Shown here: one piece after another, positions 1-55,622 of the stretch
Layout of the letters: every line of letters begins with the position of its first letter
Position numbering within the stretch: position 1 is the first letter of the stretch
Translations under genes and position numbers: made by a program
The notes under the pieces: model-generated
The model's input: only the letters and a program-made list of their open reading frames with translations
Told to the model about the DNA's origin: nothing
The model's database searches: none
Source: Propylenella binzhouense
Lineage (GTDB): Bacteria > Pseudomonadota > Alphaproteobacteria > Rhizobiales > Afifellaceae
Length of the DNA: 55,622 bases
Assembly: GCF_009866965.1 (NCBI RefSeq)
Contig: NZ_SPKJ01000017.1
Location: 1 to 55,622 of the forward strand
Reading direction: 5' to 3'

Positions 1-23
1 GCCCGCCTGCCATAAGCCGCCCG

Positions 24-2018
24 TCACTGCGCCGGCGCATCGGTGCCTCCCGTCGCTGGCCGCGCGGGCGCGGCCGGGCCGCCGCCGGCTCCCCCGCCCG
101 CCTCGGGCAGCGCGAAGACGAGGAGCGTGCTGCCGCCCCTGGTATAGGCCGGAAGGTCCTGCGTAGCGCCGACGAAGCCGAGCGCGCCGTTGCGCACCCG
201 CGGGTCGAGCTCGGCGGTGGCGACGGCGCCCGACCAGCCGCCGATGCCGGAAAGGATCGCGACATATTGCCGGCCGTCTCTGCCCTGATAGGTGGTCGGC
301 TGGCCGATGATCCCCGAGGGCGTGCGGAACTGCCAGAGCACCTCGCCGGTGCGCGCGTCCACGGCTTTGAAGAGGCGGTCCATGGTGCCGTAGAAGGCGA
401 CGTCGCCGGCGGTCGCCAGCGCGCCGCTCCAGACCGGCAGGTTCTCCTTGATGGACCAGACCTTCTCCTGCCGGACCGGGTCCCACGCCATGAACTCGCC
501 GCGATGTCCGCCGGGCCCGGCATACATGTCCGCCTCGGCGCCGAGATAGGGCGTGCCGGCGATGTAGCCGACCTCGACCGTCTTCATGTTCATGCAGAGA
601 TGCTGGTGCGGCACGTAGAGGAGCCCGGTGCGCGGCGACCACGCCGTGGGCTGCCAGTCCTTCGCGCCCGGCGCGGCCGGACAGATGTCCTCGATGGTCT
701 TCCCGAGGGTCGGATGGAGCGCCTCGTTCGGGATGATCCGGCCGGTCTTCAGGTCGACGCCCTTATAGGCGGTGACGTCGTCATAGGCCTTCGCCGAGAT
801 CACCTCCCCGGTCGCGCGGTCGATGACGTACATGTAGCCGGTCCGCCCGGGCCGGATCGCCACCTTGCGGGGCTTGCCGTCGATCTGAAGCTCGGTCAGG
901 ACGAGCTCGTTGATGCCGTCATGGTCCCAGAGATCGTGGGGGCTGGTCTGGTAGGCCCATTTCGCCTGCCCCGTGTCCGGATCGCGCGCGAAGATGGTCG
1001 TCGTCCAGAGATTGTCGCCCGGCCGCTGGTTCGAGTTCCAGGGCCCGGGATTGGCGGTCCCGTAGAAGATGAGGTCGAGCTCCGGATCGTAGGAGATCCA
1101 GCCCCACACCGTGCCGCCGCCATGCTGCCAATGGTCCGGCGGCCACGACTTCACGCCGAGATCCTCGCCCTTCATGAAGTCGTAGAAAGGCTTGAAGTCC
1201 GGCCCGATGAGCACGTCCTTGTCGGGCCCGGTCGAATAGGCGCGCCAGACGATCTCGCCGGTATTCTCGTCGAGTGCGGTCAGCCAGCCGCGCACGCCCA
1301 TTTCGCCGCCGCTGTTGCCGACGAGGACCTTCCCCTTCACGACGAGGGGAGCCATGGTCATCGTCTCGCCGCGCGAGATGTCGCCGAGCTGCTTGACCCA
1401 GACCTCCTTGCCCGTCTTGGCGTCGAGCGCGACGGTGTGGTTGTCGAGCGTGTTGTAGAAGATCTTGCCGTTGTCGTAGGCCGCGCCGCGATTGACCACG
1501 TCGCAGCAGGCGACGCCCTGCGCGGAGAGGTTCGGCTTCGGCGAGTAGGTCCATTTCAGCTCGCCGGTGGTCGCGTCGAGCGCGAAGACGGAGCCCGGAT
1601 GCGGCCCCGCATAGGGTCCGACCACGTACATCATCCCGTCGACCACGATCGGCGCCGCCTCCTGGCCGCGGTCGGCGCCGACCGAGAAGGTCCAGGCGAC
1701 CTGCAGCCGGCCGGCATTGCCGGTATTGATCTGGTCGAGCTCGCTGTAGCGGGTGGACGCGTAGTTCTTGCCCGGCATCACCCATTGGGCCGGGTCCTTC
1801 GAGAGCGCCTCGAGGTCGCCCTGCTGGGCGGCGGCCTCTCCGGCCGCGATCGGACCGAGGACGAGCGATGCGCCGAGAAGAAGCGCGGCTGCCAACCGGC
1901 CCGCTCCGCCTTGTCGGTGCATGCGCGCCGTGCCATGGCGGCGATCCCCGGCCGGCAGGCGGTAGGGGGGCAGGTCGCGCCCGGTTCCGGAGGCGCAGTC
2001 AGTCACATGCCGCATCAT
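24..2018 (-). CDS. PQQ-dependent alcohol dehydrogenase, predicted lanthanide type
   Basis: Periplasmic quinoprotein that oxidises an alcohol using PQQ. A signal peptide is visible (hydrophobic stretch about residues 43-59, ending AAAQQ), followed by beta-propeller W-motif repeats such as DATTGELKWTYS. The vicinal disulfide CC at 171-172 and metal ligands Glu239, Asn323 and Asp365 are present. Asp367, two residues after the catalytic Asp in SPHDLWDHDGIN, is the extra acid that marks lanthanide-using XoxF/ExaF/PedH enzymes, where calcium MxaF has Ala. There is no C-terminal haem domain; the tail is Ala/Pro/Gly-rich. The start at 2018 has GAGG 5 bases upstream; an internal ATG at 1922 would put the signal peptide at the N-terminus but has no clear ribosome site. 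No cytochrome or MxaJ-like partner is adjacent, so the electron acceptor and substrate are unknown. Confidence 0.93.
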   Translation of the reverse strand: MMRHVTDCASGTGRDLPPYRLPAGDRRHGTARMHRQGGAGRLAAALLLGASLVLGPIAAGEAAAQQGDLEALSKDPAQWVMPGKNYASTRYSELDQINTGNAGRLQVAWTFSVGADRGQEAAPIVVDGMMYVVGPYAGPHPGSVFALDATTGELKWTYSPKPNLSAQGVACCDVVNRGAAYDNGKIFYNTLDNHTVALDAKTGKEVWVKQLGDISRGETMTMAPLVVKGKVLVGNSGGEMGVRGWLTALDENTGEIVWRAYSTGPDKDVLIGPDFKPFYDFMKGEDLGVKSWPPDHWQHGGGTVWGWISYDPELDLIFYGTANPGPWNSNQRPGDNLWTTTIFARDPDTGQAKWAYQTSPHDLWDHDGINELVLTELQIDGKPRKVAIRPGRTGYMYVIDRATGEVISAKAYDDVTAYKGVDLKTGRIIPNEALHPTLGKTIEDICPAAPGAKDWQPTAWSPRTGLLYVPHQHLCMNMKTVEVGYIAGTPYLGAEADMYAGPGGHRGEFMAWDPVRQEKVWSIKENLPVWSGALATAGDVAFYGTMDRLFKAVDARTGEVLWQFRTPSGIIGQPTTYQGRDGRQYVAILSGIGGWSGAVATAELDPRVRNGALGFVGATQDLPAYTRGGSTLLVFALPEAGGGAGGGPAAPARPATGGTDAPAQ

Positions 2019-2046
2019 GGCACCTCGGCTGCTGCATTCAGGTAGG

Positions 2047-2074
2047 GTTATGTATCCTATCTGACATACGTCAA
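2047..2074 (-). promoter_or_regulatory. Candidate promoter of the PQQ dehydrogenase with imperfect operator
   Basis: Read on the minus strand, TTGACG (2069-2074) and CATAAC (2047-2052) are 16 bases apart and lie about 30 bases before the ATG at 2018. The spacer carries TATGT and ACATA half-sites. The 12 bases ACATACGTCAAT at 2064-2075 recur exactly at 27662-27673 in the promoter of the HpaB-like operon. Assignment is by eye. Confidence 0.4.
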
Positions 2075-2135
2075 TGCGCGTCTGTCATGTGTGTTACATT
2101 TGTACGATTCGCACGGGAGGAGCTGGCACGGTGTC

Positions 2136-2843
2136 ATGGAACGGCAACTCCACCCGAACCGCCTTCTGAGCACGCTTCCGCCGGCGGAGTTCGTCGCGGT
2201 GCTGCGGCGGCTGCAGCCGGCGCCGCTCATTCCGGGAACAATCCTCTACGACGCCGGAACAGCGATCGAGACCGTCTGGTTCCCCCATTCCGGCTTGGTT
2301 TCGATCGTGAGCCACCCGGGGCTGGACGGGCTCGTGGGCACGGCCGCGATCGGCCCGGAGGGCTTCGTCGGCTTCCCGCTCGTGCTCTGCGCGCAATCCT
2401 GGCTCGGCACCACGATCGTGCAGGTGCCGGGCGAAGCGTCCGCGATGGGCGCGGCCGAGTTCCTGGCGCTCGTTGACGAATGTCCGACGCTTTCGCGCCA
2501 GCTCCACCGCTACGTGCTCGCGCTCATCACGCAGATCGCGCAGGGCTCGGCCTGTCATCGCATGCATCTGGTCGAGCAGCGCTGCGCCCGCTGGCTGCTG
2601 ATGTGCCACGACCGCACGCACGAGGACACGTTCCGGCTCACGCAGGAATTCCTCGCGCAGCTGCTCGGCGTGCAGCGTCCGACGGTCACGAACGCGGCCG
2701 GCGCGCTGCAGCGGATGGGACTGATCCGCTATTCGCGCGGCATCGTCTCGATCCTCGACCGGGCCGGGCTCGAGCGATCGGCCTGCCCCTGCTACGCCCT
2801 TGTGCGCGGCGAATACGAGCGGCTGATCGGCACTCCGCTGTAG
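2136..2843 (+). CDS. Crp/Fnr-family transcriptional regulator
   Basis: Predicted DNA-binding regulator of 235 residues: an N-terminal cyclic-nucleotide-binding-like beta-roll (about residues 25-115), a long dimerization helix (about 115-150) and a Crp-type winged helix (about 168-200, containing LTQEFLAQLLGVQRPTVTN). No Cys cluster of the FNR type is seen, only a CPC pair near the C-terminus (217-219). The ATG at 2136 was chosen because GGGAGGAG lies at 2115-2122 and the family N-terminus starts there; the frame stays open upstream to 2091. It diverges from the PQQ dehydrogenase across about 117 bases, so local control of that gene is plausible. The ligand is unknown. Confidence 0.85.
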   Translation: MERQLHPNRLLSTLPPAEFVAVLRRLQPAPLIPGTILYDAGTAIETVWFPHSGLVSIVSHPGLDGLVGTAAIGPEGFVGFPLVLCAQSWLGTTIVQVPGEASAMGAAEFLALVDECPTLSRQLHRYVLALITQIAQGSACHRMHLVEQRCARWLLMCHDRTHEDTFRLTQEFLAQLLGVQRPTVTNAAGALQRMGLIRYSRGIVSILDRAGLERSACPCYALVRGEYERLIGTPL

Positions 2844-2924
2844 CCCAGTAATCGGTGCGGGCGCTCCGCGCGTCATCGGCGTCCCCGAGGCGGCGCCTCG
2901 GGCCGAGCCGGCTGCCGCGGCGTC

Positions 2925-2993
2925 AACCCCCCCTTGCGGGGAGGTCGAGATTTCGGAGCGGAACGCGACGGAAATCTCGGGAGGGGGGCCGGA
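2925..2993 (+). repeat. Palindromic intergenic element, copy A
   Basis: The outer C-run (2927-2933) faces a G-run (2980-2989) around an inner stem CGAGATTTC (2946-2954) / GAAATCTCG (2971-2979). The block TTGCGGGGAGGTCGA is shared, inverted, with copy B at 3103-3160, while the inner stem and loop differ. This looks like a family of mobile or dispersed intergenic palindromes with conserved ends. Confidence 0.6.
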
Positions 2994-3102
2994 CCGCATG
3001 GACCGGACGGCGCTCGACAGCTCGCGATGCGCACCGCCATTCCTGCGGCGGCGCGAACGGATGCCCGGTCCTTCCGCACAGGCCGGGCCAGTCGCACCGG
3101 TT

Positions 3103-3160
3103 GGACCCCCTCCCGAAAGCGGCGCCAGCCGCTTTCGACCTCCCCGCAAGGGGGAGGTTA
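3103..3160 (-). repeat. Palindromic intergenic element, copy B (inverted)
   Basis: It contains a perfect 10-base stem CGAAAGCGGC (3114-3123) / GCCGCTTTCG (3128-3137) with a 4-base loop, followed by ACCTCCCC (3138-3145) / GGGGAGGT (3151-3158). Reverse-complemented, its ends match copy A. Two adjacent stems make it a plausible bidirectional terminator as well as a repeat. Confidence 0.6.
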
Positions 3161-3231
3161 AAGGCCGAGCCATGGCGGCGCGCCCCTGTCCCGGCAGTGG
3201 GCAAGCCCGGGGCGCGGCCGGTCAGGCGCGG

Positions 3232-5994
3232 TCAGGCATGTTCGCCCTTCAGGGCCGGCCGGATCGCGGTCTCGGCCGGCGCGGCCGGAGGCTCCGCGCC
3301 TGCGAGCGGAAGGTCGATCTCGAACACGGCGCCGCGCGCGGCCGCCGGATGGACCGAGATGCCGCCGCCATGCGCCTCCAGGATCTGCTTGGAGATGGCA
3401 AGGCCCAGTCCGCTGCCCTCCCTGCCGCTGGAGCCGCGCACGAACTTCTCGAAGATGCGGGCGCGGTCGCGCTCGGAGACGCCGGGTCCGTCGTCCTCGA
3501 CCCGCAGCACCACCCGGTCCGCCCGCACGCTCCCCGAGACGCGGACATGGCCGCCGGCGCTGTCGTTGAACTTGATCGCGTTGTGCACGAGGTTGATCAG
3601 GACCTGCTTCAGCCGGTCGGGATCGGACAGGACGGGACCGAGCCGGTCCGGCACCTCGTCGCGGAGATCGATCCCGTGCTGGAACGCGAAGCCGGTCATC
3701 GCGGCGACCGCCTCGTGCGCCGTCGTCGCCGGGTCGATCCGCGCCTGCTTCAGGTCGTGGTCGCCGCGCTGCAGCCGGTTGAGGTCCAGGATCTCGTCGA
3801 GGAGCCGGGTGAGCCGCTGGCTCTCCTCGTAGATGATCCGGGCGAAGCGGTCGCGCTGCTGGGGCGACAGCCGGTCGCCTTCCAGGAGCACTTCCGCGAA
3901 GGAGCGGATCGAGGTCATCGGCGTCCTGAGCTCATGGCTGACATGGCTCAGGAACTCGTCCTTGATCGTGTCGATCTCCTTCAGCCGGGCATTGGCGAGC
4001 CGGAGCTGGACCGCCACGGCCTCGAGCTCGGAGGATTTCTGCTCGAGCTGCCTGCCATATTCGATCGCCTGCTGCGTCTCGTCGAGGATGGTGATCACCT
4101 CGTCCAGGCTGATCGTCTCGCCGCCGGCGACGCGCGAGACCAGCACGCGCGCGGAGGCCGCGCCGATCGAGCCGGCCAGCTGGCGCTCCACGAACGAGAT
4201 CAGGCGCGCGTCGGCGACGAGCTCCCGCAGATCGTGCTTCTCGCTCTCGGCATAGTCGCGGAACACGCGGTAGGCGCGTTCCGGGCCGACGATGCGGCGG
4301 GCGAGCGCCATCAGGTCCTCCACCGCCGTGTCTCCCGTCCAGGCGCGCGAGGTGCGCCGGGGCGACTCGCCGAAGGCGTCGACGAAGAGCGCGCTCTGGA
4401 GGCGCTCCAGCGGCTTCGGGACGGAGGCGAGCGAGACGAAGACATAGGCGCCGACATTGAGCGACAGGCTCCAGAACAGCGCGTGCTGGATGGACCCCCA
4501 GCCGTCGAGGTAGAAGAGCGCCTCCGGCCGCAGGAAGGCGATCCCGAAGGGGCCGTCGGTCAGGAGCCCGGGCATGGCGCCCCCGACCCGGACGAGGCTC
4601 GGCAGGAGCAGCGTGTACGCCCAGACGACGAAGCCCGCGAGAAGCCCCGCGACCGCCCCCTGTTCCGTCCCGCCGCGCCAGTAGATGCCGCCGACCATCG
4701 CGGGAAGGAGCTGCGCCGCGGCCGCGAAGGAGATGAGCCCGATCGCGGCGAGCGCGTCCGACTGGGCGCCGAACCGGTAGTAGAAGAAGCCGAGCGACAG
4801 GATGAGGACGATCGAGACCCGCCGGATCGCGAGCAGGAGCCCCGTCAGGTCGCGGGCCTGGTGCAGGTCGAGGCGCCGGCTCCGGAGCAGGAGCGGCATG
4901 ACCATGTGGTTGGAGATCATGATCGAGAGCGCAATGCAGGCGACGATCACCATCGACGTCGCCGACGAGAAGCCGCCGATGAAGGCGGCGAGCGCGAGGA
5001 GGTCGCTGCCGGCCTGGAGGGGCACCGTGAGGACGTAGAGATCGGGGTTGCGGTCGGGTCCGACGATCCCGAGGCCGGCGACCGCGATCGGGACCGTGAA
5101 GAAGCTGATGAGCAGCATGTAGAGGGGAAAGAGCCAGCTTGCCGTCCGCAGATGGCGCTCGTCGGTGACCTCCACCACCGCCACCTGGAACTGCCGCGGC
5201 AGGCAGACGATCGCCGCCGCGGCGAGGAAGAGCATGGTCGTCCAGCGCGACGGATCGCCGGCGGAGAAGGGCGGCGTCCCCCGGAGCGCCGGATCGAGCC
5301 AGACCGGCCCGGAATAATCGGGGCCGGCCGACTTGAGCCCGATCACGACGAACAGCCCGACGGCGACGAGCGCGGCGAGCTTCACGAGCGATTCGAAGGC
5401 GATCGCCGCGACCACGCCCGGATGGTGCTCGTCCGCGCCGATGTTCCGGGTGCCGAAGATGATGACGAAGGCGGCCATGGAGGCGGCCACCCAGAACGCC
5501 GTGTCGCCGAAAATGCCGTGCGCCTCGGCCGAGACGAGGGTCTTGCCGACGGTCAGGATGTCGAGGCTCGTCGCCACGGATTTGAGCTGGAGGGCGATGT
5601 AGGGCGTCGTCCCGACAAGCGCGATCAGCGTCACGATCGCGGCGACGCGCGTGCTCTTCCCGTACCGCGAGGAGATGAAGTCCGCGATCGAGGTGATGCG
5701 GTGCGTCTTCGAGATGCGCACGAGCTTGCGGAGCAGGAAGAAGGCGCCGGCGAAGACGAGGGTCGGCCCGAGATAGATCGTGGCGAACTCGGCGCCGTTG
5801 CGCGCGGCCGAGCCGACGGCGCCGTAGAAGGTCCATGACGTGCAGTAGACCGTCAGCGACAGCGTGTAGACGACCGGGGACCTGATGAGCTTGGCGCGGC
5901 CGTTCGCGGCCATCCGGTCGGTCGCGAAGGCGAGCACGAAGAGGAGCGCGAGATAGAGCCCCGAGATGGCGAGGACGACGCCCGGGGTGAGCAT
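3232..5994 (-). CDS. Sensor histidine kinase with N-terminal sodium/solute symporter domain
   Basis: Membrane sensor kinase of 920 residues. The first roughly 550 residues are a multi-pass SSS/SLC5-type symporter module; then come a soluble linker with a coiled-coil-like segment (about 620-670), a HisKA domain with phospho-acceptor His687 in SHELRTPMTS, and a HATPase domain (N-box NLVHNAIKFN, G-boxes VEDDGPGV and GSGLGLAI). CbrA-like kinases of this build are thought to link solute transport or sensing to carbon metabolism. The ATG at 5994 was chosen over 6039 because it starts the family sequence MLTPGVV and sits 7 bases after the preceding gene. It is the last gene of an operon with a receiver protein and a small membrane protein. 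The sensed solute is unknown. Confidence 0.92.
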   Translation of the reverse strand: MLTPGVVLAISGLYLALLFVLAFATDRMAANGRAKLIRSPVVYTLSLTVYCTSWTFYGAVGSAARNGAEFATIYLGPTLVFAGAFFLLRKLVRISKTHRITSIADFISSRYGKSTRVAAIVTLIALVGTTPYIALQLKSVATSLDILTVGKTLVSAEAHGIFGDTAFWVAASMAAFVIIFGTRNIGADEHHPGVVAAIAFESLVKLAALVAVGLFVVIGLKSAGPDYSGPVWLDPALRGTPPFSAGDPSRWTTMLFLAAAAIVCLPRQFQVAVVEVTDERHLRTASWLFPLYMLLISFFTVPIAVAGLGIVGPDRNPDLYVLTVPLQAGSDLLALAAFIGGFSSATSMVIVACIALSIMISNHMVMPLLLRSRRLDLHQARDLTGLLLAIRRVSIVLILSLGFFYYRFGAQSDALAAIGLISFAAAAQLLPAMVGGIYWRGGTEQGAVAGLLAGFVVWAYTLLLPSLVRVGGAMPGLLTDGPFGIAFLRPEALFYLDGWGSIQHALFWSLSLNVGAYVFVSLASVPKPLERLQSALFVDAFGESPRRTSRAWTGDTAVEDLMALARRIVGPERAYRVFRDYAESEKHDLRELVADARLISFVERQLAGSIGAASARVLVSRVAGGETISLDEVITILDETQQAIEYGRQLEQKSSELEAVAVQLRLANARLKEIDTIKDEFLSHVSHELRTPMTSIRSFAEVLLEGDRLSPQQRDRFARIIYEESQRLTRLLDEILDLNRLQRGDHDLKQARIDPATTAHEAVAAMTGFAFQHGIDLRDEVPDRLGPVLSDPDRLKQVLINLVHNAIKFNDSAGGHVRVSGSVRADRVVLRVEDDGPGVSERDRARIFEKFVRGSSGREGSGLGLAISKQILEAHGGGISVHPAAARGAVFEIDLPLAGAEPPAAPAETAIRPALKGEHA

Positions 5995-6001
5995 GGCGCG
6001 C

Positions 6002-6256
6002 TCAGCCGTTCGCGCCGTCGCGTCCGGAGAGGGGCGCATCCGCGCCCTGCCGCTCGTCGCTCCAGGGCAGCCGGCGCGCGAGCAGGAAGGCTGCGGCGAT
6101 GAGCATCGCCCAGACTGCGAAGATGTAGACGATGAAGACCGGAAACCCTGCGGCCCTCGACCAGGACGCGAGTGCGAGGATCGTCGGCGGCGTGGTCAGG
6201 AAGACGCCCAGCCACGGCAGCAGGAACGCGAATTCGTGGAGGCGCCGCTCCCTCAT
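6002..6256 (-). CDS. Small two-helix membrane protein, putative symporter-kinase partner
   Basis: 84 residues with two hydrophobic segments (about residues 10-33 and 38-61) and a charged tail. Its ATG overlaps the stop of the response regulator by 4 bases (6253-6256), and it ends 7 bases before the kinase start, so the three genes are very probably co-translated. I do not recognise the family. By analogy with DUF4212-type small subunits encoded beside SSS transporters it may assemble with the symporter domain of the kinase; that is inference from position, size and topology only. Confidence 0.75.
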   Translation of the reverse strand: MRERRLHEFAFLLPWLGVFLTTPPTILALASWSRAAGFPVFIVYIFAVWAMLIAAAFLLARRLPWSDERQGADAPLSGRDGANG

Positions 6257-6651
6257 CGGGGCGGCCCCTGGGCGGGCCGGTCGGACCGGCCGACCAGTGC
6301 GAGGGTCTGCTCGACCACGTCGCGGTTGGAGAAGGGCTTCGTCACGAACGCGTCGGCGCCGAGCGCGAGCGCCATCCGCCGGTCGTTCTCCTGGCCGCGC
6401 GCCGTCAGCACGAGGATCGGCGTGGCGCGAAGGACGGGATTGCCCTTGACGTGCCGCAGGACCTCGAGCCCGCTCTCTTCCGGCAGCATGATGTCGAGGA
6501 TCACCGCCGCCGGCCGGAGGTTTCGGATCGCCTGCAGTGCGAGTGCGCCGTCCCTGGCGACCGAGACCTCGAGACCCGCACGCTCGATGAGGAACGTGAG
6601 CGACTCGACGATATACGGCTCGTCTTCTGCGATCAGCACCAGCGGACGCAC
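6253..6651 (-). CDS. Single-domain response regulator (receiver only)
   Basis: 132-residue CheY-like receiver with no output domain. Acidic pocket Asp10/Glu11, phospho-acceptor Asp53 (VILDIMLPEES), Thr83 and Lys105 (VTKPF) are all in place. The GTG at 6651 is chosen because GGGGGGAG lies 6 bases upstream; the frame is open further upstream to 6759 but without family similarity. It heads a tight operon with the small membrane protein and the symporter-kinase, its likely phosphodonor. Lacking an output domain, it must act by binding a partner; the ScfR-like regulator 162 bases upstream is a candidate. Confidence 0.9.
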   Translation of the reverse strand: MRPLVLIAEDEPYIVESLTFLIERAGLEVSVARDGALALQAIRNLRPAAVILDIMLPEESGLEVLRHVKGNPVLRATPILVLTARGQENDRRMALALGADAFVTKPFSNRDVVEQTLALVGRSDRPAQGPPR

Positions 6652-6694
6652 GCGTCTCCCCCCGGCACTCGCTGTTCCGGTGCCGTTTCCGCGA

Positions 6695-6709
6695 AGTTTA
6701 CCGGTTTTG
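6695..6709 (+). promoter_or_regulatory. Candidate operator AGTTTACCGGTTTTG
   Basis: The 15-mer lies 43 bases upstream of the response-regulator GTG. A near copy, AGTTTACTGGTTTGG, lies at 8384-8398, 40 bases before the ScfR-like regulator start. Two copies in front of two genes of one signalling locus suggest a shared binding site; no motif search was possible. Confidence 0.35.
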
Positions 6710-6813
6710 CGGCCCGAGGCCAGCATCCGAATGGCTGACGCCGCACGGCTGCGCCGCAACTGCCGCCGGGGCGGGACCGGCGCCGCGGGTCTCCGGCCGT
6801 GCGACGTTCACGC

Positions 6814-8343
6814 TCACGGACCGGCCTGGGCGGCGAGGATCGAGGGAAAGGCCCGCTGGGGACAGCCGGGCCGCGGGCAGAGATGGCAGTTTATCCCCGT
6901 TTCGAGCGGCGGACCGGCGGTCGCGTCGCCATAGACGACGCGCCGGGCCGCGGCGGCGTCGCAGGCGATCAGGATGCTGTGCGTTTCGGCCGGGGCTCCG
7001 AAGGCGGCGGCCGGCTTGGTCGTCACCCGCGCGATGAAGAGGAACTCCCGGCCGTCCGGCAGCCGCACGCGCTGCGTCAGGACCGATCCGGGGTTCCGGA
7101 GCGCGCCGTAGACGGGCCAGAGCGGGCAGGCCCCGCCGTAGCGCGGCAATTGCAGGGCCGGGAGGCTGAACCGCTTCGAGATGTTGCCGGCCGGATCGAC
7201 GCGCATGAAGGCGAAGGGCACGCCCTCGGCCTCGGGGCGGCGAAGGGTCACGAGACGGTGGCAGATCTGCTCGATGCTGCCGCCGAACAGGCCGGCCAGG
7301 CTGTCGACGTCGTAGCGCACCCGTTCCGCGGCTTCGCGGAAGGCGTCGTAGGGAAAGAGCAGCGCGCCGGCGCCGTAGCTGTAGAGCGCCCCGACGGCGC
7401 GCTCGCGCGCCTCCTGGGTGGTGAGCCGCGGATCCTCCGCCAGGCTCCGGATGGTGCCGGTGTCCTCGAGCATGATCGCGATGCGCGCGAGCTGGAAGCG
7501 GAGCGTCGAGGGCGCCATCGCGGCGGGCGCGTGGAACAGGCGCGCGTCGCGGTCGTAGAGGCCGCGCGGCGCAGCGTGGTCGAACGACGCCGGCACCACG
7601 CTGACGCCGTGGCGGTGGGCCAGCCAGGCCGCAAGACCGCCGCGCGTATGGCCGATCTTCTCCGCCGCCCCCTCCAGCTCCGGAAAATAGTTCTGCCGAT
7701 CGATGATGAAGTCGTCGACCTCCTCCGCCGGCGTGCTCGGGCGACCGCTGTCGCCGAAATCGCTGAGCCGCTCGAACAGCGCCTTGGCGATCGCGCCGAG
7801 CTTGCCGCTCTCCTCGGCGAGCAGCGCGGTGAAGCGGCGGCGGCGGCCGGGATCGAGCTCGTCATGCTCGCTCAGGATCTCCGCGAACGAACGGACGGAG
7901 GTCATCCGCGTCAGGAGCTCGTGGCTCGCCTGGAGCAGCGTGGCGTCATGCGTGAGCCGGTCGGACAGCATCTCCGAGAGCGCGCTCGCACGGTGATAGG
8001 AGCGGTGCAGGCGCACCAGAGCGCGGCCCCATTCCGGTTGCCGTCCGACGATCTCCTGCGCGCCGGCCTGGTCGATGCCGAGGTCCTGCACCAGCGGGTC
8101 GGCGGAGATCTCCGTGAGATCCTGGACCAGGCGCGACGCCTCGGCTCCGGTCAGATCGGCGAGATCGAGATCGAGCGCGGCGGCGAGGCGGTTGAGGAGC
8201 CGTCCGGCAACCTCGCGCTTGCCGTGCTCGATGAGGTTCAGATAGCTCGCGGAGATCCCGATCTCGGCCGCAAGCGCGGCCTGCGTGATGCCGCGCTTGC
8301 GCCGGCACTCGCGCAGGCGGTAGCCCACGGGCACCCGCGCCAT
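6814..8343 (-). CDS. ScfR/RamB-like XRE regulator with a HisKA-like insert
   Basis: 509 residues. An XRE helix-turn-helix (about 8-62, GITQAALAAEIGISASYLN) is followed by a helical segment at 128-196, an IrrE/M78-like fold without the HExxH zinc motif (the spot reads RFQLARIAIMLED), and a ScfR-type C-terminus with the Cys cluster CHLCPRPGC. Related proteins (RamB, ScfR) control acetate, propionate and fatty-acyl metabolism. The 128-196 segment has SHELLTRMTSVRSFAEIL with His141 and matches the HisKA domain of the kinase at 3232-5994 at 26 of 47 ungapped positions, a surprising feature in a one-component regulator. It diverges from livJ and lies upstream of the two-component operon on the same strand, so it may control either or both. 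Confidence 0.9.
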   Translation of the reverse strand: MARVPVGYRLRECRRKRGITQAALAAEIGISASYLNLIEHGKREVAGRLLNRLAAALDLDLADLTGAEASRLVQDLTEISADPLVQDLGIDQAGAQEIVGRQPEWGRALVRLHRSYHRASALSEMLSDRLTHDATLLQASHELLTRMTSVRSFAEILSEHDELDPGRRRRFTALLAEESGKLGAIAKALFERLSDFGDSGRPSTPAEEVDDFIIDRQNYFPELEGAAEKIGHTRGGLAAWLAHRHGVSVVPASFDHAAPRGLYDRDARLFHAPAAMAPSTLRFQLARIAIMLEDTGTIRSLAEDPRLTTQEARERAVGALYSYGAGALLFPYDAFREAAERVRYDVDSLAGLFGGSIEQICHRLVTLRRPEAEGVPFAFMRVDPAGNISKRFSLPALQLPRYGGACPLWPVYGALRNPGSVLTQRVRLPDGREFLFIARVTTKPAAAFGAPAETHSILIACDAAAARRVVYGDATAGPPLETGINCHLCPRPGCPQRAFPSILAAQAGP

Positions 8344-8718
8344 CTCCCCTCCCTCCGGCCTTCGAGGCTCGATTTTCCGCCCGAGTTTACTGGTTTGGTG
8401 GTTCGAATCAACCGGTTGGCCGGGCCGTCACAGGCTGCTTTTACTCCGCTGCCGGCGCGCTCGACGCCCGCGTGCGAGGGCGTCCGAGGCGGCGGCGGCG
8501 CCTGCCCGGGGAGCCGATCGAAGAGCGCGCCGATTTTCAGGCTTTACAGCTGGCCTCCACGAATGCCGGCGTCTTTACAAATGTTTGCTGCGGGAGCTGT
8601 CGCTTCTGGAACCCGCCCGGATGCCCCTTTACTCTCTGCCGGTCCGACATCCGGACCAAGAACCGGCAGAACAGCTCCGCGGCTCGCCGGACCGCATTCA
8701 CCCCCGCGGGAGGAATTC
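8344..8718. promoter_or_regulatory. 375-base divergent control region between the ScfR-like gene and livJ
   Basis: No gene is seen. The region carries five TTTAC pentamers on the plus strand (starting near 8386, 8440, 8543, 8574 and 8628), several within TTTACT or TTTACA, plus the 15-mer AGTTTACTGGTTTGG at 8384-8398 that resembles the site at 6695-6709. The run TTTACAAATGTTTGC at 8574-8588 resembles the A/T-rich plus TTTGC sites described for RamB-type regulators. The livJ ribosome site GGGAGGAA lies at 8708-8715. I could not pick a confident -35/-10 pair for livJ. Confidence 0.45.
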
Positions 8719-10095
8719 ATGAAGCTCACCGACAAACACCTCACTCGTAGAGGGCTGCTCAAGGCCGGCGCGGCGACCTCGCTCGTCCTCGCCGCACCGC
8801 TCCATTTCGTGCGTGGCGCCTGGGCGCAGGAGAAGGCCATCGGCACCTTTCCCGCCGGCACCAGCGGAAGCTCCGTCAAATACGGCTTCATCGTGCCGCA
8901 GACCGGCGCCTATGCCGACGAGGGCGCCGACGAGCTGCGCGCCTACCAGCTGGCGGTCAAGCACCTGAACGGCGGCGGCGGCATGCTGGAGACCATGAAG
9001 CCGCTCTCGCTCAAGGGCAACGGCGTGCTCGGGAAGAAGGTCGAATACGTCACCGGCGACACGCAGACCAATCCTGATGCGGCCCGCCAGGCGGCGCAGC
9101 GCGCGATCGAGCGCGACAAGGTCATCATGTTCTCGGGCGGCTCGTCCTCGGCGGTCGCGGTCGCGCAGCAATATCTCGCCCAGGACAAGGGCGTGATCTT
9201 CATGGACGCGCTCACGCATTCCAACGACACGACCGGGAAGGACCGCCGCCGCTACGGCTTCCGCCACTTCTTCAACGCCTATCAGTCCGGCATCGCGCTC
9301 GGGCCGATCCTTGCGGAACGCTATGGCAAGGACCGCCGCGCCTTCCACCTCACCGCCGACTACACCTGGGGCCACACGCAGTACGAATCGATCAGGGACG
9401 CGACCGAGAAGCAGGGCTGGACGACCGTCAACAACATCATGACGCCGCTCGGCGCTCCGGACTTCTCGCAGTACCTGACCGCCGCCATCAATTCCGACGC
9501 CGACGTGCTCATCCTCAACCACTACGGCAAGGACATGGTGAACTCGCTCACCCAGGCGGTGCAGTTCGGCATGCGCGACATGCAGAAGAACGGCAGGAAC
9601 ATCGAGGTCGTCGTCCCGCTCTATTCCGAGTTGATGGCCAAGGGCGCGGGCGACAACATCGCCGGCGTGCTCGGCACGGCGAACTTCAACGAGAAGCTCG
9701 ACGACCCGGGCAGCGCGGCCTTCATCAAGGCGTTCACGGACGAGTACGGATTCCCGCCCTCCCAGGCGGCGCAGACCGCCTATGTCCAGACCCTGCTCTA
9801 TTCGAACGCGGTCGAGCAGGCCGGCACCTTCTATCCGCCCGAGGTCATCAAGGCGCTCGAGGGAGCCGAGATCGAGGGAATCGGACCGGGCAAGGCGCTC
9901 TACCGTGCCGAGGACCATCAGTGCTTCCACGACATCCTGGTGGTGGAAGGCAAGGCGCCGTCCGACCGCCAGAACCAGTACGATCTGCTCAAGATCGTGA
10001 AGCAGGTTCCGCGCGAGGAGGTGACCTATCCGGCCGACATTCCGGCGTTCGGCGGAAAGGACGCGCAGCTCGGAGCCTACGAGCCCTCGGCCTGA
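8719..10095 (+). CDS. livJ: ABC transporter periplasmic substrate-binding protein (LivJ/amide type)
   Basis: 458-residue periplasmic binding protein, type I fold. The N-terminus has a twin-arginine-like signal (TRRGLLKAGAATSLVLAAP, residues 9-27) ending near GAWAQ, so folded export by Tat is likely. The start has a strong ribosome site (GGGAGGAA, 4 bases away); the open frame upstream of 8719 shows no signal or family match. It heads livHMGF, followed by a hairpin. Ligands in this family include branched-chain amino acids, amides, urea and aromatic acids; in this catabolic setting an aromatic or aliphatic acid is at least as likely as leucine. The adjacent divergent ScfR-like regulator may sense its uptake. 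Confidence 0.9.
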   Translation: MKLTDKHLTRRGLLKAGAATSLVLAAPLHFVRGAWAQEKAIGTFPAGTSGSSVKYGFIVPQTGAYADEGADELRAYQLAVKHLNGGGGMLETMKPLSLKGNGVLGKKVEYVTGDTQTNPDAARQAAQRAIERDKVIMFSGGSSSAVAVAQQYLAQDKGVIFMDALTHSNDTTGKDRRRYGFRHFFNAYQSGIALGPILAERYGKDRRAFHLTADYTWGHTQYESIRDATEKQGWTTVNNIMTPLGAPDFSQYLTAAINSDADVLILNHYGKDMVNSLTQAVQFGMRDMQKNGRNIEVVVPLYSELMAKGAGDNIAGVLGTANFNEKLDDPGSAAFIKAFTDEYGFPPSQAAQTAYVQTLLYSNAVEQAGTFYPPEVIKALEGAEIEGIGPGKALYRAEDHQCFHDILVVEGKAPSDRQNQYDLLKIVKQVPREEVTYPADIPAFGGKDAQLGAYEPSA

Positions 10096-10105
10096 CCCGG
10101 AGGAC

Positions 10106-10130
10106 GAAGCGCGGCCCGCGGCCGCGCTTC
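10106..10130 (+). terminator. Intercistronic hairpin between livJ and livH
   Basis: A perfect 11-base stem GAAGCGCGGCC / GGCCGCGCTTC with a CGC loop, 11 bases after the livJ stop and with no T-run after it. Such stems typically protect the upstream mRNA or partly stop transcription, giving more binding protein than permease. Comparable stems lie at 40575-40597 and 49487-49508. Confidence 0.6.
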
Positions 10131-10196
10131 CCCTACCTGTCGCAGCGAGCCGGGGGACCCGGCATTCCGTCTCGGCGCTGATCGTCCGGAACTTCG

Positions 10197-11171
10197 ATGA
10201 CCATCAACAGCATCTTCCTGATGGTGCTCACGGGCCTGCAGCTCGGCGCGATCTACGCGCTGATCGCGCTCGGCCTCACGCTCATCTTCGGCACTCTGGG
10301 GGTCGTGAACTTCGCTCACGGCGCGCTCTACCTGATCGCCGCCTATTGCGCGGTCTTCGCGGCCCAGAGCCTCGGCTTCGGCCTCGCCATCGTGCTCGTG
10401 CCGATCATCCTCTTCATCTTCGGCATCGCGATGGAGCGGGGGCTCATCCGCTTCTTCTACCAGCGTCCCCACACGGACCAGATCCTCGTCACGTTCGGCA
10501 TCGCCATCGTGGTCGAGGAGGTGCTGAAATGGATGTTCGGGGCCAACAACATTCCGTTCGCGCTGCCCTCCTGGGGCGCCGGGCAGGTGCTCTTCTACGG
10601 GCTCGGCGCGAACGTGCCGGCCGCGATCCCCGGCATCCGCGTTCCGATGCCCTTCCTGGAGGGCTTCGCCTTCTTCCCGGCCTGGCGCCTCCTGCTCATC
10701 ATCGTGACCGCCGTCACGATCTTCGCGCTCTTCGCGCTGCTGCAGTTCACCCGCTTCGGGCTCGTCCTCCGCGCCGGCATGCGCGATCCGGAAATGCTGC
10801 GCTTCCTGGGCGTGAACGTAACCATCCGGTTCTCGATCCTGTTCGGGATCGGGGCCATGATCGCCGGCATAGCCGGCGTCTTCGGCGGGCCCGTCACCCA
10901 GGTCTCGCCGACGGTCGGCATGGCTCTCCTCGTCCCCTCGTTCCTCGTCGTCGTCATCGGCGGGATGGGCTCGATGCTCGGCGCGCTGGTCGCGGCCCTC
11001 CTGCTCGGCATGGCCTCGAGCTTCACGACCGGATTCGCGGCGGCCGTCGGCGACCCCACGGCCAAGATGGCGCTCACCGCGCTCCAGCAGATCGTGGTCT
11101 ATCTCGTCGCCGTCGTCGTGCTCCTGATCCGGCCGCGCGGACTCTTCGGAAAGAAGGGCATCTTCGAATGA
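10197..11171 (+). CDS. livH: Branched-chain-type ABC transporter permease LivH
   Basis: Inner-membrane permease of 324 residues, about eight hydrophobic helices, with the family N-terminus (LQLGAIYALIALGLTLIFGTLGVVNF, residues 13-38) and a C-terminal RPRGLFGKKG tail. It pairs with LivM to form the channel. Its stop overlaps the livM start as ATGA (11168-11171), indicating translational coupling. Length and order match other livH genes. Confidence 0.93.
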   Translation: MTINSIFLMVLTGLQLGAIYALIALGLTLIFGTLGVVNFAHGALYLIAAYCAVFAAQSLGFGLAIVLVPIILFIFGIAMERGLIRFFYQRPHTDQILVTFGIAIVVEEVLKWMFGANNIPFALPSWGAGQVLFYGLGANVPAAIPGIRVPMPFLEGFAFFPAWRLLLIIVTAVTIFALFALLQFTRFGLVLRAGMRDPEMLRFLGVNVTIRFSILFGIGAMIAGIAGVFGGPVTQVSPTVGMALLVPSFLVVVIGGMGSMLGALVAALLLGMASSFTTGFAAAVGDPTAKMALTALQQIVVYLVAVVVLLIRPRGLFGKKGIFE

Positions 11172-12283
11172 GCAACATCACCGAGGCCGGCCTCGCCACG
11201 GGCTATGCCCGCGCCGCCTCCCGTCAGCCCGCACTCGTGACGGGCACCGATCTCCTCGTCATCGGCGCGTTCGTGCTGGTCGTCCTCACCATGCCGTGGT
11301 GGCTCGTCCTGATCGCCGGCTACGAGGCGCTCGCAACCAAGATCGTGATCTGGGCCATCTTCGCGCTCGGCTTCGACATCCTGCTCGGCTTCACCGGCTA
11401 TCTCTCCTTCGGGCATGCCGCGTTCTTCGGGTCCGCGGCCTACATCACCGGACTGTCGCTGAAGCACCTGACGTCGGACATCGTGCCGGCGATGGCGATA
11501 TCCTTCGCGGGCCTTTTCGTCATCGCGCTCGTGATCGGCGTCCTCACGCTGCGACGCTCGGGGATCTACTTCTCGATTCTCACGCTCGCCTTCGCGGAGA
11601 TGGCGCACGCGCTCATCCTCTCCTCCACGCTCCAGGCCTGGACCGGCGGCGATAACGGCCTCACCGGCCTGCCGACGCCGACCCTGCTCGGCTCGCCGAT
11701 GCGGGGTCTCACCGTCTTCTATTTCGCCTCGGCCTTTCTCGTAGCGGGCTTCATCGCCGCCCTCGTCATCCGCCGCTCGCCGTTCGGGCTCATGCTCCGG
11801 GCGATCAAGGAGAACCCGATGCGGCTGGAATATACCGGCGTGAACGTCTTCGCCTACAAGATGTCCGCCTTCGTGATCTCGGCCATGTATGCCGGGATCG
11901 CGGGCTCGCTCACGGTGATCTACGAGCCCTATGTCGCGACCGAATACATCTACTGGTCGACTTCCGGCGAGGTGGTCATCATGTCGGTGATCGGGGGCGT
12001 CGGCACGCTCATCGGGCCGATACTCGGGGCGGGGTTCATGCTCTACTTCGAGAACGTGATCCAGGGCTTCATCGGCGAGCAGTGGAAGCTCGTGCTCGGC
12101 CTGATCTTCGTCTTCATGGTGATCTTCCTGCCGGGCGGCTTCGTCGATCTCGCGCGCCAGATCTGGCGCTCGCTCGGGCACAGGATCCGCGCGCGGCGCT
12201 ACAACGTGCCCGACATGGCCCCGGAGGCCGACGAGGACCGGCTCCGCCGCCGCCTCGACCGAGAGGAGGCCGAGGCCCGATGA
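11168..12283 (+). CDS. livM: Branched-chain-type ABC transporter permease LivM
   Basis: 371-residue inner-membrane permease. The family signature ALGFDILLGFTGYLSFGHAA is at about residues 59-78, with further helices to about residue 330 and a charged cytoplasmic tail. The start at 11168 overlaps the livH stop; an open frame extending upstream runs inside livH and is not the gene. The stop overlaps the livG ATG (12280-12283). The N-terminal extension of about 25 residues before the first helix is polar and probably cytoplasmic. Confidence 0.93.
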   Translation: MSNITEAGLATGYARAASRQPALVTGTDLLVIGAFVLVVLTMPWWLVLIAGYEALATKIVIWAIFALGFDILLGFTGYLSFGHAAFFGSAAYITGLSLKHLTSDIVPAMAISFAGLFVIALVIGVLTLRRSGIYFSILTLAFAEMAHALILSSTLQAWTGGDNGLTGLPTPTLLGSPMRGLTVFYFASAFLVAGFIAALVIRRSPFGLMLRAIKENPMRLEYTGVNVFAYKMSAFVISAMYAGIAGSLTVIYEPYVATEYIYWSTSGEVVIMSVIGGVGTLIGPILGAGFMLYFENVIQGFIGEQWKLVLGLIFVFMVIFLPGGFVDLARQIWRSLGHRIRARRYNVPDMAPEADEDRLRRRLDREEAEAR

Positions 12284-13050
12284 CCGCCATGAAGACACCC
12301 ATCCTGGAAGTGCGCGGCGTCTCCAAGAGCTTCGGCGGGCTGCGCGCCCTCAACGACGTGAACCTCACCGTGCAGGAGGGCTCGATCCACGCGATCATCG
12401 GGCCGAACGGCGCCGGCAAGTCGACGCTCCTCAACGTGCTGATCGGGCTGATCGAGGCCGACGAGGGCACCATCACCTATGCCGGCGAGCGGATTCGCGG
12501 CCTGTCGCCGCACACCATCATCCAGAAGGGCATCGCCCGCGTGTTCCAGACCCCGCAGATCTTTCCGGGTCTGACGCTCGTCGAGAACGTCGCGATCGCG
12601 GCGCTCGCGAAGCGTGACGGCCAGTTCGGGCTGAGAATCCTCGAATCGCTGAGGCCCGGCCATCCGGTGATGGCGGAAGCCGAGGAGCATCTGGTGGATG
12701 TCGGCCTCGCCGGCCATCTGCGGTCGGAGGCGCAGCATCTCTCCCGCGGCGACAAGCGCCGGCTGGAACTCGCGCTCTGCCTCGCGGCGAGGCCCCGGCT
12801 CCTGCTCCTCGACGAGCCGACCGCCGGCATGTCGCGGCACGACACCAACAGCACGATCGAGCTTCTGAAGCACCTGTCGCGCAAGGGCATGACGAAGATC
12901 GTCATCGAGCACGACATGCACGTCGTGTTCTCGCTTTCCGAACGGATCACGGTGCTCGCCCAGGGAACCGTGATCGCCGAGGGCGCGCCGCAGGAGGTCC
13001 GCGGCAATCCGCGCGTGCAGGAAGCCTATCTCGGGGGAGCGCATACATGA
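12280..13050 (+). CDS. livG: Branched-chain-type ABC transporter ATPase LivG
   Basis: 256-residue ATP-binding subunit: Walker A GPNGAGKS at 41-48, Q-loop near 90, signature LSRGDKRRLELAL (about 154-166, with the GDKR variant common in LivG), Walker B LLLLDEP at 174-180 and H-loop IEHDM. It forms a heterodimer with LivF to power import. A ribosome site GAGAGGAGG (12261-12269) precedes the ATG, which overlaps the livM stop. The stop overlaps the livF start. Confidence 0.93.
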   Translation: MTAMKTPILEVRGVSKSFGGLRALNDVNLTVQEGSIHAIIGPNGAGKSTLLNVLIGLIEADEGTITYAGERIRGLSPHTIIQKGIARVFQTPQIFPGLTLVENVAIAALAKRDGQFGLRILESLRPGHPVMAEAEEHLVDVGLAGHLRSEAQHLSRGDKRRLELALCLAARPRLLLLDEPTAGMSRHDTNSTIELLKHLSRKGMTKIVIEHDMHVVFSLSERITVLAQGTVIAEGAPQEVRGNPRVQEAYLGGAHT

Positions 13051-13802
13051 CGATTGCCGCTGAGGCCCGTCCGGCCGATGCCGTCGCATCGGCGCCCGCC
13101 CCCTTCTTCGCGGCCCGCGACGTTCACGCCTATTACGGCGAAAGCTACATCGTCCAGGGCGTGGACTTCGAGGTCCGCGAGAAGGAGATCGTCGCGCTGC
13201 TCGGGCGAAACGGCGCCGGCAAGACCTCGACCCTGCGGACGATCGCGCGCGCCGCCCAGCCGTCGCTGAAATCCGGCGAGATCTGGCTCGGCGGCATGCC
13301 GCTCCACCGGATGAGCACGCACGAGGCGGCGCGCGCGGGCGTGCAGCTGGTGCCGGAGGACAGGCGCATCATTCCCGGCCTGACGGTGGAGCAGAACCTC
13401 ATCGTGGCGCAGGTGGCGGAGCGGCCCGGCTGGCCGCTCGCCCAGATATACGAGCATTTCCCGCGGCTCGCCGAGCGGCGGCGGCAGGACGCGATCACGA
13501 TGTCGGGCGGCGAGCAGCAGATGCTCGCGGTCGCCCGCGCGCTCGCCCGGGACCTGAAGCTCCTCCTCCTGGACGAGCCCTATGAGGGGCTCGCCCCGAC
13601 CATCGTGCGCGAGATCGAATCGATCCTGCAGGAGGTGAAGCGGATCGGCATCACCACCATCATCGTGGAGCAGAACGCGATCGCCGCCCTCCAGCTCGCC
13701 GATCGCGCCGTCATCCTCGACATGGGGACCGTCGCCTACCAGGGACCGGCGCAGGAGGTCCTGGACAACGCCGATCTGCGCCACCAGTACCTGGCGATCT
13801 GA
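13047..13802 (+). CDS. livF: Branched-chain-type ABC transporter ATPase LivF
   Basis: 251-residue ATP-binding subunit: Walker A GRNGAGKT at 53-60, LivF-type VPEDRRIIPGLTVEQNL at about 102-118, signature MSGGEQQ at 152-158, Walker B LLLLDEP at 172-178 and H-loop VEQN. An extra polar stretch of about 18 residues precedes the fold. It is the last gene of the livJHMGF operon; two stem structures follow before the convergent crotonase gene. Confidence 0.93.
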   Translation: MTIAAEARPADAVASAPAPFFAARDVHAYYGESYIVQGVDFEVREKEIVALLGRNGAGKTSTLRTIARAAQPSLKSGEIWLGGMPLHRMSTHEAARAGVQLVPEDRRIIPGLTVEQNLIVAQVAERPGWPLAQIYEHFPRLAERRRQDAITMSGGEQQMLAVARALARDLKLLLLDEPYEGLAPTIVREIESILQEVKRIGITTIIVEQNAIAALQLADRAVILDMGTVAYQGPAQEVLDNADLRHQYLAI

Positions 13803-13819
13803 CCGTCCGGACCCGGCCC

Positions 13820-13842
13820 CGACAGGAGCAGGTCTCCTGTCG
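13820..13842 (+). terminator. Hairpin after livF
   Basis: A perfect 9-base stem CGACAGGAG / CTCCTGTCG with a 5-base loop, 18 bases after the livF stop and without a T-run. It probably ends or stabilises the liv transcript. It lies between convergent genes. Confidence 0.5.
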
Positions 13843-13902
13843 TCACGCCGGGCTCGACGCGGCCTCCATCAGCTTCCTGTTGGAGCACCTGCCGCTTCCT
13901 GG

Positions 13903-13925
13903 ATCGCCGGATCAAGTCCGGCGAT
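13903..13925. repeat. REP-like palindrome
   Basis: Perfect arms ATCGCCGGA / TCCGGCGAT around TCAAG. The sequence resembles dispersed GATCGCCGG-type intergenic palindromes common in alphaproteobacteria (from memory). It may also act as a terminator for the minus-strand crotonase operon, which ends at 14022. Confidence 0.45.
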
Positions 13926-14021
13926 GGCCGCGGGGCGAGGCGCGAGGCGAAGCCGGGCCTCGAACCGCCAGGGCGGCCCAGGCGAGCGCGCCGTCCAGGC
14001 CTCGCCCCGGCGTCCGTCTCC

Positions 14022-14882
14022 CTACGCTTCCGCCTTCTTCGCGCCGTGCGTGAGAAGCGTGCCGCGCTGGAACGGCTCGAAGGTGGGCTTGTAGATCTTC
14101 TCGTCCAGGAACTGCCGCAGGCCGGTATTGTAGGAATCTTCCTTGTCGTTGGCGCGGATGGCCTTCCCCTTCTCCGCGAGGTAGTCGTAGGCCTGCGCGA
14201 AATCCATGCTGCGGACATGTCTCATGGCCTGCTTCGTCGCGCGCAGCACTTCCGGGCTCTTCTTCATGAGACGGACGGCGAGGTCCTCGGTCGCCTTCTC
14301 GAGCTCGCCATCCGGGACCGCATAGTTGACGAGGCCGATGCGCGCCGCCTCGTCTCCGTCGAACGCATCGCCGAGGCACGCATAATACATCGCATGCCGC
14401 GGCAGCAGCGCATCCGCGACCACCTTGGCGACGAGCGCACCGGGCAGGATTCCCCAATTGACCTCCGAGAGCGAGAACGTCGCGCTCTTCGCGGCGATGG
14501 CGAAGTCGCAGGCCAGGAGCTGCATGAAGGCGCCGCCGACGCAATATCCGTGCACCATGGCGATGGTCGGCTTTCGGTAGTTGTAGATGCGCTCCCAGCG
14601 CCAGCGGTTCGCCGCCTCGGCGGCCTTCTTCTTTTCGGCCGGGTTGCTGTCCAGCTCGCGGAAGAACTTCTTCAGATCCTGCCCGGCGCTGAAATTGCCG
14701 CCCGCGCCCGTGATCACGATCACCGCCGCGTCGGGATCGGTCTCCAGGCGGGCGAGCGCATCGTCCATGTCGTAATGGAGGGCCGGGCTCATGGCGTTGC
14801 GCTTGTCCGGCCGGTTGAGGGTCACCCAGGCGATCCCGTCATGGATGTTCACCAGCACGTTCTCGTACTTGTAGTCCTGCAT
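14022..14882 (-). CDS. p-Hydroxycinnamoyl-CoA hydratase/lyase-like crotonase
   Basis: 286-residue crotonase-fold enzyme. In the HCHL (Ech/FerB) family the enzyme hydrates hydroxycinnamoyl-CoA and cleaves it to a hydroxybenzaldehyde and acetyl-CoA. Oxyanion-hole segments GGNFSAGQDL (61-70) and GYCVGGA (112-118) are present, with Glu140 in FSLSEVNWGILPG at the place of the HCHL catalytic Glu. The second hydratase Glu is absent (AMYYA), as in HCHL, and a YDYL motif (231-235) matches the HCHL substrate-phenol Tyr region. Ribosome site AGGAGA lies 5 bases upstream. It is the last gene of the seven-gene operon at 14022-22961. A plain enoyl-CoA hydratase is the alternative; no assay data exist. Confidence 0.78.
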   Translation of the reverse strand: MQDYKYENVLVNIHDGIAWVTLNRPDKRNAMSPALHYDMDDALARLETDPDAAVIVITGAGGNFSAGQDLKKFFRELDSNPAEKKKAAEAANRWRWERIYNYRKPTIAMVHGYCVGGAFMQLLACDFAIAAKSATFSLSEVNWGILPGALVAKVVADALLPRHAMYYACLGDAFDGDEAARIGLVNYAVPDGELEKATEDLAVRLMKKSPEVLRATKQAMRHVRSMDFAQAYDYLAEKGKAIRANDKEDSYNTGLRQFLDEKIYKPTFEPFQRGTLLTHGAKKAEA

Positions 14883-14937
14883 CGCGCTTCTCCTATGTGA
14901 TCATCTTGCTTCGGACGATGCCGTCCCGAGCGGGCCG

Positions 14938-15726
14938 TCAGCGCCCTCCGAATTCGGGCGGCCGCCTCTCCCGCCAGGCTGCGTGGCCTTCCTGTTTGTC
15001 CTCGGTGCCCTCCAGCGCGAAGAACCGGTAGGCATCGGCGAGCCCCGCCAGTTCCGCGTTCGGCATCTCGAGTCCGGTGCCGATCGATTCCTTGACCATG
15101 CGGGTGGCCAGCGGCGGCTGCGCGGCGATGCGCCCCGCGATCTCGAGCGCCTTCGGCATGAGCTCGGCGTGCGGGACGAGCCACTGCGCCAGGCCCATCC
15201 GGAACGCCTCCTGCCCGTCGATGGGAAACCCGAGCGCGAGCCGCATCGCATTGCCGCGCCCCATCCATTGCGCCGCGCGCACCGAGCCGCCATGCGCGGG
15301 AATGATGCCGAGGCCGGTCTGCGGCAGCCGCCATTCCGCCTTCTCGCTCGCGACCACGAGGTCGCAGCAAAGGGTGAGGATCGCCGCGATTCCGATGGCG
15401 TAGCCGTTCACGGCGGCCACGGCCGGCTTGGGAAATCCGCCGAGCGTGGCGACGAGGTGCCGCTTCCGCTTCGGCACGGACCGGATGAAGGCGGCGGCCG
15501 AGTCGATTTTGTGCGCGGCGGGGTCGCGGATGTCCGCGCCGGCGGAAAACGCCCCGCCGGCCTCGTCGCCCGTCAGAAGGATGCACCGGATCTCGTCATC
15601 CTCCTCGCATTGCGCCAGACGGTCGACGAGATCGGAGGACATCGCCTCGGTCAGGGTGTTGCGCGCCTCCGGCCGGCTGAGCGTCAGCAGGCCGACATGG
15701 CCCCGCTTCTCCAGGATCAGGGGCAT
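14938..15726 (-). CDS. Crotonase-fold protein lacking both catalytic glutamates
   Basis: 262 residues, enoyl-CoA hydratase/isomerase superfamily. Oxyanion-hole pieces AFSAGADI (59-66) and GYAIGIAA (108-115) are intact, so a CoA thioester should still bind. The first hydratase Glu is Gln136 (WRLPQTGLGIIP) and the second position is Arg162 (AMRLAL). A classical hydratase mechanism therefore looks unlikely; an isomerase, hydrolase or lyase role is possible. It lies between the alpha/beta hydrolase and the HCHL-like gene in one operon, suggesting a partner step in the same pathway. Confidence 0.82.
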   Translation of the reverse strand: MPLILEKRGHVGLLTLSRPEARNTLTEAMSSDLVDRLAQCEEDDEIRCILLTGDEAGGAFSAGADIRDPAAHKIDSAAAFIRSVPKRKRHLVATLGGFPKPAVAAVNGYAIGIAAILTLCCDLVVASEKAEWRLPQTGLGIIPAHGGSVRAAQWMGRGNAMRLALGFPIDGQEAFRMGLAQWLVPHAELMPKALEIAGRIAAQPPLATRMVKESIGTGLEMPNAELAGLADAYRFFALEGTEDKQEGHAAWRERRPPEFGGR

Positions 15727-15759
15727 GGCCGGCCGACCTTCCGGAGAGCGACAGATCCG

Positions 15760-16575
15760 TCAGCGCCCATCATCCGATCCTCCCAGGAAGCGGCGCAGGA
15801 TCGCTGCGAGCCGAAGAGGGTCCTCCACCGGCAGCGAGTGCCCGACGCGGCCGACCATTTCGAAGGCGGCCGGAATGGCCGCGGCGATCTCGCGGCAGCT
15901 CGCGGCCGGCGCCACGGGATCCTCCTCGCCGGCCACGACGAGGGCCGGGGAACGGATCAGGGGCAGGTCGGCGTGGAGGTCGCTGCCGCAAAGCGCGTTC
16001 CAGAGCTGCAGGTAGCCGCCCGCCGGGACCCGGGCCATGTTCGAGACGGCGGCGCGCCGGCGCGCCGCGTCGAGGCCGCTGCCGAGGATGCCGGGGCCGC
16101 GCCGGCCGGCGAATTCCGCCATTCCCAGGCTCTCGACCTCGGCAAGGCGGGCCCTGCGCAGCCTTTCGCGCTCCTCGAAGGGCCTTCCGCCGAAACCCGC
16201 GACCGGATGGAGAAGCACGACCTTCTTCGCGGCGAGGTCCGAACAGGCGGAGAGCCCGGCGACGATCGCCGCGCCGATCGAATGCCCGACCAGATGGGCG
16301 GATCCGAGGTCGAGCGCGGCGAGCAGCCCCGCGAGCGCGCGTGAATAGTCCCGGATCGCGGGCGAGGCGTCCGGGAGCGGGTCGGACGCGCCGTAGCCCG
16401 GCGCGTTCCAGGCGATCACGCGATGCTCCGAGGCGAGGCTCCCGAAGACTTCGTCCCAGACGGCACAGTCCGTGCCGATGCCGTGCACGAGCACGACGGC
16501 GTCTCCCGAACCGGCATCCCGGTACGAGATCCGCGCCCCCCCGACGTCCACCGCCTGCCAGTCAGCCGCCTGCAT
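15760..16575 (-). CDS. Alpha/beta hydrolase
   Basis: 271 residues, cytoplasmic, with the full triad: Ser99 in GHSIG, Asp219 in GEEDPVAP and His246 in VGHSLP. The oxyanion HG motif is at 31-32 (LVHGIG). Closest in style to 3-oxoadipate enol-lactonase and meta-cleavage C-C hydrolases, but sequence alone does not separate these. It starts 3 bases after the TctA-TctB stop, so it is translated as part of that operon. Possible job: hydrolysis of a lactone, ester or ring-cleavage product of the imported acid. Confidence 0.82.
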   Translation of the reverse strand: MQAADWQAVDVGGARISYRDAGSGDAVVLVHGIGTDCAVWDEVFGSLASEHRVIAWNAPGYGASDPLPDASPAIRDYSRALAGLLAALDLGSAHLVGHSIGAAIVAGLSACSDLAAKKVVLLHPVAGFGGRPFEERERLRRARLAEVESLGMAEFAGRRGPGILGSGLDAARRRAAVSNMARVPAGGYLQLWNALCGSDLHADLPLIRSPALVVAGEEDPVAPAASCREIAAAIPAAFEMVGRVGHSLPVEDPLRLAAILRRFLGGSDDGR

Positions 16576-16578
16576 GGC

Positions 16579-18522
16579 TCAACCGAGCAGAAGCGCTGGA
16601 TACCAGATCGTGTGGACGATCTGGTCGAAGGTCACGTAGAGGAACAGCGCGCAGCCGATCGCGTAGAGGGCGGCGACCCACCACCGAACCGAGCCCCAGA
16701 CGAGCAGGAACAGAAGCACGAAGACCGGGAGCGCGATCAGCTGCCCGACGAGGACCGTGCCCAGGATGATCCCGGCGAGCCAGACATAGAGCATCGCGCC
16801 GCGCCCGAGGGTGGCGAACGGGAACGGCTCGCCTCCGCCGGAGCGACCCCGCCGCAGGGCGGCCCGGGCATCCTGGAAGATGACGATGAGCGTCACCACG
16901 AAGGTCGGGATCGCGATCGCGAGCGGAAAGCGGCTGACGGCCGGCGGCCAGTGCCAGGCAAGGACGATCGCCAGGAGCAGCACGGCCGCGAATACCGAGG
17001 AGACGCCGAGCGATATGCGCGGATCGCCCCGGTCCCCCGCGGCAGGCTCGGGCGGGCCGCCCGACTTGAGCGCCCTGCGGATCGTCAGGAACAGGGTGAG
17101 GAGCGTGATCGCGGCCAGGACCAGCACGATCGGGCGCCCGAGCCAGGACAGGCCGTACGCCTTCACGCTCAGGTGGAGCGAGTTCTCCATGATGGGGCCG
17201 AGGACGAAGCCGAGCACCAGCGGCGCGCGGGGCCAGTCCGCCGCCACCATCGCCGTCCCGAACATCCCGAAGACAAGCAGGATGACCCAGTCGCTGATCT
17301 GCGTCCCCGAGCTCCACGCGCCCATGAAGACGAAGACGAGGATCGCCGGCACGACCATGTAGCCGGGAATGAAGACGATCCGCTGGAGCTGCTTGGTCCA
17401 GGCGGAGAGCACGATCGCCGCGATGATATTTGCGATCACCAGCGTCCACACGAAGCTGTACGTGATCGACAGATTCCGGGTCAGCATCTCCGGTCCGGGC
17501 GCCATGCCCTGGATCTGGAACGCGCCGAGCAGGATCGCCATCGCCGCGCTGCCGGGAATGCCGAAGGCGACCGTGGGGAACAAATCGCCGCCCTTGATGG
17601 AATTGGATGCGACCTCGGGCGCGATGAGCCCGCGCACGTCGCCCTTGCCGAACTGCGACTTGTCCTTGGCGCTCTGCACGGCGTGGCCGTAGGCCATCCA
17701 GTCGGCGATGGCGCCGCCCAATCCCGGCAGGGCCCCGACATAGACCCCGATCAGCGCGGCGCGGAGCGTCAGCCAGCGGTGCTGGACGATGTCCCTGATG
17801 CCGGTCAGGAACCCCCCTGCCTTGGACGGCGGCACCTCGGAGATCGAGCCGCCGCGCAGGGTGAGCGAGACGACCTCCGGCAGGGCGAAGATGCCGAGCA
17901 CCATGGCGATCATGGGAATGCCGTTGAGGAGCTCGGGAAGGCCCAGCCAGAACCGCGGGACCGCCGCCTGCTCGGAATAGCCGACCATCGAGAGAACGAG
18001 ACCGAGGCCGGCCGAGAGCACGCCCTTGGCGATCGACGAACCGCTGAGGGCGCCCACCATGCAGAGGGCGAGGACCCCGAGGGCGAAGAATTCCGGCTTC
18101 GCGAATCCCATGACGAGGGGCCGGATGATCGGGATCGAGACCCCCATCACGAAGGCGCCGATGACGCCGCCGATGGCGGCGCAGGTGAAGGCGATGCCGA
18201 AGGCCCGGCTCGCCTCCCCCCGCTTCGCGAGCGGGTAGCCGTCCAGGATCGACGCCTGCGCGGCGGCGGTCCCCGGCACCCCGATCAGGATCGCCGGGAT
18301 GCTGTCGCTCGTGGTGGTGACGGCATACATCCCGAGAAGGAAGGCGAATGCCGAGACCGGGTCCATGCCGAAGGTGAACGGCAGCAGGATCGCCATTCCC
18401 GTAATGCCGGAGAGGCCCGGCACGGCGCCGAAATAGGTCCCGAGGAGGATCCCGAGCCCCATGTACCCGATGGCCGGCCACTGCGTTGCAAGCAGAAAGC
18501 CCTCGACGACGTGCTGGAACAC
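16579..18522 (-). CDS. tctA: TctA-TctB fusion, tripartite tricarboxylate transporter membrane protein
   Basis: 647 residues. The first roughly 500 are a TctA large permease, with motifs such as GTYFGAVPGLSG and ALPGLGGAIADWMAYG; the last roughly 130 contain four hydrophobic helices resembling the small TctB subunit, joined by a polar linker (GGPPEPAAGDRGD). Separate tctA and tctB genes are the rule, as in the second system at 38587-40538. The GTG at 18522 is chosen for its ribosome site GAGGGAGG and family N-terminus (MFQHVVEGF); no separate tctB is found nearby. The adjacent TctC is the periplasmic receptor. Import is probably of a carboxylate, driven by an ion gradient. Confidence 0.88.
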   Translation of the reverse strand: MFQHVVEGFLLATQWPAIGYMGLGILLGTYFGAVPGLSGITGMAILLPFTFGMDPVSAFAFLLGMYAVTTTSDSIPAILIGVPGTAAAQASILDGYPLAKRGEASRAFGIAFTCAAIGGVIGAFVMGVSIPIIRPLVMGFAKPEFFALGVLALCMVGALSGSSIAKGVLSAGLGLVLSMVGYSEQAAVPRFWLGLPELLNGIPMIAMVLGIFALPEVVSLTLRGGSISEVPPSKAGGFLTGIRDIVQHRWLTLRAALIGVYVGALPGLGGAIADWMAYGHAVQSAKDKSQFGKGDVRGLIAPEVASNSIKGGDLFPTVAFGIPGSAAMAILLGAFQIQGMAPGPEMLTRNLSITYSFVWTLVIANIIAAIVLSAWTKQLQRIVFIPGYMVVPAILVFVFMGAWSSGTQISDWVILLVFGMFGTAMVAADWPRAPLVLGFVLGPIMENSLHLSVKAYGLSWLGRPIVLVLAAITLLTLFLTIRRALKSGGPPEPAAGDRGDPRISLGVSSVFAAVLLLAIVLAWHWPPAVSRFPLAIAIPTFVVTLIVIFQDARAALRRGRSGGGEPFPFATLGRGAMLYVWLAGIILGTVLVGQLIALPVFVLLFLLVWGSVRWWVAALYAIGCALFLYVTFDQIVHTIWYPALLLG

Positions 18523-18559
18523 GGTGCCTCCCTCGGCTCGAACCTGCGCGGGATCGCTG

Positions 18560-19642
18560 TCAGTTCTTGGAGAGTTCCTGGACGTAGCCCGCCAGGAACC
18601 GGGAAACCGCCGGATCCACGGTTCCGAGCTGGCGCACGACCTTCTCCGCCTGGGCACCCGAGACGATGCCGGGAGGGGTCCCAACGGTCTTCGTGTAAGC
18701 CTCGACGAAGGCCTGATCGCTCTGCAGCTCCTCGAACGCCTTGCGCATGTCCGCCACGGCCTCGGAAGAGGCCTTGGGCGGGAGGAAGACGGTCCGGTAG
18801 ACGCTGTCCATGATCGAGCTGATCAGCCGGAGCGACTCCCACTTCTCGCCGGAGGGCATGGCGTCGGAGCCGTTCTTCTCCCTGTAGAGCTGAAGGAAGG
18901 TCGGAACTTCGCTGAACGCGGGGCTCGGCCCGAGCTTTCCGTTCGCGTCCTCGACGTCGAAATGGAAGGCCGGGATGACGACGCCGTCCTTGACCATGGT
19001 CGGCTCGATCGAACCCCGGTAGCCGGCGATCGAGCTCGCGGCCGCCTGGACCTCGTTCTGCAGGACCGCGGTCTCGACGTCCTTCAGGCCGCGATAGCCG
19101 GACACCATCTCGAAATCGAGGCCGAGGAGGTCGAGCGCCAGCCCGACCCGCAGCGTGGTATGGGTGTTCGGTGCCAGCGCTCCGACCTTGAAGGATCCGG
19201 CCTTCAGCAGGTCCTGCGGCTTCTCCATGCCGGGCGCGACGTCCTTGCGGACATAGACGATCGCCGGCTGCTCGAAGCCCGCCACCATCTGGAACTTGTC
19301 GTAGCCGACGCGCAGGCCCGGATCGGAGAGGAGCTGCGTCATCGGATTCCAGGTGAAGAAGGCGAGCTGGGTCGCGTCGTCGGGAACGATCTCGCCCATG
19401 TAGTTCGTCGCGATCAGCCCGCCGGCGCCCGGCATGTTCTTCACGATGACGGTCGGCTTTCCCGGAATGTGATCGCCGAGAAAGCGCGCGACCACGCGCG
19501 CCTCGATGTCGGACGGACCGCCGGCCGGATAGTTCACCAGCATGGTTACGGTCTTGTCCGCGTAGAACTGTGCCGACGCGGCGCCCGAAAAACCGAACGC
19601 ACCCGCCAGAAGCACGGCGCAAGCTGCAATACTCGACCTCAT
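18560..19642 (-). CDS. tctC: TctC/Bug-type periplasmic solute receptor
   Basis: 360-residue extracytoplasmic receptor of the tripartite tricarboxylate transporter family. It has a Sec signal peptide (MRSSIAACAVLLAGAFGFSG, cut near ASAQF) and Bug motifs NYPAGGPSDIEARVV and NMPGAGGLIATNYM. The ATG at 19642 follows GGGAGGGAAGA; upstream extension to 19705 is not needed. It lies between the acyl-CoA dehydrogenase and TctA-TctB genes, so uptake and CoA-dependent catabolism are co-expressed. Bug receptors bind carboxylates, including aromatic ones such as terephthalate; the ligand here cannot be read from sequence. Confidence 0.88.
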   Translation of the reverse strand: MRSSIAACAVLLAGAFGFSGAASAQFYADKTVTMLVNYPAGGPSDIEARVVARFLGDHIPGKPTVIVKNMPGAGGLIATNYMGEIVPDDATQLAFFTWNPMTQLLSDPGLRVGYDKFQMVAGFEQPAIVYVRKDVAPGMEKPQDLLKAGSFKVGALAPNTHTTLRVGLALDLLGLDFEMVSGYRGLKDVETAVLQNEVQAAASSIAGYRGSIEPTMVKDGVVIPAFHFDVEDANGKLGPSPAFSEVPTFLQLYREKNGSDAMPSGEKWESLRLISSIMDSVYRTVFLPPKASSEAVADMRKAFEELQSDQAFVEAYTKTVGTPPGIVSGAQAEKVVRQLGTVDPAVSRFLAGYVQELSKN

Positions 19643-19661
19643 TCTTCCCTCCCTCACACTG

Positions 19662-20816
19662 TTATGCGGCGTATTTGCTGATGACATGACGCGCCAAAGC
19701 AGCACGAAGAACCTCCTCCGGCCCCTCCGTGATCATCATGCTGCGCTGGTCACGCCAGAATTTCTCGATCGGAAGCTCGTTCGTCAGAGCTATTCCGCCG
19801 TGGATCTGCATGCAGCGATCCGCCGCCTGGAACGACATCCTGTCGCCAAGCATCTTCGCCGAATAAGCCTCGTAGCGGATGTCGAGCCCGGCGTCGTATT
19901 TCGACGCCGCGCTGTAGACGAGGAGCCTGAGCTGCTGAAGGTCCAGGTAGCAGTCGACCAGCATCCACTGTATCGCCTGGCGGTCCGCCAGAGGCCGGCC
20001 GAACGTCACCCGCTGCACGGCATAGGTCGACGCCATTTCGAGGCAGCGCTCGATGACGCCGATGGCGCGGGCGCCGTGGCGCAGCCGGCCGACATTGATC
20101 CAGTCCTGCGCGAACCTGAACCCTTCGCCCTCTTCCCCGATCCGCTTGGCGGCCGGGATGCGGACATTGTCGAGCGCGATCTCGCAGGGCTCGTCGTCCA
20201 TCATCGTCCGCTGGGTCCGCACGATGGATACGCCGGGCGTATCCATGTCGAGCAGGAATGCGGTGATCCCCTTGGCGCCCCTGGACCGGTCGGTCGTCGC
20301 CATGAGCTGGGCGAAGCTCGCCGTCTTCGCGTTGCTGATGAACCGCTTGTAGCCGTTGACGACATAGTGGTCGCCGTCGCGTATGGCGGTGGTCGCTATG
20401 CCGGAGGGGTCGCTCCCCGCGCCCGGCTCCGTCAGCGCGAGGCAGCAGCGCTTCGTGCCGTCGATGACGGGATAGAGGTAGTCCCGCTTCTGCTCCTCGT
20501 TCAGGTGGAAGAGGATGGGGCTGACGTCCGGCCCGAAGATCTGGGGCTTGCGCGTCGGCAAAGCGATCGTTCGGCCCATCTCCTCCCACATGACGCAGCG
20601 CGCGAGGAGACCGAGCCCGAGCCCGCCATATGCCTCGGGGAGGGAGACATGCCAGTACCCCATCTCCTTCGCACGCGCCTCGAGCCGCGCACGGATCTCC
20701 GGCTTGAGGTCCGGCCCGTCGCAGGCGTCCCGCTCGATCGGGATGATCTCGCGGTCGACGAAGCGGCGGAGCTGCTGCTTCATCTCCTTGAGTTCGTCGG
20801 ATAGTTCGAAATCCAC
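19662..20816 (-). CDS. Acyl-CoA dehydrogenase
   Basis: 384-residue FAD enzyme that introduces a 2,3-double bond into an acyl-CoA. Family motifs are clear: ALTEPGAGSDPSG, NGYKRFISNA, TFGRPLADRQAIQW, MQIHGGIALTNELPIEKFWRD and ITEGPEEVLR, where the Glu (about 364) is at the catalytic-base position of medium-chain enzymes. GTG start at 20816 with GGAG upstream. It is the second gene of the IclR-linked operon, 30 bases after the synthetase. Together with the HCHL-like lyase it could convert a dihydrocinnamoyl-type CoA to a cinnamoyl-CoA; this is pathway inference. Confidence 0.92.
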   Translation of the reverse strand: MDFELSDELKEMKQQLRRFVDREIIPIERDACDGPDLKPEIRARLEARAKEMGYWHVSLPEAYGGLGLGLLARCVMWEEMGRTIALPTRKPQIFGPDVSPILFHLNEEQKRDYLYPVIDGTKRCCLALTEPGAGSDPSGIATTAIRDGDHYVVNGYKRFISNAKTASFAQLMATTDRSRGAKGITAFLLDMDTPGVSIVRTQRTMMDDEPCEIALDNVRIPAAKRIGEEGEGFRFAQDWINVGRLRHGARAIGVIERCLEMASTYAVQRVTFGRPLADRQAIQWMLVDCYLDLQQLRLLVYSAASKYDAGLDIRYEAYSAKMLGDRMSFQAADRCMQIHGGIALTNELPIEKFWRDQRSMMITEGPEEVLRAALARHVISKYAA

Positions 20817-20846
20817 CTGTGACTCCTGTCTCGCCGTCGCGCCCGA

Positions 20847-22961
20847 TCAGCCCGCGCGCACCGCCCTGAGATCGACAGCCCGGACGCCGCCGCCCGCCGG
20901 CAGGACGATCAGCGGATTGATCTCGAGATCCGCGAGCCGGTCGCGGTGGCGCATGAAGAAGTGCGCGGCGGAGAGCACCGCCTCCGTCAGGGCCGGCACG
21001 TCGGGAGCCGGGCGGCCGCGATAGGAGCCGAACAGGGCGGCGGAGCGGAGCTCGCCGATCATCCTCTCGACGTCCGCCGCCTCGATCGGAAGCATCCTGA
21101 AGGTGACGTCGCGGATGGCTTCGACGAGGACGCCGCCCAGTCCGAAGACGAGATAGGGCCCGTAGCCCGGGTCGTTGCGGAATCCGACCAGCACTTCGAG
21201 ACCCTGGACCATCTCCTGGACGAGGAAGCCGGCGATCTCGGCGCCGGGAACGGCCGCCTCGAGGCGCTCGGCCATGGCTTGCGCCGCGGCGCGCACGGCG
21301 TCCTTGCCGGCGAGGCCGAGCGCCACGCCGCCGATCTCCGTCTTGTGGCTCGCCTGGGGGGAGACGATCTTCAGCGCCACCGGGAAACCGATTTCCGCCG
21401 CCGCTTCGGCTGCCGCAGCCGCATCGGCCGCCCGCCTTTCGCGCGGAAACCGCACGCCCGCTTCCGCGAGCAGGCGCTCGAGGTCGCCTTCGGGCAGATC
21501 GAGCCCGGCCGGCGGCGGGACCGGCGCGATGCCTTGGCGCAGCGTCCGGCCGTAGTGGTCGAGCGAAGCAAGGACGCGGCAGGCCTCGGGAAGCCCCTGA
21601 AGGAAGGGAATGCCGGCCTCCTTCTGGAAGCCGCGGCCGAGATCGCCGACATTCTGGGAGAGCCGGGCGATCGCGAGGACCGGCTTTCCGGTCGAATCCG
21701 CCAGCCTCCGATAGACGCCCGGATCGGATCTGTCGGCGTCGGATTCCGGAAGCTGGGCCTGCAGCGCCAGGATGTCGACATTCGGATCGGCCGCGATCGT
21801 CTCGCAGATCCGCCCGTACCGTTCGTGCATCGTGGCGGGACCCGCGCCCGCATCGAGCGGGTTTTCCGGCGAGAGGCCGGGGTCGATCTGCTCCCGGAGG
21901 CGCTCCTCGGTTTCCGGCGCGAAGGGCGGAAGCGCGAGGCCCGCCTCGTCCGCATAGTCGAGAAAGAGGCCCTTTGCTCCGCCCGAATAGCAGGCCATGC
22001 CGACCCGACCGCCGGAGGGGAAGCGCCCGGCCTGGAAGGCGAGCGCGTGCTCGATCAGGTCGTCCAGCGAATGGCAGCGGACGATGCCGAGCCGGGCGCA
22101 GACGGCGTCGAACAGCCGATCGTCGCCGGCGAGCGCGCCGGTGTGGCTCCGCGCCTGCGCCGCGCCGCGCTGGCTGCGGCCGATCTTGACGAGGAGGACC
22201 GGCTTGCCGGCGGCGAGCGCCCGCTCGGCAGCCGCGACGAAGGCGGCCGGGCGCCGCACGCCTTCCACCATGCAGACGATGAGCCGCGTCGAGTCGTCCT
22301 CGACGAGGAAATTGACGTAGTCGGCGAGGTCGAGGTCGATCTCGTTTCCGCTCGAGACGGCATAGCTGAAGCCGAGCCCGCGAACGGCTGCCTGGCGCAG
22401 CCAGTACATGAACGTGCCGCCGCTCTGGAAGACGACGCCGACGGGGCCCGGCGAGAGGCTGCGAACCCGCGGCGACGGATAGAACAGATGGCCCTCGCGG
22501 ATCGCCAGCGTCCCCATGCAGTTCGGGCCGCAGATGCGCAGATCGTGATTCCTGCTGAGCGCGCGCAGCCGTTCGGCGCGGGCCGCGCCGGCCGCATCGC
22601 CGCCCTCCCCGAATTGCGAGGCAAACACCAGGGCGCCCTTCAGCCCGTTCGACAGACCGGCCTCGAGGGCGTCCGGAATGTGGTCGGCGGGGATCACCGT
22701 GATGGCGAGGTCGACGGGTTCGGGGATCGCGGCGAGATCCGGAAAGCACGGCCTGCCCCAGAGCTCGCTCCGACGCGGATTGACCAGGAAGAGCTCGCCC
22801 GAATAGCCCGCGAATTCCAGGTTCTCGTAGACCCGCCGCGGCCAGCCGGCACCGCCGGTCTCCGACGCGCCGACAATGGCGACCGACCTCGGCCGGAAGA
22901 CCGGGTCGCAGTCGCGGAAGTGCGGCTCGGTCGAATCCCCGAGCTGAAACGCCACGCTCAT
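20847..22961 (-). CDS. NDP-forming acyl-CoA synthetase (alpha-beta fused)
   Basis: 704 residues with fused domains: CoA-binding Rossmann (about 20-140, VAIVGAS), succinyl-CoA-synthetase-like domains with phospho-His about 273 in RSHTGALAG, and a C-terminal ATP-grasp (about 480-700, ending in a DLEINPLIV motif). It should form an acyl-CoA while forming ADP and phosphate. The ATG at 22961 has GGGAGG upstream; the frame stays open to 23048 without family match. First gene of the seven-gene operon. From memory, FerA of Sphingobium SYK-6, the feruloyl-CoA synthetase, is of this NDP-forming type, which fits the HCHL-like gene in the same operon. Confidence 0.88.
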   Translation of the reverse strand: MSVAFQLGDSTEPHFRDCDPVFRPRSVAIVGASETGGAGWPRRVYENLEFAGYSGELFLVNPRRSELWGRPCFPDLAAIPEPVDLAITVIPADHIPDALEAGLSNGLKGALVFASQFGEGGDAAGAARAERLRALSRNHDLRICGPNCMGTLAIREGHLFYPSPRVRSLSPGPVGVVFQSGGTFMYWLRQAAVRGLGFSYAVSSGNEIDLDLADYVNFLVEDDSTRLIVCMVEGVRRPAAFVAAAERALAAGKPVLLVKIGRSQRGAAQARSHTGALAGDDRLFDAVCARLGIVRCHSLDDLIEHALAFQAGRFPSGGRVGMACYSGGAKGLFLDYADEAGLALPPFAPETEERLREQIDPGLSPENPLDAGAGPATMHERYGRICETIAADPNVDILALQAQLPESDADRSDPGVYRRLADSTGKPVLAIARLSQNVGDLGRGFQKEAGIPFLQGLPEACRVLASLDHYGRTLRQGIAPVPPPAGLDLPEGDLERLLAEAGVRFPRERRAADAAAAAEAAAEIGFPVALKIVSPQASHKTEIGGVALGLAGKDAVRAAAQAMAERLEAAVPGAEIAGFLVQEMVQGLEVLVGFRNDPGYGPYLVFGLGGVLVEAIRDVTFRMLPIEAADVERMIGELRSAALFGSYRGRPAPDVPALTEAVLSAAHFFMRHRDRLADLEINPLIVLPAGGGVRAVDLRAVRAG

Positions 22962-23052
22962 CGGCAGGCCTCCCATCGCCTTGGGGAATGTCGTCGGGTT
23001 CGGCTCATGCGGCCGCGCCCGAACATCGCTCCAGATCCGGAGCATCACTCCC

Positions 23053-23082
23053 TTGACTGTGCGCAGGGCGCACAGTTATTCT
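23053..23082 (+). promoter_or_regulatory. IclR-gene promoter with perfect operator palindrome in the spacer
   Basis: TTGACT (23053-23058) and TATTCT (23077-23082) are 18 bases apart on the plus strand. A perfect palindrome CTGTGCGC-AGG-GCGCACAG spans 23057-23075 and so fills the spacer. It lies 57 bases before the IclR gene start and about 95 bases before the divergent synthetase ATG, a natural position for autoregulation plus control of the catabolic operon. Confidence 0.6.
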
Positions 23083-23132
23083 GCATTGCGAACAGATTAC
23101 CCGGCTGAGCCGGGGAATCAAGGGAGCTTCCG

Positions 23133-23918
23133 TTGTCCGAATCCGAATCCTGGTTCGTTACGTCCTTCGCGCGCGGCCTCTCGGTGCTGCGCGCCTTCGG
23201 CCCGCACACGCCGCAGTTGAAGCTGAGCGAGGTTGCGAAATCCGCGAACATGTCGCGCGCGGCCGCCCGGCGCTTCCTGAAGACGCTCGAGGCGCTGGGC
23301 TATGTCGGCAGCCAGAACGACCGCTTCTACCTCCGCGCGAAGGTGCTTGAGCTCGGCTTCGCCTATCTGTCCTCGATGGACTTCCAGGAGCTCGCCAAGC
23401 CGTATCTGGACGAGATCGCCCGGCAGGCGGGCGGCTCCTCCTGCATCTCGGTGCTCGACGACGGTGAAGTGGTGTTCGTCGCCCGTGCGGTCGCGGAGCA
23501 GCGCATAAGGCTCGTCGCGAATATCGGCTCGCGCTATCCGGCCTATGCCGTGTCGATGGGCCGTGCCATCCTGGCGAACCTTCCGCCTGCCGAGCTCGAC
23601 CGCTATTGCGCCCGCGTCAGGTTCAAGCCCCTCACCGAATACACGATCTCCTCCGTGGACCAGCTCAGGACGGTGCTTGCCGCGGAGCGGGCGAGAGGCT
23701 GGTACGGCTGCAAGGACGAGACCCGGATCGGCGTGACGGCGATCGCCGTGCCGATCTTCGACGAGCAGGGCCAGGCCCGCGCGGCCGTCAACCTGAACCT
23801 CAGCGGCCAGTTCAGCGATCCCGAGCAGGTCGCCGACCTCTATCTCGCCTCCCTGCGGGATTGCGCGGCCCATCTCAGCCGCGCGCTCACGCTGAACCTC
23901 ATCCCGGTCAGCGTCTGA
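23133..23918 (+). CDS. IclR-family transcriptional regulator
   Basis: 261 residues: N-terminal winged helix (about 12-65, VAKSANMSRAAARRFLKTLEALGYV) and C-terminal GAF-like effector domain (about 80-255). The build and length are of the PcaR/PobR/CatR group that answers to aromatic acids. TTG start at 23133 with GGGAG upstream. It is divergent from the acyl-CoA synthetase operon, with a perfect 8-3-8 palindrome between them, and converges with the NadX-like gene. It most likely controls the operon at 14022-22961; the effector would be the substrate or a CoA intermediate. Confidence 0.9.
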   Translation: MSESESWFVTSFARGLSVLRAFGPHTPQLKLSEVAKSANMSRAAARRFLKTLEALGYVGSQNDRFYLRAKVLELGFAYLSSMDFQELAKPYLDEIARQAGGSSCISVLDDGEVVFVARAVAEQRIRLVANIGSRYPAYAVSMGRAILANLPPAELDRYCARVRFKPLTEYTISSVDQLRTVLAAERARGWYGCKDETRIGVTAIAVPIFDEQGQARAAVNLNLSGQFSDPEQVADLYLASLRDCAAHLSRALTLNLIPVSV

Positions 23919-23943
23919 GCGCGCCGGCGCGGACCGGCGCCCT

Positions 23944-24756
23944 TCACCGGATCGACGAGAAGTGGCTGCGGATCGCCTGGACGATGCTGAGCGCGGCGAG
24001 CCATGAGGTCTTCGGGTTGTCCGGCAGCGGCGCGTTCTCGAGCCGGATCCGGAAACTGCCGAACGCGCCGGCGGCCTCCAGCTCGTGGATGTTCCTTCCG
24101 ATCGCGGGATCCGCCACAAGCGTGACCCTGGTCCGCTCGAAGCCGATGCCGGCGAGGGCTACGGCGGCGGTGACGTTGGCGTTCTTCGGATAGAGCGCCG
24201 CCGCCGCGCGCGCATCGCCTTCGAAGATGATCGTCTCGCTCCGCAGCGCGGCGAGATCGAAGCGCTCGCCCGCCGGGCTGCCGAGCCAGGCGTGCGGCGG
24301 CTTCCGGCCGGTATAGACGACGTGGTCGAGCCCGGCGGCCGCGGCCGCGCGCAGGACGTCGAGCCCGCCGATCGCGCCCGAGGCGATGACGGCGCGGGCC
24401 CCGCCGGCCCGGGCGCTTTCCTCGATCTCCGCGCGCACCGCGGCGTCGCCAAGCGCGCCGATCGAGACGATCACGCAGTCGACGCCCCGGCGCAGGACAG
24501 TCGGGAGGACGGTCGCGACCGCCTGGTGGCTCGCGCATTCGACGACGAGTTCCGGCCGCCAGGCGAGAAGCGCGTCCACCTCCGGGAAGAACGCGACGTC
24601 GTCGGGCCCGGCCGGCGCGGCCGCCACCTTCCCCGGCGGCACCAGCGCCGCACCGATTGCGGGCATGGCCTCGTCGGCGGCGAGGCTCGCCCGCAGCGAA
24701 CGCGCCATGGCGCCGAAGCCGATCGTGGCGACACGCTTGCCCGCGGCAGGCATCAT
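23944..24756 (-). CDS. L-aspartate dehydrogenase-like NAD(P) enzyme (NadX/DUF108 family)
   Basis: 270 residues. Rossmann motif GFGAMA (13-18) and the family C-terminal domain with GAIGGLDVL, KNANVTAAVALAG, NIHELEAAGAFG (conserved His) and NPKTSWLAALS. True NadX oxidises aspartate to iminoaspartate for NAD synthesis or amino-acid turnover. Here the gene is last in an operon with a HpaB-like monooxygenase, cupin and hydrolase, with no nadA/nadC nearby, so a catabolic role on an amino or imino acid intermediate is possible. Its ATG overlaps the stop of the hydrolase by 4 bases (24753-24756). Confidence 0.85.
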   Translation of the reverse strand: MMPAAGKRVATIGFGAMARSLRASLAADEAMPAIGAALVPPGKVAAAPAGPDDVAFFPEVDALLAWRPELVVECASHQAVATVLPTVLRRGVDCVIVSIGALGDAAVRAEIEESARAGGARAVIASGAIGGLDVLRAAAAAGLDHVVYTGRKPPHAWLGSPAGERFDLAALRSETIIFEGDARAAAALYPKNANVTAAVALAGIGFERTRVTLVADPAIGRNIHELEAAGAFGSFRIRLENAPLPDNPKTSWLAALSIVQAIRSHFSSIR

Positions 24757-25544
24757 GCGCTCCGGAGGAAGTTCAGGACAGCGTCCGCAAAGGCCTGCGG
24801 CCGGACGCGCGGATAGAAATGTCCGCCGGCGAACCGGACCGAGCGGGCGCCCGGGATCGCCGCTGCGAGCCGTTCGGCATGATAGGCCGGGACCATTGCG
24901 TCATCCTCGGCCGAAACCACCAGCGTGGGCGCGGCGATGCGATGAAGCTCGGCCGAACGGTCGAAGTCGAGCAGCATGCGGATACGGGCGGCCGTGACCG
25001 CGATCGGCTCGAGGTCGGCCGCCGCCGCCTTCGTGGCGCGCTCGAGATCGGGCGCATGCGCGTTCACCCAGTCCGGCGCGTAGCCGAGGATGTTCGTCAG
25101 GTCCTGATAGGCCGCCGGTCCCATCCGTTCGAGCACTGCGGCGCGGAACGCGAACAGCGTCCTGAAGCGGTAGTCCGCACGGTCCCAGGTACCGCTGAGG
25201 ACGAGCCCGGCCACCCGGTCGGCCGCGTCGAGCGCGAGAACCTGGCCGATGGCGCCGCCGGTGGAATGGCCGACGACATGGGCACGCTCCACGCCGAAAT
25301 GATCGAGAACGGAGACCACGTCCTCCGCCAGCGCCTCGATCGTGTAGCGCTGCTCCGGACGGTCGCTGCGCCCCGCCCCGCGATGGTCGAACAGGATGAG
25401 GCGGTGCCCGTCCCGCAGGAGAGACCGGTGCGGGTTCCAGAACGCCGCGGACCCGCCGAGACCCGGGATGAGGAGCAGCGGGTGGCCTTCGCCCTCCGTC
25501 TCCGCGTGGATGCGGCATCCGTCGGGGGTCCGCACGAAGGGCAT
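24753..25544 (-). CDS. Alpha/beta hydrolase
   Basis: 263 residues, cytoplasmic. Triad Ser94 (GHSTGG), Asp215 (AEDDAMVP, Asp214 also possible) and His242 (GGHFYPRV). It resembles the 3-oxoadipate enol-lactonase/RutD group. It lies 7 bases after the cupin gene and overlaps the NadX-like gene, in the operon 23944-27567. It probably cleaves a ring-opened or ester/lactone intermediate of the compound oxidised by the HpaB-like enzyme. It is not close to the four paralogs in 28520-42938, lacking their long N-terminal helical region. Confidence 0.82.
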   Translation of the reverse strand: MPFVRTPDGCRIHAETEGEGHPLLLIPGLGGSAAFWNPHRSLLRDGHRLILFDHRGAGRSDRPEQRYTIEALAEDVVSVLDHFGVERAHVVGHSTGGAIGQVLALDAADRVAGLVLSGTWDRADYRFRTLFAFRAAVLERMGPAAYQDLTNILGYAPDWVNAHAPDLERATKAAAADLEPIAVTAARIRMLLDFDRSAELHRIAAPTLVVSAEDDAMVPAYHAERLAAAIPGARSVRFAGGHFYPRVRPQAFADAVLNFLRSA

Positions 25545-25551
25545 CGCGGCC

Positions 25552-26082
25552 TCAGGACTTCGCGAAGGTGTCGACGAGCGGCTCGCCGAACACCGTGGCG
25601 CGTTCGATCTCGAGCACGTCCGCGGGCCGCGGGAAGGGCGCGGGCGCGGGCTCGCCCGGCTTCATCGGCCGACCGATCGCCTTGAAGAAGGTCTCCAGGC
25701 CGTTCGGCATGAGAAACCACACGAAGGTCAGGTCGCAGCCTTCGTCCGCGACGAACATGTGCCGGTTCGTCCTGCCGATATAGACGCTCGCGCCCGGCAC
25801 GAGGCGGTGCTCCTCGCCGTTCAGGACCGTCCTTCCCGTCCCCGAGACGATGTGGATGACCTCGTCGTGATCCGGATGGGTATGCTCGCGCACGTAGCAG
25901 CCGGCGGCGACGGTCTGCGTGCCGAGGCCGAAGCGATGCGTCATCTCCACGATGTGCGGCGCAAGGCGCACGTTGATGTGGCCGTTGGCCGGCACGGGCT
26001 GCCAGTAATGCTCGCCGCCATCGGGCTGGACCACCATCACCGCCGGGAGCTCGGACCGCGTCTCAGTCTGCACGAAGATCAC
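25552..26082 (-). CDS. Cupin-domain protein, possible metal dioxygenase or isomerase
   Basis: 176 residues with a single cupin barrel. Motif 1 has His67, His69 and Glu74 (EHTHPDHDE) and motif 2 has His108 (GRTNRHMF), giving a complete metal site. Cupins of this size act as ring-cleavage dioxygenases, isomerases or binding proteins. GTG start at 26082; a second in-frame GTG at 26073 has better spacing from GAAGG and may be the true start. Between the HpaB-like gene (33 bases away) and the hydrolase (7 bases), the order hydroxylase, cupin, hydrolase reads like hydroxylation, ring opening and hydrolysis; this is inference. Confidence 0.8.
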   Translation of the reverse strand: MIFVQTETRSELPAVMVVQPDGGEHYWQPVPANGHINVRLAPHIVEMTHRFGLGTQTVAAGCYVREHTHPDHDEVIHIVSGTGRTVLNGEEHRLVPGASVYIGRTNRHMFVADEGCDLTFVWFLMPNGLETFFKAIGRPMKPGEPAPAPFPRPADVLEIERATVFGEPLVDTFAKS

Positions 26083-26115
26083 CCTTCATCTGGAATGGCA
26101 TTCGTTCCGCGGGCG

Positions 26116-27567
26116 CTAGTCGGCCGCGTATCGCTCCATGAATCCCTGCGCGATGCCGTGGATCTCGTCCCAGGGCACGTTGACGAAATTGTAGTTGCGG
26201 ACCGCGAAGGCCGGCCCCACGAAGAACTTCTCGTAGGAGGTGGCGCGGCTCGCGTGTTCGGAGCCGACGACGTCCCAGGCGAGCTTGAAGAGCTTCATGC
26301 GCTCGAGCGCGCCGCGCTCGCCGGCGGTCCAGTACTTCTCGAACGCGGCGCGAAGCTCCGGATCGCTCATGATGTCGATGCTCGCGGGGAACTGGAAGTG
26401 CCCCCCGCCCATCAGCTCGCGCAGGATGTCGATGATATAGGAGTGGTTCTCCATGGCCCAGTGGATCGCGCCGTAGAGGTAGCGGCGGTTGAACACGACA
26501 TAGCCGTCGTCGACCTCCTGGAACGCCTCGATCTGCCCGTCCACCATCGCGTTGAAGCCCGCCTCGAAGGCCGCGAGCCGGCCGAGCGTCTCGCGGACGG
26601 CGGGAATGTCGCGGGCGCCCGAGCTCGCCGTCACGAGGCTCGCGATGCTGAGCAGGAAGCGGAGCTTGGTGCCGAAGCGGACATTGCTCTGGTGGTTGGC
26701 GATCACATGCGCCGGCGTCCTGATGTAGATGTCGCGCGAGAGACCGGGATCGTCATGGACGATGACCTTCTCCCACGGCACCTTCACGTCCTCGAAGACC
26801 AGCATGCAGTCCGATTCGTCGAAGCGGTGCGTGATCGGATAGTCGAACTCGGCCCATCCCTCCCGGTGGAACGGCATGCGCGCCCAGAGCGACATGCCGG
26901 GAAGGTTGAGCGGGATCACGCAGGTGATCGATTCCTTCTTCTGGTCGGGAGCGAGCGGCATCACGTTCCCGATCAGCACCTCGTGGGCGTAGGCGGCGCC
27001 CGTCGCCAGCATCTTCATCCCGTTGAGAACGACGCCGTCGTCCTCTTCGGCGGTCACGCGCAGGGCCGGCTGCGGCAGCCCGCTGGTCTGGTAGTAGTTC
27101 TTGTCACGCGCACCCTGCGGCGGGACGATCGCATAGGTCGCGAAGACGTCGTCCTTCCGCATGTGCTCGTAGATGCGCATGAGGTTGCCCGAGCGATTGC
27201 CGCCGGCGGCGTCGAACACCTTCGGGTTCATGCTGAGGCCGGTGATGTTGCCGGCCACGGCATCGGGCGTGCGGCCCATCAGGCCGTAGGAGAACTCGGC
27301 GATCTTCCGGTGCGCGCGGCTGCGCCGGCGCAGGTCGGCCTGCGAGCGCGGCTGCAGATAGTACATCGGGTAGCGTTCGCCGTTCTCCTCGAAGGTCAGG
27401 ATGTCCCGGTTGGCGGGATCGGCCTTGAGGTCGTAGAGCGCGGCATAGGTTCTCGCGCCGTTGGCAAAGGCCGGGTGGGTCGTGGCGTCCTCGATCCGCT
27501 CGGCGCCGACATAGATCCTCCGGCCGTCCCGTATCGATTCGAGATATTCCTTGCCGGTCTTCAACAT
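26116..27567 (-). CDS. HpaB-like flavin-dependent monooxygenase, oxygenase component
   Basis: 483 residues, matching 4-hydroxyphenylacetate 3-monooxygenase (group D flavin monooxygenases) along its length: N-terminal EYLESIRDGRRIYVGAERI and THPAF, SYGLMGRTPD, central SRFDE-like HRFDESDCMLVFEDVKVPWE, and C-terminal LAWDVVGSE. Only two Cys are present and the 4Fe-4S ligand set of 4-hydroxybutyryl-CoA dehydratase is missing, so that relative is unlikely. It needs FADH2 or FMNH2 from a reductase, which is not encoded nearby. First gene of a four-gene operon preceded by a promoter with a palindrome in its spacer; the MarR gene lies just upstream on the same strand. Confidence 0.88.
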   Translation of the reverse strand: MLKTGKEYLESIRDGRRIYVGAERIEDATTHPAFANGARTYAALYDLKADPANRDILTFEENGERYPMYYLQPRSQADLRRRSRAHRKIAEFSYGLMGRTPDAVAGNITGLSMNPKVFDAAGGNRSGNLMRIYEHMRKDDVFATYAIVPPQGARDKNYYQTSGLPQPALRVTAEEDDGVVLNGMKMLATGAAYAHEVLIGNVMPLAPDQKKESITCVIPLNLPGMSLWARMPFHREGWAEFDYPITHRFDESDCMLVFEDVKVPWEKVIVHDDPGLSRDIYIRTPAHVIANHQSNVRFGTKLRFLLSIASLVTASSGARDIPAVRETLGRLAAFEAGFNAMVDGQIEAFQEVDDGYVVFNRRYLYGAIHWAMENHSYIIDILRELMGGGHFQFPASIDIMSDPELRAAFEKYWTAGERGALERMKLFKLAWDVVGSEHASRATSYEKFFVGPAFAVRNYNFVNVPWDEIHGIAQGFMERYAAD

Positions 27568-27643
27568 GAGCGACTTCCCTCACAGAGTTCGCGCCCGCCC
27601 GGCCGAACGGAAGGCGTCATATCGCGGCGCATGCTAGAACAGT

Positions 27644-27672
27644 CGTATATGTAAGTTGCTTACATACGTCAA
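27644..27672 (-). promoter_or_regulatory. Promoter of the HpaB-like operon with MarR-type operator in the spacer
   Basis: Read on the minus strand, TTGACG (27667-27672) and TATACG (27644-27649) are exactly 17 bases apart. A perfect palindrome TATGTAAG-TTG-CTTACATA (27648-27666) fills the spacer. Bound protein here would block RNA polymerase, the usual MarR repression mode. The HpaB-like start is 77 bases downstream, and the MarR gene stop is 65 bases upstream. Confidence 0.7.
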
Positions 27673-27730
27673 TCCGGACCGCCCGGCCGGGCGGTCGGAA
27701 GAAGCGCGGACGCGCCGCCCGGCCGGGGCG

Positions 27731-28348
27731 CTACTTCTTGCGCTCGCTCAGCGCCGGCGAATTGATCGTGTGGAGCGCGTGCTCGGCGTCGACGACGAGC
27801 TTGTCCATGATCGCGTGCAGCGACTGCACCTCTTCGGAGGTGAGCGATCCGAACACCAGATCGTTGGTCAGGCGCCGGAGCGGCCCGACATCGACGATCA
27901 TGTCCCGCCCCTTCTCGGTCAGCGTGAGCAGGCTGCTCCGGCGATCACGCTGGTTCGGACGGCGCTCGACGATGCCGCGCTCGATCAGCTTTCCGATCTC
28001 GGCGGTGACGAAGGGGCTCGAGACCCGGAGCTCGTCGGCGATCTGGCCGACGGTCGCGCTGCCCGCTTCGCCGATCGCGACCATCATCGAATATTGCGGA
28101 CCCGAGACGCCGATATGCGCGGCGAAACGATCGCGCGACCGAAGCATCAGGGTCGACGTACTCAGGACCTTGTAGATAAGATTGCGGAACTTCCCGTCCG
28201 ATCCGTCGACGAGAAGCGTGTCGAGCGAAGTGCTGAGCGGCGGAAACCTTTCGCCGGAGGCCCCTGCTGCGGTATCCGTCCGCGCCGGGGCCGCCTTCTT
28301 TGCACGCGCGGGCCGGCGTGACGGTTCCTTCTCCTTGGGCGATGGCAT
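27731..28348 (-). CDS. MarR-family transcriptional regulator
   Basis: 205 residues: a basic, Pro/Ala-rich N-terminal extension of about 35 residues, then a MarR winged helix (about 80-150, VGQIADELRVSSPFVTAEIGKLIERGIVERR with wing DRRSSLLTLTEKG) and a dimerization tail. It is encoded just upstream of the HpaB-like operon on the same strand, and the palindrome at 27648-27666 is its obvious candidate operator. MarR proteins commonly release DNA on binding aromatic acids. Whether it also binds the similar half-sites at 2049-2068 is open. Confidence 0.9.
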   Translation of the reverse strand: MPSPKEKEPSRRPARAKKAAPARTDTAAGASGERFPPLSTSLDTLLVDGSDGKFRNLIYKVLSTSTLMLRSRDRFAAHIGVSGPQYSMMVAIGEAGSATVGQIADELRVSSPFVTAEIGKLIERGIVERRPNQRDRRSSLLTLTEKGRDMIVDVGPLRRLTNDLVFGSLTSEEVQSLHAIMDKLVVDAEHALHTINSPALSERKK

Positions 28349-28519
28349 GCAGCATCCTCACTCCGCGGGTGCGTTTCATGCAGCATCGTGTTCCGGACGA
28401 CAAGCCGTCGAAGTCTCCGGGCGCGCCGGCGAAGCCTGGTCGATCGCCGGCCTGCCGGGCGAAGTTCCGCCCGTTCCGGCGGGCCGTCCCGCCGGGAGCG
28501 ATCTCAGGCGGCGGACCGG

Positions 28520-29698
28520 CTACCGAGGGCTTGACGTTCCGATCCGGCTTGCCAGCCAGTCCGCCGCATAATCGATCCCGACCTGGCGGTTGTCGACATG
28601 GGCGTGCTCGGCGCCGCCCTCCTCCATCGAGAAGATCCTGATCGACTTGTCCCTCGCGCCGACCGCCTCGTAGAGCCTCGGCGCGTTCTCCACCGGCACG
28701 ATGCGGTCATTGCCGCCATGGGTGACGAGGAAGGGGCAGGCAATCCGTTCCGCCACGCCCTCCAGCGAGAATTTGCGGGCGATCTCGATCGCCTCGTCCG
28801 GCGTGCCGGCATCGACCACCCACTGGAACTGGAAGTTCGACTGGCCGATCGCCTTCGGGTCGCTCTCCGTCTTCTGCTTGATCCGGAGCTGCCAGCCGGC
28901 GAGGTCCCAGTGAAGCGCGCTGAGGGCTATGCAGGCGGCATAGCGCGGCTCGAAGGCGGCGACGCGCGAGGAATAATAGCCGCCGAAGCTGTAGCCCATG
29001 ATGGCCACCCGCTTTCCGTCGACCTCGGCCCGGCCGGCGAGATAGTCGTAGGCGGCCGTGCCCGCCGCCTCGTAGTCGTACCGGCTGTGGATGCCGCGGA
29101 TCCGGAGCGACTCGCCCTGGCCCGGGCCGTCGAGGGACAGCGTGTTGAAGCCGCGGCGGGCGAATTCGAGCCCCGCGAAGATGATGCTCATCTCCTTGGA
29201 ATTATCCATGCCGTTGACGACGACCACGGTCGGCGCGGGGCCGTCCGCCCGCTGTGCGGGGAGGAACAGGGCCGGCAGGCTGGCGCCCTCGTAAGGGACT
29301 TCGACGAACTCGATCTCCGGGTAACGCCGGCGGATGCCCTCGTGATAGCAGCGATAGGCAATGCGGCTCATCGCGCGCTTCGCCTCGCCGGGCGGCACGA
29401 AGCGCTCGGCGTTGTAGTGATAGTGCGCGGCCCGGTAGTAATAATTGCCGGCGGTGCGGTCGTTCCCCTCCGCCGCCGCCTGCTCGGCGATGGCCTCGAC
29501 CGTGCGCGCGAGCGCCCCCCATTCCTCCCACCAGGCGCTCTGATCGCCCTGGCGGGGCCGCAGACGCTCGCAGGCGCGGTCGATCTCCTCGAGGGCGACG
29601 ACGCCGTAGGGCGCCATCCCCTTCATGATGAGTGTCGCGTTCGACCACAGGAAGTTGCCGGGAAAGGTGTCGATCCAGGGACCGCGTTCGACAGGCAT
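28520..29698 (-). CDS. DHPON-hydrolase/FrsA-like alpha/beta hydrolase, paralog 1
   Basis: 392 residues with a helical N-terminal region (about 1-125, including the Tyr-rich NYYYRAAHYHYNAERF) and an alpha/beta hydrolase core: NGMDNSKEMS (162-171), DGPGQGE (190-196), nucleophile Ser237 in GYSFGG, Asp331 in HGGNDRIVP and His365 in GGAEHAH. The pattern GGLExxKEE / DGPGQGE / late His matches 2,6-dihydroxypseudooxynicotine hydrolase, a C-C bond hydrolase of nicotine breakdown (from memory). The ATG at 29698 has CCGGAGA upstream; a GTG at 29740 is possible but lacks a ribosome site. It differs from its three paralogs by NGMDNS instead of DG(L/M)DNC. Substrate unknown. Confidence 0.85.
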   Translation of the reverse strand: MPVERGPWIDTFPGNFLWSNATLIMKGMAPYGVVALEEIDRACERLRPRQGDQSAWWEEWGALARTVEAIAEQAAAEGNDRTAGNYYYRAAHYHYNAERFVPPGEAKRAMSRIAYRCYHEGIRRRYPEIEFVEVPYEGASLPALFLPAQRADGPAPTVVVVNGMDNSKEMSIIFAGLEFARRGFNTLSLDGPGQGESLRIRGIHSRYDYEAAGTAAYDYLAGRAEVDGKRVAIMGYSFGGYYSSRVAAFEPRYAACIALSALHWDLAGWQLRIKQKTESDPKAIGQSNFQFQWVVDAGTPDEAIEIARKFSLEGVAERIACPFLVTHGGNDRIVPVENAPRLYEAVGARDKSIRIFSMEEGGAEHAHVDNRQVGIDYAADWLASRIGTSSPR

Positions 29699-29736
29699 GA
29701 CGTCTCCGGTGGTTGGCTTTTGGGAATGGCTGGCGT

Positions 29737-30906
29737 TCACGGGCGCGCTTGCGGTACGACGGTCTCGCTGATCCAGTCGGCGATGAAGTTCACGCCGGCG
29801 CGCCGGTCGTCGACCTGGCAGTGCTCGGCTGCGCCCTCGTCCTCGGTAAATATCCTGAGCGTCTTGTCGGCAGAGCCGGCGCGCTCATAGAGGATCTGCG
29901 CCTGCGAGGGCGGGATCAGCCGGTCGTTCGCGCCGTGGACGACGAGGAACGGGCACGCGATCCGCTCGGCCACGCCCTCGAGCGTGAAGCGGCCCATCAT
30001 CTCGATCGCCTTTGCCATGTCGAGATCCGGCACGCCGAGCACCCAGGGCACCTGGAAATGCGACGTGGCGGCCTGGTGATTGCGCATCTCCTCCTCGATC
30101 CGGACGAGCCAGCCCCTCAGATCCCAGAACATCGCCCCGAACGCGACGCAGCCGGCATAGCGCCCGTCGAAGGCGGCGATGCGCGGCGCGGCATAGCCGC
30201 CGAAGCTGTAGCCGAGGACGGTGACGCACGACGGATCGACCTCGGGGCGGCCGGCGACGTAGTCGTAGGCGGCGCGGCCCGGCACCTCGTAGTCGTAGCG
30301 GCTCGGGATGTTCCGGAGCCGAAGCGTCTCGCCCTGGCCGGGCCCGTCGATCGCCAGCGTGTTGAAGCCGCGCCGCGAAAACTCGAGACCCGCGAAGATG
30401 ACGCTCATCTCCTTGCAATTGTCGAGACCGTCGAAGACGACGACGGTCGGCGCGGGGCCGTCGGCGTCCGCGGCCTTCAGGAAATAGGCCGGAAGCGTGC
30501 CGCCCTCATAGGGCACCTCGACCGGCTCGATCCGGGTAAACGAGCGGCGAAGGCCCTCCCGGTGGCAGGCCAGCGACTTCCTGTAGACCTCGGTCTTGAA
30601 CGGTCCCGGCGGGATCATCCGCTCGGCCGTGTAGTAATAGTAGCCGGCACGCATGTAGTAATCGCCGGCGCTGATCCTCCGTCCGGCGGCGTCGGCCGCT
30701 TCGGCCAGGCGTACGGTATGGTCGGCCATGGCCGACCATTCCTCGTGCCAGGCATCGTGTTCGTCCTGGCGGGCGGCGAGCCTCTCGCAGACCCGCTCGA
30801 TGTCATTGAGGGCGACCACGCCGTAGGGCGCCATGCCCTTGGTGACGAGCGTGGCGTTCGACCATTTGAGGTTACCGGGGAATTGCTCGACCCAGCGGTT
30901 CGTCAT
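29737..30906 (-). CDS. DHPON-hydrolase/FrsA-like alpha/beta hydrolase, paralog 2
   Basis: 389 residues. N-terminal FPGNLKWSNATLVTKGMAPYG is shared nearly unchanged by all four paralogs. Core: DGLDNCKEMS (159-168), DGPGQGE (187-193), Ser234 (GYSFGG), Asp328 (HGANDRLIP), His362 (AAEHCQ). The ATG at 30906 shares one base with the stop of the molybdenum enzyme gene, so the two are translationally coupled. This coupling is the best clue to function: the hydrolase probably acts on the product, or a near product, of a molybdenum hydroxylation. Confidence 0.85.
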   Translation of the reverse strand: MTNRWVEQFPGNLKWSNATLVTKGMAPYGVVALNDIERVCERLAARQDEHDAWHEEWSAMADHTVRLAEAADAAGRRISAGDYYMRAGYYYYTAERMIPPGPFKTEVYRKSLACHREGLRRSFTRIEPVEVPYEGGTLPAYFLKAADADGPAPTVVVFDGLDNCKEMSVIFAGLEFSRRGFNTLAIDGPGQGETLRLRNIPSRYDYEVPGRAAYDYVAGRPEVDPSCVTVLGYSFGGYAAPRIAAFDGRYAGCVAFGAMFWDLRGWLVRIEEEMRNHQAATSHFQVPWVLGVPDLDMAKAIEMMGRFTLEGVAERIACPFLVVHGANDRLIPPSQAQILYERAGSADKTLRIFTEDEGAAEHCQVDDRRAGVNFIADWISETVVPQARP

Positions 30907-33044
30907 CAGCCGTCCTCCTCCCGCAAGAGCGCCGTCATGATCCGCGCGCGGGAGAGCGGCAGGTCGCGGATGCGGACGCCGAGGGCGTGCGCGACCGCGT
31001 TGCCGATCGCCCCGGCGGTCGGGCCGACCGCCGCCTCGCCTATCCCGAGCGTCGGCTGATCCTGCGGGCCGACGAAGCGGATCTCGATCTGCGGCACTTC
31101 GGAGAAGCGGAGGATCGGGTAGTCGTCCCAGCTCTCGGTCGCGATCCTGCCGTCGGCGAACCGGATCTCCTCCTTCAGGGTCCAGCTCGCCGCCTGGACG
31201 ATGCCGCCCTCGATCTGGCTCGCCGCGCCGTCCGGATTGACGACGAGGCCGGCGTCGACCGCGGCCCAGACCCGCTCGACGCGCACGTCCTCCCCGACGG
31301 ACAAGGCGGCGATCGCGGCCATGTAGGCGGCGCGGTTCTTGTAGCGTCCGAAGGCGAGACCCATGCCCGTCCCCTCGCCCCCGCCGGGCCGCCGCTGCCA
31401 GTCCGCCATGGCCGCGACCTCCTCGAGCACCGCGCGGGCGCGCGGGTCGGAGCTGAGCGAGAGCCGATAGGCGAGCGGGTCTTCGCCGCAGCGCTCCGCC
31501 AGCTCGTCCAGCAGCGATTCGATCGCGAAGGTGTTGAGATGCGCGCCCAGGCCCCGGATGGTCGAGGTGCGCAGCGGCAGCCCGTCCAGACGGTGATGCA
31601 CCATCGCGCGCCGCGGAATGTCGTAATAGGCGTCCGCATTCCGGCTCGCGCCCCCGCCGATCGCGTCCGGCACGTCCTCCAGGGCGGCCGGTTCCGGAGG
31701 CACGAGCCCGAGCGCCGCGGCGGAGGCGAAGTTCGGGCGGCCGTTCATGCCCGGCCTGCGTCCGTGGATCGGGCTGCGGATCTCGATCGTCCAATCGGCC
31801 GGCCTGCCGTCCGGTCCGAGATCGGCCCGGATCGCCACCGCCGATGCGGGGCCGAGCGGCGCGGCCGCGAATTCATCTTCCCGCATCCATTCGACCCTGA
31901 CCGTCCGGCCGGGATTGCGGAGCGCCAGGAAGGCGGCCTCGAAGGCCGCGTCATCGGCGGAATTGTGGCCGTAGCAGCCGGCGCCGGGCCGGTGCGAGAC
32001 GCTGATCTGCGCCGGCGCGAGGTCGAGCGTCCGGGCGAGCCAGTCCCGCAGGACGAAGACGCCCTGGCTGTGGCTGTGGACCGTCAGATGCGCGCCGTCG
32101 AACCGAGCAAGCGCACAGGAGGGGGCGATCGAGCCGTGGCTGATGAAGCCGCGCGAGAAGCGGGCCTCGACGGCGGTCGCCGTCCCGCCGCCGCGGGCCG
32201 GGCCGCCCGCTTCGGTGCGGCGAACATGGGACGGCCAGTCCCGGAGCCAGCGCCGGTCGTCGCCCTCGACCGGCGAGGGATCGCCGTCGGTCCATCCGGC
32301 CGAGCGGCGCGCGGCCTGCCAGGCGCGCGTCGCGGCGGTCGGATCGTCGGAGAGGAAGGCGGCGAAATCGCCCTCGCGGAAGACCATTATCTCGCCGCCA
32401 GCCGCCTTCCGCACGCCCGCTTCGTCGAAGCGCGCGAGGCGGGCACCGCTCCAGGGCCGGTGCAGCACGCGCGCATGGATGAGGCCGCACGGCGCCATGT
32501 CGTGTACGAACGGCGCGCCCGCGACCCGGGCCGCGAGATCGGGCCGCGGCACGCTGCGGCCCACGATCCGGTAGTCGGCAGGGCGCTTGACGGCGGCGGA
32601 GCCGGTCGCCTCGCGGTCGAGATCGACGGCAGCGGCGAGGGACCAGTAATCCTCGCCCGTCGGCTCGCCGGCACGCAGAAAGCGTCCGTCGGCGATCTCG
32701 AGCTCCGCCGGCGCGCAGCCGAGCCGTTCGGCGAGCCGCGCCAGGAAGAGCGCCCTCACCTCCGCCGCGACGAGACGGATCGCGGCGCCGGAGACGGCGG
32801 TGGAGTTGCTGCCGGAGGTGAAATCCTCCGCCGGCGAGGCATCCGTCAGGCCGGATATCGTCGCCATGCGCCCGAAAGCGACGTCGAGCTCCTCGGCCGC
32901 GATCTGGGCGAGCGCCGTCAGGATTCCCTGGCCGAGCTCGACCTTTCCGGTCGAAAGGCGCACCCGTCCTGCCGTCTCGAACCCGATCCACGTCCCGAGC
33001 CGCGGATTGTCGACGAGGCTCTTGGGCAGGGCGTTCGCGATCAC
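30906..33044 (-). CDS. Molybdopterin-binding large subunit, xanthine dehydrogenase family (IorB/NicB-like)
   Basis: 712-residue molybdenum hydroxylase large subunit, closest in style to isoquinoline 1-oxidoreductase beta and nicotinate dehydrogenase large subunits. Glycine-rich cofactor loops are seen (KVELGQGILTALAQIAAEEL; TIRGLGAHLNTFAIES; DGAASQIEGGIVQAASW), and catalytic Glu670 lies in LGIGEAAVGPTAGAIGN. Such enzymes hydroxylate N-heterocycles with water and pass electrons to a separate 2Fe-2S subunit; no 2Fe-2S or FAD subunit gene lies in this window. No Tat signal is evident. The gene sits between hydrolase paralogs 2 (1-base overlap) and 3 (18 bases). The missing partner may be encoded elsewhere, or the protein may have a different role. 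Confidence 0.85.
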   Translation of the reverse strand: MIANALPKSLVDNPRLGTWIGFETAGRVRLSTGKVELGQGILTALAQIAAEELDVAFGRMATISGLTDASPAEDFTSGSNSTAVSGAAIRLVAAEVRALFLARLAERLGCAPAELEIADGRFLRAGEPTGEDYWSLAAAVDLDREATGSAAVKRPADYRIVGRSVPRPDLAARVAGAPFVHDMAPCGLIHARVLHRPWSGARLARFDEAGVRKAAGGEIMVFREGDFAAFLSDDPTAATRAWQAARRSAGWTDGDPSPVEGDDRRWLRDWPSHVRRTEAGGPARGGGTATAVEARFSRGFISHGSIAPSCALARFDGAHLTVHSHSQGVFVLRDWLARTLDLAPAQISVSHRPGAGCYGHNSADDAAFEAAFLALRNPGRTVRVEWMREDEFAAAPLGPASAVAIRADLGPDGRPADWTIEIRSPIHGRRPGMNGRPNFASAAALGLVPPEPAALEDVPDAIGGGASRNADAYYDIPRRAMVHHRLDGLPLRTSTIRGLGAHLNTFAIESLLDELAERCGEDPLAYRLSLSSDPRARAVLEEVAAMADWQRRPGGGEGTGMGLAFGRYKNRAAYMAAIAALSVGEDVRVERVWAAVDAGLVVNPDGAASQIEGGIVQAASWTLKEEIRFADGRIATESWDDYPILRFSEVPQIEIRFVGPQDQPTLGIGEAAVGPTAGAIGNAVAHALGVRIRDLPLSRARIMTALLREEDG

Positions 33045-33062
33045 CGCCGTCGCCGCCCGGCG

Positions 33063-34238
33063 CTAGAGGTTCTCGAGCAGCCAGTCGCCGATATAGTCGA
33101 TACCGAGCTGGCGGTGGTCGACCTGGCAGTGCTCGGTGCCGCCCTCCTCCGCGGTGAAGATCTTCAGGTGCTTCCGGTTGGAGCCGATCTTCTCGTAGAG
33201 GATGCGCGCGGATTCGAGCGGCACGATCCGGTCGTTCTCGCCGTGGACGATCAGGAACGGGCACTCGATCTGCTGCGCGATCCCTTCCAGCGTGAAGAGC
33301 TTCGCGCGCTCGAGCGCGGCCTTGTTGTCAGGCGATCCCACGACCCAGCGAAACTGGAAGTCCGACGAGAAGCTCGTCCTCGGATCGGCCGCGAGCTTCG
33401 CCTTGATGTCGGCCTGCCAGGCATGCATGTCCCAGTGCATTGCGCCGAACGCGACGCCGGCGGCATAGCGCTTGTCCATGCCGACGATCCGCGGGGCATG
33501 GTAGCCGCCGAAGCTGTAGCCCATCGCCGCGACCCGCTCCGGGTCGACGTCCGGCCGCGACGCGACGTAATCGTAGGCCGCCGCGCCCGCCACCTCGTAG
33601 TCCGGCCGGCTGACGATGTTGCGGAGCCTGAGCGCCTCCGACTGGCCCGGCCCGTCGATCGCGAGCGTGTTGATGCCGCGCCTGGCGAAGTCGAGGCCGG
33701 CGAAGATGACGCTCATCTCCTTGCAATTGTCCATCCCGTCGAAGAGCACGACGGTCGGGGCGGGCGCGCCGCTCTTCGACCCGCGCACGAAATAGGCCGG
33801 CAGCGAGGTCGCCTCGTAGGGCACGTCGAGATGCTCGATCTCGGGATGGAGCCGCTCCAGCGCGCCGCGATAGCAGCGCAGGGCGTTGCGGTACATTGCG
33901 AGCTTTTCCTCGCCGGGCGGCATGAACCGTTCCGCGCTGTAGTAATAGTTGCCCGCGCGCATGTAATTGTGCCCGGCCGTCACCTCCCGCTTCTCGGCCG
34001 CCGCCCTGTCGGCCACCGCCGCGACGCGGTCCGCCATCGCGCACCATTCCTCGCGCCACGCACGGTCCAGATCGGCCTCGTTCCGGCGGGCCTTCAGGCG
34101 CCGGCCGACCCTGTCGACCTCCTCCATCGCCACCGCGCCGTAGGGCGCCATGCCCTTGACGATCTGCATGGCGTTGCTCCAGCGCAGATTGCCGGGAAAA
34201 TGCTCCGCCCAGGTGCCGCATTCGTCCTGCGTGTCCAT
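33063..34238 (-). CDS. DHPON-hydrolase/FrsA-like alpha/beta hydrolase, paralog 3
   Basis: 391 residues. FPGNLRWSNAMQIVKGMAPYG near the N-terminus; DGMDNCKEMS (167-176), DGPGQSE (195-201, Ser for Gly in the paralogs), Ser242 (GYSFGG), Asp336 (HGENDRIVP), His370 (GGTEHCQ). It lies 58 bases after the FAH-family gene and 18 bases before the molybdenum enzyme gene in the same direction. The changed DGPGQSE loop and different N-terminal charges suggest a specificity distinct from paralogs 1, 2 and 4. Confidence 0.85.
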   Translation of the reverse strand: MDTQDECGTWAEHFPGNLRWSNAMQIVKGMAPYGAVAMEEVDRVGRRLKARRNEADLDRAWREEWCAMADRVAAVADRAAAEKREVTAGHNYMRAGNYYYSAERFMPPGEEKLAMYRNALRCYRGALERLHPEIEHLDVPYEATSLPAYFVRGSKSGAPAPTVVLFDGMDNCKEMSVIFAGLDFARRGINTLAIDGPGQSEALRLRNIVSRPDYEVAGAAAYDYVASRPDVDPERVAAMGYSFGGYHAPRIVGMDKRYAAGVAFGAMHWDMHAWQADIKAKLAADPRTSFSSDFQFRWVVGSPDNKAALERAKLFTLEGIAQQIECPFLIVHGENDRIVPLESARILYEKIGSNRKHLKIFTAEEGGTEHCQVDHRQLGIDYIGDWLLENL

Positions 34239-34296
34239 CTCCCGCCCCTCGCTGTCCGTGTCGCACCCGTCCGGAGCCCGGGCGGGCCCCCGGGTG

Positions 34297-35157
34297 TCAC
34301 GCCTCCGCCGCCACCGGGTTGGTGAGCGCCCCCACCCCCTCCACCTCGACCGTCACCTCGTCGCCGGGCTTGAGCCAGACCGGCGGCCGGCGACCCATGC
34401 CGACGCCCGCCGGCGTTCCCGTGGCGATCAGGTCCCCCGGCTCGAGCGTCATGATCTCCGATAGGGTGGAAACGATCGCGGCGACGTCGAAGATCATGCC
34501 GGACGTGTCGGCCTCCTGCATGACGGCGCCATTCAGGAGGGTGCGGATCCGCAGGCCCGCCGCCCCCGGCGGCACCGCGTCGGCGGTCGTGATCCAGGGG
34601 CCGACGGGGCCGGTGCGGTCGAAGTTCTTCGCGCCGGTCCACTGCGTGGACTTGCGCTGGTAGTCGCGCACGGAGCCCTCGTTCATCAGCGTGTAGCCGA
34701 AGACGTATTCGAGCGCGTCGGCGGGCGAGACGTGCCGGCAGGCCCGCCCGATGACCACGGTGAGTTCCGCCTCGTAGTCGAGCTGCTCGGAGCATTTCGG
34801 CACGATCATCGGCTCGCCCGGCCCGACGAGGGAGGTCGTGCAGCGCATGAAGACGGGGGGATAGGTCGGCACCGCCTGCCCGGTCTCCTCGGCGTGGTCG
34901 TGATAGTTGAGGCCGATGCAGACGATCTTGCCGGGATCGGCGATCGGCATGCGCAGGGTGAGGCCCGCGAGGGGCCGGCCCGCATCGGCCGGCGCGCGCC
35001 CGAGCGCATCCTCCAGGCCGGCGGGAACGCCCGTCGCGATCAGCGCCTTCATCGAGGCCGGTACATCCGGGACGAGATCCGAGACCGGCACGACCGCCTC
35101 GCCGCGCACCACGCCGACGCGCGCGGCGCCCCCCTCCTCGAACGTCACGAAGCGCAT
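34297..35157 (-). CDS. Fumarylacetoacetate hydrolase-family protein
   Basis: 286 residues, typical FAH-family length. Metal ligands Glu129 and Glu131 are in DYEAELTVVIG; the usual third ligand Asp appears as Glu160 in LMNEGSVRDYQ. The fold hydrolyses C-C bonds in acylpyruvates, decarboxylates oxaloacetate-type acids or isomerises 2-hydroxymuconate-type acids. It is the first gene of the minus-strand set ending at 28520 and diverges from the LysR gene across 134 bases, so LysR control is likely. No good ribosome site is visible before the ATG. Confidence 0.88.
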   Translation of the reverse strand: MRFVTFEEGGAARVGVVRGEAVVPVSDLVPDVPASMKALIATGVPAGLEDALGRAPADAGRPLAGLTLRMPIADPGKIVCIGLNYHDHAEETGQAVPTYPPVFMRCTTSLVGPGEPMIVPKCSEQLDYEAELTVVIGRACRHVSPADALEYVFGYTLMNEGSVRDYQRKSTQWTGAKNFDRTGPVGPWITTADAVPPGAAGLRIRTLLNGAVMQEADTSGMIFDVAAIVSTLSEIMTLEPGDLIATGTPAGVGMGRRPPVWLKPGDEVTVEVEGVGALTNPVAAEA

Positions 35158-35223
35158 TCTGCTTGTCGCCTTTTATAATCGCAGGCGTCGTTCCGGCGCC
35201 CGTTCCGCCCGCATTCCGAAGCT

Positions 35224-35241
35224 TTGCGCAGGGTGGCGCAA
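35224..35241. promoter_or_regulatory. Candidate LysR operator palindrome
   Basis: Perfect arms TTGCGC / GCGCAA with a 6-base spacer, lying between the divergent FAH-family gene (starts 35157) and the LysR gene (starts 35292). The spacing is not the textbook T-N11-A, but the position fits LysR autoregulation and target control. Confidence 0.4.
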
Positions 35242-35291
35242 GCCGGTAGGCTCTGGCACCTTGAATCTCTTTAAAACCCTGGCTGATAATC

Positions 35292-36215
35292 ATGCGCCCG
35301 CCCCTTCGAGCCATCGGCACCTTCGTCCGCTGCGCCGAAATCGGCAGCTTCAGCAAGGCCGCGCTCGAGCTCGGCATGACGCCGCAGGCGGTGAGCGGGC
35401 AGATCAAGCAGCTCGAGGACTGGGTCCAGGTCCGGCTCTTCCACCGCACGACCCGCAAGATCAGCCTCACGGAAGAGGGGGCGAGCTTCTTCGAGCATTG
35501 CAAGAGCGGCATGGAGACGATCGACGACGGCGTCCGTGCGCTCCGCGAGGCGACGAGCGAGGCGGTCGGCACGGTGCGGCTCGCCATGCCCTACGTGATC
35601 AGCAGGGGCTACATCACGCCGCTCCTGGGAAGGTTCTTCGACCTCTATCCGCGCGTCTCGATCGAGCTGATCGTCCAGAACCAGAATCCCGACGTGGTCG
35701 AACAGAGCGTCGATCTCGGGATCGGCAGCGGGCCCATGCCGAAGGGCTCGATCATCGCCCGCCGGCTGGCCTCGGTGGAGCTCGTGCTCTGCGCCGCGCC
35801 CGCCTATCTCGAGCGCTTCGGAACGCCCGCCTCGATCGCGGATCTGAAGCGGCACCGCTGCGTGGCGCTCCGCCATCCGCGCACCGGCAAGATCATGCCC
35901 TGGACGTTCAAGGGCGAGAGCGGAACCGTGACCCTCGACCTCGAGGGATGCCTGACCACGAACGACACCGACACGCAGCGCCAGGCGGTGCTCTCGGGCG
36001 TCGGGATCGGCCAGCTCGCGAGCTTCTACGTCGCCCCGAACGTCCGGGCCGGCCTGCTGTCGCCGCTCCTGATCGGCTACACCGCGCCGCCCTACCACTT
36101 CTACCTTTACATGCTGAAGCGCACGAAAATCCCGCTGAAGACGCGCGTCCTCGCGGACTATCTCTATCGCGAGCTGCGCAGCCTGCCCGATTTCCAGTCC
36201 GGCACCGTCCGCTGA
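35292..36215 (+). CDS. LysR-family transcriptional regulator
   Basis: 307 residues: N-terminal winged helix (about 1-60, GSFSKAALELGMTPQAVSGQIKQLE) and a periplasmic-binding-like effector domain (about 90-295). It resembles the large group with a hydrophobic C-terminal effector half. It is divergent from the FAH-family gene and converges with the amidase gene, which ends 6 bases away, so it sits at the junction of the two catabolic operons of region F and may control one or both. The ligand is not predictable. Confidence 0.9.
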   Translation: MRPPLRAIGTFVRCAEIGSFSKAALELGMTPQAVSGQIKQLEDWVQVRLFHRTTRKISLTEEGASFFEHCKSGMETIDDGVRALREATSEAVGTVRLAMPYVISRGYITPLLGRFFDLYPRVSIELIVQNQNPDVVEQSVDLGIGSGPMPKGSIIARRLASVELVLCAAPAYLERFGTPASIADLKRHRCVALRHPRTGKIMPWTFKGESGTVTLDLEGCLTTNDTDTQRQAVLSGVGIGQLASFYVAPNVRAGLLSPLLIGYTAPPYHFYLYMLKRTKIPLKTRVLADYLYRELRSLPDFQSGTVR

Positions 36216-36221
36216 GGGCCG

Positions 36222-37520
36222 TCAGGCGAGCTGACGCCATGCCCAGTCGGCGCAGGCGAAGAGCGCCCGGTCGCCATGACGCGCCCCGACGAAGTGGAGA
36301 CCGACCGGCCTGCCGTTCGGACCTTCCAGGAGCGGCAGCGTGAGCGCCGGCACGTGCAGCGCCGTCCACATCTTGTAGAGGTCCGCTCCGGCAAAGGCAT
36401 CCCAGCCGAGCGGGGCCTCGCCCGTCGCCGCGGCGCCGACGAGCACGTCGACCTCCTCCCAGACGGTCGCCATCCGCGCACGGCAGGTCTCGGCAAGCTC
36501 TATGCACGCAATATAGCGTGCCAGCGGGCAGTCGAGCCCGTCGGCAATCCGGCCGCCGCGCAGCGTGTCGCTGATCCCGTCCCAGCGCGTCTCGATCTCC
36601 CAGGCGAGATTGCGGACGAACTCGAAGCTCGAGATCCAGCGATGCGCATCGGTGAGCGCCTCGAAGCCCGCCGGCATCTCGATTTCCGTCACGGACGCGC
36701 CGGCGCGGGCGAGCCGGTCCACGGCCTCCTCGACCCGGCGCTGCACCGTGGGGTCGACCTGCGGCCAGACATGGGTCCGGCAGAGTCCGATCCGCGGCGG
36801 CCGCTCGCGCCGTCCGACCGGCTCCGGCGGCACGCCGAGAAGGACGTCGCGGTAGAGCGCGACATCGGCAAGCGAGCGGGCGCAGATCCCGAGCGTGTCG
36901 AGGGAGCCGGACGCCTCCATGACGCCGTGCAGGCGATGCTCCCCGTAGGTCGGGCGGTACCCGAAAATGCCGCAGAAGGAGGACGGACGAACCGTGGAGC
37001 CGGTCGTCTGCGTGCCGATCGCGAGCGGGACCATGAAATCGGCGACGGCGGCCGCAGAGCCGCTCGATGACCCGCCCGGGGTGCGGTCGAGATCCGTCGG
37101 ATTGCGCGTCGGTCCGACATGGAGATTGGCGAATTCGGTGGTGACGGTCTTGCCGAGCAGGACGGCGCCGGCCTTCCGGCTGAGGGCGACGCAGGCGGCG
37201 TCGCGCCCGGCGCGGCGGCCCCGGTGGATCGGAGTGCCCCATTCGGTCGGGAGATCGGCGGTGTCTATGATGTCCTTGACACCGAAGGGCACTCCGCCGA
37301 GCGGACCGGTGCGGCCGCTCCGGTCGAAGGCGCGCGCCGCGGCGAGCGCGGCCTCCGCGTCGAGATGCGCCCAGGCGCGGACGTCCGGCTCGCGCTCCGC
37401 AATGCGGTCGAGGCAGGCGCGCATGACCGCCTCGCTCGTGAACGCGCCGGCGGCGATGCCGCGGGCGAGCGCGGTAGCGTCGAGCGTCTCCAGCCGAACC
37501 GTCTCGCCCGCGATGTTCAT
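36222..37520 (-). CDS. Amidase-signature family hydrolase
   Basis: 432 residues. The Ser-cisSer-Lys triad is intact: Lys82 in GVPFGVKDIIDT, cis-Ser in the Ser cluster TPGGSSSGSAAAVA (about 151-153) and nucleophile Ser175 in GTQTTGSTVRPSSFCG. It cleaves an amide, ester or urea-type bond; slightly short of the usual 450-500 residues but complete. Last gene of the TctABC/reductase operon on the minus strand. An amidase beside a molybdenum hydroxylase and C-C hydrolases fits breakdown of an N-containing ring or an aromatic amide. Confidence 0.9.
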   Translation of the reverse strand: MNIAGETVRLETLDATALARGIAAGAFTSEAVMRACLDRIAEREPDVRAWAHLDAEAALAAARAFDRSGRTGPLGGVPFGVKDIIDTADLPTEWGTPIHRGRRAGRDAACVALSRKAGAVLLGKTVTTEFANLHVGPTRNPTDLDRTPGGSSSGSAAAVADFMVPLAIGTQTTGSTVRPSSFCGIFGYRPTYGEHRLHGVMEASGSLDTLGICARSLADVALYRDVLLGVPPEPVGRRERPPRIGLCRTHVWPQVDPTVQRRVEEAVDRLARAGASVTEIEMPAGFEALTDAHRWISSFEFVRNLAWEIETRWDGISDTLRGGRIADGLDCPLARYIACIELAETCRARMATVWEEVDVLVGAAATGEAPLGWDAFAGADLYKMWTALHVPALTLPLLEGPNGRPVGLHFVGARHGDRALFACADWAWRQLA

Positions 37521-37577
37521 AGCATACCTCCGTCAGATGGTTGACCGCCGCCGCGCCCGGCTTGCTTCGACCCGGGT

Positions 37578-38564
37578 TCAGAGCCCGAGCATTGCGAGGA
37601 GCGCGGGCGGATAGCGCAGGCCGGCGGCGCTGCCGGGCATGAAGGCCGCCTCGAGCAGGGCGCACTCCCCCGGCGTGAGCTCGATTTCCAGCGCCCGCAG
37701 GTTCGCCTCCAGATGCGCGACCCTGTGCGTGCCCGGGATCGGCACGATTCCGGGCGAGCGCTGGAGGACCCAGGCGAGTGCGATGCTCGCCGGCGCGGCG
37801 CCGTGAGCCTCGGCGAGCGCCTCAAGCGGTGCGAGCAGCCGCCGGTTCCGGGCGAAGTTCCCGGCTTCGAAGCGCGGATGGAGGCGCCGCATGTCGCCCG
37901 GCGCGAGCTCGGCGGGATCCTTCAGCGCCCCGGCCAGGAAGCCCCGGCCGAGCGGGCTGTAGGCGACGAGCGCGATTCCGAGCTCGGCGAGGAGGGGCAG
38001 GATCTCCGCCTCGGCATCGCGGGACCAGAGCGAGTACTCGGTCTGCACCGCGCTCAGGGGATGGACCGCATGGGCGCGGCGGATCGTGTCCGGACCGGCC
38101 TCGCAGAGGCCGAGGAACCGCACCTTGCCGGCTTCCACGAGGCGCGCCATCGCACCGACCGTCTCCTCGATCGGCACGGCGGGATCGACGCGGTGCTGGT
38201 AGTAGAGGTCGATCGTCTCGATCCCGAGGCGCCGGAGGCTGGCGTCGCAGGCCTGCGGGACATAGTCCGGGCGCCCGTTCACGCCACCCGGACCGCCGCC
38301 CGCATTCCGCAGATTGCCGAACTTGGTGGCGATGACGAGCCCGGCACGGCGGCCGGCGAGCGCCCCGCCGAGAAACGCCTCGTTGCGGCCGCTGCCATAG
38401 GCGTCCGACGTGTCGAAGAGGGTGACGCCGCGCGCGATGGCGCGGTCGAGCGTCGCCAGCGCATCCGCCTCGGCGGGAGCGCCGTAGCCCGAGGTGAGGC
38501 CCAGGCAGCCGAGGCCGATCGCCGAGACTTCGGGCCCTGCCGTTCCGAGGCGGCGGGTCAGCAT
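37578..38564 (-). CDS. Aldo/keto reductase
   Basis: 328-residue (beta/alpha)8 NADPH oxidoreductase with the complete tetrad Asp51, Tyr56, Lys81 and His124 (LFDTSDAYG, ATKFG, YYQHRVD). It belongs to the YajO/tas-like AKR group (RAHAVHPLSAVQTEYSLWSR, YSPLGRGFL). The ATG at 38564 has GGAAGG upstream; the frame is open to 38648 inside tctA but lacks similarity there. It is 22 bases after the TctA stop and probably reduces a carbonyl intermediate or acts in reverse. Confidence 0.9.
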   Translation of the reverse strand: MLTRRLGTAGPEVSAIGLGCLGLTSGYGAPAEADALATLDRAIARGVTLFDTSDAYGSGRNEAFLGGALAGRRAGLVIATKFGNLRNAGGGPGGVNGRPDYVPQACDASLRRLGIETIDLYYQHRVDPAVPIEETVGAMARLVEAGKVRFLGLCEAGPDTIRRAHAVHPLSAVQTEYSLWSRDAEAEILPLLAELGIALVAYSPLGRGFLAGALKDPAELAPGDMRRLHPRFEAGNFARNRRLLAPLEALAEAHGAAPASIALAWVLQRSPGIVPIPGTHRVAHLEANLRALEIELTPGECALLEAAFMPGSAAGLRYPPALLAMLGL

Positions 38565-38586
38565 GGCGCGCCCTTCCCGTCCCGCC

Positions 38587-40089
38587 TCATCCCGCCGCGG
38601 CGGCGGAGACGCCCCGGCGGACCGCCCGGTAGCGCGACCAGGCGACATAGGCGATCAGAAGGACCAGGAGGAGCAGGATGCCCGCGCTGATCGGCCGCTG
38701 GACGAAGCCCATGTAGTCCCCGCGGAAGAGCAGGAGCCCCCTGCGCAGGTTCTCTTCCAGGAGCGGCCCCAGAATGTATCCGATCAGGAGCGGCGCGGGC
38801 TCGAATTCGAGCAGCCGCAGCCCGTAGCCCACCAGGCCGACGATGAGCACCATCCAGACGTCGAAGAGGTTGTTGTTGACGCTGTAGACGCCGACGCAGA
38901 TGAAGATCAGGATCGCCGGGTATAGGAGCCGGTACGGGATCTTGAGGATGCTCACCCAGATCCCGATCAGGGGGATGTTGAGGATCAGAAGCAGCAGGTT
39001 CCCGATCCAGAAGCTCGCGATCACGCCCCAGAACAGGTCCTGGTTCTGCGTGACGAGGCGCGGACCGGGCTGGATGCCGTGTACCATCATGGCGCCGAGC
39101 AGGATCGCGGTCGTGGCCGTACCGGGGATCCCGAGCGCCAGCGTCGGGATGAACGCGGTCTGCACGGCCGCGTTGTTGGCGGCCTCCGGCGAGGCCACGC
39201 CCTCGATCGCGCCCTTGCCGAACCGGGACGGGTCGCGCGCGATGCGCTTTTCCACCAGGTAGCTCATGAACGACGCGAGCGAGGGTCCGGTGCCGGGCAG
39301 CGGGCCGAAGAAGGCGCCGATCGCGCTGCCGCGCAGAATGGCCGGATAGGCCTGGCGCCACTCCGCGCGCGAAGGGATCATCGAGCGAAGCGAGATGCGC
39401 CGCTGGACGATCTCCCCGCCCGGCCGGTCGATCGAGGCGATCACCTCCGACACGCCGAAGAGACCCATCGCGAGGACGACCATGTTGATGCCGTCCTGAA
39501 GCTCGTAGAAGCCGAGGTCGTAGCGCACGACCCCGGTATTCAGATCGGTGCCGATGCACCCGACGAGCAGGCCGAAGACGATCATCATCAGGCCCTTGAC
39601 GACGGAGCCCCCGGTGGCGGTCCCGGCGGCGACCAGCCCGAGCAGGATGATCGCGAAATATTCCGCCGGGCCGAAGGCGAGCGACATGGTCATGATCGCC
39701 GGCGTCAGCACCATCATCAGGATGATGCCGAGCGAGCCGCCGATGAAGGAGCCGACGCTGGTCGTGAAGAGCGCGACGCCGGCCTTGCCCTGCTTGGCCA
39801 TTGGATAGCCGTCGAGGCAGGTGATCGCGCTCGCCGGGGTGCCCGGGAGGCGGAGCAGGATGGAAGCGGTCGAGCCGCCATATTCGGCGCCGTAATAGAC
39901 GCCCGCGAGCAGGATCAGCGCCGTCGTGGGATGGAGATAGAAGGTGACCGGGAGCAGCATGGAGACCGCGGCGAGCGCGCCGATCCCCGGCAGCACGCCG
40001 ATCGCCGTGCCGAGCAGCACGCCGAGGAAGCAGTAGGCGAGGTTCGTGCCCGTGAGCGCGACCTCGAAGCCGAGGATCAGCGCGTCCAC
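38587..40089 (-). CDS. tctA: TctA large permease of a tripartite tricarboxylate transporter
   Basis: 500 residues, about 12 hydrophobic helices, with TctA motifs GTAIGVLPGIGALAAVSMLLP near the N-terminus and a second copy FFGPLPGTGPSLASFMSYL after the midpoint. GTG start at 40089, lying inside the tctB end (13-base overlap), which suggests translational coupling. The normal separate TctA contrasts with the fused protein at 16579-18522. With TctB and TctC it should import a carboxylate for the adjacent hydrolases. Confidence 0.92.
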   Translation of the reverse strand: MDALILGFEVALTGTNLAYCFLGVLLGTAIGVLPGIGALAAVSMLLPVTFYLHPTTALILLAGVYYGAEYGGSTASILLRLPGTPASAITCLDGYPMAKQGKAGVALFTTSVGSFIGGSLGIILMMVLTPAIMTMSLAFGPAEYFAIILLGLVAAGTATGGSVVKGLMMIVFGLLVGCIGTDLNTGVVRYDLGFYELQDGINMVVLAMGLFGVSEVIASIDRPGGEIVQRRISLRSMIPSRAEWRQAYPAILRGSAIGAFFGPLPGTGPSLASFMSYLVEKRIARDPSRFGKGAIEGVASPEAANNAAVQTAFIPTLALGIPGTATTAILLGAMMVHGIQPGPRLVTQNQDLFWGVIASFWIGNLLLLILNIPLIGIWVSILKIPYRLLYPAILIFICVGVYSVNNNLFDVWMVLIVGLVGYGLRLLEFEPAPLLIGYILGPLLEENLRRGLLLFRGDYMGFVQRPISAGILLLLVLLIAYVAWSRYRAVRRGVSAAAAG

Positions 40090-40538
40090 TGCAGCAGCCC
40101 CGCGAATCCGGGCATCGGCAGGTGCAGCCCCAGGCGGAACACGGCCCAGGCGCCGACCGCCAGCGCCAATCCGAGCAAGGCGGCGCTCGCCGGACGCGCC
40201 GACCTGTCGCCGAGCGAGGCGAGCACGACCGTCAGGAACACCGCCGGGATCAGGCCCAGCCAGTGCAGCCCGAGGGCGAAGGCGGCGATCCCGGCGCATA
40301 CGGCGAGGAGAGGCCTCGGCGCGATCCGCTCGCTGATCTGCGCCGGCCCTGCCTGGAGCAGGAGGACCGCCGACAGCACGACGAGGATGATTCCGAGCAC
40401 CAGCGGAAAATATCCCGGGCCCATGTGCTGGGCCGTCCCGAGATGCAGGCGAATGGCGCCGGCGACGAAGAAGATCCCGACCGCACAGAGGATCCCGCCG
40501 CCGATGAGGTCTTTCGTGCGACTTTGCCGTTCAATCAT
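40077..40538 (-). CDS. tctB: TctB small membrane subunit
   Basis: 153 residues with four hydrophobic helices and the family N-terminal pattern (GGGILCAVGIFFVAGA followed by MGPGYFPLVLGIILV). Normal TctB length. It overlaps tctA by 13 bases and follows tctC after a 114-base gap that holds a strong hairpin. Confidence 0.9.
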   Translation of the reverse strand: MIERQSRTKDLIGGGILCAVGIFFVAGAIRLHLGTAQHMGPGYFPLVLGIILVVLSAVLLLQAGPAQISERIAPRPLLAVCAGIAAFALGLHWLGLIPAVFLTVVLASLGDRSARPASAALLGLALAVGAWAVFRLGLHLPMPGFAGLLQWTR

Positions 40539-40574
40539 GACACCTCCGTCGACCAGCCGAGATGCGGGACGAAG

Positions 40575-40597
40575 CGGCCCGGGCTACGCCCGGGCCG
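40575..40597 (-). terminator. Intercistronic hairpin between tctC and tctB
   Basis: Perfect 10-base stem CGGCCCGGGC / GCCCGGGCCG with a 3-base loop and no T-run. It probably shields the upstream tctC mRNA, allowing receptor excess over membrane subunits, as proposed for the hairpin after livJ. Confidence 0.6.
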
Positions 40598-40652
40598 AAG
40601 GCGCGCGGGCCGCGCATCGAGGCGCCATGCGCGTCCGGGCGGCCCGCTGCGG

Positions 40653-41633
40653 TCAGTCGGCCTTGATGCCGCGCTTCTCCACCAGCGCCGACCAGTTGGT
40701 GATCTCGCTGTCGAGCGAGGCCGCCATTTCCTCGGCGGGTCCGAATTCAGGCGCCACCTCGATATTGGCGAGCCGGTCGCGCACCGCCGGACGCTCCAGG
40801 GTCTCCTTCATCGCGGCCGCGAGCTTCTCCTTGATCGGGGCGGGCGTCCCGGCCGGCACGAAGATGCCCCACCAGAACCTGAGCTCCACGTCCGGCTCGA
40901 CGCCGAGCTCCTTCAGCGTGGGCACGTCCGGCATGGTCGGATTGCGCTCCTCGGACGTGACCGCGAGCACCCGCACGCCGCCCTCTTCCGAAAGCTTCCG
41001 CGCGCTGCCGACGCTCTGCATCATGGCGTCGACATGGCCGCCCACCACCGCGGCGTTGGCCTCGCCGCCGCCGCGATAGGGAATGTGCTGAGGCTGCACG
41101 CCGATGAGGTCGGCGAGGGCATCGAACGTCATGTGGGAGACGCTCCCGACGCCCGAGGAGCTGAAGTTCACGCCGCCCTCCTTCGCCTTCGCGAACTCGA
41201 CGAATTCCTGGAAGGTCTTGGGCTCGAGCTTGGAATTGATGATGAGCGCCATCGGGGCCGTCCCGATCTTGGCGACCGCCTCGAAGGCCTTGCGCGGATC
41301 GAGCGGCTCGTCGGGGCGAAGCGCCTTGCCGAGCGCCACCGCGTTCTCCGCGAGCAGCACCGTATAGCCGTCGGGCGGTGCCGACTGGACCGAGCGCCAA
41401 GCCACGTAGCCGCCGGCCCCGGGCCTGTTCTCGACGACCACCGGCTGGCCGAGCACCTGGCCGAAATCGTCGACGATGACGCGCGCCAGATTGTCCGTCG
41501 AACCGCCGGGCGAGAAGGCGACGACGAGCGTCACCGGCTTGTTCGGAAAATCGCCGGCGCCCTGCGCGAGCGCGGACCCCGAGAGCACCAGGGCCGCGAT
41601 GAGCCCCAATGATGACTTCAATCCGAATTTCAT
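40653..41633 (-). CDS. tctC: TctC/Bug-type periplasmic solute receptor
   Basis: 326 residues. Sec signal peptide (MKFGLKSSLGLIAALVLSGS, cut near ALAQG), Bug motifs VVAFSPGGSTDNLARV and ENRPGAGGYVAWRSV, and PYRGGGEANAAVVGGHVD. The ATG at 41633 follows GGGAGGAGGAACAGG. It sits 78 bases after hydrolase paralog 4 and before tctB/tctA, so uptake and hydrolysis are likely co-transcribed. Its ligand is presumably the carboxylate handled by paralog 4. Confidence 0.9.
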   Translation of the reverse strand: MKFGLKSSLGLIAALVLSGSALAQGAGDFPNKPVTLVVAFSPGGSTDNLARVIVDDFGQVLGQPVVVENRPGAGGYVAWRSVQSAPPDGYTVLLAENAVALGKALRPDEPLDPRKAFEAVAKIGTAPMALIINSKLEPKTFQEFVEFAKAKEGGVNFSSSGVGSVSHMTFDALADLIGVQPQHIPYRGGGEANAAVVGGHVDAMMQSVGSARKLSEEGGVRVLAVTSEERNPTMPDVPTLKELGVEPDVELRFWWGIFVPAGTPAPIKEKLAAAMKETLERPAVRDRLANIEVAPEFGPAEEMAASLDSEITNWSALVEKRGIKAD

Positions 41634-41711
41634 CCTGTTCCTCCTCCCTGTTCCCGTTTGGGTCGGTGCCCCGTCGGCTCGAGCCGATCTTGCGGCCACC
41701 TTCCCGGACTA

Positions 41712-42938
41712 TCAGGCCAGCATCGCCTCCTTCCCCCTGTCGGACGGACTGCCCGCCTCGCGCGACAGCCAGCGGTCGGCGAGCCAGTCGGCGATGAAGT
41801 CCACGCCCGCCTGCCGGTCGTCGACCTGGCAATGCTGGGAGCCGCCCTCCTCCGCCGAGAAGATCTTCAGCGTCTTGTCCGCGGAGCCGGCCTCGGCGTG
41901 GAGGCGGCGGACCGAATCGATCGGAACGAGCGGATCGTCCTCGCCGTGCACGACCAGGAACGGACAGGCCATCCGCTGCACCACGCCGTCGAGCGTGAAG
42001 CGCCGCATCTTCACGAAGCTCTCCTCGCGGCTCGCCGTCCCGAGCACCCACTGGATCTGGAAGTCGCTGGTGGTGGCACGGCTCGCATCGCCCGCGATCC
42101 GGTACTTGTTCGCCAGCCACTCGGCCATGTCCCAGTAGGTCGCGCCGAACGCGACGCAGGCCGAATAGCGCGGGTCGAGGCTGGCGACCCGTGGCGCGCA
42201 ATAGCCGCCGAAGCTGTAGCCCATGACGGCGACGCGGGACCGGTCGACATCGCCGCGGCCGGCCACGTAGTCGAAGGCCGCGGCGCCGGGCACCTCGTAG
42301 TCATGGCGATAGCGGATCCCGCGCAGCCGGATCGCCTCGCCCTGGCCGGGCCCGTCCACGGCGAGCGTGTGGAAACCGCGCCGGGCGAATTCCAGTCCCG
42401 CGAAGAGGACGCTCATCTCCTTGCAATTGTCGAGCCCGTCGAAGAGCACGACGGTCGGCGCGGGGCCGGCCGCCCAGGGCGACCTCATGAAATAAGCGGG
42501 GAGGCTCGTCCCGTCCGCAAGCGGCACCTCGACCGGCTCGATCTCGGGATGGCGGCGGGCGAGGCCGGCGCGGTAGCAGCGGAGCGCCTTCTCGTAGATC
42601 GCCTGCTTTTCCGGGCCGGGCGGCACCATCCGCTCGCCGGTGTAATAGTAGTTGCCGGCGCGGAGATAATAATGGCCCGCCGTCAAATCGTGGGCCTCGG
42701 CGGCGGCCGCGTCGCCCATCCGCTCGACATGGCCGGCCATCGCGCACCATTCGTCGCGCCAGGCCGCGGCGTCGCCCTCGCGGCCCCGCAGCCGCGTGCC
42801 GATCCGGTCGATCTCGGCGAGCGCGACCGCGCCGTAAGGCGCCATGCCCTTGCAGATCAGCGTCGCATTCGACCAGGACGCGTGGCGCGGGAAATGGGCG
42901 ACCCACTCGCCCTGCTGATGCCGATCGGTCGATGCCAC
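41712..42938 (-). CDS. DHPON-hydrolase/FrsA-like alpha/beta hydrolase, paralog 4
   Basis: 408 residues. Family N-terminus FPRHASWSNATLICKGMAPYG (FPGN is changed to FPRH), DGLDNCKEMS (167-176), DGPGQGE (195-201), Ser242 (GYSFGG), Asp335 (HGEDDPLVP), His369 (GGSQHCQ). The C-terminus extends about 15 residues beyond the paralogs. GTG start at 42938 with GGGGAGGA upstream. It is the first gene of the operon with TctCBA, aldo/keto reductase and amidase. Its position in a different operon from paralogs 1-3 points to duplication followed by recruitment to a second, related substrate. Confidence 0.85.
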   Translation of the reverse strand: MASTDRHQQGEWVAHFPRHASWSNATLICKGMAPYGAVALAEIDRIGTRLRGREGDAAAWRDEWCAMAGHVERMGDAAAAEAHDLTAGHYYLRAGNYYYTGERMVPPGPEKQAIYEKALRCYRAGLARRHPEIEPVEVPLADGTSLPAYFMRSPWAAGPAPTVVLFDGLDNCKEMSVLFAGLEFARRGFHTLAVDGPGQGEAIRLRGIRYRHDYEVPGAAAFDYVAGRGDVDRSRVAVMGYSFGGYCAPRVASLDPRYSACVAFGATYWDMAEWLANKYRIAGDASRATTSDFQIQWVLGTASREESFVKMRRFTLDGVVQRMACPFLVVHGEDDPLVPIDSVRRLHAEAGSADKTLKIFSAEEGGSQHCQVDDRQAGVDFIADWLADRWLSREAGSPSDRGKEAMLA

Positions 42939-43390
42939 GATCCGTCCTCCCCGCAAGGCTGCCGTTCGATGCCATCGGCATCCGGCAGCTCTCATTCATC
43001 ACCGGATAATTCAGGTGAGAAATCCGGCGGGACGCGCCCTCTAGTCTACGACAGATCCGTCGATTCCCTCCAGAGGGGAGGCAAGTCGGCGCTTGCGGAT
43101 CGGAAGTCCCGTTTGCGCCGTTTCAATCTTGTTGTCCGGCGAGCTTAGGAGAGCCCGGCGCCGTTGCTGAACCCGGCATTGCGTGAAACAGTTTAAAGCT
43201 GACATGGAAGATTGGGCCGAAGTCCCGGGCGGCCGAGCGCGCGCCCCGAATCTGCCCCCGCAGGTGGTGGCGAAATGCCGGCGCAGGTCGCGGCGGATTT
43301 CGACGGCGGGCCTCTTTACAATCGACCCGCGTTGCGGGTGAGCATGGCGCCCGGAGCGGAGAGGACCGCAGCACGCTTTGGAGCAAGCCG
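42939..43390. promoter_or_regulatory. 452-base divergent intergenic region
   Basis: No gene is seen. It separates hydrolase paralog 4 from the LigI-like gene. Visible structure near the paralog 4 start: a palindrome GATGCC-ATC-GGCATC (42968-42982) and CCGGAT / ATCCGG arms 14 bases apart (43002-43007, 43022-43027), the latter enclosing part of TCACC / GGTGA arms (42999-43003, 43014-43018). These are reasonable operator candidates for the paralog 4 operon. The right-hand half carries an A/T-richer patch near 43190 and CTTTACAATC near 43314. I could not choose a promoter with confidence. Confidence 0.4.
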
Positions 43391-44275
43391 ATGTCGCAGC
43401 CCCTGCCGGTCTGCCCCGCGCCCGATGCGCATCCCGTGCCGCCCGCCTTCGACGTGCCGGCGGGCGCGGCCGACTGCCACGCGCACATATTCGAACCGTT
43501 CGAGCGCTATCCGCTGCAGGGCGAACGCGGCTACACGCCCGCTCCGGCGCCGCTCGCCGACCTCCTGGACCTTGAGCGGCGGCTCGGGGTCGAACGCCTG
43601 GTCCTCGTGCAGGCGAGCGCGCACGGCACCGACAACCGGGCGATCCTGGATGCGGCGAGCCGGCATCCGCAGCGGCTGCGCGCCGTCGTCTCGGTCGGGG
43701 AGGAGGTCTCCGAGCGGGACCTCGAGACGATGCACGAGAAGGGCGCGCGCGGCATCCGCGTCAATCTCGTCGATCGCGGCGGGATGCCGTTCAGCTCGCT
43801 CGCCGCGCTCGCGAAGGTCGCGGAACGGATCAAGCATCTGGGCTGGCACGTGGAACTCCTCGTCCAGGTCGAAAGCGCGCCGGAGCTGGAATCGCTCGTG
43901 AGGAGCATGCCCGTGCCGGTCTCGGTCGGCCATATCGGCTATTGCAGGACGGCCGAGGGCCTCGACCATCCCGGCTACAGGCGCTTTCTCGAGCTCCTCC
44001 GCGACGGGCTGTTCTGGGTGAAGCTGACGGGCCCCTACCGTATCTCGGCGGAGGAAAGGCTGCCCTATTCCGATGTCGCCCCGTTCGCCCGCGCCGTCGT
44101 CGAGGCCGCGCCGGGCCGCGTCGTCTGGGGCTCCGACTGGCCGCATGTCCTCCACTGGGGCGAGATGCCGAATGACGGCGGGCTCTTCAACCTGCTGTCC
44201 GACTGGGTGCCGGACGAGCAGGCGCGGAAGCGGATCCTCGTCGACAATCCTGCGCGGCTCTACGGCTTCGGGTGA
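43391..44275 (+). CDS. Amidohydrolase-family protein, LigI/2-pyrone-4,6-dicarboxylate lactonase-like
   Basis: 294-residue TIM-barrel hydrolase of the COG3618 type. Metal-site motifs are intact: His30 and His32 in DCHAHIFEP and Asp249 in WGSDWPH. LigI opens the pyrone lactone of the protocatechuate 4,5-cleavage pathway; many relatives act on other lactones, so the exact substrate is uncertain. It is the only gene between the 452-base control region and the convergent aldehyde dehydrogenase, whose stop lies 35 bases away. It fits an aromatic-acid catabolic setting. Confidence 0.85.
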   Translation: MSQPLPVCPAPDAHPVPPAFDVPAGAADCHAHIFEPFERYPLQGERGYTPAPAPLADLLDLERRLGVERLVLVQASAHGTDNRAILDAASRHPQRLRAVVSVGEEVSERDLETMHEKGARGIRVNLVDRGGMPFSSLAALAKVAERIKHLGWHVELLVQVESAPELESLVRSMPVPVSVGHIGYCRTAEGLDHPGYRRFLELLRDGLFWVKLTGPYRISAEERLPYSDVAPFARAVVEAAPGRVVWGSDWPHVLHWGEMPNDGGLFNLLSDWVPDEQARKRILVDNPARLYGFG

Positions 44276-44310
44276 GGCGGCCGGTCACCCGAAGCCGCGC
44301 CCGGCCCGTC

Positions 44311-45765
44311 TCACAGATTGAAGACGACGAGCCGTTCCTCCGTCATCTCCCGAATGGCGTAATGCGGGCCCTCCCGCCCGATGCCGCTGTTCTTGACCCC
44401 GCCATAGGGCAGCTGGTCGGTGCGCCAGGTCGACGTGCCGTTGATGATGATCGCGCCGCTGCGGATGCGGCGGGCCGCCTGGAGCGCGATCTCCAGGGAC
44501 CTCGTATAGATGCCGCACTGGAGCCCGAGCGGCGCCTCGCTTACCAGCCGGAACATGTCCTCGATGTCGCTGTAGCGCTGGACCGAGGCGACCGGCCCGA
44601 AGACCTCGTTGCAGACGACCTGCATGGAAGGCTCGACGTCGACCAGCAGCGTCGGTTCGACCTGCGCGCCGCGCCGCCCGCCGCCGGCGAGGAGCTTCGC
44701 GCCGCGCGCGACCGCCTCGCTCACCCACGATTCCACGCGCTTCGCCGCGTTCTCGTCGATGAGCGTGCCGACATCCGTCTCCGGTTCCAGCGGATCGCCG
44801 ATCCTGAGCCCGCGCACCTCGTCCGCCATCCGCTCGACGAAGCGGTCGTAGAGGCTCTCGTGGACGTAGACGTTCTGCACCGAGGCGCAGCTCTGGCCGG
44901 CGAGGCGCATCGCGTTGCGGGCGCAGACGGGCGCCGCCTCCGCTATGTCGGCGTCCGAATGGACGATCGTCTGGCCGGTGCCGCCGAGTTCGAGCGCGAC
45001 GCGCCTCAGCCCGGACGCCGCCTTGATCTCGGCACCCACCTTGGTCGAGCCGGTGAAGGTGATGAAATCGACCCGCGGATCGCGGACGAGCAGCGGCCCG
45101 ACCGTGTTGCCGTAGACGACGTTCAGAAATCCCGGCGGCAGCCCGGCATCGACGAAGAGCTCGACGAGCTTGTGCACCACGAGGGCGGCCTGCGGCGGCG
45201 GCTTGAGCACCAGGACGTTGCCGGATGCGAGCGCCGGGGCGACCTTGTGGGCCGCGAGGTTGAAAGGGGCGTTGAAGGGGGTGATGCCGGCCACGATCCC
45301 GACCGGGAAGCGCAGCAGCATGGCGATCTTGCCCGCGCCCATCGCGGTCGCATCGAGGGGCACGTGCTCGCCCTGGATGCGGACCGCCTCCTCCGCCGAG
45401 AGCCGGATCGTGTCGCGCGAGCGGGCGATTTCGGCGCGGGAATCCTTGAGCGCCTTGCCGGTCTCCCGGGTCATGATCTCCGCGATCTCGCCGGCACGCT
45501 CGGCAAGGAGGACGCCGACGCGATCGAGGAGCGCCGCGCGTTCGTAGCCCGGCATGGCGGCCGCCTGCGCCTTCGCGGCGCCGGCGGCGGCAAGGGCGGC
45601 GTCGAGATCGTCGGCGTCGGATTCCGGCACGATCGAAACGACGTCACCGCGATAGGGATCGCGGATCCCGTATTCGCTCCGCCCGTAGCGCCACTCGCCG
45701 CCGATCAGCATCGGCACCCGCCTGGCAGTCTCCGCTTCCGCGACGGCCAGCCTGCTCACGCTCAT
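44311..45765 (-). CDS. Aldehyde dehydrogenase
   Basis: 484-residue NAD(P)-dependent enzyme with the catalytic set Asn165 (TPFNAPFN), Glu259 (LELGGTG) and Cys293 (GQSCASVQ). The usual LKPSE motif reads LKPPP, a minor change near the cofactor site. The ATG at 45765 was chosen for GGGAGG upstream and family N-terminus; the frame continues to 45912 without similarity. It could oxidise the aromatic aldehyde made by the HCHL-like lyase (vanillin or hydroxybenzaldehyde dehydrogenases are related), but it is not in the same operon. It diverges from the NIPSNAP gene. Confidence 0.92.
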   Translation of the reverse strand: MSVSRLAVAEAETARRVPMLIGGEWRYGRSEYGIRDPYRGDVVSIVPESDADDLDAALAAAGAAKAQAAAMPGYERAALLDRVGVLLAERAGEIAEIMTRETGKALKDSRAEIARSRDTIRLSAEEAVRIQGEHVPLDATAMGAGKIAMLLRFPVGIVAGITPFNAPFNLAAHKVAPALASGNVLVLKPPPQAALVVHKLVELFVDAGLPPGFLNVVYGNTVGPLLVRDPRVDFITFTGSTKVGAEIKAASGLRRVALELGGTGQTIVHSDADIAEAAPVCARNAMRLAGQSCASVQNVYVHESLYDRFVERMADEVRGLRIGDPLEPETDVGTLIDENAAKRVESWVSEAVARGAKLLAGGGRRGAQVEPTLLVDVEPSMQVVCNEVFGPVASVQRYSDIEDMFRLVSEAPLGLQCGIYTRSLEIALQAARRIRSGAIIINGTSTWRTDQLPYGGVKNSGIGREGPHYAIREMTEERLVVFNL

Positions 45766-45904
45766 CGTTCCCGCCCTCCCGGCTCGTTCTCTCCGGCCGC
45801 ATTCCGCCGCCACTGCACAGGGCGGCCCGAGGGCCGTCAAGCGCGGACCATGCTCCCCCCGGCCGAACCGATGCCACGCCGGAGGCAAGAAGGTGCCGAC
45901 GCTC

Positions 45905-45933
45905 ATTGACAATCCCAGTTCACGATACTCTAG
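45905..45933 (+). promoter_or_regulatory. Candidate promoter for the NIPSNAP operon
   Basis: TTGACA (45905-45910) and TCTAGT (45928-45933) are 17 bases apart, about 88 bases before the ATG at 46022. The -35 matches consensus and the -10 matches four of six bases. Confidence 0.4.
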
Positions 45934-46021
45934 TGGACGCGAAATGGGAATCCGATCGAGCTGGACTGCCCTGGGCGGGCCGGTGCGGATCGCAACGATC
46001 TCTGAGCGACCGGGAGGGCGA

Positions 46022-46339
46022 ATGGTCGTCGAAGAACGGATCTACACCCTGGCCCCGATGTCGGCCGGCGGCTTCCTGAAGCTGGTGGAGGAGGAGGGCT
46101 TCGCGGTCCAGACCGAGCATCTCGGCACCCCCCTCGGCTATTTCCAGACCGAATTCGGGCCGCAGAACCAGATCGTGCATCTCTGGGCCTATCGCGATCT
46201 CCAGGATCGCGCCGAGCGCAGGGCGGCACTCGTGGCGGACCCGCGCTGGCAGGCCTTCCGCCCGAAGCTCAAGCCGTTCCTGGTGAGCCAGGAGAACAAG
46301 CTTCTGATCCCGGCGCGGTTCGCGCCCGTCGAGCGCTGA
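46022..46339 (+). CDS. NIPSNAP-family protein
   Basis: 105-residue ferredoxin-like dimeric-barrel protein (EERIYTLAPMSAGGFLKLVE; QIVHLWAYRDLQDRAERRAAL; WQAFRPKLKPFLVSQENKLL). Small NIPSNAP proteins often sit in catabolic operons; their chemistry is unclear. The ATG at 46022 has GGGAGGGCGA directly upstream; the frame is open further upstream without similarity. First of three genes running to 48167. Confidence 0.88.
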   Translation: MVVEERIYTLAPMSAGGFLKLVEEEGFAVQTEHLGTPLGYFQTEFGPQNQIVHLWAYRDLQDRAERRAALVADPRWQAFRPKLKPFLVSQENKLLIPARFAPVER

Positions 46340-46403
46340 GCCTGACCTGAGGCCCGGCCGCCGCATTCTCTGGGGCGGCACCGCTCCGCCGATCGGGGAC
46401 ATC

Positions 46404-47306
46404 ATGGAACGCATCATCTTCATCGGTCTCGGCGCGATGGGCGAGCCCATGGCCGCCAACCTCCTCGCAAAGGGCTTCGACCTGACCGCCGTCGGAAACC
46501 GGCGGCCGGAGCCGGTCGCGCGGCTGCGCGAGCAGGGGGCGAAGGTCGCCGCGGACCTCGCGGAGGCGGCCTCCGGCGGCGGCATCGCCATCCTCATGCT
46601 GCCCTCCTCGCGGGAGGTGGAGGCGGTGGCGCTCGGGGACGGCGGCCTGCTCGCCTCCCTTCCCGCGGGCTCGGTCGTGGTCGACTGTTCCACCAGCGAT
46701 CCGGAAAGCACGGCGGCGCTCGGCCGAAAGTTCGCGGCACGCGGCGTCGCCATGGTCGACGCACCGGTGACGCGCGGCATCGCGGGCGCGAAGCAGGGCA
46801 AGCTCGCCTTCTTCGTCGGCGGCGACGAGGCCGATTTCGCGCGCGTGGAACCGGCCCTCTCGGCGATGGGCGACACGTTCCACCGGATGGGTGCGCTCGG
46901 GTCGGGCCATGCCACCAAGGCGATGACGAATGCGCTGAGCTACGCCACGGTCGCGCTGGTGGGCGAGATGCTGTCGCTCGGCGAGCGGCTCGGCATCGAC
47001 CTGCCCGTCCTGCAGGAGGCGCTCATGTCCGGCGCGGCGAGCAAGGCGCTCGAATCCTTCGGCCCCCGCATCATCGCCCGGGACTATGCCGCGCCGCGCG
47101 TCACGATCGGCAATGTCTGCACGCATCTGGCGATCGCCGAGAGCATGGCCGCGCGTGCACACGCCCAGGTTCCCGTGCTTCAGGCCGCCGAGAAGGTCTA
47201 CCGGCGCGTCTCGGCGCTCGGCCACGATGCGAGCGACATGTCGAGCATCGCCGAGCTCTGGGACGGGCCGGACGGGGCGGCGGAAGCCGGACGCGCCGCG
47301 TCCTAG
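46404..47306 (+). CDS. NAD(P)-dependent beta-hydroxyacid dehydrogenase (3-hydroxyisobutyrate dehydrogenase family)
   Basis: 300 residues. Cofactor loop GLGAMG (8-13) followed by Arg33/Arg34 after the second strand, which favours NADP; substrate motif DAPVTRGIAGAKQGKL (119-134) and catalytic Lys172 in GSGHATKAMTN. It oxidises or reduces a 3-hydroxy acid or semialdehyde. It lies 64 bases after the NIPSNAP gene and 15 bases before the amidohydrolase gene, indicating one operon. Confidence 0.92.
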   Translation: MERIIFIGLGAMGEPMAANLLAKGFDLTAVGNRRPEPVARLREQGAKVAADLAEAASGGGIAILMLPSSREVEAVALGDGGLLASLPAGSVVVDCSTSDPESTAALGRKFAARGVAMVDAPVTRGIAGAKQGKLAFFVGGDEADFARVEPALSAMGDTFHRMGALGSGHATKAMTNALSYATVALVGEMLSLGERLGIDLPVLQEALMSGAASKALESFGPRIIARDYAAPRVTIGNVCTHLAIAESMAARAHAQVPVLQAAEKVYRRVSALGHDASDMSSIAELWDGPDGAAEAGRAAS

Positions 47307-47321
47307 CCGGGGGCTCTCTCG

Positions 47322-48167
47322 GTGAGGATCGTCGACTTCCGCCTGAGGCCGCCGGTCGGCGGCTTCCTCGACATGATCATGTACGCGAACGCGCCCCGGC
47401 GCGACCGGCTGACCCGGATGCACGGCTTCGAGCCGGCGCCCTCGGCGGTGCAGAGGTCCATGCCGCTTCTCCTCGAGGAGATGGACCGCGCGGGAGTGGC
47501 GGCGGGCGTGGTGGTCGGCCGGCTGTCCGGCCTGTTCGGCTCGGTGACGAACGACGACGTCGCGAAGATCGCGGCCGACCATCCCGGCCGCTTCGTTGCC
47601 GTCGGCTCGATCGATCCGACGGATCGCGACGGCGCCATCTCGGAAATCACCCGGGTCGCCGGACTGGGCTTTCGGGCGATCAACATCGAACCGGCCTCCT
47701 ATGCCGTTCCGATGAAGGCGGACGATCGCCGCCTCTATCCGATCTACGCGCATTGCGAGGGCATCGGGATCCCGGTCATCATCATGGCCGGCGGCAGCGC
47801 CGGTCCCGACCTCAGCTACACCGAGCCGGCCCATCTCGACCGGGTCGCAGCCGATTTCCCGGAGCTCAGGATCGTCGTCTCGCACGGCGGCTGGCCCTGG
47901 GTGCACCAGGTGCTCCACATCGCCTACCGGCGCCCCAACCTCTATGTCTCGCCCGACCAGTATCTCGCCAACATGCCCGGCATGAATGACTACGTGGCCG
48001 CGGCAGACGGCTTCCTCTCGGACCGGTTCCTTTACGGAAGCTCCTATCCCTTCACGCCCGTCGACAGATATGCGGAATGGTTCCGGACGCTGCCGATCCG
48101 TCCGGAATCGATGGAGAAGGTCCTGTTCCGGAACGCCGCGGACCTGTTGCGGCTCGACCTCGGATGA
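47322..48167 (+). CDS. Amidohydrolase-related TIM-barrel protein with altered metal site
   Basis: 281 residues, COG2159/ACMSD-type fold (HPGRFVAVGSID; VVSHGGWPWVHQVLHIAYRRPNLYVSPDQY). The N-terminal HxH motif is replaced by Arg7-Leu8-Arg9 (DFRLRPP), and the late Asp of GSDxP is Ser (YGSSYPF), while the middle His of SHGGWP stays. Classical zinc hydrolysis is thus doubtful. GTG start at 47322, 15 bases after the dehydrogenase. Possible roles: a metal-free decarboxylase or lyase variant, or a one-metal enzyme. Last gene before the promoter of the ABC operon. Confidence 0.85.
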   Translation: MRIVDFRLRPPVGGFLDMIMYANAPRRDRLTRMHGFEPAPSAVQRSMPLLLEEMDRAGVAAGVVVGRLSGLFGSVTNDDVAKIAADHPGRFVAVGSIDPTDRDGAISEITRVAGLGFRAINIEPASYAVPMKADDRRLYPIYAHCEGIGIPVIIMAGGSAGPDLSYTEPAHLDRVAADFPELRIVVSHGGWPWVHQVLHIAYRRPNLYVSPDQYLANMPGMNDYVAAADGFLSDRFLYGSSYPFTPVDRYAEWFRTLPIRPESMEKVLFRNAADLLRLDLG

Positions 48168-48305
48168 GCGTTCCCGGCCCTCTTCCGACGCTGCGGATCG
48201 CCGGATCGGCGGCCGCGTCGCGCGCCTTGCGGCGGGCCCCGCCCGTCGCTCTCCGCGGCTCCGTCCGAGCCGCCCTTCCGCGGCCGGCCTCATGGCCCGG
48301 ATCTG

Positions 48306-48350
48306 TTGACATGCTCACTTTACGGCAGTTCAATCGAGAATAATCGAGAA
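48306..48350 (+). promoter_or_regulatory. Candidate promoter with tandem AATCGAGAA repeat
   Basis: TTGACA (48306-48311) and TTCAAT (48329-48334) are 17 bases apart. Immediately after lies a direct repeat AATCGAGAA-T-AATCGAGAA (48332-48350) with a 10-base period, one helical turn, a good layout for a regulator bound twice on one face. The binding-protein gene starts at 48413. Confidence 0.5.
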
Positions 48351-48412
48351 AAGACCAGGGCCGGAGAGTCCTGGCGGGAAGGCCGGGCGGCCGAGACGAG
48401 GGAGGACCATCG

Positions 48413-49468
48413 ATGGGCATCATTCGAGCAAGCACGATCCCGAACCCACGCATTTCGCGGCGGACCTTCGTGCAGGGAATCGGCACGGCCGCGGCGGCCA
48501 CCGCGCTGGGCGGCTCCTTCGCCGGCGACGCGCGCGCGGCGGGTCCGCTGATGTGGTACTCGGCCTCCTCCGTCGAATCCGTCGACGGCTGGGCCAAGAT
48601 GTACAAGGAGAAGACCGGCAACACGGTCGAATATTTCCGCACCGGCGGCGTGAAGCTCGCGCAGCGCTTCGCGCAGGAAGCGCAGGCCGGGCAGGCACAA
48701 TGCGGCCCGATCGACGTCTCGATTCCCGGCCTGATGTCGCAATGGGCGCGCCAGGGTCTCTTGATGGAGTACGACAGCCCGGAAGCCGCGCACTATCCCG
48801 ACGACATCCGGATGAAGGGCTTCTGGACCCCGATCAAGGCTTTGGTCTGCTGCATGGCCTACAACGCCGACGTGATCAAGCCGGAGGAGGCGCCCAAGCA
48901 CTGGGAGGACCTGCTCGATCCGAAGTGGAAGGGCAAGCTCGTCACGGCGGACGCCTTTTCGAGCGGCGCCACGCTCCACTGGTTCGGTGCGCTCCGCAGC
49001 GCCTACGGCAAGGAGTTCATGGAGAAGCTTGCCGCACAGGACGTGCTGGTGAAGCAGGGCTCCGGCGAGACCACGGACACCGTCGTCTCCGGCGAGCGCC
49101 CGGTCGCAGCCATGATCCTGCAATATTACGTCTTCGGCGAGATCGACAAGGGCGCGAACCTCAACGTCGTCTTCCCGGAGGAGGGCCTGCCGATCAGCTA
49201 CGAGGTGATCGGCATCTCGAAGGATGCGCCCGACCCCGAGGGGTCGAAGAAGTTCGTCGACTTCGCCCTCAGTAAGGAGGCGCAGACCTCCTGGCAGAAG
49301 ACGTACTACACGCCCTCGATGCGCGACGACGTGGAGCCGCTCTCGCGGGAGCACGGCCGGCGCCCGCTCAGCGAAGTGAAGCGCATCGGCAGTTCCGCCG
49401 CCGACCTCGACAAGCTGTTCGAAGAGCAGGCGGACCTGCTCGACGCGTGGGGCGAGCTCTTCAAGTAG
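48413..49468 (+). CDS. ABC transporter substrate-binding protein (AfuA/FbpA-type)
   Basis: 351-residue periplasmic binding protein, type II fold. Twin-arginine signal with Arg16-Arg17 (ISRRTFVQG) and cleavage near DARAAG, so Tat export is predicted. Body motifs: MWYSASSVESVDGWAKMYKEKTG, CCMAYNADVIKPEEAPKHWEDLLDPKWKGK. This class covers Fe(III), phosphonate, sulfonate and polyamine binding; the Tyr ligands of FbpA are not clear here, so an organic ligand is more likely. Its gene leads the permease/ATPase/ThDP-enzyme operon. Confidence 0.9.
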   Translation: MGIIRASTIPNPRISRRTFVQGIGTAAAATALGGSFAGDARAAGPLMWYSASSVESVDGWAKMYKEKTGNTVEYFRTGGVKLAQRFAQEAQAGQAQCGPIDVSIPGLMSQWARQGLLMEYDSPEAAHYPDDIRMKGFWTPIKALVCCMAYNADVIKPEEAPKHWEDLLDPKWKGKLVTADAFSSGATLHWFGALRSAYGKEFMEKLAAQDVLVKQGSGETTDTVVSGERPVAAMILQYYVFGEIDKGANLNVVFPEEGLPISYEVIGISKDAPDPEGSKKFVDFALSKEAQTSWQKTYYTPSMRDDVEPLSREHGRRPLSEVKRIGSSAADLDKLFEEQADLLDAWGELFK

Positions 49469-49486
49469 GCGCCACCCCAGTACCGG

Positions 49487-49508
49487 ATGCGCCGGGCGTC
49501 CGGCGCGT
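49487..49508 (+). terminator. Intercistronic hairpin between binding-protein and permease genes
   Basis: A 9-base stem ATGCGCCGG / CCGGCGCGT (one G-U pair) with a GCGT loop, 18 bases after the binding-protein stop and 29 before the permease GTG. It has the same placement as the stems at 10106-10130 and 40575-40597. Confidence 0.5.
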
Positions 49509-49537
49509 CTCCCCGGACGGACTGATAGAGCGGGTCT

Positions 49538-51286
49538 GTGGCAGTCTCCGAAGCGGCCGGACAGTACGGGATCGTGATGAGGCGGGTGAGAGCGGCGTCG
49601 CTCCTCGACCCGCTCTTCTACGTGCAGGTCGTCGTCATCCTGTTTCTGTGCGCTCTCATCGTCTATCCGGCGGCGATCCTGCTCGGCATGTCGCTGCGCG
49701 ACGAAGCGGGCGGGCTCACGCTGAAATGGTTCGCCGAGGCCTACGGCAACGCCCGGAATCTCGGCGCGATCCTCAACACGCTCGTGATCGCCTCCGGCAC
49801 CGCGGTCGCCGCCACGATCGCCGGCACCTTCCTCGCATGGGCGGTCGTGCGCACCGACATGCCGGGCCGCCGTCTCGTCGAAATGGCGTCGGTGGTCCCC
49901 TTCATCTCGACCCCCTTCATCGGAGCGCTCGCCTGGGTCCTTCTCGCAAGCCCCGGGGCGGGGCTCCTGAACCAGCTCTGGTCCTATCTCGGCGGCCCCG
50001 GCGTCCTCCTCGACATCTATTCCCTCGGCGGCATGATCTTCGTGGAATCGCTCTACGAGATGCCGTTCGTGTTCCTGATGGTCGCCGGCGCGCTCCGCTC
50101 GATGGATCCGACGCTTGAGGAGGCGTCCCTCTCGGCCGGCGCCGGCCTGTGGCGCACCACCACGCGGGTGACGCTCCCCCTCGTCCTGCCGGCGATCCTC
50201 GGCGGTGCGCTTCTCGTCTTCGTGCTCGCGGCGGAACAGTTCGGCGTCCCGGCGGTGCTCGGCACGCCGGCACGGATCCGGGTCCTCACCACCAGCATCG
50301 TGGAGAGCCAGGCCTCCTACCCGATCCGCCTCGGGCTCGGCGCCGCGCTCAGCGTGACGCTGCTGGCGATCGCGCTCGTGGGGCTCTGGCTGCAGCGCCG
50401 GATGCTCGGGCGACGCTCCTACACCACGATCGGCGGCAAGGGCGCGCAGCCCCGCCGGTTCCGTCTCGGCAGGCTGCGCTGGGCCATCTTCGCGGCCTGC
50501 CTCGCCTATCTCATGCTCGCGGTCGCCCTGCCCTACGCCGCGATCTTCCTGAGCTCGATCCGGACGATCTGGACGGCGGACTTCCGCTGGGACCAGTGGA
50601 CGCTCGAGAATTACCGCTGGGTGTTCTTCGACTATCCGATCACGCAGCGCGCTTTGGTGAACAGCCTCTTCCTCGCGGTGGTCGGCGCGAGCGTGACGAT
50701 GCTCCTCTGCGCCGTCATCTCGTTCCTCTCGCTGCGGACGCGCCTGCCCGGACGCCGCGCGCTCGACTATCTCTCCATGGTGCCGATGGGCTTTCCCGGC
50801 GTCGTCCTCGCCTTCGGCCTCCTCCACGCCTGGATCCACCCGCCGGTCGTGCTCTACGGCACGATCTGGATCCTCTTCGCGGCCTACATGACGCGCTACA
50901 TCCCGATCGGGGTGCGCGCGACCTCGGCGACGCTCGTCCAGATCCACCCCGAACTGGAGGAATCCTCGCTCTCGAGCGGCGCGAACTGGTTCCAGACCTT
51001 CAAGAACGTGACGCTGCCGCTCCTGAAGCCCGGCATGCTCGCCGGCTGGATCCTGCTCTTCATCGCCTTCTCGCGCGAGCTGAGCGCCTCGATCCTGCTC
51101 TATTCGCCGCGGCTGGAGGTGCTCTCGGTCGCGATCTACGACCTGCTTCTCGGCGGCGAGTTCCGCGCGCTCTCCGCGCTCGCCTTCCTGCAGATCGGAA
51201 TGGCGCTGGCGATGCTCGCGCTCGCCAAATGGGTGTCGGGCCTCGACCGCACGCCCGGCGAGCGAACCGGCGGGAGGACGCCTTGA
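49538..51286 (+). CDS. ABC transporter permease with two fused membrane modules (FbpB-type)
   Basis: 582 residues, two six-helix halves in one chain, each with an EAA loop for ATPase docking: LEEASLSAGAGLWRTTTRVT (about 193-212) and LEESSLSSGANWFQTFKNVT (about 473-492). The fusion is usual for the Fe(III)/phosphonate class. GTG start at 49538; a later ATG at 49577 is possible. The stop overlaps the TTG start of the ATPase gene (51283-51286). Confidence 0.9.
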   Translation: MAVSEAAGQYGIVMRRVRAASLLDPLFYVQVVVILFLCALIVYPAAILLGMSLRDEAGGLTLKWFAEAYGNARNLGAILNTLVIASGTAVAATIAGTFLAWAVVRTDMPGRRLVEMASVVPFISTPFIGALAWVLLASPGAGLLNQLWSYLGGPGVLLDIYSLGGMIFVESLYEMPFVFLMVAGALRSMDPTLEEASLSAGAGLWRTTTRVTLPLVLPAILGGALLVFVLAAEQFGVPAVLGTPARIRVLTTSIVESQASYPIRLGLGAALSVTLLAIALVGLWLQRRMLGRRSYTTIGGKGAQPRRFRLGRLRWAIFAACLAYLMLAVALPYAAIFLSSIRTIWTADFRWDQWTLENYRWVFFDYPITQRALVNSLFLAVVGASVTMLLCAVISFLSLRTRLPGRRALDYLSMVPMGFPGVVLAFGLLHAWIHPPVVLYGTIWILFAAYMTRYIPIGVRATSATLVQIHPELEESSLSSGANWFQTFKNVTLPLLKPGMLAGWILLFIAFSRELSASILLYSPRLEVLSVAIYDLLLGGEFRALSALAFLQIGMALAMLALAKWVSGLDRTPGERTGGRTP

Positions 51287-52455
51287 CGAGCCTGATCGTG
51301 GACCGGCTGACCAAGCGCTACGGCTCCGTGCTGGCCGTGGACGGCATCTCCTTCTCGGTCGAGCGCGACGAGTTCATATCGCTGCTCGGCCCGAGCGGCT
51401 GCGGCAAGACGACGACGCTGCGCTGCATCGCCGGCTTCGAGCGCCCCGACGGCGGCGCGATCCTCCTCAACGGCGAGCCCGTCGCCGACGCGGCGACCGG
51501 CTTCTTCCGGCCCCCGAACAAGCGGCATTTCGGCATGGTCTTCCAGTCCTATGCGGTCTGGCCGCACATGACGGTGAAGGAGAACGTCGCCTATCCGCTC
51601 AAGGTCCAGGGCGGCGTCCCGCGCGCGGAGATGGAGGCGCGCGTGGCCGACAAGCTGAGGATCGTCGGCCTCGTCGGCTATGAAGAGCGCTTCCCGACGC
51701 AGCTCTCCGGCGGCCAGCAGCAGCGCGTCGCGCTCGCCCGCGCCCTCGTCATGGAGCCGCGCGCGCTTCTCTTCGACGAGCCGCTCTCCAATCTCGACGC
51801 CAAGCTGCGCGAGCGGATGCGCTTCGAGCTCATCGAGATCCAGAGCAAGCTCGGCATTCCGGCGGTCTACGTCACCCACGACCAGGCGGAGGCGATGGTG
51901 ATGAGCCGCACGGTGATCGTGATGGAGAAGGGCCGCATCTCCCAGTCCGGGCGGCCGGAGGAAGTCTACGCTAGGCCGAAGTCCCGCTTCGTCGCGGATT
52001 TCATCGGTCTCAGCAATTTCGTCGAGGGCACCGTGGCCGGGCCCGCGGGCGACGGCAACTGGCTGGTGCGGACCCCGCTCGGAGAGCTCGTCTGCTGCAG
52101 CGACGAGCCGCTCGCGCCGGGCCGCGCGGCGGTTCTGGCGATCCGTCCCGAATGCATCCGGCTTCAAATCGAGCGGCCGTCCGGACCCAACGTGGTCCCA
52201 GTCACCCTGAAGCAGCGCTACTTTCTCGGCCCCTATTCGGAATATTTCGTCGCCGCGGGCGAGATCCCGCTCCGGGTCCAGGCCAGCGATCCCGTCGAGG
52301 TCGCGCCGGGCGGAACGCTGTTCGCCGCGATCGATCCCGAGCGCTGCCGCGTGCTCGCAGGCGAGGCGAGCCCGGAGGCTGCGCAGGAGATGGCCGTGCG
52401 GGCCACCCATGCCGCCGACCTTGCGTTCCGCACGCCCTCCGTGGGCCTGGCCTGA
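51283..52455 (+). CDS. ABC transporter ATPase (FbpC/PotA-type)
   Basis: 390 residues. Walker A GPSGCGKT (36-43), Q-loop MVFQSYAVWPHMTV, signature LSGGQQQR (141-148), Walker B ALLFDEP (161-167), H-loop VTHDQ, then a C-terminal TOBE-like domain (about 240-360) for regulation. The TTG at 51283 is the start: GGGAGGACGCC lies directly upstream and it overlaps the permease stop. The frame extends far upstream inside the permease gene but that part is not coding. It powers the importer of region H. Confidence 0.92.
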   Translation: MTSLIVDRLTKRYGSVLAVDGISFSVERDEFISLLGPSGCGKTTTLRCIAGFERPDGGAILLNGEPVADAATGFFRPPNKRHFGMVFQSYAVWPHMTVKENVAYPLKVQGGVPRAEMEARVADKLRIVGLVGYEERFPTQLSGGQQQRVALARALVMEPRALLFDEPLSNLDAKLRERMRFELIEIQSKLGIPAVYVTHDQAEAMVMSRTVIVMEKGRISQSGRPEEVYARPKSRFVADFIGLSNFVEGTVAGPAGDGNWLVRTPLGELVCCSDEPLAPGRAAVLAIRPECIRLQIERPSGPNVVPVTLKQRYFLGPYSEYFVAAGEIPLRVQASDPVEVAPGGTLFAAIDPERCRVLAGEASPEAAQEMAVRATHAADLAFRTPSVGLA

Positions 52456-52533
52456 CGTGCCGGCCGAGATCCGTCGAGGCGCCGGCGGGGCGGCGGCCGC
52501 CACCGCCGGCCAGGAAGCCAGGAAAGAACCCGA

Positions 52534-54330
52534 ATGCGCGAGAACATGCTGAATGGCGGCCAGGTCATCGTCGATTACCTGATCCGCGAAAAGGTGCCCT
52601 ATGCCTTCGGCCTGTGCGGCCACGGCAACATCGGGTTCATCGACGCCCTCTACGAGCGCGCGGACGAGATCGCGACGATCTCCGTCCACCACGAGAGCAT
52701 CTCCGGCTTCATGGCGGACGTCTATTACCGGGTGAGCGGGCAGCCGGTCGCGACCTTCACCTCCTGCGGGCCCGGCTCGGCGAACATGCCGATCTCGCTC
52801 GCCAACGCCTATCTCGATTCCGTGCCGTTCCTGGCGATCACCGGCAACGTCCCGACGAGCCAGTTCAACCGCGGCGCCTTCCAGGAGCTCTACCGCCATT
52901 ACCAGGCCGACTTCCCCTCCACGGTCCGCGCCTATTGCAAGCGCGTGTTCCAGCCGACGCGGGGCGAGATGGTGCCGCTCGCCATCCGCCAGGCATGGAA
53001 GACGATGGTGACCGGACGTCCCGGCCCGGTCGTGCTCGACGTGCCCTTCGACATCTTCAAGGAGGCGGCCGCCGAGGAGACGCCGCGGCCGGAGGATTGG
53101 ACCGCCAACATCTCCTGCCGCGCGGGCGCCGATCCCGAAGGCGTCGAGCGGGCGCTCGACATGCTCGTTTCCGCCGAGCGGCCGGTGATCCTGGTCGGGC
53201 AGGGCGTGAAATACGGCCGCGCCACGGAGGATCTGCTCCGCCTCGCGGAGCGCCTGCGCATCCCGGTCGCCTGTTCGGCGAGCGGGCAGGGCGCGATCGA
53301 CAGCCGGCACGAGCTCAATCTCGGGCTCGTCGCCCGCAACGGGCCCTACCAGTCCAACCACGCGACCCGGCAGGCCGACGTGCTGCTCGCGCTCGGCGTC
53401 CGGTTCGACGACCGGACCTCCAGTTCCTGGCTTCCCGGCTATTCGTTCACGATCCCGCCGACCAGGCTCATCCATGTCGACATCGATCCCGACGAGATCG
53501 GGCGGAACTACCCCGTTGCGCTCGGGCTGATGGCGGATGTCCGCACCTTTCTGCGCCAGCTCAACGGAGCGCTCGACGCGCGGGGCCCCGTCGCGGTCCC
53601 GGAAGCCCGCGAGCGCTGGCTCGCTTCGATCGACGGCTGGCGGAAGGAATGGGACGCCTTCATCGAGCCTGGCTTCCACGACGATTCGACGCCGATCAAC
53701 CCGCAGCGCGCCGCCCGCGTGATCGACAGGGCGCTGCCGGAGGATGCGATCCTCGTCAGCGACATCGGCATCCATCACAACTGGCTGATCCAGTTCTGCG
53801 AACCGCGCCGGCCCGATTCCCTCATCGGCTCGATGGGCTTCGGCCCGATGGGCTTCGGCGTCGGCGGCGTGCTCGGCGCCAAGCTCGCCGCGCCCGACCG
53901 GCCCTGCGTCTCCGTCTGCGGGGACGGCGCGTTCTTCATGCACGCCAATGTGCTCGGCACGGCCGTCGAATACGGTCTGCCGGTCGTCTGGGTGGTCTGG
54001 AACAACTACGCCTACGCGTCGATCCGGGGGCTGCAGCGCGGCTATCTCGGCGGACGCGAGCTTGCGACCGACTTCAGGCATCCCGAGACGGGGCAGCCCT
54101 ACAATCCCGATTTCGCGGCGATGGCGCGCGCCGCCGGCATCGACGGCGTCAGCGTCGACCGCGCCGACGATCTCGGCGACGCCATCAAGGCCGCGATCGC
54201 CAGGAACAGGCCCTGCCTCATCGACGCGAATATCGGCGCCGACAAGAACCCGGCCGGCGCCGGCGTCTGGGAACTGCCGGGCCTCGGCGTCGGCAGGCCG
54301 GCGATCGGCTCGCGTTACGAACCCGCCTGA
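52534..54330 (+). CDS. Thiamine-diphosphate-dependent enzyme (acetolactate synthase/decarboxylase superfamily)
   Basis: 598 residues with the three-domain ThDP fold: N-terminal Pyr domain with Glu54 (SVHHESISGFMADVYY) as cofactor-activating acid, central domain, and PP domain with the GDG...NN motif at 463-491. It joins or splits 2-oxo acids via an activated aldehyde. Relatives include acetolactate synthase, glyoxylate carboligase, sulfoacetaldehyde acetyltransferase and phosphonopyruvate decarboxylase; I cannot place it among these. It follows the ABC importer by 78 bases, so its substrate probably comes from the imported compound. The absence of a regulatory small-subunit gene argues against anabolic acetolactate synthase. 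Confidence 0.9.
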   Translation: MRENMLNGGQVIVDYLIREKVPYAFGLCGHGNIGFIDALYERADEIATISVHHESISGFMADVYYRVSGQPVATFTSCGPGSANMPISLANAYLDSVPFLAITGNVPTSQFNRGAFQELYRHYQADFPSTVRAYCKRVFQPTRGEMVPLAIRQAWKTMVTGRPGPVVLDVPFDIFKEAAAEETPRPEDWTANISCRAGADPEGVERALDMLVSAERPVILVGQGVKYGRATEDLLRLAERLRIPVACSASGQGAIDSRHELNLGLVARNGPYQSNHATRQADVLLALGVRFDDRTSSSWLPGYSFTIPPTRLIHVDIDPDEIGRNYPVALGLMADVRTFLRQLNGALDARGPVAVPEARERWLASIDGWRKEWDAFIEPGFHDDSTPINPQRAARVIDRALPEDAILVSDIGIHHNWLIQFCEPRRPDSLIGSMGFGPMGFGVGGVLGAKLAAPDRPCVSVCGDGAFFMHANVLGTAVEYGLPVVWVVWNNYAYASIRGLQRGYLGGRELATDFRHPETGQPYNPDFAAMARAAGIDGVSVDRADDLGDAIKAAIARNRPCLIDANIGADKNPAGAGVWELPGLGVGRPAIGSRYEPA

Positions 54331-54359
54331 ATGCGGCGCCCAAGAAGGTCCTGGAGACG

Positions 54360-55535
54360 ATGATGCGCGGAGAGGAAGCGAAGAACTTTCGGCTGCTCGG
54401 CCACGACCGGTCGGCCGCCTGGGGCGGCGGCAGCCTCGTCGAGGTCAGGCGCGGGCACGCCTATGTCGGCGCGGTCGGCGGCTCGAGCTACAACGGCAGG
54501 GAGGGCTTCACCGTCCACGACGTGAGCGATCCGCGCAATCCGCGGAAGGTCGCCGAATTCCTGGCGCCGCCCGGCATCCACATGCACAAGCTCAGGATCG
54601 TCGGCGACGACATCCTCTACGTGAACTCGGAAGCGCTGCCGGGCGATCGCGGCAAGGGCGCGCGCACCGGCTTCTACATCTTCGACATCAGCAGGCCGGG
54701 CACGATCCGCGAAGTCGGGTTCTACGACATGCCGGGCAGCGGACCGCACCGCTTCGGCGTCGACAACGAGCGGCAGCTCGCCTTCTTCCCGAACGACGCG
54801 CCGGGCTGGGACCGCCGCGTCATCTGGACCATGGACATCCGCGATCCGCTGAAACCCGAAGTGGTGAGCATCTGGGGACTGCCCTCGCAGAGGGCGACGG
54901 GAGAAGGGATCCACAACGATCCGCACCCCGCCGAGCAGACCTGCACCCTGCACGGGCCGCCGATGATCCGGGGCGACCGCATGTTCGCCGCGTTCTGGGG
55001 CGGCGGCGTCGCCATCATCGACTGCTCCGACCTCCGCAACATGAAGCTCGTCGGGCATACGCGGTGGTCGCCGCCCTTCGTCGGTTCCAACCACACGGCC
55101 TGGCCGATCGGGGACAGGCCCTATCTCGTCGTCACCGACGAGGCGCGGGCGAAGCAGAGCTACTGGGACAGCCAGTTCATGTGGATCGTCGATATCCGCG
55201 ACGAGACGAACCCCGTGACGGTCTCCACCTGGTTTCCCGACCGGGAGACCTACTTCCACCGGGCCGGCCGCTTCGGCGCCCACAACATCCTCGAGAACAT
55301 TCCCTCCGAAGGGCCGTGGAAGGACCTCGTCTTCATCACCTATTTCAACGCCGGGCTGCGCGCCGTGGACGTGAGCGATCCGCTCCGCCCGAAGGAGGTC
55401 GGCCATTACGTGCCGGCCGTGCCGGAGGGGCAGGAGGAGATCCAGTCGAACGACATCGGCTGCGACGATGCCGGCCGGCTCTACCTGATCGACCGCTGGG
55501 GCGCGGGAATGCACATCCTCGAATATACCGGCTGA
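54360..55535 (+). CDS. LVIVD-repeat beta-propeller protein
   Basis: 391 residues with repeated motifs of the type FTVHDVSDPRNPRKVAEF, FYIFDISRPGTIREVGFY, WTMDIRDPLKPEVVSIW, AIIDCSDLRNMKLVGH, WIVDIRDETNPVTVSTW and RAVDVSDPLRPKEVGHY, spaced about 50-65 residues, indicating a six- or seven-bladed propeller. No signal peptide, so cytoplasmic. Several conserved His (HMHK, PHRFG, NDPHPAEQTCTLHG, SNHTAW, GAHN) could bind a metal, reminiscent of selenium-binding/methanethiol oxidase propellers. ATG at 54360 with CTGGAG nearby; the longer upstream frame overlaps the ThDP gene and is not coding. It lies 29 bases after the ThDP enzyme; function unknown. Confidence 0.85.
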   Translation: MMRGEEAKNFRLLGHDRSAAWGGGSLVEVRRGHAYVGAVGGSSYNGREGFTVHDVSDPRNPRKVAEFLAPPGIHMHKLRIVGDDILYVNSEALPGDRGKGARTGFYIFDISRPGTIREVGFYDMPGSGPHRFGVDNERQLAFFPNDAPGWDRRVIWTMDIRDPLKPEVVSIWGLPSQRATGEGIHNDPHPAEQTCTLHGPPMIRGDRMFAAFWGGGVAIIDCSDLRNMKLVGHTRWSPPFVGSNHTAWPIGDRPYLVVTDEARAKQSYWDSQFMWIVDIRDETNPVTVSTWFPDRETYFHRAGRFGAHNILENIPSEGPWKDLVFITYFNAGLRAVDVSDPLRPKEVGHYVPAVPEGQEEIQSNDIGCDDAGRLYLIDRWGAGMHILEYTG

Positions 55536-55622
55536 TCGCCCGGGCCGGGCGGCGCGCGGACCCCCGGTGCGCCCGGCCGCGACGGCAAGCGGGAGCCGGC
55601 GGGCTCAGTCCGGCCGGGCCGG

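Follow-up and report, generated by a model that had tools for sequence, protein, structure and literature searches.

A HisKA-like hairpin within an ScfR-type regulator of Propylenella binzhouense, a putative docking site for a free receiver

The window, as the whole stretch of DNA analysed here is called, comprises 55,622 nucleotides from Propylenella binzhouense (contig NZ_SPKJ01000017.1 of assembly GCF_009866965.1). On its minus strand, the genes for a regulator, a receiver, an 84-aa product and a membrane histidine kinase follow one another in this order, and an ABC importer operon diverges from the regulator gene (Table 1).

Table 1. Features of the locus, with positions in the window; residue numbers refer to the encoded proteins.
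Feature	Position	Strand	Basis or remark
SLC5-like membrane histidine kinase, 935 aa by the longest start	3232..6039	-	HisKA, HATPase_c and 10ed matches
Kinase HisKA/DHp stem, residues 693-759, with His702	3763..3963	-	Pfam, alignment
84-aa ORF between receiver and kinase	6002..6256	-	ORF list; hydrophobic by eye
Single-domain receiver, domain at about residues 41-150	6253..6759 (ORF)	-	Pfam Response_reg; output domain not found
XRE/ScfR-type regulator with DHp-like insert, 509 aa	6814..8343	-	ORF, Pfam, AF2 model
PrpR-like sensor (putative acyl-CoA/[4Fe4S]), residues 204-502	6838..7734	-	Structural matches, Pfam Peptidase_M78 and ScfRs
C486-x2-C489-x4-C494 motif	6862..6888	-	With C406, counterpart of the PrpR [4Fe4S] ligands
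Pseudo-DHp hairpin, residues 134-195	7759..7944	-	Alignments, AF2; without counterpart in PrpR or plain ScfRs
His141, DHp histidine position	7921..7923	-	H in 67/75 regulators
DNA-binding helix-turn-helix, about residues 7-66	8146..8325	-	Pfam HTH_3 at 10-64
TTTACAAA octamer, candidate operator	8574..8581	+	Between regulator and ABC operon
Substrate-binding protein, urea/branched-chain-type ABC importer	8719..10095	+	Peripla_BP_6; divergent from regulator
ABC permease	10197..11171	+	BPD_transp_2; nearest NCBIfam UrtB, under its cut-off
ABC permease	11168..12283	+	Nearest NCBIfam UrtC, under its cut-off
ORF with putative ABC ATPase by eye	12082..13050	+	ORF translation only
ABC ATPase	13047..13802	+	ABC_tran; nearest NCBIfam UrtE, under its cut-off

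With E 7.7e-106, a profile of 12 relatives of the kinase matches PDB entry 10ed (a 'histidine kinase'), the match covering positions 10-624. HisKA and HATPase_c are found in 12/12 of these relatives, and the Pfam SSF domain in 1/12, which is not the window's protein; it is because of the 10ed match and this single SSF match that the kinase is referred to as a symporter. With an SLC5-like membrane part joined to HisKA and HATPase domains, it has the composition of the SLC5/STAC histidine kinases. The residues associated with receiver phosphorylation (D, E, D, T/S and K) are present in 66/66 receivers. The 84-aa ORF, which resembles ORFs at many related loci, has no NCBIfam match at 1e-5 and no Pfam match at 0.001; the label 'DUF4212', which might be given to it, is thus backed by neither collection. 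At one related locus (L273, genome G204) there are two receivers: one adjoins the regulator, the other the kinase, and ABC importer genes separate them. The genome of P. binzhouense also contains a 1188-aa frame (G000:C112:136557-138458) with 46% identity to kinase residues 25-667, the membrane part, and a PQQ-dependent methanol/ethanol-type dehydrogenase scoring above the TIGR03075 cut-off is encoded beyond the kinase at 24-2018 of the window.

The regulator has Pfam matches to HTH_3, Peptidase_M78 and ScfRs, each above its cut-off, and a HisKA match below the cut-off between HTH and M78. Residues 1-71 have structural matches to XRE/cI-type HTHs, and structure comparison of the sensor half with PrpR chains 6cz6, 6cyy and 6cyj gives Z 35.0-35.1 over approximately residues 203-509. 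C406, C486, C489 and C494 are invariant across 34 aligned regulators and line up with the [4Fe4S] ligands of PrpR, given in PMC6765138 as Cys363 and a C-X2-C-X4-C motif. Judged by its HTH, Peptidase_M78-like and ScfRs domains together with this cysteine set, the regulator is a transcription factor of the PrpR/RamB type (ScfR), a family of known acyl-CoA regulators (PMC6765138; PMC10370305), and may itself bind acyl-CoA. Its score against the NCBIfam RamB equivalog NF038139 (327.4 bits) is under the cut-off of 700. At four related loci (L161, L162, L163 and L166), where receiver and kinase are both present, the regulators are shorter (434-483 aa frames) and retain the HTH and the insert described below, with a diverged sensor half; that of L161 has no Peptidase_M78 match and a weaker ScfRs match.

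An earlier note on this DNA had proposed an ungapped match of regulator residues 128-196 (7756-7962, minus strand) to the HisKA helix of the neighbouring kinase, with 26 of 47 residues identical. The coordinates are correct (residue 128 at 7960-7962, residue 196 at 7756-7758, His141 at 7921-7923), and the same count is obtained for the best ungapped 47-residue stretch, regulator residues 136-182 against the kinase HisKA stem. Across the whole segment 27/69 residues are identical, compared with a maximum of 18/69 when the segment was shuffled 2000 times and slid along the whole kinase. BLASTP of the regulator against the neighbouring kinase yields E 2e-11 in a single comparison, and a search against its own whole genome at E <= 0.001 recovers only the regulator itself, the neighbouring kinase (E 2.6e-9) and one HTH. 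The HisKA profile search that the note had suggested gives matches both in the window's regulator and in its relatives. Pfam HisKA (PF00512) scores 19.1 bits against the former (E 0.0014), under the curated cut-off of 26.9, and reaches E 1.4e-4 against a 90-aa segment alone; at E <= 0.1 it is found in 52/67 segments, the window's included (best 7.6e-11), the next family being found in 5/67, and the regulator of one relative exceeds the curated cut-off with 35.4 bits. On these sequence comparisons, the insert is homologous to the HisKA stem and not a chance resemblance. The description of the segment as a near-copy of the neighbouring kinase holds for the window pair (26/51 over positions -6 to +44, counted from the histidine), but a recent local copy is not supported because the similarity is old and family-wide, with a mean of 37% over the same positions in 64 pairs.

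Structure prediction, also suggested by the earlier note, places a helical hairpin at the segment with modest confidence. The AF2 model of all 509 residues is good for the HTH and the sensor and weak for the insert (blocks of 45-74 pLDDT); it contains helices at 134-159 and 165-195, preceded shortly by a linker helix at 103-131. Modelled alone, the insert again forms a hairpin (pLDDT 74.5). Chains of HK853 and other kinases occupy the top Foldseek rows for this model, all statistically weak and none below E 0.2. VIA-align superposes model positions 34-100 on 4jav 252-319 (Z 9.5, rmsd 1.6 over 67 residues), a result tied by unrelated helical bundles, and sets His141 on HK853 H260 to within one residue. 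The predicted hairpin is taken as compatible with a DHp fold and no more.

The insert has a characteristic distribution within the ScfR family. A search of 397 genomes of the order distinguished full-length relatives from ScfRs that match only through the HTH and from approximately residue 186 onward. In an alignment of the 34 best-listed full-length relatives with six other, plain ScfRs, a block of about 60 residues is present in the 34 and missing in the six. A hairpin of about 62 residues separates the DNA-binding part from the PrpR-like sensor in all 74 examined relatives; with the window's own, these make up the 75 regulators counted below, which were chosen by a full-length or a segment match and include 40/44 further insert-bearing genomes of the class (G460, G654, G735 and G760 were left out, the loci of G735 and G760 being inspected outside this count). 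The solved PrpR, whose alignment stops at profile position 134 and resumes at 203 with nothing across the insert, lacks the block, as do 37/80 named ScfR loci. Named carriers include Thalassospira, Devosia, Pelagibacterium, Maritalea, Ferrovibrio and Minwuia, and a few carriers belong to genera that we take to be Betaproteobacteria. A literature search, mostly without subscription journals and covering for several topics the best 6 to 20 of many papers, found no description of a HisKA-like domain in an ScfR. An ScfR carrying a receiver-docking pseudo-DHp would appear to be new; its homology and its gene module are well supported, and its mechanism is deduced from sequence.

The insert and the kinase are found in largely the same genomes. 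Among 385 genomes of the class, 44 have the insert and a full-length kinase, one (68% complete) the insert only, nine the kinase only, and 331 neither. These tallies scored at most 10 candidates per genome in one scan and at most two in the other; full-length kinases were counted at E < 1e-200, and three genomes with matches of E 1e-155 to 1e-163 spanning only the first ~672 residues fell outside the kinase count. The kinase adjoins the regulator in 65 of the 75 cases, one of them a fragment at a contig end, and lies no more than 10 kb away in 70; in the other five it is located elsewhere in the genome. The survey of ScfR homologues named in the earlier note points the same way, as ScfRs away from such a kinase lack the segment: of 80 named loci, 43 carry the insert, the fetched DNA of 35 of them also including the kinase, and that of the 37 insert-free loci includes none. 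Among the eight insert-bearing named loci without a kinase, four (L185, L187, L202 and L203) end close to the regulator, and for two (L189 and L199) the kinase is encoded at another site in the genome, split into two pieces for L199. For the remaining two, Rhodocyclus tenuis (L191) and a Lautropia MAG (L180), the kinase was not found in the genome, the R. tenuis search giving no such kinase at E <= 1e-60. The R. tenuis insert is decayed (25.5 bits, compared with at least 62 in the other 42 named loci) and has Gln in place of His, and its regulator still adjoins an importer-type binding protein. The Lautropia insert is intact (85.3 bits, His present).

The segment also resembles the linked kinase in particular. 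In 42 genomes, all picked for having a linked kinase, the best kinase match of a segment profile is the linked one in 42/42 (E 1e-14 to 1e-8); few further kinases reach E <= 0.01. In four of these genomes used as a control, generic HisKA ranks the linked kinase 4th of 28 (the window's genome), 5th of 23, 24th of 48 and 9th of 57.

The importer forms a further part of the conserved neighbourhood. A homologue of its binding protein lies divergently upstream in 68/74 relatives (54-86% identical, median 61%) and is never otherwise placed; one of the six regulators without it is at a contig end. Homologues of the importer permeases were found at 0/43 insert-free ScfR loci. The NCBIfam urea models match the importer (8719-13802) well under their cut-offs. 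The octamer TTTACAAA has its sole exact copy in the window between regulator and importer (0.02 expected), and exact copies occur in 37/69 corresponding intergenic regions, the window's included; in one shuffle that preserved base composition alone, no octamer was found in more than five regions. The ABC importer is a likely target of the regulator. A crotonase at 14022-14882 scores 347 bits against the NCBIfam model for p-hydroxycinnamoyl-CoA hydratase/lyase, above its cut-off of 276; no homologue of it was found in the fetched loci of the 74 relatives.

The regulators retain some stem residues and have lost the equipment of a functional histidine kinase. H, E(+1), R(+3), T(+4) and P(+5) occur in all 64 kinases of the 64 regulator-kinase pairs, compared with 61, 8, 1, 30 and 0 of the paired regulators, and Pfam finds no HATPase domain in the window's regulator at E <= 1. 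Further along the helix, R(+10), S(+11), E(+14), I(+15) and L(+16) are present in 61, 60, 60, 64 and 61 of the 64 regulators. R151, E155 and L157 are invariant, and H141 nearly so, in the 34 aligned regulators, which, like the decay of the insert in R. tenuis, speaks against a vestigial insert with no signalling role; the variation of the His and of parts of the motif in some lineages would fit such a remnant, which we regard as extremely improbable.

The histidine itself bears on a second possibility, a phosphorelay in which phosphate would pass from the kinase His to the receiver Asp and finally to His141 of the regulator as the last carrier. Across the 75 regulators the position is H in 67, Q in four, F in three and L in one, and the His is present in 42/43 named insert-bearing loci, some of which are also among the 75. 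That the His is kept while E(+1), R(+3) and P(+5) are mostly lost would suit such a relay, as would the position of His141 in the superposed model. In HisKA proteins E(+1) is required for kinase and not for phosphatase activity (PMC3510030), and because it is dispensable for the latter, its loss is compatible with a regulator that takes phosphate from the receiver. Against this stands the loss of the His in at least four lineages that have kept both hairpin and kinase (Q in L064/L067, L in L081, Q in L150/L151, F in L159/L164/L165), and the relay seems rather unlikely. Five of the 10 regulators lacking an adjacent kinase have a changed His, compared with 3/65 of those next to a kinase (Fisher p 0.0007, without correction for ancestry).

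Position +4 is relevant to a third reading, that the hairpin is a phosphatase or sink for receiver phosphate, tuning the kinase signal without being switched itself. A Thr/Asn-type residue at this position is required for HisKA phosphatase activity (PMC3510030), and 36/64 regulators comply (T in 30, N in six). The other 28 have Ser or Ala, and the module offers no evident alternative output for the receiver, which makes a pure phosphatase a very improbable explanation.

The surface that a receiver would contact is partly retained. At the five receiver-contact positions of HK853 named in the title of 4jau (A268, A271, T275, V294 and D297, counted from H260), regulator and kinase are identical in 67% of cases vs 37% overall (p 0.013), and these positions vary less among the regulators (p 0.011). 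The contact positions of DivL correspond to +3, +7, +11, +12, +15, +29 and +32 according to PMC4211667. The regulators mostly share the kinases' commonest residue at +7, +11, +15 and +29, but not at +3 (Arg in 64/64 kinases vs Leu in 58/64 regulators), +12 (Phe in 62/64 kinases vs 14/64 regulators) or +32 (agreement in 8/64 pairs). Pair-specific coevolution was considered and set aside. Regulator stems are more similar to their own kinases (0.373) than to shuffled ones (0.354; 0/5000 as high), but because this signal fades once ancestry is taken into account (partial Mantel r 0.075, 174/2000 permutations as high), it is not claimed here; the top same-residue scores, at +6, +11 and +12, rest on few events.

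DHp domains dimerise, and the hairpin could accordingly be a mere dimerisation stem, or could pair with the kinase stem and tether the regulator to the membrane. Its position closely behind the linker helix in the AF2 model would be in keeping with dimerisation. Neither version explains the retention of the His and of contact positions or the co-occurrence with the kinase; plain ScfRs manage without a hairpin, and pairing with the kinase is without specific support. Overall, this reading has little likelihood.

Of the three roles proposed in the earlier note (dimerization with the kinase, docking of the receiver and acceptance of phosphate), docking fits best. The comparative evidence bears out its design of a symporter-kinase, a free receiver and a DNA-binding protein imitating the kinase stem, apart from the local near-copying. 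We therefore favour, with a rough probability of 0.56, a model in which the phosphorylated receiver docks on the regulator's pseudo-DHp and thereby switches an acyl-CoA regulator. In this model, a PrpR/RamB-type regulator has acquired, behind its DNA-binding part and ahead of its sensor, a HisKA stem stripped of kinase equipment. The SLC5-like kinase would phosphorylate the free receiver, which would then dock on the hairpin through the face that it uses on the kinase, and the docked receiver would change the spacing or the activity of the DNA-binding oligomer. In this way, the regulator would read two inputs, the symporter-kinase signal via the receiver and acyl-CoA with the [4Fe4S] cluster via its C-terminal part, and would control the divergent ABC importer. 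The conserved module and the PrpR-like sensor together make a circuit of kinase, receiver, acyl-CoA-regulator hairpin and importer likely. Several observations count against docking: the His, which would be unneeded if docking alone mattered, is kept in most regulators; at +3, +12 and +32 the contact residues have changed; pair-by-pair coevolution does not hold up beside ancestry; the Lautropia MAG has an insert with no kinase found; and the hairpin is modelled with modest confidence and weak structural matches.

The nine genomes of the class with the kinase only were expected to contain a degenerate regulator, and seven of them have a PAS/exonuclease protein in its slot instead. At these loci (L259 and L261-L266), receiver and kinase flank a protein that ends in a DEDDh exonuclease, with RNase_T matches of 115-131 bits, PAS matches in 6/7 and weak HisKA matches in 3/7. 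Its stem region resembles the stem of this kinase in at least five of the seven, and the His is absent at the stem position in the four of the seven for which an alignment is shown. A second pseudo-stem protein of this kind speaks indirectly for docking, rather than phosphotransfer, as the shared principle.

Many receivers lack an output domain and their targets are obscure; here, the sequence names a candidate target, a regulator that mimics the kinase stem. We tentatively suggest, as a possibility that is still somewhat doubtful, a new format of two-component output in which a free receiver hands its signal, possibly with phosphate, to the His-bearing pseudo-kinase stem of a transcription factor. 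If so, two-component input and an acyl-CoA/[4Fe4S] sensor would be joined on one protein, and with the second pseudo-stem protein, receiver-to-pseudo-stem docking would be a general and overlooked output route. Lineages that have lost the His or the kinase provide natural controls.

Spo0B and ChpT have a DHp-like fold and are phosphate carriers without kinase activity; they differ from the regulator in not being DNA-binding proteins. PrpR, RamB and PccR of the ScfR family share with it the HTH, the PrpR-like sensor fold and the C-X2-C-X4-C motif with one further Cys, and differ in that the solved PrpR and the examined plain ScfRs lack the DHp insert. Pden_1785 of Paracoccus denitrificans is reported to be a protein of the ScfR network whose gene clusters with two-component genes (PMC10370305); the passages concerned describe no domain or mechanism for it. 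The SLC5/STAC kinases of the CrbS/R, CbrA/B and RpuS/R systems likewise have an SLC5-like membrane part fused to HisKA-HATPase; unlike in those systems, the receiver here is without an output domain, and the proposed output is a separate regulator. A precedent for the mechanism would be DivL of Caulobacter, a pseudokinase whose stem senses the phosphorylated receiver DivK~P without its His, and in which Y550H leaves receiver binding intact, as described in PMC4211667. DivL and the regulator share a HisKA stem without kinase function, a receiver partner and several contact positions. DivL has a fuller kinase fold and Tyr in place of the His, whereas no ATPase domain was found in the regulator, whose stem mostly retains the His and lies within a DNA-binding protein. 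If receiver docking on the regulator holds, the idea embodied by DivL, a dead kinase stem as a receiver sensor, would extend to a DNA-binding protein.
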